From: Nautilus pompilius
Lineage: Eukaryota > Mollusca > Cephalopoda > Nautilida > Nautilidae
NCBI GenBank assembly: GCA_018389105.1
Contig: JACATO010000684.1
Location: forward strand, 372,001 to 436,000
DNA length: 64,000 nt
Reading direction: 5' to 3'
Part shown: in pieces, positions 1-64,000 of the stretch
Numbering within the stretch: position 1 is the first letter of the stretch
Layout: every line of letters starts with the position of its first letter
Made by a program: the position numbers and the translations under genes
The notes under the pieces: model-generated
Told to the model about the DNA's origin: nothing
The model's input: the letters and a program-made list of their open reading frames with translations, nothing else
Database searches by the model: none

Positions 1-668
1 ATAACGGGTTCAAGAAATAAGCTGAACCCACTGGAGACTGCAGTATGGGAAGCACTTATTTTAGCTGTACAGAACTTTCTTGGCAAATATAGAGCTGAGC
101 AAAATGCTGAGTATGTGGAAAACACGCTAATGGCATATCAGCGGATGGGGGCCAAGATGTCTCTAAAGATGCACTTTCTGCATTCGCATCTTGATTTTTT
201 TCCAACCAATCTAGGGGATGTCAGTGATGAACATGGTAAAAGGGTCCACCAAGACATAAAGGTGATGGAAAATTCATTCCCAACATGATGGGTGATTACT
301 GTTGGTTCCTCCAAAGGGAGACTGATACCTCACGTAAGTGCAAGAACAAGTATCTGAAGTATTTTTGAACATTTGGAATATACCACCTACTATGTAAGTT
401 AAATGCATTCCATATCTTTCATACTGCTTTTATCAGTCTTTCTCATGCATCTGCTATCTGATCATGGTAAATATGTTTCGCATTAAACATTTGAATATCA
501 AATATTGTTCAAGTTTTATATAGTTCATATAACAAGTTATAATATAGCATTAGTGTGAAATTTCTCCTTATGCATATCTCAAAAATCTGATGTCCTAGCC
601 AAATTCTATCTTCAGATTTGAAATCGGCACCCAAAATTTAGCTAAGATCACCCACATTTTGCTCAGTG
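1..668 (+). mobile_element. 3' part of a zinc-finger-family DNA transposon (same family as 61-63 kb)
   Basis: Frame 1 is open from base 1 to a TGA at 286-288. It encodes the C-terminal part of the same protein family as the 61-63 kb element: NFLGK near base 98, KMSLKMHFLHSHLDFF near 158-202, and SDEHGKRVHQD. The frame then shifts. The last block, NMMGDYCW followed by a basic tail, reads in another frame and ends with a stop near 366, so some residues have been lost at the junction. Noncoding sequence at about 615-668 resembles the subterminal region of the second copy (TTTGAAATC..GCA, then a CAGTG-like end), but no clean terminal repeat is visible, so this right boundary is soft. The 5' part lies outside the window. 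Confidence 0.75.
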
Positions 669-1379
669 GCAGACAGAGTTCCATTTTGTTGTCTAGTGTA
701 ATCAAACATTTTTTCTTCCCCATTGAAATGTTTATAAAAGTATGACATTTAAAAAACATTGTTGCAGCAGTAGGTATTTATAAATTTACCTTATTGTTTA
801 TATTTGCAATAATTACTGCTACTGATTTTTTTAAAATATAAAAGTAACTATGTGAGTCTAGTACAAATAAATGTATTAATCAGCATGGCTCAGCTTTTAT
901 ATGCTGTCTTCTCAAATTCTGCAAACACTAATTGATGCAATAAAATCTTCCCATTAAATGTAAAAAAAATTTTTTGCTTTTATAGTATATTGCTAAAAAC
1001 TTGCCTAGAATCAAATGAATATCAACAATCTTAATAATAGTTCATTTTACTTGGGTTCCCTCCATACTATGCACCCTGAGTAATCAAATTTTCTCCGTAT
1101 GTCAAGATTTGAAGTATATGGATATATGCCCGACCATATTTTCATACAAACATTAATATGCTGAATGCTGACAGTTTGATATCTAAGTAATGCTCCATTG
1201 CCAAATTGGTCATCTTTTAATGCTGATAGATACAAAACAGCACAATGGTAATAGTGACAACATCTGAGCCACAGAACTTGCCAAAGATACTGGTGTGCTG
1301 GGGACTCTGTGACAGGCAACCTTAGCATATGTCAGAACATCATTTCTAGGGCCTAAACTCAGCATCCAACATTTGGTAG

Positions 1380-2140
1380 TGCTGCTAACAATGCATCGCC
1401 ATGATCACTTTTTTATCTCACAAATGAGTTGTTGTTTCCAGACAGAGACTTAGCAGAAATTTCACTTTCAAAATACAATAGACATCAATGTCAACACAAA
1501 CTGCATGGTATCAGCTTCAGACTAATGAAATGCAATCAAGAAAAGACTGCATGTGTATACCACTAAACATGGGAAAGACTATGTAGGGTGGACTATAACA
1601 GATTGGACTTCTGTACTTTTCATAGATGAATGCAGATTTTGTTTGGACTTTGTATGTCAACATGCCAGAGTGTGGAGAAAGCCAGAGGAGAGATTTCAAG
1701 ATGGCAATGTTGCTGAATATAACTGCTATGAAGTGGTGGGTGGGGAGGGATTAGCTGTTAGCTAGAATGGCAAGACTGACCTCCATATTTTCCAGAATGG
1801 CACTATGACACATTTAAGGTACAAGGATAAGATCCTTAATGTATACATAAGCCTATCTGCTAGGATTACTGGAAGTAACTTCATTCTTATGGATGATAAT
1901 GTCAATCCATATGTATGGATAGTTGGTCAGTACATGGAACAGGAGATAATCTTCTGGAATGGCAAGATCATTCTTCAGACTTTAATCCAATCAAAGATTT
2001 AAAACATACTTCAGCTCCCATATAGGAATATGATACTGGTGCCAAGCTGTCATTCATGCCAGAGGGCTCTTATGTAAGATACAATGAATTCATGTACAAA
2101 AATTTGCCACTTTAGAGCAAAATGCCAGACTAAAAATCTA
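1380..2140 (+). mobile_element. Tc1-like transposase relic
   Basis: Broken reading frames on the plus strand follow the Tc1 transposase order. First comes a W-T/S-VLFIDECRF block near 1605-1635, matching the first catalytic D of W..VLFSDESRF. Then come RVWRKPEERF near 1670-1690, a GISWNGKTDL-like stretch near 1750-1780, and FILMDDNVNPY near 1883-1915, matching the F.QQDNA.PH second D. Last is a decayed DWP..S.D.NPI block near 1960-2000. Several stops and frameshifts are present. No terminal repeats were found, so the ends are approximate. Dead copy. Confidence 0.65.
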
Positions 2141-3073
2141 TTTCTATGGGGTGCTTCTTTTTACCCATTATAACATTATTTCAAGATATCTTTGACATTT
2201 ACCAACATTAATGTGTCCTTGTATAGTTTCAAATTTCAGCTTCGCTTTTCTTATGGTACCCAACAACATTATGACATCAATGTTGTAGATCCTCAGGAAT
2301 TTTTTGAGTAATATAATGATAATCATTCGTTTAGAAAAACCAAAAAAAAAACAAAAAAACACAAAGATACATAATAAACGATGCTACCTGCATCTAAAAT
2401 GGCAGCTGCAACAAAATCAGGTTTGCTTAGAAGCAACATCAAAACAACCATAAAACCACCACCAAGAAGTAGCAAATAAAAAAAAAAAAAGCCTTGAATA
2501 TGCTCAAACATAACATCACGACACCAACAGTTTGCATGTTTTGCTTTTCATCTTCTCAGCAATCACAAACTATTCAGAGCCATCCTTTCATGATTTTAAA
2601 AGTTCATTTTAAAATGTTAAAATAACCTGGTGCTTTAAAAAGTATGTGGTATCAAGTCAAATCAATGCTAACAGTCAATGGAGGATTAAATATTTTAAAA
2701 CATTTAAATCTCAACTTTCCAGAAATAGATAATCATGAAGGGACAAGATCTCCCAAACAGGAAAATGATCAGTGCAGCAAGCAAAAGAAAAAAAAGATAA
2801 TGGTCTATGGACAGACAGACAATAACAGGCACTAACAGGAACACAGTGCTATGTAATACGTATGGAAGATGCCGATTTCACTACTCTGGATGAATATTTT
2901 ATGAATTAACTTATTACAAAAATTTTAAGTGAAATTAATCACTCAAATTAACAGATTGTTTTCAATGATTATAAAATATATCTAACATTTCTGTAAAATT
3001 ATTTTATTAAGATATGATATGTAAATTTCTGCCACAGATAACATTACAATTCTTCTGTTTTTAACCAGTTGAA

Positions 3074-4212
3074 TACGAGGTCTGTTGAAAAAGTAGCCGA
3101 GTATTTTTTCCTGTGAGAAGTAATGACGTTGGGGAGGCAAAAGTGTGCATAGTGGAGCCGCATGCCTTTGTGTGCATGCGTGGTTTTTGGCAGGCTTGCT
3201 GGATGTGTCAGTCGCTGTCAGGCAGGCAGCGTGTGAGGTGCTGTACTACTTACTCGTCGCTTTTTCATTTCGCCCATGATGATGGAACGTGTGGAGCAAC
3301 GAACTTGCAGCAAGTTTTGCCAAAAGCTTGGAGATACCCAAGCGGAAACAATTCGCAAAATTCAACGGGCTTTTGGTGACAATGCCATGGGTATCTCCAT
3401 GAAGATGGAGGATCATTGTTTGACGGTGCGGGAAATTGGTGACAAGGTTTGGATCAGTAAAGATTCTGCACATGCAATCTGAAAGGATGATTTGGGCTTG
3501 TGCAGAGTGGCAGCGAAATTTGTGCCCAAGCTGCTTTCTCAGGAACAACAACAACTTCGTCTTGAGGTTGCGCAGGACCGGCTGGATACTGCCAACAGGG
3601 ATCCTGAGTTCCAGAATACTGTGATAACTGGAGATGAGATGTGGGTGTATGGGTACGACCCAGAAACCAAAGCTCAGTCATCACAGTGGAAGCACCCAAC
3701 GTCGCCAAGGCCCAAAATAGCACGTCAGGTCCAGAGCAAAATCAAGGTGATGCTGACTGTTTTCTTCGACTACCGAGGCGTTGCGCATCACGAATATGCA
3801 CCAGAAGGACAAACAGTTACGAAGGAGTACTATCAGGAAGTCCTCCGACATCTTCGTGATGCAGTTTGGTGCAAGAGACCGGATCTGTGGGCCTCGCAAA
3901 ACTGGAAGCTGCATCATGACAATGCCCCGGCACATTTGTCGCAGTTGATCCAAGGTTTCTTGGCCAAGAAAAGCATTTCAGTCATTTGCCAGGCTCCCTA
4001 CTCTCCAGACACGGCTCCTTCTGACTTCTGGTTGTCGCCAAAAATGAAGAAGCCACTGAAAGGCTCCCGCTTTGAGAGCCGAGAGGACATCATGCGAATG
4101 CGACGGCGGAGCTGAAAGCCATTCCGGAAGAAGCATTCCAGACGTGCTTTGAACATTGGAAGGATCGCTGGGCTAAATGTGTGGAGGCACAAGGGGCCTA
4201 CTTTGAATGTTG
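3074..4212 (+). mobile_element. mariner element, nearly full-length transposase, 3' end lost
   Basis: It begins with a terminal repeat TACGAGGTCTGTTGAAAAAG at 3074, shared with the 49.8 kb copy. The transposase reads in one frame from an ATG cluster near 3276. The N-terminal helix-turn-helix begins VEQRTCSKFCQKLGD. A single TGA at 3480-3482 interrupts it, and it then continues to about 4113. The mariner catalytic blocks are present: VITGDEMWVYGYDPETK, HHDNAPAH and YSPDTAPSDFWL (DD34D pattern). A frameshift near 4095-4105 separates the C-terminal block (EEAFQTCFEHW). An N-terminal segment present in the sister copy is missing here between about 3388 and 3402. No 3' terminal repeat follows. Not intact, but among the least decayed transposases in the window. 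Confidence 0.9.
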
Positions 4213-5230
4213 TTGGCAAGATATTTATAATAAAAAGTGTGAACAGATGCTCACCACAGTCATTGAATAAACAGATAACAAAAGATTATGAAAATGTTCA
4301 GCAATAAGGGAGAGACCAAAGAATCTTAATTCTCAATTACACACATTTTTTTGTTTTATAAATAAATGCAAAAATCCATTAAAACATTTCATGGACATTA
4401 AGATTTAAAATGAAAAATGCAAAAAAAAATTGTGTGCATATTTATCATGAACCACATCAGGCATTCAACTGGTAAAATAATGATTTGGTGGAAAGAAAAC
4501 AAAAGTAGATGACTAATTTTTTTTTTTAAGATAAAAAAATATATATCCACTCAAAATGCTTGTTTAGATAATAACCAGGATTTTCATCCTTTTATTAGAG
4601 GATTTAATAAGTTTTATTAAAAGTTCAATATGCAGAAATAACTTCTTAGACCAGTTATTTGTTATAAAGTGTACACTTGAGATGAATTTCAACAACAAAA
4701 TAAAACTTTTTTCATTGTACATTCTGATAAAATAACTTCTTTATAGTAAAAGGAAAGAATAAAATAGTTCACCTTCCACCTTCCTTTAAAATGAATTAGA
4801 TTATTTATGTAACAGAAACAGAGGAAAAAAAACAAATATTTTGCTTGGAAGCCCAATTGCATCTCTGTGTAAACAAAGTTTTGTTTTATATTCTGACTTA
4901 TGATATTAAATATAATTTAAATTTCCTTTTTTACTTTTAGCTCCTCTCACTTAGCAAATAGCAACATAAGACTTGTTAGATAGACATTAGATGTTTGTAG
5001 CAAATATTGATAGAAAATATCTACTTATTAATACCACTTGAAATGCCTGCAGTATGAGTGATTCTGATAACAATGCATCTTTTGATAAAGTTTAAATAGA
5101 TGCAATAATAAATTAGTAAATTTGCCAAAGCTATACTACAATGCCAATTTGTCAGGACAAAGGTATAAATGTTGCATAAAAGTTAATAAAACTAAAAATA
5201 ATTTTTTTTGGTTTTTCTCTACATTAACTG

Positions 5231-5346
5231 TTTTGCTGCTGCAGGCCGGTATTGTAGCCCAATTGTAAGCTGTGGCAGGCCACATGTTGTGTCCACGATA
5301 GCATCATTGAAAACTGAAGTAGGCCCAGTATTGTGGCCTGCTGAAA
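5231..5346. repeat. Small GC-richer imperfect inverted repeat
   Basis: In otherwise AT-rich intron, GCAGGCCGGTATTGTAGCCC near 5240 faces GGCCCAGTATTGTGGCCTGC near 5322. These give arms that are partly inverted and about 60 bp apart. It may be a fragment of a small non-autonomous element. No target-site duplication is apparent. The open frames crossing it have no recognisable product. Confidence 0.3.
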
Positions 5347-7338
5347 ACCACTTTGATTCGTTAATTGAAATTTTCATTACAAAGCTTAACTTGATCCATA
5401 CCAAAATTTAATAAAAGTGTTTTCGATTAGCAGCAAGAAAAGTCAAGAGGCATTTTTCATAGTAAGATGAGCAATGAGTTCAGCACCTGGGAAGCAATAA
5501 GCGCAATGTGAAATAATAAGCAAGATATCAGTGATATGGAGTTAAGATTTGCATAAATATACGTGTTTTCCTAAATTTTGTCGAATGCTCCTTCAACATT
5601 TGTTATTTTTTTTTTTGCTTATGTTTCTACAAATTTTCAACTTCAGTGATGCTAGGACAGCTAAATGACTGGACAGTCCCCGTCTTTGGGCAGTCAAATA
5701 ATTTCCTAAATGAAAAATAGTCTCTTGAGAAGTAGAACAAAGTCTTCCATTATCGTCTCTCTCATTCTGGTTGCAAAAATCTTCTACGCTGCTGCGTTCT
5801 CCAGACTCTTAGTCTTGGTTCAGTGTGCAATATTTTTTGCACAAAAAGATGACACTGCACATGGCCAGAAAAATTAAAATCAATCAATCAAAGGAGATGA
5901 TCACCGGAAAATTTCCTCCATCAGAGTGAGCCTTTCCTCGTTAATACTTAGAACATGTTTCAACATAACACAAAATGGGCCCTTGTGGTAAATTTTCAAG
6001 ATGCTAACAATTCGACTTGTCCAGTTATACTGTATCAGGTATATTTTTAATCTAGTCATCCAGTTCTTCAGACCATCTTTACTATTGTTTTTTTTTTTTT
6101 TTTTTACATCAGAATTATATATTGTAGAACCACTGTGTAATTATCAAAATATCAGCTTTTTTTCATGAATATTCCGAGTTATCACAAAATATTGTTAAAA
6201 GTTAAATCAGAGCAAGCACAATCCCAGTGAGTAAATACCAATAGTGTGCACATAGTAATTATTAAAGCATACCAGTGAAACATTGAGAGCAAGTACAAAA
6301 TGCCTGTTTGTCAGATTAGTCAGTTTAAAAGTACGAGTACGAAGCAGAAAATACTGAAATCGTTAATACTTACATTATAATTGGAAATAGTGCCATTTTC
6401 ACAAGGATAAGTAAAATTCAACTGTTTGAAATAAAAACTCAAGCATTTTAAGACATCGATATTAAAAAATTCATAATCACTAAAATAAACATTGACATTA
6501 CTTATATACCTACACTGAAAAATACAATAGTTCTCTGTTCTTACCAATGCAGTACATATTTTGTTTCCCTTAAAGGGAAGAAAGGTACAGTATTGGCAAG
6601 TTTAAATGACAGCTTGGCTTGATAATCACAAGTATAATAAATATAACTTCATAATGATATTAATGTAATTTGTAAAACAGCCAGTGGTTTCATCCTTAAT
6701 TTTCACTAATACAACATCGTGCACTTTTAATATTTTACAAAGATGATCACAAACTTTATCTTTTACTTTAAAGACTGTATATAAAACTTACTAAAATTTC
6801 AGAGCTCAATTATTGTGTCAAGGAGTATCTCTGAACATTAAGAAACTCTGGAATTTCTGTCTTCCGATTTTAGAGAACTTGACAACTTTATCATAAAACT
6901 TGTGCTTTAAAACTGTGTTAATTTATATTATCAAAGATATTTCATTGTAAAATTTCAGTATTTCGGTAAGCATTTAAAAAAGGTGAGAGATGATCTTGGT
7001 ACTAAAAACTCTGATTGTAAAAATCCTTATCGGGCAACTTTTCAAACATTTTAAAAGAATTTTTCTGCCAATCCACTGATCATGAATAAAGTGACTTTGA
7101 TATTTGATGTCTAATTTTCTCTTTTGCACAGAGTTCAGCTATGAAAAAATGTTGCATTCTGACCAAAATCAATCTCTTTCTAGAGAGGATTTTTCATAAT
7201 CAACTACTTTGTTTATAATTTCAAACAGGAATTGGAATAAACTACAATTCAAACAGTTTCTTGAATAGTCAGATTCACCAATTCACAAACTTAGCTTTAA
7301 GATTTTCAACGTCCAAATGTGGCCTACGTATTATCATT

Positions 7339-7380
7339 TTATATATATATATATATCTAATATATATATAAATATATACA
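7339..7380. repeat. (TA)n-rich microsatellite
   Basis: Alternating TA with small interruptions, seen directly. Similar short TA runs occur at 24507-24525, 37733-37748 and 57192-57211. Confidence 0.9.
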
Positions 7381-7656
7381 TTTTTCCTTTAAATAAAATT
7401 CCATCCACTACAAAAAAATTCATTTCATTTGTGTTTTTCACTGGGCAATCCATGAGCATCAGTGCCCACACAGAACTAGAACTAGTATATAATCATTTTT
7501 TGTTTTACTGTAGTGTTTTCCAAAAATAATTAGGAAGTTACTGAAAAAAAAAAAAAAACAACAACAAACAAACAATCTTTAAATATCCTTAAAAACATCA
7601 ACATTCTGAGTTGTGCTCCACTTTGTTAAAAAAAAGGATTATATTTACATTGTATA

Positions 7657-8372
7657 TACAGGGTACTCCAAAATAGTGTATACTTACTTTCATATGCTAT
7701 CATACAAACAAGTTTTGTCTCTCAAGAACACATTTCATTCAAAAGCTCACAGATGGCAGGACTGTGCAACACAACAGTATAGACCTGATTTCACGTGTTT
7801 TCAGTGAGGTAAAGATGAGCACGAAGTTGCCCTTTGTGCTGATCAAACTAATAAAAGAGTACTACTAGAAATTTGAGAATGTTGCAGAGGTAGATCAATC
7901 TCTTTATAAGCTGCACTGTGCCTGGCATGCAACGAAAAAGTTTTTTTTTTTTTTTTACAAACATATGGCACTCCCCAACATTTTCATTGAAATGCACAGG
8001 CATTTTTGGATGAACGTTTTATTGTGGGGTGGATGAGACGATGCACATCACATGAATACCCAACACACCCACCAGATTTCACTAGTCCAGTTATTTTCCA
8101 GTGGGGTATGTGTTAGAGACAATGTATACATGAAAACCAACTACCATCCATGAACTCCAGCAAGCAATTGTTGATGTTTCAACAGCTATTCCTGTGAAAA
8201 CATGCCACTGAAACGTCTGTGAGGCTGCTATAGCAGAAGTTATCAATATCTATTATAGTATATCCTGTTTGAGGTATCTGATGTATAAAGCAAAAACTCC
8301 ATCTAGCCATATGTCCATGTTTACTAGGCTACAGAAAAGTGTATGTATACATATTTTTGGAACACCCTGTAT
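7657..8372 (+). mobile_element. Short mariner-like relic with terminal repeats (copy A)
   Basis: The left end reads TACAGGGTACTCCAAAATAG and the right end, reverse-complemented, reads TACAGGGTGTTCCAAAAATA. These are inverted repeats of about 27 bp. The interior on the plus strand holds decayed transposase words, for example TPHPPDF.. (catalytic SPD-like region) followed by WG.C..D.VY and a C-terminal CHAT-like end, all with stops and shifts. About 715 bp long, so internally deleted. A T-run at about 7940-7958 lies inside. A second copy of the same family, in opposite orientation, is at 19.0-19.7 kb. Confidence 0.75.
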
Positions 8373-9168
8373 ATTTCCCCCTCATACTGTATGAACAAAA
8401 CTAATAAATGATATTTCTGTAATATTTTAAGTTTAATGATTTCATTAATATTGACAGCAGAATTATGATCAGTTTGTCCACAAACACAATAGCGAATAAA
8501 TTTACATGTAAATAAAATAATTAGCAATTAAAAAAAAAAATGTAGTCCTGCTGCTTCTGAATTAATCACTGAACAAGATGGACAATGATTTCCAAACTTT
8601 GTAATATACTGAGACCTTTGCTAAAATTTCAACAGTTTTACGACAAACATTAACGAGTAGCCCTGACCATTTCACTCTTTACCTAGCTAATATCAACCAT
8701 CTTTCTTCATGGGTTATCTCAAGAAAGCTTCATTTTCTTTTTTTATTTGGAAACAACATCATAAATGAAATTTATTGTTGTTGTTTACTGTCTTGGTTAA
8801 AATCAAAAAAATAATTTAATTTAGCAACTCAAAATAAAAACAAAATCATTTACCTGAAGCTATTTTTTTCCTAGTTATCTTCAAGAGACCATTCAGATGA
8901 TTGCAAAAATATACTATCTATAAAATGCCCTGCCCCTTGCATTCGGTCAAACATTATATTAACTGTTCATACATTTCTGGGACGGAGGCAATAATAAATT
9001 ATAAAATATTTCTAATAAATAAAAAATTGCCGAGTTCAAAGCTAGAAATATTTTAAACTCATATTTCATGGTTTTAAAACAAAATGTTATTGGCCTTTTA
9101 ACTCTTTGTCTTGCATACACACATAAAAAAAGAACACATGATATAATGACAAACTTTTTTATACCAAC

Positions 9169-9311
9169 CTTTTTAGCAACATAATTCCATTCTATGCTGA
9201 CACTGGTGCCCCTATTTACGTTGACATAGCATTTCATTGTTATCTTTTCACCAACCATGTACTTTTTCCTTTCAGTTTTTATGGCAGGTATAAGAGCGGA
9301 CGGTTCATCTT
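9169..9311 (-). CDS. FLT1: FLT1 exon 5 (first half of Ig domain 3)
   Basis: 143 bp between TTTTTCCAG and a weak donor AAAAAG/GTTGGT. It encodes KDEPSALIPAI.., MVGEKITMKCYVNV and SIEWNY. This matches the start of Ig3 in VEGF receptors (S.GEKLVLNCTA ... FNWEYP in KDR), including the first cysteine and the core tryptophan. Phase 1 in, phase 0 out. The other half of Ig3, with the second cysteine, should be on the next exon, which I did not find. Confidence 0.8.
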
Positions 9312-12300
9312 CTGGAAAAAGAATTAATAGGATGATAATGTACAAAATATCAGGAAATGAAAGAAAACTGCTGAAACATTGTCTCTTTTAATATAAGCCT
9401 AATTTATCCACATTGTTATTCGTTAATTCTCAAACTTTTCATGGGCGAATGCGCAACATAAGTCATGCAAATTTTCTCCATGAATAGTGGCAATAGTGTT
9501 GTTCACAGAGAAAGGAAATCTATTCAGCCAAAAGCATACATAGAAATCAAAAAAAATTTTGACAAAAAAATTCATTAAATAGTTTCTGTTGCTACTACTA
9601 CAAATATTCGCAGTCAATATTTTAAGAGTGACATTTTAAACAAAAAAAAAAATAGTTTTGTTGAAAAATAAATTTTATAAGCAACAAGTTCGAGAAGTTA
9701 CAAATAAGGGTAGCATATTATCTCCAAACCTTTTCTCTTAAGCACAACTGATTTTAAAATCTGAATGGGATTTTAAAAATTTGCTAATTTTCTCATTTAA
9801 TAAAATAAGAAAAAATTAAAAGCAAAACAGACATTTTATAATCATATAATTCTGAATATCAATCTATCATTTTTTTTAACACAAATAGACTAATTTTACC
9901 ATAAATTTTGAAATGTTTTTATTAGGTCCCTACAGATAATGTGTTAATACTGTATGTCAACATAGTTATTTCTCAAGCCTTTGGTTCATCATTCCTTGCT
10001 TTAATACTGACACAATCCCAGAATTATTTTACAATCAGAATTTGCTAGATTTCCATTTGAAAATCTAATTAATTCTAGAAATATTTTTTATCTGTAAAAG
10101 AAATCTTGTGAATACAATGTCCAGGTCATGTATCTTAGAACTCTTAAATATTCTTCAGTTTGTAATTAATTTTGATGTTTTGGGTCAAAATCAATTTCCA
10201 GCTAACAAAACAGTTCTGATAATGTGTTAGACAAGAATGGATTTTCAATATTTGATTGGTTCACAAAATCAAATCAGATCAAATGCTACCATTTTTACCC
10301 ATCATACTGACCAATTATCTAATAACTTTGAAGACAAACATTATTTCTTACCTGCCCCGAGAACAATTAATAATAATATAATTCTTCTTAAATACATTCA
10401 AAGGATGCAAAACGAAAATCACGATAACTCTGGTTGGGTGTGACAATAAAGAGTTTTGCAAGTCAATGCTGGCTGCAGACATTGCTTCCACTGTTGTAGG
10501 ATACTCTATACAAACAAAACTGCAGGAAACAGATTGATGTGCACTGGTTGTAGCCATCTAAATGTGCAGTGCCATGCACCACCAAAATAAACAAAGCTTA
10601 AGCAGGGAAGACCAGAGCATTTCTTTTTGCAGCCTTGCACCCAAAACCACTTTCTTCTTCTTCACATAAAAATGGCAAGATATTCAGCTGAAAAAAGGCA
10701 AATGCAGCAACAGCACTACGATAATTTTCAAGGATGGTTTATGGTAGATAGACACCAGTTAAAATCTTTTTGAACTTTTCTTACAGTATATAGGAATATG
10801 ATTACTGATTTCAGAAATATCCGACAAAAAAAAGCAAAGACATGCACTTAATTTTAGGAAAAGAACATTTTGGTGCACTTAAAAAAAACAAACAAAGGAA
10901 ATAAATTATTTATCATGACTCAAGATCTGTTACTACAAAAACAAATTTAAAAAATTGAAGAAAGCATTTACTTACTACCATTATATCTCACTTTTAAAAG
11001 TCTTTCATCTGTTTTTTCCCCAAGTGAAGCAACACAGTATACATCACCATTATAAAATATTCGAGGAAACTCAAGAATAAAACCTTCTGTTTGATTGTAG
11101 GTTATAAGTTCTTTGTTAAATATGTCAATCATTGATCCATTTTTTTTCATCCTCAAAGTGATATTAGCTTCTGGGTTTGTCAAAATACAAGGAAATATAG
11201 CTCTTCTATTAGCATATATATTCACAAAGGTATGAAATTCGTCAGTCAGCGAAATTAGTTTTTCAGGATCTGAAAAGAAAAAAAATATTAAAATTTTAAT
11301 TCACTGATATTGTATCTAAAAGTGGTGGTGCTACAGAGCACAGACAGTCAAGTTAAGTTTTAAAAATATATACACATCAAGCCTCTGGTTCAATGGCCAC
11401 ATTAGTAAGTCCTCTCTTCATGCAACTTAATTATATGGGATTTTGCTATTATGCAGTCAGGTGAAGATGATGTCATGTGCAAGACATTACTCAGGCAGCT
11501 AATGGAAACAATTGGGGGACAAAATTTCTCCACAAACTGGAGAAGCCAATCACAGAGCCACTCAATGCACATGTTTGGATGGTGAAGTGACAGATGATGA
11601 GCAAATTGTAATGGAAACCAGCCTTCATGCTCACTCAGTCTTGCGTTGTCTGTCATAGCATGTGGAAGCATTTTTTCAAGAATTTTAACGTGGTTGGTCG
11701 AACCTTTAACCTTGACAATTCAGCCACACAGATGATTAAAAAAAAGAATGCCGAGAAGATCGTAGGTTCTGTGAGTGCTTCAATCTCTCTTTTGGCAAAA
11801 AGTGAGAAATCCAGAGTAAGGAACACAGCATTGGAGAAGATGGATAAAATGCTTAAATTCTGGAAAGAAGATCAGAGTCAGTGAAAGATGTGTCTTAGCA
11901 AATCATTGATCCAGAGTAAGGCTCAGCAGATTTATAACCAACTTATAAAAGAACAAAAAACACAAGAGCCATTTAATCAAGTGAGGAGTGGTTCAATAAA
12001 TTTCTATGCCACCAAAAGCTCCATAATATGATCTGTCAGCTAATGCCAAGTTTCCAGACAAGTTACGAACTGGGATCAAAGGTGATTACAACACAAGACA
12101 AATGTTTAACACAGATGAGATTGGATTGTTTTGGAAAGGGATACCCAAAAGAACTTAAAACAGTGAGTGTGGAATCTGGATTCAAAGCAGTTGAGAGACA
12201 GGTGGAAACACTACAAAAGACACAAAGACAAAGCCATTCTGTACATACCATTCCATGAACCCACATGCACTCAGTAAACTCAGTAAGAACATGTTATCTA

Positions 12301-15300
12301 TGTAATGGGCTTCTAATAAGGTGGCTTGGGTGACTGGTCAGATTTGTAAAAAAATTGGTTCATAAATCATTTTATCGTGGATGCTAAATGCTACCGCAGA
12401 AAGTCTAACCTTGCATTCAAGTCGTTCCTTCTCCTAGATAATACACCAGAACACTCCAAACATCTGATGCACATCTACTCCAATGTAAATGTTCCCTTCT
12501 TGCCCCCACTACTAAAACATATGATTGCACAAATGACACAAACAAGCCAGATGTTCATGATTGGCAAAAGGCTTACAATGTTAACGATGCTATCGAGAAC
12601 ATCAAGGTTGTATGGGACAAAGTTTTGCTATCCACCATGAATTTTGCATTGAAAGCTTTATGGAAAATGTTGTGCAACTAGGACATAAGGTTGGTGGAGA
12701 TGGCTTTGCAGAATTTGAGAAAGCACATGTGTGGGAACTCCTTGATACACACAATACAGAGGAACTAAGTGTTGATAACCTCAAGGAAATAACAAAATGA
12801 AGATGATGATCAACAAGATGATGAAAAGATTGTCCTGGAGGCTAAGAACTTAACATCAAATAAATTGGCCCACATTTTTCACTCTCCGAGCAACTGTTGC
12901 AAGCTACAATTGACATGAACCCTAATCTGGAAAGAAGCCTACATCTTAGTTCTTCAAGCAACCTCCTAGTCCACCAGCCACCCAAGAGACATCATGTATC
13001 ATCGTGCCCATCAGAATATGCCTGAACACCTAAAGACCACCTCCACAACCCGGTCACTCATCCATCAGTCCCCTACCATCAACTTTTGGTGTCACACTAC
13101 CGAGAGTCAGCAGCAGCAGCATAGATAGCCATGCCATGTTCTCTCCACACCACACATAAAAAATGACCATCACATCGTCCCAATGAACCTGTTTCTGTTG
13201 GTAAAACTACAGTGTACATATCTTTTTATTATTACCATACATGTATTATACCACGTTATTTTGTTATTGTTTCAGCAGACATGCAATCAGAGGCAGTACC
13301 ATGCACATCCTACCTAACCTTAAAGCATTTTCTTTATGCAAACTTGGTTTATGTACATGTTTTCGAAAGCACCCCTCCCTCCTCCCACACATAAAAAGAG
13401 GACATACAGTACTGTAAATCCATAGACAGGTTCTTACATCCCAAATAAGGATGACTGCTGTCTTGCTAACAATGCTATCAATTAGTTGTAAATTAATAAC
13501 TAGCTGAACATATGCATATATTCAAACTATTCTACAATGCATAAATTTGTAACACAATGCATTTTCAAACTACTATCAGAATGACTTAAAAAAGTACATT
13601 ACATCACATTATAACAAACTTTCTTATTTTTTTCTTAAATATGCAATATGTATTTCCTAACTATGCACATGCAGTTCAAAACCATTAAGTTTTATGATTA
13701 CTTATGTGAAAAGTAACTCACATCTAACACCTGTTCATGCTTGAAATATTTTAATCTAGATACACAGGAAAATGTGAATTTCTTTTTTCTCTCCATAAGA
13801 TAGAGAAAACTGAAGCAGCATTACATCATTAAAGGAAAAATAGTATTCACTTTAGATGTCTAGAGTAGCAACTAAAATAAACTCATTCATTGCATACTTT
13901 GAAAATTAACATGGTTCAATTGAGCAAACAATAAAAATGAATACTAACCTTTCACGTAAATAAATATTCTTGAAAAGGAATCTGTATTATTATATTTACA
14001 AATATACCATTTAGGTGTTCATAAAATTTAAATTGAATATGGTCATCTGTAGTTTAAAATTATTTCCACTGCTTAGGTTTTTAATAACCATTTCTGAAGA
14101 TTTATCAAACTGCAAGAAAAAAGAAAATGCATGAGTACATTATACACACTGTTCTTTACTGCCTTTAATCTACCAATTTCCTAAGTAATACTATCCAAAT
14201 AAACAATTAGAGTCCTTATTTTACAATAGAAAGTAGCCATTATAATTTTTCAAAGCATAAATTATTTTCTGATCTAGAAAGATTTTAGCTGAAAATACTT
14301 AAAGAAAACATTTTCTCTGTAATCTCTCTCTCTCCAGATGACTGCTAGTTATCACTGGCTTTCATAAATAGAAATAGTTTCTTTTGATTTTTTTTCTACA
14401 CTAATCTAAAAATACCCCAGTATATATAAGATTCTAGTGTTAACAATTAGTGCTTTTATGAACACATTGCTTCATGAAAATGCTCTAATCTAAAATTAGA
14501 TCCTCACATATTATTTGCAGTTAAGCAATGAGTGTTATTTCATTAGTGTGTCATAACTTTATCAATATGGCTTTAAAGAAGAAATAGTATATAATCGTTC
14601 GTCACATACTGCAGCAAATGGACAAACTGAAAATGGCGCCTATGCAGGGCAAATAAGTTTGGCGCAGTTTGAATGTGTTTTAGAAAACTATGCACTTATT
14701 GCGGTTATAAATACTTTACTAAAAAAATTTTAATCTGCCACCAGGTAATTAATTATATCCTCTACATATATAAGCCCAAAATAGGCAGTGTGCATATTCC
14801 TTTGAAAAAACATTATGAAAATATTCAGCAAATTAATTAATTAGAAATCCTAAATTCAAATGCATGGATCAATAATAAAATCTTGCAGTTAACATAGTAA
14901 TATCTTGCTGTTAAATATTGTTCTAATTTTTTTTTTCTTCACTTGAAATGGTTTTTATCATGTTTTTAAAATTCTTATACTAAACGGTGGGTATTCAATC
15001 CTATCTTTTTTTTTAAATAAAGTTTTTTTTTTTTTGCTTGTCTGCATCAGTTATCCATTAATGATCTCTTTGAAAGAAAAATTAACAATAATTACTTGAT
15101 AACAGTGAACAGTGGAGCCACATGGACATATTACCGAGCATTAGAATCGATAAGAAATACTGAGTAAAACAAACAAACAAAAAACAAAACAAAACTAGGT
15201 ACATATACTTGCATCATTTTTATTTATGCAGGATTTGCACTCTTTTATTATCTACAAATAAGAGCACATAGTTTAGCTATATTTTTCTTTGAGATTCACA

Positions 15301-18300
15301 AAAAACAGAAATGGGTTTATACTCCTGAGAAAATGATACTTAATACATTCTTTTTTTTGGTAAACAGGAGTTTCCTGACCAATGAAGTTATATTTAAAAA
15401 TGCAAAGCTAAACCATTATTTTTGTTTTCTTTTATGACCCACAGGAAAAAAAAAAAAGTTAAATTAACTTTTTAAAATTGTAATTATCGAAGGTGTTTTT
15501 TTTTTTAAATATATTTATTATTTTTTTGATTTTGTTCGGTTTCTTGTATAATAACACTGCCCTTTGAAAGCTGTTAAAGCATTTGCAAGTCAATGATGAC
15601 AACAAAAATTATAAACAAAATAAGAAATATTTTTTAAAAAATGTGTTATGGATAAAAAGCGCAGAAGTCTATGCAATAAATCATTCATAAACTATAAACT
15701 AAAATTATGTAAAAACAAAATAATGGAAAATAAAAATTTAAGCCTTTAGTTTCTTTAAATTGCATGTTCATTTTGCTAGTTAAAGAAAATTAACTAAGGG
15801 CAAGCAGGCAAAAAATGTCACTACAAAATAATTACATCATTAAACACTAAAATTAGAATACTGGATAGAGGAAGTATACACCAGCTGGTCACTTTATTAA
15901 GACCTATGTACCCTTTCGCATAGAGGCTAACCTGAGCTACACATGCTAATTAGGTTTATCATATGATGCGACATGAATACTGCAGCACTCTATACATCTT
16001 TGACGAGTGCATTTGCAGTCATCTAACAGATATGAGGAAGGCAAAGACAACGGCATTAGAAAGAGGCATGAAAAATGGTGCACAAATAGCAAATGTTAAA
16101 ATAGCCAAGATAGTTTTCTTTGTAGGCTACCTCAAGACATCAGTTATTCCAGTATATGAGCAATGGCAACAAATGAAAAAAAATGTCTGCTAAAAAGGGA
16201 ATTGTGGCTGCAAACAAAGTGACAGAAAAGAGAAAAAAGCAGCTAGGATAGTAAACAACAAGTCATCAAATAACAGACAGATATATTTAATGCAGGTAAT
16301 CCACACTCATCGTTAACCATATTTTGCAACGAACATTGCAACGAATGGACTATAGCAGTACACCACCGAACAGTTACAAACATGAAAAGATTCCTCAAGT
16401 GGTGTAAATAGAATAAATGTTCGATTGAAGATTGGCAAAGAGTGATGTGGTCTGAGTCGTGCCTCAATTTTTTTTACATAACTGAAAAGACATTAAAAGC
16501 CAGCCACAAATCACTTGACTCCTTTTGTGTAGTCTAAACTATCTAAGCCTCTAGCGATGAAACCATGGTTTGAAGCACATTTTGCCAGCACTCCTAAGCC
16601 ACCCTTTGGCCCCTCTAGTAGGCAGAATGAATGTTTGTGCATCTACTACTGCTTCGTGTGTACCATAATAGGGATGGCTATTTCCTTGCTGCCTACCATG
16701 CCTACATTGCACATTTCTAGTTTGATGAACATGAAGATTTCAGGTATCTACCATGGGTAGTACAATACTTTAATCTCAATCTCAAGATACCTTCCAGCTT
16801 CTATGCCACATTTGTCATGGCTATTATTCAGTCAAAATGTGGTTCAACCTGGTCTTAATAAAGTAACTAGCCAGTGCATATATATTTTTAACTTCACATC
16901 CTTACCAACAACGGTGTCTTTTTAACCCAATGAATTGGTTCTTCACCCAAACACATTATAGAAATGTTATCTCCCTTATTCAAAATCAACTCTGGCCGAT
17001 ATTCACTAAGTTCAGGAGGAGACAAAACCTTTTCTGAACTCATACCTATAAGAATAAAAAGAGATATATATATAGATATAGATACACACACACAATTAAT
17101 ATATATAAACAATAAAAACAGAATATTACAAAAAGGATATTCTATTTTTTGCAAATTTTACTATTATTTGGCATTAAAAGGAATATTAAGTTGCTAATAA
17201 TGAAAGAAATGTTTCATTTTGAAATTCTTAAAGCATGTTGGTATAAATTTTTAATTCGTATTAAAATGCAGCTTTCCAAATTACATTGAACTATTTGTTG
17301 ATTAAAGTCATATCCATCAAGAAATAAAATGTTCAGTAATAAGTAACAACAAAAAATTTAATAAATAACCAAGTAAAATGTATATTCAAAATAAAAACAG
17401 CTTCCTCTCTACCTCACAGTTTATAATATATTTCTTTTATTAAAATCCTGGGTCTTTAACAGAAATTCGTTAACACTTCTAGACAGGAGTAGGTAATATA
17501 TAAATAAATACTACACTTAGGATCCATCTTTCTTTGCAAACCCCTGTCCTGATTTTGAGAACATCTCACAAGAGAGAGCTAGACCATTGCCTTGGTGACC
17601 AAGGATTTTACCTGGGTATTGTTGAGGGCTCTTAAACAGTGTAAGAGGCCAGTCAAAATTTACTCAGAACTTCACAAGTACCTGGAAAACTTCTATTACA
17701 ATACTTCTGTTTAGTTGTGGGAAAAAAGTGATACTGGATAAAATACATAAATGGAGTATTCTCTACATTTCACCTCTGATGCTAATGTTTGTTGTTTTCT
17801 TAAATGGTTGAATTGGTAACATGTATGCAATTGTGTGCGTGTAAATAAACTCTATCACAAATTTATATTAACAGAAGCCAGGTAGTCTCTCTTCACTATG
17901 GGGTTGTTGACATTCCATAGGTCGTCATTGCAGAAGCATCTGAAGCAGTGATACTTGAACATATTGCATCTCACAGATTTAAAAATGTCTTTTGGAACGA
18001 AAATTGAAAAAAAATGAGAAGGTTAAAGGTATTTGAGTTTTCACCACTACACAGTAAAAACATACTGAAGCATGCAGATATAGTTCCGAGGCAATACAAC
18101 ATGGGAATCAGGCAGCACACGTGATCAATTCTGACCTATTGCTGCACACCGCCTCCTGCACTTCTGCTTCAGCGAACTAATAAAGCTTTTAACTTTGTCA
18201 TTGGCAGGAAAGCTGCTCACCTGACTGTCTTCCTTGAATGTCACCAGCACTGCTGCGGGACTAATTGCATAGTAATTTGAGGTACTTCTTTTGTTTTACT

Positions 18301-21300
18301 AGACATTATTAACGCTTCACTAGAGTTTCTACCTACAAAGTTGGGAAGAGATTTTTCAATAATTTCTCACGAGATGCACCAAGAATAAAATAAAGGGTGG
18401 CAGACAGCTTCTCTCTGCCCACGGAAATTCTCAAACAAAAAATAAAAAGGGTGTTAAAAAATTAGCTTTAAAATATTTAATTTGCCCTTTATTAAGTGAA
18501 AGATAATAAATATCCCTACAAATAATCAGATGTAGCAAACAAAGAGGGAGAAAGAAGATATAGTCACCATTGTTTTCGTCTCTCTTTCTGTCCCTATAAA
18601 TATACATGCATACAGTTGGAGAAGAAAGGGCCAATCTCATTCAAGTCTATGTCAGATAAATGAAATGCTGGTTTAAACGATAGCCATTATAAGTGCGTGC
18701 GCGCGCGCGCACACACCACACACACACACACACACACCCACACACACACACACACACAAAAATCGATTAAAGAATACTTTTTGTCCAGAAACATGTTGTC
18801 TGTGTAATAAAGTTCAAATACAGTTGTCTCTGAAGGATACAGCCACCCTTTTCCTTTTTTGACCACTAGTATACTCCACGTTGGAAAGTGATGTAAAATT
18901 TTTTAATAAGCTGTAGATACACCATCCTCTCTGCAGCTAAAGTGAAAAAACAATGCCCATGTAGTGTCTTTGTATGTGCGTGTGTATCAGACTGATGAAT
19001 TTATACTGTATATAGTGTTCCAAAAAGATGTACACATCACTTTCTATAGTCTAATAAATAAAGACGTATTGTTTGGTGAAATTTTTTCTTTATACATCAG
19101 ATACCTCAAAATGATATACTACAATAGTATTCAAAATTTTCACTATAGGCATGCATGCAGCAAAATTTTTTCACAGAAATAGCTGTTGAAGCACCAAATA
19201 TTTTCTGTTAGAGTTCATAGATTGTAGCTGGCTTCATCGCGTACACTTTGTCTTTTAACACATACCACCAACAGTCAGAAAAAATGCTGCGTGATGCGAG
19301 ATCTAGAGAGCATGGTGGGTGTCAACTGAGCCATACTGTCCTATCCAACTCCCAGTAAAGTGTTCATCAAAAAAAAAAAAAAACAACCAAAAGTGTGCCA
19401 TCTTGCTAGTAAAACACTTTTACATTGTTATATATGATCTCAATGCCAAGCACAATGCTACTTATAAAGAGATTGAGCTACCTCTACAACATTCTCAAAT
19501 TTACAGTACCAATTTATTATCTCCTTGCAATAATCAAATGCTTATCATTTTTACCATGCACTGAAAACGTGCAACATGAGGGGTATTCTGTTGTGTTGCA
19601 CAGTATCTTCATCTGAGTTTCTAAACAAAACGTTTTAGTGTTGAAAGGCGAAAGCTTTTGTTTGTATGGTAGCATGAAAGAAGAATTAAACTCGCTCTGT
19701 TCTGTATATTCACTGATATTATTCAATAATGAAACATTATGTAACAAAATGTCTAATTTAATGTTTGTAATGCATCATCAAGTATCATGAATATGATACT
19801 TTCTGAAATGATTCAGTTGTCATCCAAAATAAACTTTAAAATTATTATGAATTACATGAAGGATCGAGAAGGCGATATTTCAAAAACTTTTCTCCATCCA
19901 AAACTAACAAAATACACCCAGCCAGCCAGTCTTCCATTAATTATTTAAAAAAAAAAAAAAAAAAAAAAACCACCCACCCACCCCCCAAAAAACAGCTCAT
20001 TTTTTAATTTATAACTTTCTGTAAAATTTAAGAAACAATTTTCTTTTAATTGGGCTAACTTTATTCTCATAATTTGAAAGATGATCCGAATAGTTCCTGT
20101 TACACTTCATTTTACAACTGCCTTCTTAAAAACTAATCAAGCCACAAAATAATGTAATAATCATCTTATTAACACAATTGCAGGAAACATAGCAGAATTA
20201 ATATGCTTTAAAAATGAAAAACTGTAGTACCACTAATTAGTAAACTATACTCATAAAAAGTCCAATAAAAAAATGGTAATATCAATTAATTGGTCCATAT
20301 CAGCCACATCATTTGCTGCATGTGAGACCAATGAATAGATATTGATATTTCCACATGAAAAAGCAACATTTTCCCAGTTTTGATGATAATGTCTTACACG
20401 GTACAAGTTAAACCATGCTGAAATTGGCCACATTAAAAGGCTAGGCACTCGGCTGCATATTTCCTTTTGCATAACTCTTCCAATGCTGAGGTTATCTGAC
20501 ATTGAAAGGAACAATGCAATAAACAGGCTAGAAAGAACTATTTAGTTTGGTGCCATCCTGGATATCTGCATATCAACCATAAGCAGATTGATGGACTGCT
20601 TTAAACAAATTAGAAGCCCTAAAAATAGACAAAAATCAGACTAAATGTGATGTCACAGGCCTACTACCACTAGATATGGATATGGCATATGGGACTGGCT
20701 CACCATTGCAACCTATCACTGGGTTTAACCCAGACATTTAGCTCTATTTCCCTATGTATGTATGGCAATGCTATAAACCAGGTATTTTAGCAACCATGGC
20801 TTTACTGGTGTCAGTTGTATAGAATTTGCCATGGATAACAATCCTGTTCAGAGCTAAATCCAGATTTTCTGCTGCAAAGTCAATGGTGACAGCTTACTAT
20901 CATAGAACTAAATGCTATACTTCTGCCTGTGTATGTTATGTTGACCAAGCTGATGAAGTAAATGTCATGAGAGAAACTATCACCATAATGATCTTCTATA
21001 CATACAAGAAACCTAACTGCAATCAGGTACAGAGATGGAATAATATAATGTCATCTATATTTCTATTGAAATAATTAACTCTTAAAACATAAAAGTGAAT
21101 AAATTCCCTGATTATAACAATAACTTTTAAAATCTAACATTAGCTATGAAATGGATACAAAGTAGTAGTACTAAAAATATTCAGTATTGACTTAATGATT
21201 AATATTTACAAAATAATTTAGAATTTTTATATAAAACTGGCAATTCAATCAAAATAAAAGGGACAATACTTGTGGTTGTATATTACTAGAGCAGGTATAA

Positions 21301-24300
21301 ACGAATATCAATCAGTATGAGGTGATTCAGAAAAAAAAATGTCCTGTCTCTCATTTTTATTTATCAGTCTGTATAGAAAATATTGTTAATCTAATTATCT
21401 GCAATCTCATAAGCAGATTTATTTAGACTACTATTGTAAGGTAACGTGTTAATAATAGTTCTAATAATGAAGGTTTGAGATTATTTAAAAAAAATTCTAC
21501 AGACAAGAAAAACGTAGACTTCATCATCTTCACAGTGTACAGAAAATAAAATGACTTTCCATTCAAAATTAAAAACTTAATATAACAATAGTTTTTGTTA
21601 TTTAAACTATAAAAAGTTGTTAGATTCTTTGGTTAAAAACATGACATACTTTAGATACTGAACACTAAAGAAAAGGGAGAAAAAGGAATTTTAAAATCAT
21701 CATTACTTAGTTTCCTATCTTAACTCGTAACCATATTAATTATCTTAAAATTAAAAGCAGACATAGTAATTACTTTTCTACTTTAGATTAACAGCTAAAA
21801 GAAACCATAAGAATGCCTTCTTACAGATGGCCGGTATCAATTTTCATATAGCCACCTAACCGTACAGTAAAAGCTGTTTAAAAACAGCAACAAAAAGTCT
21901 ATGGTGATATAATAAGTTGTACCCACAGGGAGAAGACTGTGCCTGGCAAAATACTCGCAGTGAACAGCTGGCTGCATGTTAATAATGAAAGTTAGATAAA
22001 CTCAAAAGTTCAATGTCAACATGTACATTTGCAATGCATGTAAGTGTATTACATGTAAACTGGTCACTGTACATTAAAATGATGAATATCAACATGTAAC
22101 AAAATGATGAAAACCATGTAAGCAGAGCACATTTAAAGCATGATTTAAAACTTATTAAAATTAAAAACAAAGATTAATAAGAAAAATTAAACCACATTTG
22201 CTTTTTAAAAAAAAAAATTGTTTACCAACTTTTGCTTCTTAAAGTTGATAAACTCCCTCTACAGATAGTTTTTAATATTCCTCAAGCAATCATAGACACT
22301 CACCAAGTGCCTGTTTCTGTACGGTAGTGTAAATGATGTTTATAGCTTGCATCAACTTGGCAGATGCTCAAGGTAGCTGTAGGCTTTTATTATCAGTTCT
22401 CCATCTGAACAGAGTCCAAACAGGAGCACATGGTTTATACTACAGCATGGAGCAGCACAGATTCACCAAGTTCCTTGCATGACATATTTGGTAACAGAAC
22501 ATCATCGCCACTAAAGATATGGCTAGTTTTTGCCAAGTTCTCAGTGTCATCTTCAGCAGGCTAAACAAGCGCAACTTTCCTAATGATTGTTTTCATGTTA
22601 ACATCATACCACACCTCAACAGACAGATAAACAGCAGAATGATGTGGTCATGATGATATCAACAGCTACTTTATTTTTGTTGGCATCAATGATGCAAGAG
22701 AGATTGGAGATAGTGCCCCCTCTGATTCATTGGCTGCATGGAAGTGGTGGTTTCGGAGACAGAAAATGATGTTGGTTAGCTCAACATCCGATGGATGAAC
22801 TGAGCAGTTATCCACGAGTAGACAGATATCACGACCAAAGTCTTGGAGTTGACAGTCCCAACAAAAATGGCTGGTCCATGAAAGGGTCGCTAGTCATTGG
22901 AAAAGCTGTGGTAGTCGAAAGAAAGCTAAGAAGACACATCTGATGAAAAATATCTCGGCAAATCCGATTTTCCAATCCTGCAGAGGGTATTTATCACTGC
23001 TTTCCACAATGACAAAGAAAAGGAGAGTCACATGTTCTTTTAAAATATACTCTACCATATCATTTTCTTAATAAGTAATATTTTCATTACACCTTCCATG
23101 CACAAACACTTTTAGGGTTACAAAAAAACAGTCAACCAATGTTGAAACAAGTAGGAAATTTGTTGACACAACTGAAGCAAAGGTGAAGCTGTGCGCAAAT
23201 GAACTAATAATCTTTGCTTTAAGGATGAAAAAGCTTTTAGCACCATATGGTATAATAATATGTATATCAAAATCCTTATGAAACCTAATCACATATATTT
23301 TTTCAATTTTGTAGATTAAACGGCTAATATACTACAAAATCAGTATTATATTTGCACGCTTAATGATAAAGATCTTTAAGAAATATGTAGAATGAGCTGA
23401 TTGATCCAATCTCGTTAAACGTCCCTTAATTAATATGTTTTTTGTAAAATGCTATAGTAATTCAATTGAAGTAATATCAACCTAAGGCTACCTATTTATT
23501 ATATTATTTATATAATGTTTGACTTTAAATATTTATTGACATAAGAAAACCTTACTTAATTTCCTAAAAATATGTTGCATTTATCCACAAAGCAACCAAT
23601 AGCATAATTAACTGCATTTTTGTAACTTTGTAGTCCAACTAAATCTGACAAAGACAGACATTAAGAGCACAAATTTAAGGAATAATGTAAAAAATGTTTA
23701 CATTTTCAAATGATACAAATGCTCCAAAATTATTAGCATAACTTGTAAAACACAAACAATTTTAAGTAATAAATTTTACATTCTTTTCTAGATATACTAG
23801 TGTAAAAAAAAAAAAAAAAATTAAGCTTTGGAAAAAGTTCATGTAATTGATGTTACTACAGCACACGGAATGAATCATTAGAACTCATTAAAGATGCACA
23901 GGAAATAAATGCAAGCAGCATACAAATGGACCATCTGAAAACTGATAAGTCAATTTAATATTTTCTAAATGTTTACTTTTGTTATAAGTAGACAAATAAA
24001 AAAAAAGAGGATTTTTCATTTGATATTATTAATTAATGCCATTTCATTTTTTAAAGAGAGTCTTTAAACAGGTTATTGTTAAGAAACTTTATTTTTTTTT
24101 TAAAGTGTTATGTTCAAAATTACCATAGTTAGCTACTAAACAGATCAAGATTAATGAAAGAATACATATGCTGTTAAGGTTGAATAGATTTTAAAATAAA
24201 TCTCTACATGCTCACAATTTTTGTTAGGAGAGGGGTAATGGTTTCATATTTATCGATAATTGCTAGCCCTTCTGAAAGAAAAACTGGTACCTCATGATGT

Positions 24301-27300
24301 TCTCTTCCTGCTAAAATAGCAAGATCTAAAATATGCTTGCCCTGCAAACTATGATATAGTTAACATAGGGGCATAAATTTACAGATTAGATCTATAGAAA
24401 GAAAATAAACATGTGGTGGTAATTTTTTGATATGTGCGAGAAATATGTTCAATTGAAGGGAGATGTGAAAATGTTAATAGACACAATTCATAATTTATTA
24501 GTAACTGTATATATATATATATATTGGATCCATCAATTACTCTGATAGACTTGGAATCTGAAAGGAACATGCAAGGCCAAATTAAGCATTTTTTTTAGTG
24601 TAGAGCAAGATAGATTCTTGTTTCAAGCAGTAAATTAACCAATCAAGAACTATGAATTTTTAGATCTTGCATTTGTAGCTAAAAACTATACAAGTTGTTC
24701 AATCATTAGTAAACAGTGATCACAAAGCTGTTGACAACTGGGTTATATTTCTATGCCTTATTAAAAAGGAAACTGCTTTATTGTAGCTAATTAAAATAGA
24801 CCAGATGGAAACAAAACAGAGTGGATGACATGGATAGCTTCAAATTTTTACAGGAAAGCTGCAAATTAAATTAGACATAACATTTAAGAAAAATTTGGCA
24901 AGAGATATTAAGAAACTTAAAAGTTTTTTATGCATATACACAATCTAATTTGGTAGCAAAGGTAAAGATTGGTTTACTTAAAGAAAAATGTATAAAAAAT
25001 TATGGTGGCTTTTGTAGTAGTCATCCAGGGAAGTTTGTTTAGCTGCCCACTTCTTCTCATTGTAAATTTACCAGTAGCAAGCATAGGCATTGATCACATG
25101 TTAGTCTTGGTGCTACATTCCAGGTTGGGATCCATTTTCTCAAAAATTTCCACAGCAGCTTGCAAATATTTAAAGGCTTCACTCATCTGCTGCATCGTCA
25201 CAACATCTCATGAAGAATTCTCTTGAATTGGGGTGTGAGCTTTGCTCCTCAAGATGGACAAGGTCTTCATTAGTGAGTTCCTGGGAATGAATGTTAAGCA
25301 ATTCTTGAACAGCATCTGCTTGAACTTCTAGCTACAGCTGGCCAGCCATCTCCACAATCCACCTGGTCTTGAAATCTCTGGAAATCAGAGACTAATTCTG
25401 GGCACAATTTCCTCTAGGTGCCATTGAGATTGGATTATTTAACCTTCTTCCAAGACTTTCCAATGTTCTTCACTGTATCCAGGATGTTGAATCCCTCCAA
25501 AAATTCTTTAGGGTTGGTCAACCTTTCTGGTCAATTGCCTTGGTGACCTAGGTAAAAGTTCTTAGGTAATATGCCTTAAAAGCAGCAATCACTCCTTGGT
25601 CCATGAGTTGGAGAAATGATGTTGAGCTGTGGGAGAATAACACAAGCTTGATGTTAGGATCTGCATTATTAAGATGTGGAGGATATCCAGGATCATTATA
25701 CAGGAGTAACAATGCCTTAAACATAGGGTTTGAACTCGACATCACCTGCAGCATTTGAACTAAGCAAAAGGGTTAATGTATCCTTTTTTTGCTTTAAAAC
25801 CAGGCACTGATTTTTCTTCCTGGGCAATGTAGGTTCTTGAAGACATCATCTTCCAAAACAGCCTAGTCTTGTCTACATTGAAGACTTGCCTGGAACAATA
25901 GCCTTCCTCTTCAATAATTTATGCCAATTTCTCGGGAAATCTTCAGCTGCCATTTTATCAGAACTAGCAGCTTCACATTGCATCCCTGGCTTTGAAACAC
26001 ACAAACCAGCTCTTATTTGCACTGAAACGCTTGTGCTTGGATACCTCACCAAGCTGATCTTTCACAGTCTAGAAAAGATGAAGCCTTAGATTGAACGGTG
26101 GAAAGGTTTAAAATTAAAGCACATGGTACTGAATTTGATCTTGAATCCACAAAATGAAGTATTTCCATCTTGGCCACAAGTCCTGCACATGGCCATATAA
26201 TTGTTGATTGCAATGATGCCGTACTTTTAATTTCAGGAATGATTCCGGACTTCTCTCTAAGAATTGTTTGCATAGTTGTACAAGCAAAGTCCAATTGCCT
26301 TCTGATTTCTCCACTCTTACTAAGTTTTATCACTTTTTTCCTTCACTTCTAATATAATGGCCTTTCTGCTACATTTCTTGTCAACGCCACCAGTAGAGCA
26401 CTGACCTTTCCTTTTATCACACATTTTAAAGGATAAAATTAATTTTAAATCCTTAAAAAACTCCAAGAATGCACAGAGGTTTAACACCAGAGTATGTCAG
26501 GAGGCAGACTGACTGGGTGACATGTTTATTTGTGCGCAGAACCAGTGCCTAAGAAAGTGTCATACTTTAAGTGTGGGTCCAACTGCCATAAGTGATAACA
26601 TGGGTGGCAATTGGCAAACTTCCGTAAGTGCAGATCAACATAAGCCAAACCAACAAGTCGAAAACAGCCTGAATTGCATAGTTTATATATAAATTATATT
26701 CTTATTTCAATGGTTTTGTCCAGTTTGGCAATTCTTTTGGAGTTATTGTGATCATCATTATCCACCATTTAGATGAAGCAGATGTTATTTAAAACTTTAA
26801 TTCAAATTTTGATCAGCTCATAAAAGATTATTTACAAAGATGAGAGATTGGCACAGATGGAAAACTGTTAAGATGATTTGAAAATAACATCATAAACAGA
26901 AGGATAGTAGTTTTAAATAGTGTTATATCATATCTTGTAAATGTTATAAGTGGTCTACCCCAGGTTCGATTTCCATTTCGTTTTCACTATTTATTTAGTG
27001 ACATGAACAATAAAGTAAATCAAATATTAAATAATTTACAAATCATACTAAAGTGCATGGAAGTAAATAATGAAAAGAGCATAGCACAGACTCAGTGATT
27101 TAGTTTAATTTCTCTAAATACAAGTACGTGGACATGGAAACAAAGGGGCAGACAATATGTTAGGAGAAGCATAATTCCTCAACTACTATAGGATCCATCT
27201 CATCATGTGCTTATTTCTTCAGATTTAAAACAATAGGAAAACAACACTATGCAGCTGCTTAAAAGACTAACTAAAATATTAGGAATGTTACAGGTATAAA

Positions 27301-28728
27301 ACAAGGAAATCATGGTTCCTCATAAGGCTTTGATTTGGCCACATCTAGAATATGCAGTGGCAGGCCTGTGTTTCCAGAAAAGCCTGAAATAGATTTAAAG
27401 ATGATTTCCTCTGAAGGTAAGGAAAATGGGTAATTTGACCTAGCAAAAGCCTAGAAATGCTAAATTGTCAAGTTTGTTATGGAATTGTGAGAAGTGATTC
27501 GATAACGGTATTCAAAGTATCTGATGAGCTTGAGAATGTTTAGTTTCAAACATTTTCTTCAAAATCAGCCCCTGACAGGAGGAGGGAACCACCACCAGCT
27601 GAAAACATTTACTTGTTTGTAGCAGTTAGTCTCTCTCCAACCAATTAAAAGTACAGACCAACAAAGGGGGTTGGCGGGCGAGCGCCTCCGCCAGAAAGAG
27701 CATCACAAACAGCCAGGACTCTCCCCCCCCCCACACACACACACACACCCTCCCCAGTGCAGGCCCCTTGAATTAGGGACGCAAAGCATATAGTAAACCC
27801 CTTGCATACACCGATGGGGGGGGACACTTTAGGAGTTTATATTCACCAAATACAGAAGAAACACGGAAAACAAACAGCGAGAGGAGGAGGAGGAGGAGGG
27901 CGAGGGGGAGCGGTGTGTGTGTGTGTGTGGTGTGTGTGTGTCTAACAACCGTCGGAGACCAACGTTCTGCTGTTAACCCTATCAAGGTGGTGGGGGGCGG
28001 TGTGTGTGTGTGTGTCTAACAACCGTCGGAGACCAACGTTCTGCTGTTAACCCTATCAAACGTGGGTGGGGTGGGGGGCAGCAAAATTCGAAGAAAGATA
28101 CGGTTCTGCCGGTAAACTGAATCAGGGGGCGGAGTTGGTTCGGAAGAATTCCGAGGACAGGGGGGGGGGGCAGTTGTACCGACCGAGAGACGGACGGGAA
28201 CAGCTCGGTCTCCTCTCAAGCTGATGGTAATGGCGGCGGGGGGGGGGTTAAATGTGCTCCCGGTGTGGGGTTTTGAACGCGTCTATCAGGTTCTCTGTGA
28301 CCGACTGGAAAGGAAGTGAAGGGGAGAGCTGGCTAACGACTGAGGAATGTTGCCGATTTTAACAGCCGCGGGGGCTGTAGGATTATCATCGATGGGTTCT
28401 CATCCACAAACTACATTAGAGAAGTATTCAGTTAGGGGTGTGGGGGGTGTGGGGGCGCGCGCGCGCGATGGTCCGCCTCCCTCCCCACCGCCCAGGGGCT
28501 ACCGCAGCGTCTCCCCTCCCCGCAGGGATGGGCTCGGCTCGGCTCGGCGCCAGAAACTGTAAACAAACACACAAAAACTCCCTTCATGTTTGGGGGGGGG
28601 GGAACAAACGAAAGAAAGAAAGAAAGAACCCGAAACTTCCACTCACCCGACGACGATCCGCTCAGGAAGAGAGCAGCCGACAGCAGCAGGAGGGCGGCCA
28701 ACATGTCGCCGCCGGACGCCGTCTTCAT
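9169..28728 (-). CDS. FLT1: VEGF receptor 1-like receptor tyrosine kinase, 5' exons 1-5 (partial)
   Basis: A receptor tyrosine kinase of the VEGF-receptor family. In known members it sits in the plasma membrane of endothelial and myeloid cells and binds VEGF-A, VEGF-B and PlGF through extracellular Ig domains 2-3. Five exons on the minus strand encode a signal peptide, Ig1, Ig2 and the first half of Ig3. Exons: 28647-28728, 16906-17045, 13949-14109, 10976-11269, 9169-9311. All junctions are GT/AG and the phases agree (1, 0, 1, 1), provided one extra base in exon 3 is ignored. The signal peptide ends LSGSSSG, like human FLT1. The FLT1 rather than KDR/FLT4 call rests mainly on the head-to-head POMP neighbour, as in human. 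The remaining Ig, membrane and kinase exons would lie left of base 1 or were not found. Sequence is strongly diverged from human. It could instead be a cyclostome receptor not strictly orthologous to FLT1. Confidence 0.8.
9312..10975 (-). other. FLT1 intron 4
   Basis: AT-rich intron of about 1.66 kb. The open frames in it have no recognisable product, and I see no transposon that I can name. Confidence 0.7.
10976..11269 (-). CDS. FLT1: FLT1 exon 4 (Ig domain 2, main ligand-binding domain in the family)
   Basis: 294 bp, acceptor TTTCTTTTCAG and donor GTAAG. It encodes DPEKLISLTDEF.., RRAIFPCIL.., ANITLRMKK, EGFILEFPRIFYNGDVYC and a V-R-Y-N end. This is laid out like FLT1 Ig2 (VIPCRVTSPNITVTL ... 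KGFIISNATYKEIGLLTCEA). Both Ig cysteines are present. Likely N-glycosylation sites are NIT, NGS and NQT. Phase 1 on both sides. Confidence 0.85.
11270..13948 (-). other. FLT1 intron 3, mostly filled by a Tigger relic
   Basis: 2.68 kb intron. A plus-strand Tigger/pogo relic occupies about 11.6-12.8 kb (listed separately). The flanks 11290-11620 and 12810-13940 show no other gene. Confidence 0.7.
11627..12800 (+). mobile_element. Tigger/pogo transposase relic (copy 1)
   Basis: Plus-strand fragments appear in the order of a pogo-superfamily (Tigger/TIGD) transposase. First is a CENP-B-type DNA-binding region ending KMDKMLKFWKEDQSQ near 11840-11883. Then come FNTDEIGLFWKG near 12102-12140 (first catalytic D), FLLLDNTPEHSKHL near 12430-12470 (second D), and a C-terminal QVGGDGF-like KVGGDGFAEFE near 12690-12720 with a SHN..LT-like tail. 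Multiple stops and frameshifts separate them, so it is dead. Terminal repeats were not identified and the ends are approximate. Confidence 0.8.
13949..14109 (-). CDS. FLT1: FLT1 exon 3 (second half of Ig domain 1) with an apparent 1-base frameshift
   Basis: 161 bp, acceptor CTTTTTTCTTGCAG, donor AAAG/GTTAGT. Reading in from exon 2 (phase 0) gives FDKSSEMVIKNLSS.. up to LNFMNT, then TAA. Reading back from exon 4 (phase 1) gives KWYICKYNN ... RIFIYVK. The two halves abut at about 14008-14016 and would join into TIFNLNFMNTKWYIC if one base were absent. That is the same spacing as TIPKVIGNDTGAYKC in human KDR. The upstream frame ends in TAA and the downstream frame is preceded by TGA, so no alternative splice within the exon rescues it. 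Either an assembly or sequencing error, a null allele, or gene decay. Confidence 0.75.
14110..16905 (-). other. FLT1 intron 2
   Basis: 2.8 kb. 14115-15870 is AT-rich with poly-T/A runs and nothing I can name. A Tc1-like element fills 15.88-16.88 kb, ending about 20 bp from the exon 2 splice donor. Confidence 0.7.
15877..16882 (+). mobile_element. Tc1-like element with terminal inverted repeats
   Basis: Left end at 15875-15904 and right end at 16851-16882 are inverted repeats sharing ACTTTATTAAGACC plus a CACTGG/CACCAG-like outer part. The interior reads on the plus strand as a decayed Tc1-like transposase. Helix-turn-helix words come first: a segment ending VYEQWQQMKK near 16150-16180, then a KGNCG region and KKAARIVNNK near 16225-16255. 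A VTNMKRFLKW-like stretch near 16370-16400 and a W..VMWSESC block (relic of the WSDESRF catalytic D) near 16440-16460 follow. Stops and shifts throughout. About 1 kb. Confidence 0.75.
16906..17045 (-). CDS. FLT1: FLT1 exon 2 (first half of Ig domain 1)
   Basis: 140 bp, acceptor TTATTCTTATAG, donor TTG/GTAAGG. With the last base of exon 1 it gives 47 codons: GMSSEKVLSPPELSEY.., NKGDNISIMCLGEEP and IHWVKKTPLL. It aligns with FLT1 KLKDPELSLKG ... LHLQCRGE..HKWS, with the first Ig1 cysteine and the core tryptophan. An upstream GT (TTGG/GTGAAG, exon of 99 bp) is possible but would throw exon 3 into immediate stops, so I prefer 16906. Confidence 0.8.
18693..18758. repeat. (GC)n(CA)n alternating purine-pyrimidine tract
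   Basis: GTGCGTGCGCGCGCGCGC runs straight into about 45 bp of CA repeat. Seen directly. The uninterrupted alternation of purine and pyrimidine is a classic Z-DNA-prone composition. Confidence 0.95.
19006..19711 (-). mobile_element. Short mariner-like relic (copy B), inverted relative to copy A
   Basis: The lower end, TATAGTGTTCCAAAAAGATG near 19011, matches the 3' terminal repeat of copy A at 8345-8372. The reverse complement of 19400-19700 matches 7681-7920 of copy A closely. Shared words are CATACAAACAA, CTGTGCAACACAACAG, TTTGAGAATGTTG and AGAGGTAG.TCAATCTC. The transposase relic reads on the minus strand. The upper terminal repeat is badly decayed (near 19700-19711). Confidence 0.7.
19947..19969. 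repeat. A(23) homopolymer followed by C-rich run
   Basis: A run of 23 A bases followed by CCACCCACCCACCCCCC. I looked for a retroposon body upstream and could not recognise one. Confidence 0.9.
22250..23040 (-). mobile_element. Tigger/pogo transposase relic (copy 2)
   Basis: On the minus strand, EHVTLLFFV..ESSDKYPL near 22985-23040 matches the Tigger KERLTVLLC.NADGSEKLPL block. Further on, GRDICLLVDNCSVHPSDVELTNI near 22780-22840 matches the second catalytic-D block (KVLLLVDNCPAH ... L.NI). Words further downstream are poorly preserved. Frameshifts and stops are frequent and the ends are approximate. It looks like a different Tigger subfamily from copies 1 and 3. Confidence 0.65.
25010..26424 (-). 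mobile_element. Tigger/pogo transposase relic (copy 3)
   Basis: Minus strand, from an ATG at 26422-26424. It starts with KGQCSTGGVDKKCSRKAI, then after a shift IKLSKSGEIRRQL, a CENP-B-like N-terminus. ALLLLYNDPGYPPHL near 25680-25715 is the second catalytic block (usually LLLIDNAPGHP; the D is displaced here). LMDQGVIAAFKAYYLR near 25560-25610 is the third block with its D. Several stops and shifts. It continues weakly towards 25.0 kb. Confidence 0.8.
27723..27748. repeat. C-run and (CA)n microsatellite
   Basis: A run of ten C bases followed by CA repeats, at the left shoulder of the GC-rich island. Confidence 0.9.
27911..28060. repeat. GT microsatellite plus 74-bp-period tandem duplication
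   Basis: A unit made of a GT run and TCTAACAACCGTCGGAGACC, then about 30 more identical bases, occurs twice (second unit shifted by 74 bp; compare 27941 with 28015). Arms are identical over roughly 45 bp. Lies in FLT1 intron 1, about 600 bp downstream of its exon 1. Confidence 0.9.
28647..28728 (-). CDS. FLT1: FLT1 exon 1 (signal peptide)
   Basis: ATG at 28726-28728 gives 27 codons plus one base before a consensus donor (G/GTGAGT). The peptide starts MKTASGGD, has a hydrophobic core MLAALLLLSAALFL and ends SGSSS, a normal signal peptide. Human FLT1 has a signal of similar length ending TGSSSG. A second in-frame ATG at 28702-28704 sits just before the hydrophobic core and is an alternative. 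Upstream in-frame codons exist, but the 28728 start fits the family length. CAG/CAA repeats at about 28777-28820 lie in the presumed 5' UTR. Confidence 0.8.
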
Positions 28729-29249
28729 TTCCCTACAGAAACATCGAAGTCTCATCCCCCCCCTGACTTAAACAAACAAACAACAACAACAACAAACAGC
28801 AGCAGCAGCAGCAACAACCGCCCCGACGGCCTTAGGAGAAGATGAACCGTCTTCCACCGCGTGTCTGTACCGGCCCCGAACTCCTCCGTCCAGTCACCGG
28901 CTGTGCCATCCATCCATCCCCAGCAACTTCCCCCCCCTGAACGGACGCGCGAGCCGAGGAGTTGGAACCGCGTCTCGAGCAGTTACGGAAACTGCGCCCC
29001 CCCCTCGTTAAGCCGACTCTCCGCGCGCCGCCTGATCGCCGACGGCCGCCGTTTGCGGGTCCCTGCTTCGTAAACTCGGCGGTGTAACCCGTTCTAATTA
29101 ATCCCCGAAAAGCAAACCTTGAGCGTGAGAACGCTGGTTCAGCAACCCCCCCAACGGCGATTCCCTTACTCCGGCGGCTGCCATCACGTGGATCTGTTCG
29201 CTCTTTGACCCGGAAGTGAACTCTTCGCTGTCCGGAAACTAAATCCAAC
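28729..29249. promoter_or_regulatory. Bidirectional FLT1/POMP promoter
   Basis: Only 521 bp separate the two start codons. On the POMP side an E-box CACGTG lies at 29186-29191 and an ETS-type site CCGGAAGTGA at 29211-29220, about 30-40 bp before the ATG. A second ETS-like TCCGGAAA lies near 29231. No TATA box is evident. This is the expected layout for a housekeeping gene such as POMP. Which sites serve FLT1 cannot be told by eye. Confidence 0.6.
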
Positions 29250-29252
29250 ATG
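29250..29252 (+). CDS. POMP: POMP exon 1 (only the ATG is coding)
   Basis: CCAACATG followed directly by the donor GTGAGT. The exon contributes just the initiator Met, and the next exon begins AAT TCA (Asn-Ser). Human POMP likewise starts Met-Asn. Confidence 0.85.
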
Positions 29253-32200
29253 GTGAGTCGGAATTGCGGCTTTTTCCGCGTAATTTGCTTCTCTGAACCC
29301 CGGGGTCGTTGGCGGCGCAATGGCTGTTTGTCTTAACCTATGGATGAGGTAGCGGACGATATTTTTCGGGAGAATATATATATATATGTGTGTGTACCGG
29401 GTGTTAACTAGCAAGCTGAATTCTGCCTGTCATTGTTGTCCACCATTTGCCTTCTTCTGGAGGAGAGGGCAGCAGGGAGGGCGTCCGGGGCTCCCTCTCT
29501 CCCCTCCCCTCCCCTCCCCTCCCCCTCAGGGGGTCTGTCCCTAAAGGTCTGGGTTTTACTGGTGGGCAGGGGTGCGGCCTCAGTTTTCCTGTCCCTGCAC
29601 GCACCTCATGCGTCCCCCGGGCTTGGGGAGGGGGGGGGGGACTCCTGTGAGTAATGGGCTGGTGGTGGAATAATGCTGCTGTGATGGTCCTGGGTATTCT
29701 GTTCATTCATCCGTTGGTCCCTGGGGGTGATGACTTACTGTGTGCTTAACTTTGGAAAAGAAGAACGTGAGCAACAGATCTCTCTGTCTCTGGACGTTGA
29801 CACCTCTGATGGTGGTTGGCACCAGACCCCTCGACTATCTCGATACCCACCACCACTGTAATATTATCCTTAAGAACCCGATTTTCTCCTGTGGTCTACG
29901 GGGCCCGTTGTGATGAAACAACTCGAATAGCACTCGCTTTGTGATGCAATAATACCTGGATCCCCTTTAAACTAAGGCACTTAGATTAATAGGTTACTGG
30001 AATCTGCTCTTATGTCAGAAAGAGAAAACTCTCTCTCTCCCCTCTCCCCTCCCCTACTTTTCTATTCGTGACGTTTAAATTTATCTATTTGGACATAACT
30101 GATTATTTCATTTTGAAAAATAATATTAAACATGAGTGTCAGAGAGCTGGTTATGACTGATTTACATACAGAAAGTCTTTTATCCAATGCTGTTTTAAAT
30201 GTATTCGTTGTGTTGCATCCCATGTCGCTTGTTTCATGAATCTAACCCAAGAGCCTAAATTATAGAAACAGAGACTTGTTTACCTAATCCGTTACCTTTT
30301 TAAATTTTAGATGTCTTAATTATATTTCCAGTATACAAGACTACGTATAATTACTTAAAACCATTCTGGTGAAACACACTTTCACACGTTCCAGATCATT
30401 AACATCCCGAACAAGATACCTGTATGCTTCAGATGAGGTTTACTCAAAAATGTAAATAAATGGGCAAGAATGTTTTATCCTTATTTCAGTAGTTCTATCA
30501 CAATTTGTTATTGCTATTGTTAATAAGACTATTTCCAAGTGCTGATGATTCTTGTTAAGATGATTGTATGGATGCATTAGAGAGATGAAAACTCATCTGC
30601 CACTTAGTGTTTGTTTGTTTGTTTGTTTATCATATTTAAATATTCTGTAAAGCTTCCACAAGGGCTGGTTAATAACTGACATTGAAGTGCTGTGTGTGCT
30701 TGAATTAACAACTTACAAGAAAAGACTTCAGCATTACCATTTTATTGTTAAAAGCTGATTTTGTTGGACCTGGATACTTGAGACAAAAACCTAACAAAAT
30801 TAAAACTGTGATTAAAGGATAGTTGCCTTAACTATACAAAAAGAAAAGGAGGGGAATCCTAAGTTTTTGAAACTCGAATTTTATCTTTGAGAAAATCTTC
30901 ACTTAATATTATTTGGTGATGGATATAAGAAAACTATAGCACATACTTGAAGTATGTCTGTGCTTTTTATTGTCTTATAAAAATTTATAAGGAACAAAAC
31001 TGAGCAAGAAAATGTTGATCGCAAGTTTCAGAATAAAATAAAATATATGGTAACAGGGGGTAAGTTTTCTTAGACTTTAATTTATTGTTGCCACTGGGTT
31101 ATAATTTTTGCATTAAATTTGTCTTGTAAGTGATCCTATTCCCTATATAAGATTTTTTTTTAAAAAAATAATCTTTTTCTCATTGGAGTTAATAAATAAT
31201 ATATATGTTAATGGCTCTGTAAATGTAATGTCAAGAAAAATATATTAAATCAAAAGGAAATTGTATTTCCATTTGTTTTTCTAGGTTTTATAAAATGAAA
31301 AACAATTAATCAAAAACAGTGCATGCAAACATGAAATCCAGCTTCTTTTTTTTTTTAGAATGTATACATTAATATTTCCTGTGGCAAGAGGAAATTAATT
31401 CTCTCTAGGGAGCAGCTGTAATATTTGTTTATAGAGGAACTTTATTAGTCTGGTTTACATTAGTGTAGATATTATTTTCCAAAGTTCTCAGCTTTTCTGT
31501 AGTTAGTTGTTTTCAGTTTACTCTAATAAAATAGTGGTTTTTATCCTGAGGCAAGACGATGACTGATGGAAAATTTTAACCAAGGTCATGGGTGTATTTC
31601 CAGGAATGGTAACTTCTGCGCTGTTATGTATCTCAATGTCTCTATATTTCTTCACTAAATCGGTTTAGATTCCTTCATATCTGGATTTATAATGTTCATA
31701 GTGTCATTCATAGCTTTTAGAATAACTTCAGCATTTTGGTAGTAACAGGCAAGAAAAGTCGGTTCTTATTAAAATAAATATATAAAGACCTACAAAGAAT
31801 TTTATATTTGAACAGTTCTTTTAATTAATCTTAATATATCTTTTCTAATTTCTTTGTGGGAATTTTTAGCCATTCTTTTGCACTGTACACATCTAAATTT
31901 TGCTTTAGAATTTGAGTACACTTGCTTTCTTTTGTACTAAGATAAAGAGTAGAAATATTCTGATATTAATCAGAGTAGTAGAGGATTATTATGCAGATAA
32001 ATCTAACAAGCATCCTGTTTATAGCATTGACATATTTTATAATACATTTGATCATTAAGCCCAATGTATATTTACTAAGACTTCTCTTTAAAAAAAACAA
32101 AAAAAACAAAATCAGTTTCTCATTACACAGTCATTACTTTTGCCTCTTAATGACTTGTATTCTAAAAAAAAACAACATAATTTGCTACACTATAATAATG

Positions 32201-35200
32201 TAAATGGTATGTAGTTAGTTATAATCTGGCACTGGTACAAGTCATGTGAGATGTGAAAAAGTAGCTATCGAGAAATGCGATAACATGTATAAACAATGTC
32301 ATTGGTCAGGTGATATGTATAATTTTTCGGGTGCAGATAGTATTATCATCGAGTCTACATTCTTGCTGCAGCAACAGGATGGCCACTATAGAGTTTACAG
32401 ATGTGAAGAAATTTATGCAAAACAAGGACAGGGAAGCATTATGCTGTGTTTTAGCATCAGTGAGAATCATGAAAGACATCTTTAATAATTTGTAGGGTAA
32501 TTTAAGGGCATTATAACAGTAACTCAAACTTATGACTGAATGGGACCTATTAAATTTTAACTTTGTACTCTAGCATTTTTTTTTTTTTAATGCTTCTAGA
32601 AAAACAAGTTATTTGGTTAGAATTTATTTATCACAGATCCGTTTGCCTATATTTAGGTGATAAGATGTTGCTGAAGGGAAATCACAAAAAACAGAATACT
32701 AATGTTGTATATTATGTTGATAATAAAATGGGTGGCTTGTTTATGCTGCTGGTACATGGAGCAATGGAAAAGTACTTTTGTGAACCCTGCCTGTAGGTCA
32801 GTAAGGCACTGTTGTTTGTTTGTTTAGTTAGGGGACCTTTTGTTTTATCCTCAAATGTTTATAGTTAAAAAAGAAAACTAAACCAGTTTATCATATATGG
32901 GTTAATGCTTTAATTTGGTTAAGCTTAGAATTTGTTAGACAGGACTAAAGATTTAAAAATAATGTTTAACCGTCCCTCAGTTTCTGTGCCTTCATAGTTT
33001 TAACTACTGTCTACAGTTATACCAATGCACTAGGTAGGTCTAATTCAGTCGTGCCCTTGTTGACACAGTGCCGTAATTGTGAAGGAATAAAGTTTTGTAG
33101 GATCATTGTTCCAACTTATTGTACTATGTTGTGTCTAATAGTTATATGCTAATGTCCATGTGTCATTAATAATTGATTATATATAAGATATCTTATTGAT
33201 GAGTTTGCAGTTATGGCCACATTGTACTTTGTAAGGGCCAAAGATATGATTATAATATTGAAATATAAACTGGTCTTCTAATGTGTTTTTATTTCATATA
33301 ATGGTGAAATTTTAAAATAGTAAATTTAGGATTGACACATTTTCTCATTGGTTCAGCTATCTATGTAGCACTGCTATAGGTAGGTTTTTTCAGTGGATTT
33401 TCACTCTACAGTTACAGACCAAAATTAGGTGACAATTTATATCATCAATTTGTTCTGAAAGCCAATTTTACTTAATGCCAAGTAATTTTGATGATGTTAT
33501 AAGCTACTGTAAAAATTTCAGTTTACTCTATTTGCCAAGTCAGCCATATATAGTATATGCCTTCCATCATTTATATATAAGGCAAACAAGGTTAATTGTG
33601 TCTCTAACTTGTGAACAGGTACCAATTATGCACATACAAAGAATTATTGCTTTAGTGCCGATCTCTCCACAACTTTAATCTTTTATTTACCTTCTGGGCT
33701 TTTTTTTTTTTTTTGAATAGTGTCCAGACTATTTCATAGAGGTGTCCATTTATAGTATCACTGAATCCACAAACGCAAACGTGGTTTCCACAATATTGCG
33801 TTTTTTCTTCTTTATTAAGGAAGTAAAAATTGACCAGAACTGAAGTCGTCTAAGTCGAATCTGGCCATCTATAGAACTCCAGCTGTCTATCGCCAAAACA
33901 ATATTTAATTATTTCCTGAAAAGTCCAGATTGGTAGGTATTTTGTTTGTGACATATCTGGCAGGACGCTAATGCTATTCCAGCTCCAAACGTTGCTGAAA
34001 ATTTACATAAAAAAACAAAAAGAATTCCTTTTATCTGAGCTACTATTACATGGTTTTATCCTTTTTAAATCTTTGTACCAGGTGTTATTTGATTAAGCAA
34101 TCAAGCTTATAAACTGCATTTGGATAATCTGGTCTTAACCATTTACCATTGATTTTGTTTGCCTGGTCTGGCTGATAAGAATGACATGGTAGTGGATGCT
34201 GCACCACTTCCCCAGCAGCAAGAATGGCAAACACTTGGCAATATCTTTAAGAGTGTCATCAATCATTCTGGTTCTCAGCAGCTGCTGCTGCTGTTGATGT
34301 CTTCTGATCTGTTCTTATGAATAAAAACATGTTTTTGGTTTTAACAGCAAACCATCGAGATGCTCTCGGACTTTAGCAGCAGGACGATGTGATAAAATAC
34401 TGGGACCCATTTCAGTGATTGAGAGCCACATCCAGCATAGCTACTTAATTTATAACTCGTGTAGTGGTCTAAAATATAGAATTACTATTCTACGCAGTAA
34501 CCCCTGATTTGATAGAAGTAACCAAATAATAGTTTTTAAAATTTAAAAGTAAATTGGTGGTGTAGTTTTGTGTTTTTTCCTTCATTTTACATGAAAACTA
34601 CAAATAATGAATTTCATAATTTCTTTATTTTAAAGGGGAAAAAAGTCAGTTGACATATACTGTTGAAATCTGCTGTCCCTTCAGACCCTTTCTCGCATTG
34701 AATTTATTTTTCTTTAGTCTGTGTGAGAAAAAAGAAGATGAATTTAAATGCTCGGTTTATCGTGTTATGGTAAAGTAATTAGTGGATGGACTATCGCATC
34801 TGTCAAACCCAACCTGCCACGTGATAATTGGTCTAACCTAACTCCTCTATCTTCCTATTTCTTTACAAACACTAATAGCCAAATGAATCTATTTCCATCA
34901 ATGTTGCTTTTTATTGTAAAATGTTAGTTTTTCGGAATCTCCTGAACAGAATGATGTTCCTTGTCTTATAAATAGCAGGCTTATGTAAATATGCCAAAAG
35001 CTATGATCAGGCTGTAGTAACTACAATACTAAGTTGTATGTTATGCTACTAGAACTTGCCACTTTCGCCTAGGCAATTACTATTTCTTATCATTATTAAA
35101 AAAGAAAATACTATAATTTAAAACGTTTTTATATTACATGATATGAAAGCTTGCTTAATCATATTATCGCATGAAAAGATTGCTCTCGTGCAACCCACCA

Positions 35201-38200
35201 TAATTTAAGAGGAGCTTTCATTAATGACGCTGTATCATTACTTACTTCAAAGGTTGGCGTTTGTATGACTTAAATAAGTGAGGCATTTTGGCATTTAGAC
35301 TTTCGAAATGTTATCATTCTAGTGTTGTTGTTTCATAGTAATGTTTTTCCTGCTACAATATCTAAATTGTATTTAGGGTTGACTGAGGGGGCAGAAAAGC
35401 TGCTAGTTGTAGGTGGTGGCTTGTTTTGTCCTAGTTCATATCGCCCTGTTTGTATTCTTGTTAGTAATAGTCCTGTTTGATTACGTAGACTTGCCACAAG
35501 TTGTGGTTTCTTGGTCTCGTATCAGACAACAAGCATTTGTCCAGTGGGGCACCTGTTTTTTGCTGAATAAGGAATTAATGTCAGGGTGTACATCTGCGAC
35601 ACATCCTTGCTGCGTTGGAAATGTTTGTTTAAATCATTTCGATTTTTACATAAGAAGAGTTCAACTGATAATGCGCAGTAATAACGATAGATTTAAGATG
35701 ATGGTGAGGCAAATAAATTGTTTATAAGATTATATTCAGAATGAACTGTGTAAATATGATGAAGATAAGCAAGAAATTATTTTCTGATCTAGTTTTTTTT
35801 TTTAAAAAAAAATAAAAAAAATATAAAAAAACATAGCATCAGTTAAACAGACCTCTGTACAAACTTTGTTTTGGGCTTAATTTGGATTTAAAATTTAGTA
35901 TCATTTTTCTAGTCACGCACCTGCCACCATCTCATCTTTTAGTTCATTGTTACTGAGACGAGTCTGTTAGTAAAAGATGGAAAAAACAGTCATCTTTGTG
36001 AAATACAAAATATGCTAAGCATCAGATTACTTTGCATGAAAACAGATTTAGATTTAATTCCAGTTTCCAATTAAAAAATTAGCGAGATTCCCCTAAAAAA
36101 AAAAAAATCCTGTTTAGCTGGTAACTATTGTGTATGTACCTTCTTTTGTTAGCATAGACTATCATCCTACTCTCTAACCTCAAAGGACTCTCTTAATATC
36201 ACCACCACCCCCAATAATCCCTGTGGGCTTGGTAGGGTCATTTATACCCCCCATCCAGGACTCCACTATACATTCTCTGCATAGTTTGAAAGGCATTGCC
36301 AGTGTGCCAGGGTAATAAACTTCAGGTCAATAAATATTCAGTAGGTACTTGGTTTTGTAAAACTTCCTTTTAAAGATGTCTTTTATTCCTATGGCTAATA
36401 AGAAACATTCTGTCAAAGTTATGTTTATTTTTGATTTGGTGTTAGGATGCTGGACATTTATTTATCATCGTTTGAGAAAAACCTTCTATGGGTATTTTGG
36501 GAACAGCTGTTTTCTCTGGTAGTGATAAAAGCTGCCCCAATTATGCAAATGATGGCTGGCTTGGCATATGGCAGTGGGTTAATATTTCAGAATTAAGAAA
36601 AAAAAATCCTGCATTGTCTTCAAACTTAATAAATCTTGAGTAGCTTGAAATAAAGGAGGTGGTTTTTGATTTAACAGAATTATCCAGAGAAAGTACCTGC
36701 TTTAATTTACTGCTTAGGTTAATTAATTAATTATGTATTAACAAAGTTTATAGTAGTTTTTAATGGAGCAACACAGCTAAGGATTGACAGATATTACTGT
36801 GAAGGAAGGAAATTATAACAAATTATCTGAATTATTAGTTGAAAAATGGATGACCTTTGAAATTACTGGCCTTAGAAATTTGCACCCTATTAACCCATAT
36901 GTTTTGCATCTGTATTATAGTGAAGTAGATCAACAAACTTTCAAAAGATTGATTGGTTAATAGCCTTATTTTGTGAAGCTTATCACTGCTTCTATCTTGA
37001 ACGCTAGGCACATGTTTACTGCTGGAGGCTCTGTGAAAAATCAAGGGAGATCTGGAATATTTGTTTTGCCGGTGTATGTATAGAAAGTTGTATACCTTTT
37101 ACTTATGTTATGTCTTTGACTACCACAATCAATCCAATTAGTCCCCTTCTCATTTTGTGGTGCCTTTTTCAGACTTGGTGAAAATAGTAATTTTATGTGA
37201 AAAAGTTTTAAATTTCGACATCATTTGGCAAAACATGGGAAGTACAAATTTTCCGTGTTTGTATGAGTTATTGTATAGCTAAGTCTTCTGGCCAAACTAA
37301 ATGTCTGTCTGTCTGTGCTTGTTTGTTTTTAAAATTAAGCTTAGGATGTGCAACATTTGTTGGTCTTAGTTTTATGAATCTGGCAGCCTCGGATAGACCT
37401 TTATTTTCTCTGTATGACTAAAAAATAACAATTGGTCTTTTTGCTGGATAATATTAATCTCAAGAAATTACATAACATCGGTACAGTGTTTAGTCTGACG
37501 CTGTAGTTTCTGCAGTTAGTAGTAGACCATCCTTTATTATTCTTTGATGGTGGTGGCCAATACAATACAGTGTGTTTGTTTGATTTGTTTTGTTTTTTTT
37601 AAATATTTATGTTTATTAATCATTACTGGGGAAACAAACTGCTTTTTAACTCAACCTATGCAAAATTATTAACTGGAAATATTGTTTATCCGGAACACCC
37701 CTGTTCTGGCCATTTTAAATAGAGGTTTCTATGTATATATATATATATGATTATGTATGGAGGGGCAAGTAACTAGTGCTCGCACTCACTACGCCATCAG
37801 AAACACACACATGACTGAAGACCTTGGAATTTCTTGTGGATCTGTGACCAATGTTAAAAGTTCAAAGAAACAAATATCACTGCTTTGTTTGGTGAATCAA
37901 CATGGAAGGCCTTGGCTATGACCAGATGACCAGAACCTGCTATGTTGGTGTTGCCCATGTAACATTGATGGGCCAAACAATGGTCTACCACTGACTTGGC
38001 TATAGGAGGCATGTAAACACACAGAGAACCCTCACCCCCCTATCCAGTAGGAATAAAATGCTTTGAAACTTCTGCCTTGACCTTCTAGTACTGATAATGA
38101 GTGTAGCTTTTAATAGTCTGGAGGTCACATGGGTTTGGAGAAAGTCTAAAGATGTTGGAGTATAAAGGTGGGTGGCTTGGGATAGTGGAAATAGAACTGG

Positions 38201-41200
38201 AGTTTGTCATCCACTAGCAATTCTGCTGCCATTTCAAAAATGTCTGCTACCAGTGTACCAACAAGACTGGGCTGAATGTTGATGCTCATACTTTCCATTG
38301 GTGTCGTGTTACATGCCACACCTCTGACCTGACAGTGTAATCAAGGCATTCAGGGAACCTGCCCCAGACCATGAAGCCCAATCTGGCTGATTCATTATCA
38401 GGAATGGCAGAGTCCCTGGTCTGCCCAAGCACTAAAGAAGACATTACCTTTTTTGTTTGTCTTTGTTTGCAGTTTTTCACAACAAATTAACACATCGCAA
38501 TAACAGAGGGTGGCCCATATTATTAGCTTATTACTATTTAATACATTTTTCATAATTTAAAAACCCATTGCATTATTTTAATTTTTTTTGATTATAGGTG
38601 CTTAATTTGCTGCCATCCTAGTTCTTGGTTATTGTCTGTCTCTACCTCACCTTCACACACAGTTAAGCTGTCTGTTTGCCATTATCTCCATTGCCATGCT
38701 GCACTACTGCCCTGACATCGGTTTCTTAAATTGCCTTGTTTATCTTTTCTTTTATTCTACTTAGTTGTAGGTAGTGAATTCTTGAGGTGGTTTCATATAT
38801 TTTGCTCTTCAGTTTTGACAGCCACACGTTAAAATAGTTGACAATAACGGATTTTTCACTATAGTAGCCTGAATAGAGTTACTCTTACCAAGGTATTTAA
38901 AAGTATGGGTCCATTTCAGTTGATGGTTTCTATCACAATAAACATCAAACCATAACATATGATTTTGTTTTTTAAAAAAAATAAATTGCAAAGTACCAAT
39001 CATCAAATTATGGAAAAATTGTATTCTCATCTTCCTTTTGTCTCTTGATAACGATGAGAAATTTGAATTTTTTCAGATTGCGACAAGAAAATTAGTATCA
39101 GGAATAAAATGATGAGTGAAGCTGTCATGCAACAGTTTAACTTAAAACTACTGGACTTTTGCTATCTTGTCGAGCTTTAAGAACACTAGTAAGGTCTGGT
39201 GAAAACTTAGCCTACCGATCTGATGTTTGAAGTTTATGGGTAGGGTACTGGTAAGATTGACTGGGACATGTCACCAGATCAGTAATGTAAGTTGCATGTC
39301 CAGTTTAACATTTCAGAATTAAAATGGTCAAAGAAGTGTGTTACAGTCAGTTTAGCTAAACTGTATATATTTTCTTTTTTTTTATTTTAAGAATTCATTT
39401 GGTATTCAAAGACTAGAAGATGGGCTAGAGGGTTTTCATAACCTCGATCTCCAGACCTCAAGATATGGGATCCCAGATACGATGCTTTATGGGTAACAAA
39501 TTTTTGCTCTTCGCAATACATTAGTTATGGTTCAGATATTTTCAAAGATCTGGAAGCATTAAAGGCATTCTTTGATGGTTTTTCCTGGTTAACATTAAAC
39601 TTAGAAGCGTTTAAAATTATAACTCTTGCTGCCTTTTTCAACACTTTATTGCTAATAAAAATTCACTAGCTTGCTCTCCTCCTCTGAAAGATTAAATCCT
39701 GATGGAGCATATATCAGAAACTTTAAGCATTTTGCACAATTATGGACCCAGCAAGTTATGTTAAATTTAGCTTTCTTATTGAAAGCATGATGTTATTGTA
39801 TTCAATAGTTTGTACTGTGTTTTTGTATAAATGTTAATGGACTTCATTAGTGATGACAACTATTGCCTTATTCGGCATAGTTCCATGATTGGCCTTGATA
39901 AACCTGGTTATTTCCAACAGGAAATTGTGGACGAAGCTGGAGTTACAAGGGGTGATGTACCAACAGACGTTTATAGAATAATACCTGGCTTAGCCATAAA
40001 CCTAAATGGTAAGATTTTGGTTTAAAGGTCTAGAAGAAGCTCTTTCTTGACAGGTAGCCAGTTAACTGCTGACCTCAATTCCTTGGCAACAGTCAGCATC
40101 TGAACATTTACTGCCAAGTGGTTGATCGGACAAGTAGTAGCTGAATCAGAACAACAAGTTCTAAGTGACGACAGTAAGCTAGAAGAGAGGCCAGTGAAAA
40201 GTTTTCCCTACAATAAAGCGTGGTGTTGGAGTTGATGGGATTCGCGTGAGAGAGAGAGATCAATATTTTGCAGTGACATGCAAGTTCATCTGGTCATTGC
40301 GTGTTACAGAAAGGAAGTGGACTTATAGATGATTCCTATTGACTTTTTCCCTTCATTCTTTAGGATTTGTTCTTTAAAAAATATTTTATTTTATTTTAAG
40401 TTGTTTTGTTTATCTATTTGACAGTTTTCAGAATGTTAAAGGCAAAACAGAGCTTTCCCATCCTCTGGAACTGTCCGAGAAGAATGTAAGTGTCTTTACT
40501 CTGTGACTGGTATGGTCTAAAATTGTCAGTTTTGATGATGATGATGATGATATCAGGGTTGCTGCCACTGCTTGCGTGTGTAGTTAAAAACCAAAGAATC
40601 AATTACATAGTGCTCATAAAGCTGTATAATAAAAGAAAATCCGAAAGGTACATAATTGTACCCTTAATGGATCTACGTTAAATGTCTCATTGTGGTTGCT
40701 TCCAATCAGGGTACGAAAAGTAATGTTCTGATGCATAATTCAAGATGTTTTGTTTATTTTAAGTTTATCTTTCGGCGAAATTACAGGTGAGCAGTCTTTT
40801 TACGTTTCTCTTTGTCCAGATTAAGTTTGTGGTTGTGTTTACTTGGTAAAGTGTTGTTTTGTGTGACGCCTGCTCTCTCCCATTTCAGTGGCAGGAAAAC
40901 CAAAAAAAAATGGATTTTAATATGCTGAGAAAAATACAGGGCGTACATGCTCCCCTCAAGCTGCAGATGGAAAGGAAGATTGCAACAAAGGTACGGCGCT
41001 TAACTAACATCTAAAGTTTCGAAAATGAGAATTCCCGTGAATTTAAGAAAGTAAACATATACGGGATTGCCAAAATTATTGCATTTTTTTTAAAATTGTT
41101 ATGATATTCATAGGGTAGTGGGTGAAGGCGCAGCTGTTGAATAAACATTGCAGGAAATTTGAATATTGTTTGGACTAAAGTGTGTTATGATGAGCAAAAT

Positions 41201-44200
41201 GCATAAAAATAAAAACAAATTATCATTGTATTCATTATATACAATTACGATTAAACAAAAAAGAAAAGAATTTTTATTATTTCAGATAATGTAATGATTT
41301 TGACCATCACTTTACAATACAGGAAATGAGATGGCAGCAGTGATAGAGAATAATACAAGCAAACTAAAGAGTCTATCATCATCGCCATGCATGATCGGGT
41401 TATTAATGGGAGTGATGCTTTCAAAATAGATAAATATCTGACATTCTGTTTCCGAAAGGCCGACATTTCTATTTCTATTGTTTTAAAATGTTTTCGCACA
41501 TTTATTGCTTCCCAGTATTGTGTAGAATACTATTTTCTTTGTTTAATTTGAATGTTCATTTTTTTTGTAATTCTGGAGCTTCCTTCTGCTTGCAAACTCT
41601 TTCCCATTACCATCCTCGTTGCTGCTGCAGAGCTGTTAAAAGGGTTATGCCACATCACAGAATTGCTGTGAAAATCATGGTTGCAGTACAGACACAACTT
41701 TGCATGTTATCTGCAGAGAACAAAGATATATGTACCACTTTATGGGTAAAAGATTTCTTGGTTTAATCGTATACATGTGATGTTTCTCAGGAAAACAAAA
41801 GCTACGGTTGATACAAGAGTAATGATTCAATAATGACAGACCCCTGCATTTAAAGGTAGCAAACTGGTAGGTGGAAGGTAAATGAAGATCCATTAATTTA
41901 AAATCAAATTCTTGTGTTCATTATAGGTTGGTCATCTGCCGTGTTTGCCTCGGTCCAATCTGATGCTGGATATCCTGACTGGTAAAGAAGACACAATTGA
42001 GTTTGAGGACATTTTGAACTGTAAGAACACTTACTTATTACTATATATTTGTAAAGATTTAGGGCTGCATGTAGTCGACTCATCTGGCTGGTGGTGATCA
42101 CTGTTTGGTTTTGAGTGGATCTGAACGCTTGTTATTTTCTAGCCATTGTTGTAGTTTCTTTCCACCGTCGTACTTGCTTGTTACCCTATATGTGGTCTTC
42201 TCAGTTGTTAATCCTACAGGGTTAATTTAGTCTTTGTAAGTCTGGGAAACTCTTAAGAAAAAGATTCTGTAGTGCTCTTCTGTTTCAATAGATTGTTGCC
42301 CTTGCTTCGAAGTACTGTTAACTAGAGATGGAGCAACTCAAAGCTGTTCTTGGTTTCTCTCATTCTGAAATAACTGTCTTTGATTTATTCTCCCACCTTA
42401 TTACTTTTTAATTTCATTTTTGCTTGTTTTGACTCTGAAATAAGCAAAGTAGACTACGCTGAGATGATAGTGTTATCGCCTTTTAAATGAAGTTGGTGAT
42501 TCTAACTGCCAGTCCAAGTTTGGCAACCAGTCATTTCCTCCCACATCTAAGAATGCAATGCCAGGTCCTTGCAGCACAAGACAATGCTCTTTATCAGATA
42601 ACTGCGGCACCACTCTATGGTAGTTTCCCTTGTAGGTTGACTCTCCAAAATGCCATATTTTCTGCAGTACTTTCAAAACAAATTTGGTGATGCTTGCAAT
42701 AAATTTATGCTAAGAACTGGTCTGTAATTTATATTGTTTAGAAGTACTAACAGAACTCTATTATATATTTATAATGAGATGGGCTACCTTGGGGACTTTC
42801 CTGAAGCAGCCGATGTTTTGCTGCTGGCTGTATTTGTTAATTACAGACCTAGGAGAAAGGAAACTGTCAGGAAGAAACCGATATTTAATTGTTTTGTCTG
42901 TTGCCAATTTAACGTTAATTTAGAACTAAATAAGCAGACCACACCCAGGCCATGTGTTAGGTACACACACACTCAGTCCTGCTGACTTTTAAGAGTAGAA
43001 ATTTCTCATTCTTTGACAGCCAACTAGACCCTGATTTAAAACAATCCACCACAGTGGAGAGGCTAACAGAACCTGGGCCCTACTGTTAAGCTTATGAGCC
43101 GTGAATTTATCAGACATGGGGTCAGAAAGAGACGATGTCTAGTGTTTGACTACTTTCTTTTTCTTTTAACATTGAAATTTCTGAAATAAATAAATTCACG
43201 ATAGCCTCTTGCATTCCCATCCTGAAATAAGATTATAAAGAGATTTGCAATGCCAAGGTCAAGGTTAATGAATATTTATAAATGTGCTTTCTTTCATTGC
43301 TGTTAATTAACTAATAGCAACCAATTCCATAAATCTGATGTTCTGTTACTAAAAGGCCTTGTAGAGGGTTTAATGATCTTTCCTAATACTTGGAAGTGTG
43401 GACAGATGAAAAACCTTGAGTGCTTTAGCATTTTCAGCGCCCAAAATTTGGAACTCTTCCAACGGGATCCATATCTGCAATTTTAAAATCTTTGATTGCT
43501 GAGGAAAAGCCTTATGACCTTATGCTGAAAGCTTTCTACTATCTTGTCATTTTTTTTTTTAAAGATAAAGACATCTCAATTACATGGCACATTCAAGATG
43601 TGACCCCATCAAGGTATCAAGAGAGTCGTCCAAGCAAAAAATAAGCTGCTAAAATTTTGGGCATAGACCCAAGTATAAGAGCATAACCATATAATGAGTT
43701 TATTTTAGAACTTTTGAGTGCCAGTGAGCCAGGGATTAAATTGGCTTTCTTCCATCCATACTTTAATTAAACTTTGAGAGCACTACCTAAGAGGTAGCTT
43801 TTTAAGTAATTAAAACACGGCCAAGCTCTTTTTGGTGGTCGAGGTGAAGCCTCTTGTACAAGAATTAAGGTCAACTGCTAATTCTGTTTTGGTGCGGAAG
43901 TGGTTGCTTTAGAATTTCTAATAATTGTCCTGTTGTGGACTGTATCTGGAGCTGCTTTTCTAATCATCTCATTTATGAGAGACTTCTGTTTGTCAAGCTA
44001 TTTCACATTGTGTAGGGTAGAAAATGCATATTGGTTGTGTAATAATTCTTTGTTCTGGAGTCATGTCAAACAACCATTTGTTCTGCTACACGTGTATGTT
44101 AATTGCCATTACTGTTCTTGTGAAGAACAGTTGTAGTGATGATGTAATCATTTTACGATTTAATAATTTTACATTTCAGTTGTTAGTTCAGGAGTATTTA

Positions 44201-47200
44201 AAACATCTTAGGCAGTTGCATCATGAGTTCACAATCATGGCTGCCTTGGTTGCTAATCATTATAGGATATAATAACTTAGGTGTGGATTTTTGGTGATAA
44301 AAAGTATGCATGTGTTTACTGATATTACATTACAGTAAGTTAAATTATGCTTGTTTCTGGTTAGGCCTCGTGGCATGTTTTTAACATTAATTACTGATAG
44401 GTAATTGTCCAGCAGGCTGACGAGGGTTTGAAGTCATTGTATAAATAGGGAAGAGCTGAACTATTTGGGTTTGTTAAACCAGGCAAGTGAAATAGATATG
44501 AGAGTTTTACTGAGTTTGCGACGATCGTGGCTCGTTTCTTTGGCTGGTAGCTTCCTCTCTGCGGGTCTGGGTGAGTTTGTTTGTTTGTTTTCATAATTAG
44601 CAGGAATCCAGCTGGACAAAATACCAAAATCTGTTTAGTATATTAGAGGTGGTGCTTGTGTGATAGTTTTACTTGTGACAGGTTTCCCAAGAGTCACCAC
44701 AAACTTTCATATCTTGTGCTTACACCAACTTTAGCAGCTCTTGTTTTTCTTCAGTTTCTCAAATTATGAGGATGACTATAAATCAGTTGTTATGTACTTT
44801 TTAAAGATAAACGCAAGTTGATATTTGATTAGGTCACAGTAATAAATTCCCTTCCTTCCTTTTGAGGTATTTGAGCCATTGGTTTTGCTCTCAGACCTCT
44901 CTCTACACTGCGTTGTGAACGATACTCCTCTGGTCCACATGGTATTCATCTCTCTCCAAGAAGTCATTTGATAGATGGTCCAGGCAAGACTACATTGTTA
45001 AACTGCTCTTTGATAAATGTTTTTATTTATTAGCTTTTCATTCTAAAATTGAATGCAGGAACTGTCGTGCTGGGAAAAAGGCACACTTTTGGGACAATCT
45101 CTCTGCCTGTAGCATTTTTGGGATGCTTACTTTATTTATCCAAGGTTGGCAAGAAATATGGCTAACACAGAAACCATAACTCTTCAATGTCATATCTTGA
45201 TTGTTGTGATGATGATCCACTCAGGCTGCTGTGTTGTAGTCTTTGGCATGACATTATTGCTGACAAAAACAGCACTCTAACTTATCCCCAGGTAAACGAG
45301 ATCAAGGTGTAGAATATTACCGTTCCAATTTGAACCATTAGTGGAATATAAAATCTTACAACAGCACATACCATGCATCTGCCAGCATCAAATCTTTCAA
45401 GCGTTCTGAAGTAACGATGTGCAGGCATTCGAGTAGATGTCAATAAACCTGAACCTGGCCATCAGTGGGTGACACACTGAATTATGATTCATTTGAGAAA
45501 ACTTGAGTCCAAAATCTGCAATATTTTTCATGTACTTTGCATTGTCAAGTTGTGAGCCTCTTACACATTAGGTTAGCCAGTCTCAGCTTCGTGGACACCC
45601 TGAATTGTTGTTAAGTAGAGATTCTACAGTTGTAATTTTCTGCTCTTATGTTATATCATAAAGATGGGGTTGGTGAGACTTTATGATGGGATGCAATACA
45701 ACTTATATGCATGGCCAGTTAAGGTTAAAGGGTCCTCATCCAGTGTGTGTGTTTGTCTCTCTCTCTCATATGACATCTTGATGCCTTTTGATAAGCTTTG
45801 AGACAACATTCATTTTATAGGTTTATGGTTAAGATAGCTATTATCTTTTTGTTTGTATTCTCTGCATAACTTCATGAAATCTTTTTGGATTCATGTAAAA
45901 CAGTTAATATATAATTTCACCAGTATCTGATGCCATATTTCTTGAAAAGGTGCATTTTTTAAAGTATTCCAGTATAGTTTTATTGCAAAATGATATCTTG
46001 CTCACATAATATAGGGTGTTGGATGTTCTGTTGATTGCTTGTATCCTACATTGAGATTGATTACTATATTGAAAAATATTTCTTTTTAGACTAATAAAGT
46101 TAGAGAAAGAAACATTTTATTTGTGAAACAGCATCTTGTTTGAAGGTATCTAAAAATCTTAGTCTAAAATCTCTGGTCATCTGAACCTATTTTAATGTAT
46201 CTTTTGCTACAAAGAAAGAAAATGCTCTGTAACTTTGCTCTTAGAATAGACTTTCAGATGTCGCACTTTTTTGTCTTTGTAATCTGGTGTGGAATTTAAT
46301 TAAAAACTCCGCTGATCTCGAACAGCGTGGTGTTTGGGAGACACTCAATTTCATAAACTTTCTCAGCTATGATGTGTGGTTCAGTTGTTTGAGCCCCTAA
46401 CCCTCTTCATAAAAACTATATTTGTTTATTTAAAACTTATTTTTAGGATACTCTTTATCAGAATTCTCGCAAGAAGGTGAGATCTCATTTTCCTTTATTG
46501 TTAACTTACCAATGCTGGGCAGTCTTTTCTTGAAAGCAATAATAATTTTTGTATAAACCTGAAAGTCCAGTTTAGACAGATGATTGTTTTGCTTTTCAGA
46601 TCTGTTTTACTGTCTTCATCCCTCAAAACCATTGGTCTTATTTTAGGTCTTCCTCTTTCTACTTAACATATGACTAACTGTTTTTACATGCTCTCTGTAA
46701 CCTGGTGCCTCAGTAAATATAACACACTGCTGGGATTTCCTCTGTCAACACAGTGAAGGTTCTAAGCTGCAGGGTATTAAATATATATAGATTATATTTG
46801 GATAGGAGGAATACTCTTTGGTGCTGTCACACATGCTTGCATCTCTGCCTTTGGGAAGGTATTTGAAGGCTGGTAAGTTCAGTGACCAACATTCTAGACC
46901 GTTAAATGCCCTACAAACATGATTGTGTCACATCCAAGACCACCACAAGATTGGCAGTGTGAGAATCTCAGACAGGATGTGTGGTTGTCGCCTAATTTCC
47001 GGAAACAACAGGCAGGTACTTCCATTATGTGCTAGATTTCAAATTAGGTTTCCTTTAATTGGCTGGAGTTGAGCAGGTCCTCAGGAAGGCTAAAGTGGAA
47101 TGAACTACTGCCCTCCCATGTAAATGTAGTCTCTTTCACCAGTACCTTATTTTGTTTCCTCCTCCTCTTCACTCACAGCGCTGTAGGTTTGTAATTTGCT

Positions 47201-50200
47201 TTAAGTAGCCTTCTTCCTTTCAGTTGGTCTCCATTTCTCTTTATGAATTGCTAAACTTTCTCTATTATTAACCTTCATCGTTTTAGTTTTAGAAAATGTA
47301 GTGCAGTGTCTGTGGTGGATTAACAATATGCTGGTTAGTGGCGTCTCTAAGATTAAACTATGCCTTTTCCTACTACAATGAGAGAGAATATAAACAAGCT
47401 TAGTTAAATGGTACGTTCTTCAGTCTAAATGGAAAAGTTAGTTTTTATCTGCTTGCTGCCATCAGATAAGTTCAGTGGATTTTAGGGCTTTTCTAGTTAA
47501 ATGTCTCTAAAATTTTATTTACAGTTGAGATTTTCAACAATAGGTGTTGTTATCAGACAGGAAAGCAGCTGATAAGTGGCTTGCGCCTGTGTGAGGCTAG
47601 TACTTGTCATTCAAATAAGTAGGGTCACTAAAATACTCTTGCAGCTGGTTTTAAAGGTTTCTTTCTTTGATATGTTGATGTCTGATGAGTCTCTGCTGCT
47701 GTCATCATTAACACATTTTACCAGCTGAACTCTTTCTGAATTCATGGTGTTACTTTAGTTTAACCCCCTACATGGAGATACAAAAACGTATGCCTCTCGT
47801 TTATAGCTTGGACCACTGAAAACTCGAGGAATTCACCAATGGTTTTGCCTGTAGGAGAAAAACCAAGACTTCCCACAGTCCGCCTAATTTCTTCTTTGGG
47901 GGGGGTGAGATTTCAGAATGCGTAACAAAAGCCCTATGTTGGTGGGTACCTCTCGATCCACTGGGGCTTTTATCAGCTTTTCCCAGTATGAAAGTAACCT
48001 GCATACAAATTTGCAAGTTCACTGAAGGAAATTCTTTGTTGTTGATGGTGCACATTTGCCTGGGTATCGTAAATATCTTCTTAATAGCCAACCTTTCAAA
48101 AGAGATCTCTGAACAGCAGCTGTATCAGCCTCACTAAGAATTGAAGAGAGGTCTGGAGATGACCAACATTTTGTAGCACTTTTCTGCTGATGTATATACA
48201 CCACAAAGTTACGAGGGGGGGGTGGTAAAGTTGGCGCTCCGATAGCCATGTCTATTTAACTGCTTTTTAACCTCACCATGTCATGAGAAAGGGGAAAAAA
48301 ATGGTGGATACAGAGTCTCTATATAATGAAATAGTCAAGACTTTTATCTGAGCAGAAAGAGCCAACTTAGTTTTCATTTGAGCAACTATTAAACCACAGC
48401 GAACAATACTTAACGTTTGCTCCTCTCCAGTCTTAGTTGGACTCGCTCATCTTTAGATCAGAAAACTGTTCTACGTGGAGATCAAGCTGTTCAGGACGTT
48501 TGATAGTCTCCCCTGGTATCAGAAATCTTGGAGAGACTCTCTCGCTAATTTAATTGATAAACGCCACCTTACCACGTTTGGTGCAGATAGAATTACCGTT
48601 CTCCATGGGCGCCTAGCTATTTACGTGTGACCAAGTCCCCGTGCCTGTTCTGCCTGCATTATTAGAATAATTACTTCATTTTGATAAGGGAAATAAACAT
48701 CAGTACACCCCCCCAAAAAAAAACAACAACTCGCAATCCTGTGTATGTTGAATATTATAAATGTTGACCGTATATTTGTTAGACAAAATTATTTGAGAGT
48801 CTGGAACACATTTTCCTGTAGTCTGGTGCCCTCCTTCAATAGAATGGGTTTGGATCAGCGTGCACAAAGCAGGGAAGATGTAAAACGTGCGGAACTTATT
48901 GCTGTTATCTGCCTTCTGATTTAATGTAATGGCTGGTGAACCAGGTTTCATCTGGGTTGGCTAATCATCTTTTTCATTAACTTTGGCTACTCATTGGCAG
49001 AAGCACATGAATAGTTGATGATCAGAAAAAAGCTAAAATTAACTTGGTAACCAACTTGATTTCATGTGTTCCCTGTTGGCTGGTCATTGTTTCTGCAATA
49101 ATGACAGTGTCAATAGAGATTCTCAAGTCCTTGAGATTAATATTCACATGAGAAAATACTCGGTTACCAGGGACCGCAGGATGTTTTGTGGAGATGTTCA
49201 GCATTAGGTGAGCACTTGTGCTGTTGTTCATTAATGACTGTCAGCAAATACTATACAACTTTTGAAATGTTTAAGTTTCTATGATTGTGATTAAAATTGT
49301 TCTTAAGAAAGCCTTTTCTTTTGGCATTAAAATATAATTGCTTGTCTTATCAAATGTAGGTAGAGCATAGTGCACATATTTGATAGACTTTATTGTATCA
49401 CAGTTGGTTACCATGATATTAAATTTTCAGCCTGGTGCAGAGATATTTTAATTTGAGTAGGAAATTATTCTGACTTGGCCAGATCTGATCTCCTCTGCCT
49501 TTTTTTTGTTGCAGATAAGTATATAGTGACAATCAACTAGTTTGTAGACAGATCTTTGGGAAATGTTATACACCACATAGTTAATTCCAGCTGTGAAGAG
49601 AAGCAGAACAATCAGAAGATGGAAAACAATTTATTTCATTACATCAGCAAATGATATAATCTGCATTGGTACATCATCACTGGATCAAGGCCATGTGGAG
49701 GGGAATTCCTGAGTGCTTTGTCACTAATGCCCACAGCTGTTTAGTGGATGAAAGATCTGGGGATATACGAGGTCTGTCGAAAAAGTATCCGACTTTATTT
49801 TTCCCTGTGAAAAGTAATGACGTTAGGGAGGCAAAAGTGTGCATAGTGGAGCCGCATGCCTTCATGAGCATGCGTGGTGCTGTACTACTTACTCGTCACA
49901 TTTCCATTTCGCCAGTGATGATGGAACATGTGGAGCAACGATCTTGCAGCAAGTTTTGCCAAAAGCTTGGAGATACTCAAGCGGAAACAATTTGCAAAAT
50001 TCAACAGGTTTTTGGTGACAATGCCATTGGTGTTACCCAAATAAAAGAATGGTACAACAGGTTCAAAGATGGCCACACATCAGTGGAGAGTGACCAGCGT
50101 TCCGTGAGGCCGTCAATGAGCTGCAATGCAGTTCTTGATGATGGAGGATCGTCGTTTGATGGTGTGGGAAATTGGTGACGAGGTTGGGAACAGTAAAGAT

Positions 50201-51193
50201 TCTGCACATGCAATTTGAAAGGAGGATTTGGGCGTGCGCAGAGTGGCAGCGAAATTTGTGCTCGAGCTGCTTTCTCATGAACAACAAGAACTTCGTCTTG
50301 ATGTTGCGCAGGACCTGCTGGATACTGCCAGCAGGGATCCTGAGTTCCAGAATACCGTGATAACTGGAGATGAGATGTGGGTGTATGGGTACGACCCAGA
50401 AACCAAAGATTAGTCATCACAGTGGAAGCACCTAAGGTCACCAAGGCCCAAGTTACAAAGGAGTACTATCAGGAAGTCCTCCGATGTCTTCGTGATGCAG
50501 TTCGGTGCAAGAGACCGGATCTGTGGGCCTTGCAAAACTGGCAGCTGCATCAGTGACAACGCCCCAGCTCGTTCGCCAGGCTTCCTACTCTCCAGACTTC
50601 TGGTTGTTCCCAAAAATGAAGATGGCACTGAAAGGCTCCCACTTTGAGAGCCGAGAGCCATTCCAGACAGCTTTGAACAGTGGAAGGATCACTGGAGTGT
50701 GTGTGTGTGGAGGCACAAGGGGCCTACTTGATTAGCAATTGAACCCCACCAAGTACGTATTTTTTTTCCCCAGCCTAAGGTCGGATACTTTTTCGATAGA
50801 CCTCGTATACTGGCCAATTCAATGTAGTTATGTTTTTCCTATGGAACTACTCAGAGTTCAAGCTTGCCTTACTTTTCCACTACCACCATAATCATGCCGG
50901 TGAACTGTAACTATAATAATGTTCTATTTTTCAAGAGAAGGGTCAACGACCTGCCAGTGACATCTGACCTCTGCTCATGTGACTGCAAACCACCAGTGAC
51001 CTCACCTTTAAGTGCCAGTCACAACAAATGATCTGTCTATTACACTGACTTTATAATGCACAAAATGTCAATTGGGGACAGCAGGGATTGTTTGAATTAA
51101 CCTTACATATCTTTCTCTTTCACAGACTCAGCAGAATGTGAAGGGATTGGCAACCCACACATCATGATGGAAAAGCAACTGAATATATTATGA
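29250..51193 (+). CDS. POMP: Proteasome maturation protein (Ump1 family), complete
   Basis: Assembly chaperone for the 20S proteasome. It binds alpha rings, recruits beta subunits at the ER membrane, and is degraded as the first substrate of the finished particle. Six coding exons: 29250-29252, 39392-39492, 40425-40485, 40889-40990, 41927-42020, 51126-51193. These give 142 codons against 141 in human. All phases agree and all introns are GT/AG. Landmarks shared with human are SHPLELSEKN, IQG..APLKLQME, the SNL..D.L.G..ETI-like DTIEFEDILN, and a C-terminus ending GNPHIMMEKQLNIL. The N-terminal 35 residues are poorly conserved, as is usual. Overall identity to human looks near 50-55%, whereas human and zebrafish are far closer, so this lineage is divergent. 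FLT1 lies head to head upstream. An unknown gene converges downstream. Confidence 0.95.
29253..39391 (+). other. POMP intron 1
   Basis: 10.1 kb. The first 400 bp are GC-rich with a (CCCCT)n run at about 29492-29525. The rest is AT-rich with homopolymers and short TTTG repeats (30607-30628). Open frames at 32.2-32.8, 33.5 and 35.4 kb have no recognisable product. A stretch at 37.75-38.5 kb has a weak transposase feel (HYAIRNTHMTEDLGISCGS..) but too little to name. I see no gene here. Confidence 0.7.
29492..29525. repeat. (CCCCT)n simple repeat
   Basis: Tandem CCCCT units seen directly just inside POMP intron 1. Confidence 0.9.
39392..39492 (+). CDS. POMP: POMP exon 2
   Basis: 101 bp, acceptor TTTATTTTAAG, donor TATGG/GTAACA. 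It encodes NSFGIQRLEDGLEGFHNL.. and ends MLYG (phase 2). This is the variable N-terminal region of the family. Confidence 0.85.
40425..40485 (+). CDS. POMP: POMP exon 3
   Basis: 61 bp, acceptor ATTTGACAG, donor AAT/GTAAGT. It encodes FQNVKGKTELSHPLELSEKN, whose last ten residues are identical to human POMP. Confidence 0.95.
40889..40990 (+). CDS. POMP: POMP exon 4
   Basis: 102 bp, acceptor CCCATTTCAG, donor AAG/GTACGG. It encodes WQENQKKMDFNMLRKIQG and HAPLKLQMERKIATK. Human has FQLNQDKMNFSTLRNIQG at the first part. Confidence 0.95.
41927..42020 (+). CDS. POMP: POMP exon 5
   Basis: 94 bp, acceptor TTCATTATAG, donor AACT/GTAAGA. It encodes VGHLPCLPRSNLMLDILTG and KEDTIEFEDILN. Human ends this part with GFEDILN. 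Phase 1 out. Confidence 0.95.
42021..51125 (+). other. POMP intron 5
   Basis: 9.1 kb. A mariner element with both terminal repeats lies at 49766-50807 (listed separately). Otherwise AT-rich. The many short open frames between 42.4 and 49.2 kb show no recognisable domain. Confidence 0.7.
49766..50807 (+). mobile_element. Mariner element with both terminal inverted repeats, internally deleted
   Basis: Flanked by TA (49764-49765 and 50808-50809). Left end TACGAGGTCTGTCGAAAAAG and the reverse complement of the right end, TACGAGGTCTATCGAAAAAG, continue matching to GTATCCGAC, giving repeats of about 28 bp with one mismatch. The transposase starts at an ATG near 49918 (VEHVEQRSCSKFCQKLGD) and keeps the helix-turn-helix part WYNRFKDGHTSVESD that the 3 kb copy lacks. 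It also keeps VITGDEMWVYGYDPETK. It has lost about 120 bp after 50453 and most of the region between the second and third catalytic residues, and is frameshifted at HDNAPA. Non-autonomous. Confidence 0.9.
51126..51193 (+). CDS. POMP: POMP exon 6 (C-terminus and stop)
   Basis: Acceptor TTCTCTTTCACAG. With the last base of exon 5 it encodes YSAECEGIGNPHIMMEKQLN then IL and TGA. Human has DPSQSEVMGEPHLMVEYKLG then LL: same length and same end. Confidence 0.9.
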
Positions 51194-51242
51194 AAAAACT
51201 GAACAGAAGAGAATATTTAAAGTTTTGTTTAAGCGATAGAGA

Positions 51243-51248
51243 AATAAA
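51243..51248 (+). terminator. POMP: POMP polyadenylation signal AATAAA
   Basis: AATAAA lies 50 bp after the stop codon, giving a very short 3' UTR. No second signal is needed. Confidence 0.7.
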
Positions 51249-52709
51249 TATTTAAATTCCATGAATTTTATACCATGTTTCAGATCAAAGGAAGACTGAT
51301 GAACTCCCAGCCACGTACAGTTATAATGGTCTTTTTTTAGCTCTCAAATATATTACGATATCTCCACTAGAAGTGTAATCTGCTTATTGCATAGCTATGG
51401 AGGACAACCCATTTCTACCATTGTGAGCCACACTAGTTCTTGTATTTCATTTCTCTACTATCTGAACCCTGAGATGTTTTTATTCTCGATAAATGGTCCC
51501 GTCACTTAACACCTATTTAAAAAGCAGGACGGGGTACATGGATTAAATTACGGTTTTCTAACTACAGTATCTGTGATACAGAGTGCGGTTAGAACTCTGT
51601 TTCTCTTAAGGACAAAATCATGGAGTGGGAAGATAAAGTTGCAGTTCTTCCTGTTTTTTTTGTACAATTAGTAAGGAGAGTTAACTCGTTAAAATGATAT
51701 CTCTAGAACTATGGCATTGGTTTGGTTACCATCCTGGTATCCAGTGCACATCTTAAATATTAATGATCAAAGGGAGACAACTACAGCTAAAAATAAATTA
51801 GAATTTAATTTTTTTTTTTTTGCTTAAGGAAAAATAACACAAAAAAATGGGTTCCGCAGACTGGTGAATGGCTTATTTAGTTCCAATATCCTACCTAAAA
51901 TGATGGGGACTAGTTTAAGAACAAAACAAATTGCATCACAATCTTACGTAAAGTCTGAACGATAACAAATATTGTAACCAAAGAGGTTAGACGACAGCTA
52001 GCGCGCGCCTTCAGAGCTGAACTGTGTTTACCACCGCCACCACCTTTAGTTATTAAAAGAATTTCTGTTTGCTTTTAATCAACTTGTTCAATAAATGGGC
52101 AAAACTTGATTGAGATTTTCATTTCCTTTCAGAAATTTAGAAGAAAAAAACTCACAAGATCTAAAATTAAAATGTGAATACCTGCTTTCCTAATTGTAAT
52201 CTCGTGCTGACAAATGAGGTCTTTGAAGAACTAAACCTTTTATTTTGTTTGACTGACCCTTTCACTCAAATAGTCCAAAAACTGGGACTGTCTGCCATCC
52301 CCTTCCCCCCACATTCTTAATCAAGGATTAATAGATGAAAATAAATTTTAGCCAATTCAAAGTAAAATTAACTCATTCAACTCTAGTTTCCATCCACCCT
52401 GATTGGCTGGTATTTGTTGTTTCCCTTGAATTCTCTCTCATCCGGTTTCTTAACCATAGATCGTCACATCTATTATACAATGATAACTAAAGAAATAATA
52501 AATTTTTTTGTAGGTAAAGGAAAGGTGTGGAAGTTTTCCTCAAGAAAATCGTACTTCATAATCAAGAAATGTTTCTTTCAGGCTGATGACAGTTTGTTCA
52601 TTGATACCTGGACCTGGTTGATTTTGTCTCTGTAAGCTGATTCAGCTTAATCATCAGATTGTAACAAGACTGGTCAGGCTGCCCCTTGCTCATTCAGCTT
52701 TAAGAAAAC
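51249..52709. other. Interval between POMP and the convergent unknown gene
   Basis: Should hold the 3' end of the minus-strand gene, but I could not place its last exon or exons with confidence. A plus-strand exon-like stretch at 52581-52633 (TTTCTTTCAG ... GTAAGC) is probably chance. Confidence 0.5.
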
Positions 52710-52859
52710 CTGACATTGCTTTTTTGTCACTGAGTATCTTAGAGCCCAGCTAACAACGCTATCAGCATATCGCACCTTGTCTACCGTGGAGATCTTGTCC
52801 GACTGCCAGGCGACATTCACTAACAGCTGGGCTGTCTCCAGTGGATTAGGAAATAATAT
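52710..52859 (-). CDS. Unknown gene, exon E
   Basis: 150 bp, 50 codons, acceptor TTGTTATTACAG, weak donor CAG/GTTTTC, phase 0 both sides. It encodes ILFPNPLETAQLLVNVAWQS and DKVRYADSVVSWALRYSV. The sequence is dense and helical, and looks like a conserved domain. Confidence 0.75.
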
Positions 52860-55800
52860 CTGTAATAACAAACAAAGTCTGTAAGACAACAACCAAAACC
52901 CTCATTTTTCTTTAAGATATTCCAAAGAAATCTACCAAATAGATGATCAAATTTTGAACTTATTCATCTACGGACCTCCCCCAATCTACGAGTGCTCATG
53001 GAATGAACTCTTTCTGGTAGCTATTTGGTTTCAACTGTCGGAAAAGGTGGGTACTGAGAAGCAGAAATCAGGTCAAAATCCATTCTCCATCTTTAGTGGT
53101 TTAAAATGTCTAGCATGTTGCTTCATCTTCATGGATCTGATCAAATATATGCAGAAGTGTATTTCATAAGATGCATAGAGTTAGTGGGAAAATTTTAGAT
53201 ATCCCTGGATAAATGCAAGAGCTAAGACTGTTTAGATCATTTCTCCAAATCTACCAACAATGGAATTGTTTCAGTAACTATCATTCCATCCCTAAACTAA
53301 AACTCCACGTCTCTAATAATGCGGTGGGTGACCGAGATTTTTTATTTAGCATATTCAAGATGTTTTAGCTAGAGAAGAATATGTATAAACACCCCTCTAT
53401 GCCACACTTTCTCCCAGGGGAAGTACATGCTAGTGGTAAGGTTATTTATCCAGACCAAAGAAAAAGAATATTAAATGAGAAAACCAACCAAAAAAGGGGA
53501 TGGATGAAACATCAGTATACTTTCAGACGAGAGAAAATTTCAACCATGTAAGCGAGTCTGAAGTTTTGTGACAGAAACAAGTCATTGCTTGCTCTTCATA
53601 CTACTGACAGAAAAACCACCACCTACCTGTTTAGATCAATGCACACTGGTAAAAGCTATTTCATGCAAAAAACATTTCACCCCTACTTTATAAAAGAGGG
53701 GATAGAAAACACCCCGCCCTGACACAAATTCCACCCATTAAAACAATACAGCTGGGCTTTTACATCTCTCCTCTCGATGAATTGGCTATTGTTTTATTAG
53801 AAATGCACTTCTATTAGTTAGAAATTTTGAGCAATTAATCAGATTTATTATATTTAATGATTTTTTTTAGTTTATCTAAATTTGAAAAAAAAAAATTGTA
53901 ATTCATCCATGCATAAGTATCACTTTAAAAGAGGGAAAGAAAACTGCTAATGAATAATCTGCCGCTTACACAGTCGTCTTGGATTAAAATGACTTTGAGT
54001 GAGCATCTTTCTTTACCTGCAGTGGATTTTCAGGTCCTTGTTTCAGATCCACCATCACTGCTTCCTGCTCCTCCCGTAGCATGGCTACTGTCACATAAGG
54101 CTGTGAATACCTCTCGTCAGCAGGTAGTGTATACCATTCGTCGGGAATGTTGGTGTACCTATGATGAACTGCGTGGCAGCAGCTCTGCGGGGGTTCATCA
54201 TCCCAAAATACTTTCCGCTGCTTTGACTCCTCCACGTAACAGCAAAGCTGTTGGGTCAGAGGGGAGGTAACTGCGGGCAGCGCATTCTCCCTCACTGATA
54301 AGTTACTGTTGTTATCCAGCTGATTTGCAACAGTACTCTCATGACCAGTAGGAATCACATCTGGTGTTGGCAGCAAAGTCTTTATGCAGACATCTGATGT
54401 TCCACTCGAGGGCCTGTTGTGCTCTATTGCAGATTCTAATGACTTGTCTGTTATCCCAGAATCCTTCCCATCAGCCACATGAGATATTTTCTCCCCCTTT
54501 GGCTTCTGGTTGAGCAGCAGCTGTGACAACGCCTTGTGAATGTAACCCAGCTTCTCAGTCAAAGCAAATCGCTTTGCTTGGATATCCCATAGCACACTCC
54601 GAGAAATGTACCTGAGTTTCTCAAAGTCGAGTTCATACATCATTTTATCTTTGGTTTTAAAGCTGGTTCCATCTTCTAAACACAAATCACTTTTCCTCAG
54701 CAGCACATTGTTGTTGGTCTGATCGCTTAACTTCTCTGGATTTTTACTATTCTCAACAGCTGTCATATCACCGGAATGCGTGCAGTTTATTTCTGCTTGT
54801 GAGTCCATGGGTCTTGAGTTCTCAGAGAGCTTCTTCTGGTGATGCTGTTCTTCTACACAATAGTACAATGCTGCCATATAGAAGTATGCCCGAACACAGT
54901 CAAGTTCACGACATCGATGACCTGTGTTTGAGATACCATCTCCGTCTTTCAGCTCCGACAGATAACGCTTTGTACTCTGCATCTTCACAGACGAGTCAAA
55001 GCTGGCATCACTGGTGTCCATGCTGATCATCACTCGGACAGCAGTCACTTCCTGCTGCAGTTTTAACAAATACTTTGGTCCTAAAAGAAAGAGAGAGTCA
55101 TGTACTTTTCATTAACGATTTCGTCAGATTGCCAAATTGCCAGAACAGGCTAAATTCTAAAAAAAATAGCGGTCTCGTATGGTCCATTTGCTGGAAATGT
55201 GAACCCCTCATAAGTAATGTAAGTTCATCCACTCGAATAGTAGCATTGTTTTTTAATATTTGGTCAGCTATCAAATCACATCAGCCATTAACAGTATATC
55301 TGACACACAAATGAAGTAAAACGGGGAATGCACATATAAAAAAAATGAAATTAAAGGAATTAGCAGAGTTTTTAAAAGGATAGACTTTGTTTCTTTCTAA
55401 AAATTTTTTAGTTAACCAGCAACTTTGTCACTACCCAAGGAATCTAGGAAAACAGCATTAGTTCTCAATGCGCTTTTATGAGTAAAAAGTTAATATAACT
55501 TCAAAGCATTAGCTAAACAGCAACTTCAACGATGCGGTAGAACAGGCTGCTTGCTGTATGGTTTACGGGTCAGATGTCACTTTCATTATGGCAGTAAATG
55601 TTTAAGGGCCACCAAGTTTAATTTTAATTAACTATATCTGGTTTAGAACAAAAGTCACATGTGGGCAAGGATCACCTGCATATGAATTTGTCATGTACTG
55701 ACCTTGTGGAAGACACAGACGAGATAGAGCCAGCAGGAACCGGTACTGACCAGCTTCATGAAGACTGGTGCAGGCCTGCAGCAGGTGCTTGATGGCAGCT

Positions 55801-58800
55801 GTAGTCTCTGTGTGCAGCAGGGCCAGGAGACAGAGAACAAGATCCATGCTACTCCAGATCAGCAGCTGAAACAATCAGCAGCGACTCGATGAGAGAAAAT
55901 ATAACAACTTTATCTTGACATGGGAGAAACTAAAGCTGCAATTTCTAACCATTCACCAGTTTCTGTCAGCTTTTCCAAAGAAGTCCATTACACAGCAGAG
56001 GGAAGCAATGAGAAGCAGAATTAGTTTGGTAGTTACAAGGAGACAGAAAATAAATCCACAAATACAGTTCTTAAGCTGATTAAGTGCCCATCACAATTAT
56101 CTGCACTCTCCAGTTATTTATTCCACTCCCTAACAGATTTATTGCCAAAAGAAATTATTCTCTCATTTCTAACCTACTGGCTGGAACCTTAACTGATTCA
56201 TAATTATGACTCTTAGTTTGTATGAGCAACAACAGAGCATCAAAATCACAGGTGCATCCCAGTCCACACCCTGAAACTCAAGACTTTGATGCATTCTAGT
56301 AAATCTACGCTGAACTCTCTCTCTAATCCATGAATATCCTTTATCAATTCATGACTGCACAGCATATTTGAGATGTGGAAAAAGGTTACATCAGGAAAAA
56401 AACGTACAGAAATATCAAAGGCAGTTTTAGTTCTGTGCAAAAAACATTTCACCAATATTATGTAACATCAAAGCGGTTTTCTCCTTCTTTGGCTTGAGCA
56501 TCATTGCTGACCTGCTGCAAAGGTCAAGTCAACATCAGTTTGTTGGATCCTGTTTTCTCAAGGCTTAATTGAGTTGCTGTCTGACCAGTCCATTTGTGTA
56601 TACTTTCCTTACATTCCCTATGTTGTTTGTCAAACTGTCTGTTATCTAACATCTTTACTTAGCCCCACCGTATGTCCCTTGGATATCACTGTGTCCGGGC
56701 AGATTCTCAATATCCCTTCACAGGCCATCTTTCAGCCAGCCTGTGAGGAGTCTAGCCTTCAGCTATGCAAGCACCACAATTATCCATTACTTTTAAATTC
56801 CTGGCCATAAATTGCTTTTACCATCTTAACCAGATCCCTCAACCATTCTTTGGTCACACACAAATATTTGACGAACATTCTTGGCAATGTCTTCTATCAA
56901 CCCTAAATACCGTGTTTTTCAGACTAGAAATCAATACTCTCCACGCTGAAAGTCTGGGCTATGATTTTTGCTCCAAATCAACTTAACTACAGATAAAATC
57001 CTTAAAATCGCTTTAATAAAAAAATGAAAAAGTGTTATTTTCTGAAATAAACTGAAAATTGTTCATTTGAAATGATTACAGAAATTAGTGCCTAAAACAT
57101 TTGCCAATTGGTTGAGCAATTCACTATTAATCTGCTTACCTAAGTATGCGAGGTTATCCAATTGATAACAAATGCATGCTCACCAATTACATTATATATA
57201 TATATATATATCCATCCTTTTCAATCCTTATCTCAAAATGTCTGTTGTAAAGTCCTGCAAGTTGTACACAGCAATTTTTAAGTTAGCTGAAGAAAACATT
57301 GATAATATGGCCATGCACAGGAAATATGGTGTCAGCAAGAAATGTGTTAGAGACTGGCATAAAATAAATTGCAGCTGTAATGTTAGGTGGACTAACATTG
57401 AATAATGTGGTAACCTAACACATCACATGTCATGGACTTAGTACTGTACAGCTGAGACTTAGAGCCAAACAAAACTGCAACTGGTGACCATTATCTTTGC
57501 ATTTCTCCCTATCTTTATTTCACTGGTGTACAGTATTCACCAGAAGTGTGTACAATACGATCCAATCAGAAAGCAGCTGAGCACGGTGACCTCCATGTGT
57601 CTAGGTGTGAAACTCAACCATTCAGCAAACTGAAACCAAGCCAAATGTCGCCTCATGCTATCAAAAATGAAATTGTGGGTTGTATTTTGATTTGTGTATG
57701 CTCCAAAATCTCAGGATCAAATAAAAGTGTTGAAGATAGATAAAACTGTCAGGTTTGGCTTTTTGAAGTAGGTGATGGCGGCTTTCAATACCAGAACCGA
57801 TAATAATGTTTGCAGTTTCTATTCTATATTTATGAGATGAGGTATCATTGTTATTACATATTGATATTTTTGGACTTTTATCCTCATCTGTGTTATTTTG
57901 ATCGCTACATTTCAAACCTCTATTACTTTATTATCCATGGATAAGAGCGTATCACCCCAAACGTTAGTAATAAAGATTTGAGAGTTCATTCCTCAGCCAG
58001 AACACCGGATTCGACATGTGTTTATACACAGTATGACACCTGAAGATGATCGGAGATTCCACCGGTCAAAATGTAGTGATGAAAATAACAACGATGAGGA
58101 TAAGAGTCAAAAAATATCATTATGTAATAACAATGTTTGCAGTTTGTTTCAAATATTTCTCTATGATTTACAAACATGTTGGAAAACCATTTCAACCCAT
58201 TTATCTGGAAGATCATCCCACAAAGTGGTTCTGTGATAAGCACAGAGCAAATCTATATTCATGAACCAGGAAGTACTATAAACAGTGCTATGAAGGACTT
58301 GATGTATTGTTTAAGGCTCGGCTAACTATGGTAGTTGATCTAGTCATATGTTATACTCCACATCTACTTATATACGAACAAAGGAAAGAAACATGGGAAA
58401 ATTAACCAATTCAACATACGCTGAGAATTACAGTACTTGAACCGTTCCACTTTTCTCTAGTACCATTAATATTTATTCTTAGATCAGCTGCTGGCATCAA
58501 TGTGAACAATGATTCTATTTGCATTGAGCTTTAGACACCATTTTTTTGCTGGCTTTGACTTTATTGCATCATTTGTCATGTAATAAACTTGCTACACGCA
58601 GAGTAGTACCAGTGACACATCATTAGGCAACCACCATTTACGCCTGAATATCTGTAGCTGAGCTTCCATCAATACATTATGTATAAAGATTGAACAAAAA
58701 CGTTCATTCCGAACAATCGGTGAATGACAAGCCACATTAGACACTGCACCGCTAGCCCATCTGTGAAAGGGCAACACACGCATTCATGCCAAGAGGAGCT

Positions 58801-60466
58801 GGCTGGAGAAATAAATTGTACACACAGCAAAAGGTACTTCAGGAAGGTCAACAAGCAGGAATAAGGCACACATCTATTACTTACATCCTATGCTATTGTT
58901 TAATACTCTATGCTACACTCTAGGGTATGTTAGTTTGCTTCACTATTCATTTTAGTGCTTACTTACTGTTTTTGCATTGTAATTGTTCAGACTGACGACA
59001 CCAATGATTAAAGGAGTCTAATTCTCACCTGCGTAACATCTACCTGGCTCTGCCTGGTTGCCACGAGGTTTGAAAATACCCTGTACGCCTCATCCAGATA
59101 ATTGCTGTTAAAACTGATGTCCAAACACTGATACCATACCCGCAGCATGTGATGCAGGAAAGTGTGACCATTTATCAGATGTGGCTGCCATGGAAACACC
59201 GGATCCATTTCACCCATATCAAGAATGAAATCTGCCATCAATAAAAACTTTTTTTAATAATCAACTATTCACATCTTATTTTTCAAACTTCGCAGGCGAT
59301 CAAAGTTAGTATTTATTTATGTAAACTCAGGACAGTATAAAAAATCTTGCTTCTAAGCATTGAAAATACCCCAATTCTTCATTCATATACATCAACTGTA
59401 AGGTTCTGAAGTGGCATAGTTACCACTAGATGCCAGAACTGTACCACAGAGGGTCTTCCACTCCATTCTCTAGCAACATAAACCAACCTGGCCTCCAACA
59501 GAATTTGAACCTAGGCCATCAGCCATAACAGGCCAATACACCAGACTTTTTAAAATACTGATATGCACAATACAAACAAAAAAATCTGACCCCTCAGACG
59601 ATAAAAGGTTCTGTTAAAACAGTTTGAGGGCTTCAAAGCCAGCACTTCTGCTCCGCTTGCCGCTCATAGTGTTTGCCAAACCGATTTTCAGCCAGTTTTG
59701 AGTTATAATCCCTGGCAATTTTAATCATAAATAGGACTCAAACAAAAGCTACGCATAGCACACAATTACCTTACCAGTACATAACCCAGGATTGTCGTGG
59801 CCATTTCTGGCATTTATGAAAGAAAATATCCTCAAACATCAAAAAATATTTAACGCAGTGAGCATTAGGTACATGACTTAGCAAAGGGACATAATTCTCT
59901 TTGCTTTTATTATACAAACTGTATGATTATTCAAATTATTTTGATTAGTTATCCTTTTTATTACTGTGTTCCTTCAGATTTGAGCTTATCACCAACGGAA
60001 CTACATAATAGAAGTCTATGTAGAAATCAATGCATGATAGCCTTTTCTATTTCAATCTCTACTCTCTGTTCGCAGACGAACTACAAGATCTTCTCCATCG
60101 TGTGACCTAAGCCCAGAAAGTCTGGCATCGTCACATTAGTTTTCTTCAAGTGGCCAAGCACAAGGGTGGAAGGTAAGGAAGAAAACAACCTTGGTTTTAG
60201 CAAAACCCAAAACAGAAGAAACAATGCTCCATTCATCTTCAAGCAAGTTATTTTCTTTTTATTAAAAGGTACATTTCCACCTTAAATGTGAGCTATTTTC
60301 TAGGAAAAAAACCCCAAAGTTTACCTGGCAACAGAGATTTCCCAGATGACAACTTATTGTTCCAGACTGAAAAGCAGGTGGTATCGTCAAGGGAGATGAC
60401 ACCAGGTGCTAGTATCATCAGTTCATGGATCAAAGACTCGTGTACACTCGTTAACAACAACAGCAC
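52710..60466 (-). CDS. Unrecognised multi-exon protein gene, internal exons (574 codons seen)
   Basis: I do not recognise this protein. Five minus-strand exons (60325-60466, 59029-59231, 55703-55865, 54017-55080, 52710-52859) have consistent phases (0/1, 1/0, 0/1, 1/0, 0/0) and sum to exactly 574 codons without a stop. Visible features are a helical N-terminal part rich in Leu (DPVFPWQPHLINGHTFLHHM, LVLCLLALLHTETTAAIKHL) and a long acidic/Ser-rich middle with low complexity. Inside the long exon lies a probable coiled helix (SRSVLWDIQAKRFALTEKLG). A conserved-looking end follows (FPNPLETAQLLVNVAWQSDK, then TVDKVRYADSVVSWALRY). No signal peptide or membrane segment is clear. Helical-repeat character suggests a soluble scaffold. 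It converges on POMP. First and last exons not found. Confidence 0.8.
52860..54016 (-). other. Unknown gene, intron between exons D and E
   Basis: AT-rich. Short open frames on both strands without recognisable products. Confidence 0.6.
54017..55080 (-). CDS. Unknown gene, exon D (large exon)
   Basis: 1,064 bp open throughout, acceptor TTTCTTTTAG, donor CTGCAG/GTAAAG. Starts GPKYLLKLQQEVTAVRVMIS, contains CVRAYFYMAALYYCVEEQHH, then a variable Ser/Asn/Asp-rich stretch. A helix DFEKLRYISRSVLWDIQAKR follows. The end is well ordered: RKVFWDDEPPQSCCHAVHHR, then PDEWYTLPADERYSQPYVTV. An uninterrupted frame of this length in such AT-rich DNA is strong evidence of real coding. Confidence 0.85.
55703..55865 (-). 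CDS. Unknown gene, exon C
   Basis: 163 bp, acceptor GATTGTTTCAG, donor CAAG/GTCAGT. It encodes LLIWSSMDLVLCLLALLHTE, KHLLQACTSLHEAGQYRFLL and ALSRLCLPQ. Leu-rich helices. GC-richer than the flanking introns. Confidence 0.8.
57238..57405 (+). mobile_element. Pogo/Jerky-type DNA-binding fragment
   Basis: An ATG-started frame reads KSCKLYTAIFKLAEENIDNM then AMHRKYGVSKKCVRDWHK. This matches the brinker/CENP-B-type helix-turn-helix (K..Y...FKL.V...A.E..N..AARK.GV....VR.WRK) that begins pogo-superfamily transposases and their domesticated relatives. No catalytic part follows in frame. Probably a relic. Confidence 0.45.
57841..58140. repeat. Long imperfect inverted repeat, ~75 bp arms, ~145 bp spacer
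   Basis: The reverse complement of 57841-57918 matches 58064-58136. Shared words are AAATGTAG.GAT, AAAATAACA, GATGAGGATAA and TATGTAATAACAATG. The spacer contains ACCTGAAGATGATCGGAG then CCGGTCAAAATG, and on the other side ACCCCAAACGTTAGTAATAA. This is the kind of CTGA-stem-(G)AAA context found near the ends of Penelope-like retroelements. Confidence 0.55.
59029..59231 (-). CDS. Unknown gene, exon B
   Basis: 203 bp, acceptor GATGGCAG with a poor pyrimidine tract, donor CAG/GTGAGA. It encodes DFILDMGEMDPVFPWQPHLI, HHMLRVWYQCLDISFNSNYL and EAYRVFSNLVATRQSQVDVT. Phase 1 in, 0 out. Confidence 0.75.
60325..60466 (-). CDS. Unknown gene, exon A
   Basis: 142 bp, acceptor TTCTTTTTTTTCCAG, donor CCAG/GTAAAC. 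It encodes VLLLLTSVHESLIHELMILA and ISLDDTTCFSVWNNKLSSGK. Earlier exons should lie to the right, beyond the transposon or outside the window. None was located up to 64000. Confidence 0.7.
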
Positions 60467-61012
60467 CTGGAAAAAAAAGAAGAACAGGAGTGTATTCCAA
60501 TTAAAGACTAACTGCAGTCCAGACAGCTTTAAACAAGCATCACTACTATTTATGATTTGGTTTCAATTACTAATCAAAAGTTACAAACACTTGAGAATTA
60601 ATTAAATATTCAGTGAGACCGTGGAAGCTGCTGTTGTCAGAATGTCATAACAACTACATGCAGTTGCTCCTGATTATTCCCTTGGCTCGTACATATCTTA
60701 AAATGATTGATAACGTAGGTTTTCTAAGATTCTCTGGTCATTAAAGATGAAAGGAAGCTATTTTTTTAAAAAATAACATTTTCAGTGTTGGAGTGGCTGA
60801 AGACTAACAGTTTCAGTGGCCCTTTAAGACACGAAAACCAAACAAAGCTTGAAATCATCATCATCATCATCACTTTTAAATTAAAAATCAAAGAAAGAGA
60901 AATGAAATCTGACATCTAATTCCATCCTCCCACCAAAAGTCCCTTCCATTTACCATTCCAAAATAATTATAGAAATATTTTTTTTTTCAAAATAACCAGA
61001 TGGAAACGGTAA
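60467..61012. other. Intron sequence between exon A and the transposon
   Basis: AT-rich, with a short ATC repeat near 60856-60872. Nothing else seen. Confidence 0.6.
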
Positions 61013-61016
61013 ATTA

Positions 61017-63336
61017 CACTGGTCAACAAAATTAAATGTATTATACTCATGAATGCAAACCAACTTTTTTAGACTAATTTTTCATGCTGATTTCAAACTT
61101 TCACCTCATTTGTATGCAGCACGTATCAGTTTTTCAGTAGATACATGCAAATATTTACATATTTGTATATATGAAATCATTAACGTAATAAATAAGGACA
61201 CATTATTTTTAGAATGTAAATGAGTTTATGAGTTAAAAATCATCACTATCACTCTACAAGAGGATACACAATAATGAGACAAAAAACAGGACAAAGTCAG
61301 AACAACAGAGTTAGAAACATTGTGATTTGGATTTCCTGCGGTGTTCCTGATCTGGTTGATCACGGTAAGGTGTCCAGCAGTAGTCAGCCAGCATACTGTC
61401 ATTCCAGAAGCCTTGGTACCGTTTCTCCATAGCACTAATTTCCTGGTGAAATCTTTCACCATGTTCCTCAGACACTGCTCCAAGGTTATCTGCGAAGAAA
61501 TCCAGATGGGAGTCCAAGAAGTGAACTTTCAGTGACATGCAACAACCCATTGCTGAGTAACATTTCAGAAGATTGTCGATGCCATCCTTGTAGTCCATTG
61601 CCTTCTTGTTGCCCAAGAAATTCTCACAGATCCAATTGAAAGCATTCCAGTTCATCCAGTGTTGTCTTGAAGTTGACGTCTTTGAGTACTTCTCTAATTT
61701 GGGGTCCGACAAAGATACCCTCTTTCAACTTCGCCTGTGTAATTTTGGGAAACTTTTCTACAATATACTCAAACCCTCTGGCATTTCTCTTTCCTAGTGT
61801 CTTTACAAACTGTTTGATCAGTCCAAGCTTTATGTGCAAAGGAGGCAATAGGACATTACATGGATCTACAAGAGGTTTATTCTTGACGCTAGACAGTCCT
61901 GGCTGGTATGATGTTCTTGTCTGCCAGTTTGATTCCGAATATCCCATAGACGCAAGAAACAACAGTATTTTGTGAAACCTGACTGCATTCCCATTAACAT
62001 TCCAATGACTTTTAAATCTCCACATATTTTCCACAAGTATCTTTCATAGGCAATGGCATGAAGTAAAAGTTCCATATTCTCATATGATTCACGAAGATGA
62101 ATGGAGTGTGCAATAGGAATGGAGGGCTTCAAATTACCATTATGGAGAAGTACAGCTTTTAAACTTCGTTTTGAAGAGTCAATAAACAAACGCCACTCTG
62201 CAGGATCATGATTTTGTGATAAACATTCGAAAAGTCCATCGATGTTACTGCAAAAGCAAAGCGGACCTTCAACAGAAAAACACGTTTGTAGAACCACATT
62301 TCTCTGCCGAAAATAAGTTATACGAACACGTGCTCTAGCAGATACTTCTCCTTCAGTCTGATGCCAACAGTTCTGCTTTATCTTTTGAGAGGGATAGGTC
62401 TCTGACAAGGTTATTCAGTTCAGCTTGGGAAAATTTCTGAGGTTCAAAGCTATCGTCATCAGCCACGTAATCTTCCTCAGCAGCACTATCGTGACAGTCA
62501 GCATCATCATCTGGTGGAACTGGAATTGGCAGGACTTCCTGTGAGGCACAGGTCTCATTGCAGAATCCAAATTGGATACACAATTTTGTGTTTATTCTTC
62601 ATAGAAAAACCTGTGACATTTACTTTAAAAAAATAACAGTCATTAAAATGGTCTTTCGGCTCCCTCCATATCATTGGAATGGCAAAAGGCATGGACTTCT
62701 TCCTCTTATTGAACCAGTCACGTAAGCCATTTGAGCAAGCTGAGCAGATAAAATGTGGTGCCCATAACTTGTCCTGATCTCCAAGAGGACAGTCAAAGTA
62801 TAGCTTATAAATCTTCTTGATCTCTGGTGTTATTGTACGTTTTTGAGCTTTCACAATAAATTGTCCACAGACATAACAAAACACATCAGGAAAATTTCTA
62901 CACTGCCTTGACATGGTTAACACTGTAAAACAAGTAAGGAAATAGATACAAACGGTTATACTTATACTGAATTTGAGATGATGAAATATTTCATCAGACC
63001 AATTATGGCTGGACAATTGAGAGATGTGAAATACCTATTTCATCAGACAAAACTTGATCGGTTAATTTAAGATGATGAAATATTGCATCTGAACTATGCA
63101 GCAATGAATAATGTAGTTTATTTTAAAGGTGTGTTTCCATGATGTAAATGAAATACATGCATACACGTCATTAATTGGAATTTCTATATAATGCATGAGC
63201 TAAAAAAAAAAAAACTTTCTCATCTTGAAAACTGTGGGTGATGTCAAAAAACTAATTGTATATTTGAAATCAGCATTAAAAACTACACTAAGTACACCTT
63301 GACATATGCTTGATGGAAAATACTTGTTGACCAGTG
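61017..63336 (-). mobile_element. 2.32 kb TIR transposon carrying an uncharacterised zinc-finger transposase-like gene
   Basis: The left end CACTGGTCAACAA and the right end TTGTTGACCAGTG are perfect inverted repeats of 13 bp, flanked by TA on both sides (61015-61016, 63337-63338). The only coding sequence inside is the minus-strand gene listed next. Distance from stop codon to left end is about 294 bp, and from start codon to right end about 422 bp. Sits in the intron or 5' flank of the unknown gene, on its own strand. Confidence 0.8.
61311..62914 (-). pseudogene. Zinc-finger putative transposase, decayed by about five frameshifts
   Basis: From ATG at 62912-62914. It starts MSRQCRNFPDVFCYVCG, an N-terminal CxxC, with a second pair in HFICSAC, then SMPFAIPMIWREPKDHFNDC. 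An acidic linker and LNNLVRDLSLSKDKAELLAS follow. The core has WRLFIDSSKRSLKAVLLHNG, CGDLKVIGMLMG, YTKYCCFL, LLPPLHIKLGLIKQFVKTL, SLKVHFLDSHLDFF, EEHGERFHQE and LADYCW, and a basic tail ends at the stop near 61311. Frameshifts lie near 62575 and 62545 (two close together), 62370, 61930 and 61650. Related proteins of about 530-600 residues occur in many copies in arthropod and cnidarian genomes as uncharacterised proteins (from memory). The D, D and E in these blocks are my candidate catalytic triad. Confidence 0.8.
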
Positions 63337-63340
63337 TAAT

Positions 63341-64000
63341 CAATGAAGTCTACGTTCAGAGACATCAATGACAGCTGGCTTATTTTGGAAACCAGCTTAA
63401 ATAAGAATCATTTTTAAAGTCACAAAGTCGTTAAATCGCAAGTGGCACGTGGTGAAGTGTAGTATCATCTTTTTTTAAAATAAACAAAGTCACTCAAATA
63501 GTTTTTCTTTTATGGCAAAACTGAAAATATTGAAATTATTGAAGAATGAGGCCTGTTAGAAATTTTCTGTTTTCCCATGATTTTTTTAAAAATTTATCTT
63601 TCAGTGTACAACTGATAAATCATAAATCAGTTTAGTGCTGGGATTTTTGTTTGGCTGAATATACACATTTTCCACATTATGAACTGACATCATTTTCATA
63701 GTAACTATGGGGCCCTGCCAAGTTAACTTAGACACCATCAAAAATGAATCTAACTGGCCAAAAACTGACATATTTCAAGTGTGATTGTATAGCTTAGATA
63801 TCCAGCATGCTCTTCCGCTATGCAGAAAACAGGCAGGTTCTGCCAATATTCCTCCTTTTAAAAGAGGTCAGTCATGGGTTGTTCAAAATGTGGGCAGACT
63901 GTCAAAAAAAAAAACAACTGGTCAGTTTTCATTGATATACCGCCTTAATACCACGAGTGTCAATGCTGCAACAAAGTGGCTTAAAACTAACACATGGCAA
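63341..64000. other. Right edge of the window
   Basis: AT-rich, no supported gene. A minus-strand acceptor-like T-run plus GACAG near 63895-63912 is followed by stops in every frame within about 50 bases, so I do not call an exon. Confidence 0.6.

Follow-up and report, generated by a model that had tools for sequence, protein, structure and literature searches.

A decayed Chapaev3-type DNA transposon with TWA target duplications in the genome of Nautilus pompilius

We analyzed a 64,000-nucleotide stretch of the Nautilus pompilius genome, hereafter called the window, and found that positions 61017–63336 are almost certainly a decayed copy of a cut-and-paste DNA transposon of the Chapaev3 lineage (CMC group), a membership that is assigned from the element's features and not from a tree. 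The element is real, and it belongs to a known class and opens no new one. A preliminary description of the same DNA had reported a minus-strand gene bracketed by 13-bp perfect inverted repeats, and had read its protein family as the transposase of a cut-and-paste element with terminal inverted repeats (TIRs). The gene indeed fills the element, spread over several frames (Table 1), the repeats are exact, and dispersed copies that run from end to end support the family's reading as a transposase.

The two TIRs match each other with 0 mismatches over 13 bp, and the inverted match lengthens to 17 nt with the flanks included (61013–61029 and 63324–63340), because these flanks are ATTA and TAAT. 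The TIRs show the 5′-CAC start and GTG-3′ finish that characterize Chapaev3 ends. Inside the window, the count of the 13-mer alone is unremarkable (4 matches with at most 2 mismatches, a number that 22 of 100 shuffles also reach), and the proof of an element is the recurrence of its ends throughout the genome. Across the 727.6 Mb searched (2558 contigs), the exact 13-mer occurs 1059 times in the forward and 1041 times in the reverse orientation, as compared to 15 and 8 times for a reversed control; the search of the inverted repeat against its own genome, which the preliminary description had proposed as a check, thus returned 2,100 exact ends. Because a copy has at most two ends, the genome contains more than 1,000 copies, and whole elements are repeated end to end across it.

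Table 1. Positions of the element's features in the window (aa, amino acids; coding sense is the minus strand).
Feature	Position	Strand	Remark
TIR, 3′ end of the element in coding sense, CACTGGTCAACAA	61017–61029	+	2,100 genomic occurrences of the 13-mer
TIR, 5′ end of the element in coding sense	63324–63336	−	Inverted CACTGGTCAACAA
Target duplication by the 3′ end, TTA on the plus strand (TAA in coding sense)	61014–61016		Follows the TWA rule
Target duplication by the 5′ end, TAA on the plus strand (TTA in coding sense)	63337–63339		Middle base unlike that of the other side
Chapaev3-type transposase gene with several frameshifts	61311–62914	−	Counterpart of the 554-aa frame of L099; MSRQC at 62900–62914, final stop at 61311–61313
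N-terminal cysteine-rich region, putative zinc finger	62627–62881	−	zf-AD match below cut-off
Cysteine motif FCYVC	62867–62881	−	
Cysteine motif FICSAC	62735–62752	−	
Cysteine motif CYFF	62627–62638	−	
WRLFIDSS, candidate first catalytic D	62172–62195	−	D kept in L101, L102 and L103
CGDLKV, candidate second catalytic D	62007–62024	−	D kept in L101, L102 and L103
C(2)C motif, decayed to CCFLR	61950–61964	−	CCFLC in L099
LLPPLHIKLG, LH motif	61822–61851	−	
HFLDSH, H(4)H motif	61506–61523	−	
EEHGERFHQ, carries the candidate catalytic E	61443–61469	−	DEHGERFHQ in L099
34-nt direct repeat (85% alike, 94 bp spacing)	62970–63003 and 63064–63097		5′ leader

Individual copies were obtained from loci drawn from among the 13-mer matches listed (the first 100 of 2,100 places) and from further loci fetched around protein matches, where 150 of 5404 candidates were scored. 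Together with the window, the 98 loci make 99 entries, of which 32 lack a two-ended copy and two are duplicates; the sample is n = 65 two-ended copies. Thirty of the loci (L069–L098) were picked by their similarity to the window's C-terminal peptide, so that near relatives of the window copy are over-represented.

The flanks of these copies correct one part of the preliminary description: the target duplication is a 3-bp TWA within an ATWAT target, and not TA. TWA is present on both sides of 44 of the 65 copies, 37 of which carry the identical triplet twice (22 with TAA on both sides and 15 with TTA on both sides); identical triplets of any kind flank 40 of the 65, and 21 of the 65 lack TWA on at least one side. 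An A stands at position −4 in 59 of 65 copies and a T at position +4 in 62 of 65, which places the insertion between A and T. Throughout the genome, ATWA precedes 1722 of the 2,100 exact ends (A-TWA followed directly by CACTGG; 0 and 0 in the control), divided into 884 ATTA and 838 ATAA. A simple TA duplication beside the ends can produce neither the ATAA half of these ends nor the copies with TAA on both sides, and therefore the duplication is TWA. In the window copy, only TA matches by eye because one side is TTA and the other is TAA in coding sense. The middle base differs in this manner in 7 of the 44 TWA/TWA copies, the window copy included, a difference that may stem from later mutations or from exchange among copies.

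Taken alone, the window copy, which does have TA beside both exact inverted repeats, could be read as belonging to a new superfamily of TIR elements that duplicate TA. We consider such a superfamily very improbable, as 22 of 65 copies are flanked by TAA on both sides and 15 of 65 by TTA on both sides, ATTA and ATAA are about equally frequent before the ends (884 versus 838 of 2,100), and both the motifs and the ends are the ones published for Chapaev3. The Tc1/mariner group and other TA-duplicating groups were likewise excluded, by the ATAA at 838 of 2,100 ends and the TAA pairs of 22 of 65 copies. Joined-flank searches for the window copy, L092 and L026 yielded no paralogous empty site: the joined flanks of the window copy and of L092 matched their own site only, and the 40 of 121 candidates that were scored for L026 included none spanning both flanks.

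Because of its frameshifts, the window copy is not expected to specify a functional transposase. Better-preserved coding sequences are found elsewhere in the genome, where the 150 scored of 5404 protein-match candidates include two frames that stay open for over 600 codons. The copy at locus L099 contains an unbroken 554-aa frame from the first methionine of MSRQC (positions 366–2027 of the locus, minus strand), and the frame of L100 extends for 551 aa from the same methionine. The L099 protein, P0001, contains in order D254, D308, CCFLC (residues 326–330), PPLHIKLG and HFLDSH (residues 485–490), followed by a DEHGE block with two options for the candidate catalytic E, E504 and E507. WRLFIDSS, CGDLKV and EEHGERFHQ, which the preliminary description had put forward as the carriers of the catalytic D, D and E, are each located on the minus strand of the window copy (Table 1). 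It had also described a C-x2-C after the second D in better-preserved relatives and had likened it to the C/DxxH motif of hAT, P and KDZ transposases; the better copies bear out the motif, as CCFLC, and not the likeness. A hAT, P or KDZ transposase would agree with the cysteine motif in that the motif does come after the second D, but it is scarcely credible here. The C(2)C is followed by a separate LH and a separate H(4)H, which is the CMC/Transib/RAG1 pattern, the duplication is 3 bp long in contrast to the 8 bp that is usual for hAT elements, and the Pfam matches include no hAT or P model. We rejected this affinity because the C/DxxH feature is absent, its place being taken by these three motifs.

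The window copy and L099 differ in length by 93 bp, and the 34-nt direct repeat in the 5′ leader is probably the source of this difference. Compared with L099, the reading frame of the window copy has shifted several times, and one length difference is common to 23 other copies, a figure that is inflated because 22 of these come from loci selected for their resemblance to the window's frameshifted peptide. A splice-acceptor-like stretch, TATTTCCTTACTTGTTTTACAG, is located a few bases before the ATG (about 62920–62945, minus strand) and is also present in L099; given this stretch, the leader of about 330–420 bp may contain an intron.

The same genome contains more distant relatives of the transposase. 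When the EHGERFHQ block was searched as a degenerate DNA pattern, 37 places matched with CGN as the arginine codon and 193 with AGG, with 0 matches in the control in both cases; among the 100 matches listed for the AGG variant, two read like the window family and most resemble one another. The proteins of L101, L102 and L103, three of the CGN places (contigs C84, C313 and C20), are 45–56% identical to P0001 and, by their motifs, are three further Chapaev3-like lineages, each of them frame-broken. Both D residues, the H(4)H motif and DEHGERFHQ are kept in P0001, L101, L102 and L103, as is the LH motif PPLHIKLG, which reads alike in these four proteins and in the window copy. CCFLC is kept in P0001, L101 and L103, and a stop breaks the C(2)C of L102. 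The H(4)H motif varies from HFLDSH (window copy, P0001 and L103) to HFLHSH (L101) and HLLHSH (L102).

Between lineages, the differences at codon positions 1, 2 and 3 number 108/64/174, 78/53/126, 101/63/149 and 97/60/159, an excess at the third position. Within the family of the window copy, substitutions found in a single copy are spread evenly over the three positions (115/132/128). This codon pattern fits selection on the enzyme during past transposition, with neutral decay after insertion. It also bears on the explanation that a host zinc-finger gene has come to lie between repeat ends by chance, or that the gene is a domesticated transposase, as the existence of a cysteine-rich N-terminal region could suggest. 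Such an origin is exceedingly improbable: the C-terminal part is encoded at 150 places scored among 5404 candidates, the copies bear the same ends, substitutions found in one copy only fall equally on the three codon positions, and the window copy is frameshifted. The many decayed copies with even codon-position substitutions led us to rule out a host gene.

The 65 two-ended copies comprise 8 of full length (2315–2397 bp), 23 of about 1.3–1.4 kb and 34 of about 1.6–2.0 kb, so that short forms make up 57 of the 65 sampled copies. We mapped deletions and divergence in the first 40 copies, and the shorter copies among them are internal deletions of the long form with the same ends. A deletion of alignment positions 344–1363 is common to 14 of the 40 copies, a deletion of positions 688–1278 is common to 6 of 40, and a deletion of positions 681–1278 with extra gaps is found in 7 of 40, which are about 4% off the majority, more than the other copies; the remaining copies are five with other deletions and the 8 of full length. 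Relative to the per-column majority, the 40 copies have a median divergence of about 1.7%, and the window copy one of 3.1%. Two copies on contig C59, L033 and L036, have 80 identical bases of 5′ flank with (AAT)n at their end, as though the two insertions had hit the same repeat, in its tail.

Profile searches of Pfam and NCBIfam returned nothing above cut-off, a search of PHROGs returned nothing, and the best match in a sequence search of the PDB had an E-value of 0.51. No RAG1 model matched the element's own protein, and RAG1_imp_bd weakly matched the N-terminus of the relative L101 below the cut-off (E = 0.012; 15.7 bits, cut-off 23.3 bits). No relatives were found in contigs of viruses and prokaryotes or in phage records by searches that mostly matched short peptides or DNA exactly, by which distant relatives can be missed. 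Structure prediction, which the preliminary description had proposed as a check for an RNase-H core around D, D and E, reached a mean pLDDT of 36.0 from one sequence alone and of 49.1 from a shallow alignment (nine rows, four lineages), too low for either model to be used. A fold search with the latter model, which speaks neither for nor against such a core, listed 36 matches with E ≤ 10, of which the top one had E = 2.7 and none reached E ≤ 0.001.

We identified the group by comparison with published descriptions. In PMC4079192 (Zhang et al. 2014), Chapaev elements are described by 3- to 4-bp duplications, 5′-CAC/GTG-3′ ends and the C(2)C, LH and H(4)H motifs, and Chapaev3 elements by TWA duplications set between A and T, which empty sites confirm, and by derivatives with internal deletions. 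The Chapa zinc finger of Chapaev3 and the relationship of Chapaev3 to RAG1 are described in PMC4411706, and PMC12730594 groups Chapaev with EnSpm, Mirage, Transib and RAG1 through C(2)C and H(3-4)H, with Chapaev3 as a sublineage of Chapaev.

The element described here is like the Chapaev3 group in its CAC...GTG ends, its A/T-flanked TWA, its combination of C(2)C, LH and H(4)H, and its candidate D/D/E residues, and also in its length (about 2.3–2.45 kb), its protein size (about 555 aa) and its internal-deletion forms, with no difference in kind. At the position of the Chapaev3 Chapa zinc finger it has a cysteine-rich N-terminus, for which the match to RAG1_imp_bd, in L101, is below cut-off. In the wider CMC/CMCT clade (EnSpm/CACTA, Mirage, Chapaev and Transib), duplications measure 2–4 bp in EnSpm and 5 bp in Transib, whereas here the duplication is the 3-bp TWA. 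The RAG1 recombinase has the C(2)C/H(3–4)H scheme in common with the element, and the relation is distant. Compared in this way with published descriptions, the ends, the duplication, the flanking A and T, and the three motifs fit Chapaev3.

Alternatively, the element could belong to Merrow, Garfield or Conan, which are named Chapaev3 families, in which case the family itself would already be known. Its protein and full-length copies (554 aa; 2315–2397 bp) are close in length to full-length Garfield and Merrow elements (556–562 aa; 2289–2455 bp), and Merrow has been found in lampreys and several fishes (PMC4079192). However, the transposase is encoded in two exons in the described full-length Garfield (2,289 bp; 78 + 478 aa) and Merrow (2,451 bp; 78 + 484 aa), in contrast to the uninterrupted 554-aa frame of L099, and Conan_ET is smaller, at 1,865 bp and 461 aa (PMC4079192). 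With Merrow, Garfield and Conan compared by their descriptions, we regard membership in a named family as unlikely.

The preliminary description had allowed that the finding would be less novel with the family already named in Repbase, and at the level of the group this is so, as Chapaev was named in 2007 and Chapaev3 in 2008 (Repbase Reports, cited by PMC4079192 and PMC4411706). The same description had considered the family's presence in a vertebrate to be notable; vertebrate hosts of Chapaev3 are already in print and include lampreys, sturgeon, paddlefish, catfish, tuna, tenrec and anole (PMC4079192).

The window also contains features outside the element. Two mariner-type transposase fragments are located on the plus strand, one at 3483–4115 (Pfam Transposase_1, E = 1e-16) and one at 49660–50178 (a Mos1-like HTH_48 domain, E = 3.4e-7). 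An exon-like frame at 10968–11300 on the minus strand has a match above cut-off to a VEGFR-1-like Ig domain (E = 2.3e-7) and would be part of a receptor-like host gene on that strand. A 374-codon open frame at 53984–55108 on the minus strand has no Pfam match at E 0.01.

By analogy with the family, the Chapaev3 element would move as follows. The transposase would bind both inverted ends via its N-terminal zinc-finger region, and a metal-ion active site formed by D, D and E would excise the element. The free ends would then be joined to an ATWAT target cut with a 3-bp stagger, and repair of the gaps at the staggered target would create the TWA duplication. Deletion forms whose breakpoint recurs in many copies were probably mobilized in trans by an intact relative.

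There is a slight chance that the genome holds a recently, perhaps still, mobile CMC-group transposon, a possibility raised by the median divergence of about 1.7% (40 copies) and by the unbroken 554-aa frame. The titles and abstract openings of the literature that we consulted name no active Chapaev3 transposase. If the element were mobile, a working Chapaev3 transposase could be a living outgroup for the chemistry of RAG1 and Transib. According to the preliminary description, genes of this family are generally left uncharacterized in invertebrate genomes; as this case shows, their ends, target duplications and motifs allow such genes to be named as Chapaev3 transposases. With many copies of low divergence and at least one full-length frame, the nautilus genome is a resource on a relative of RAG1.
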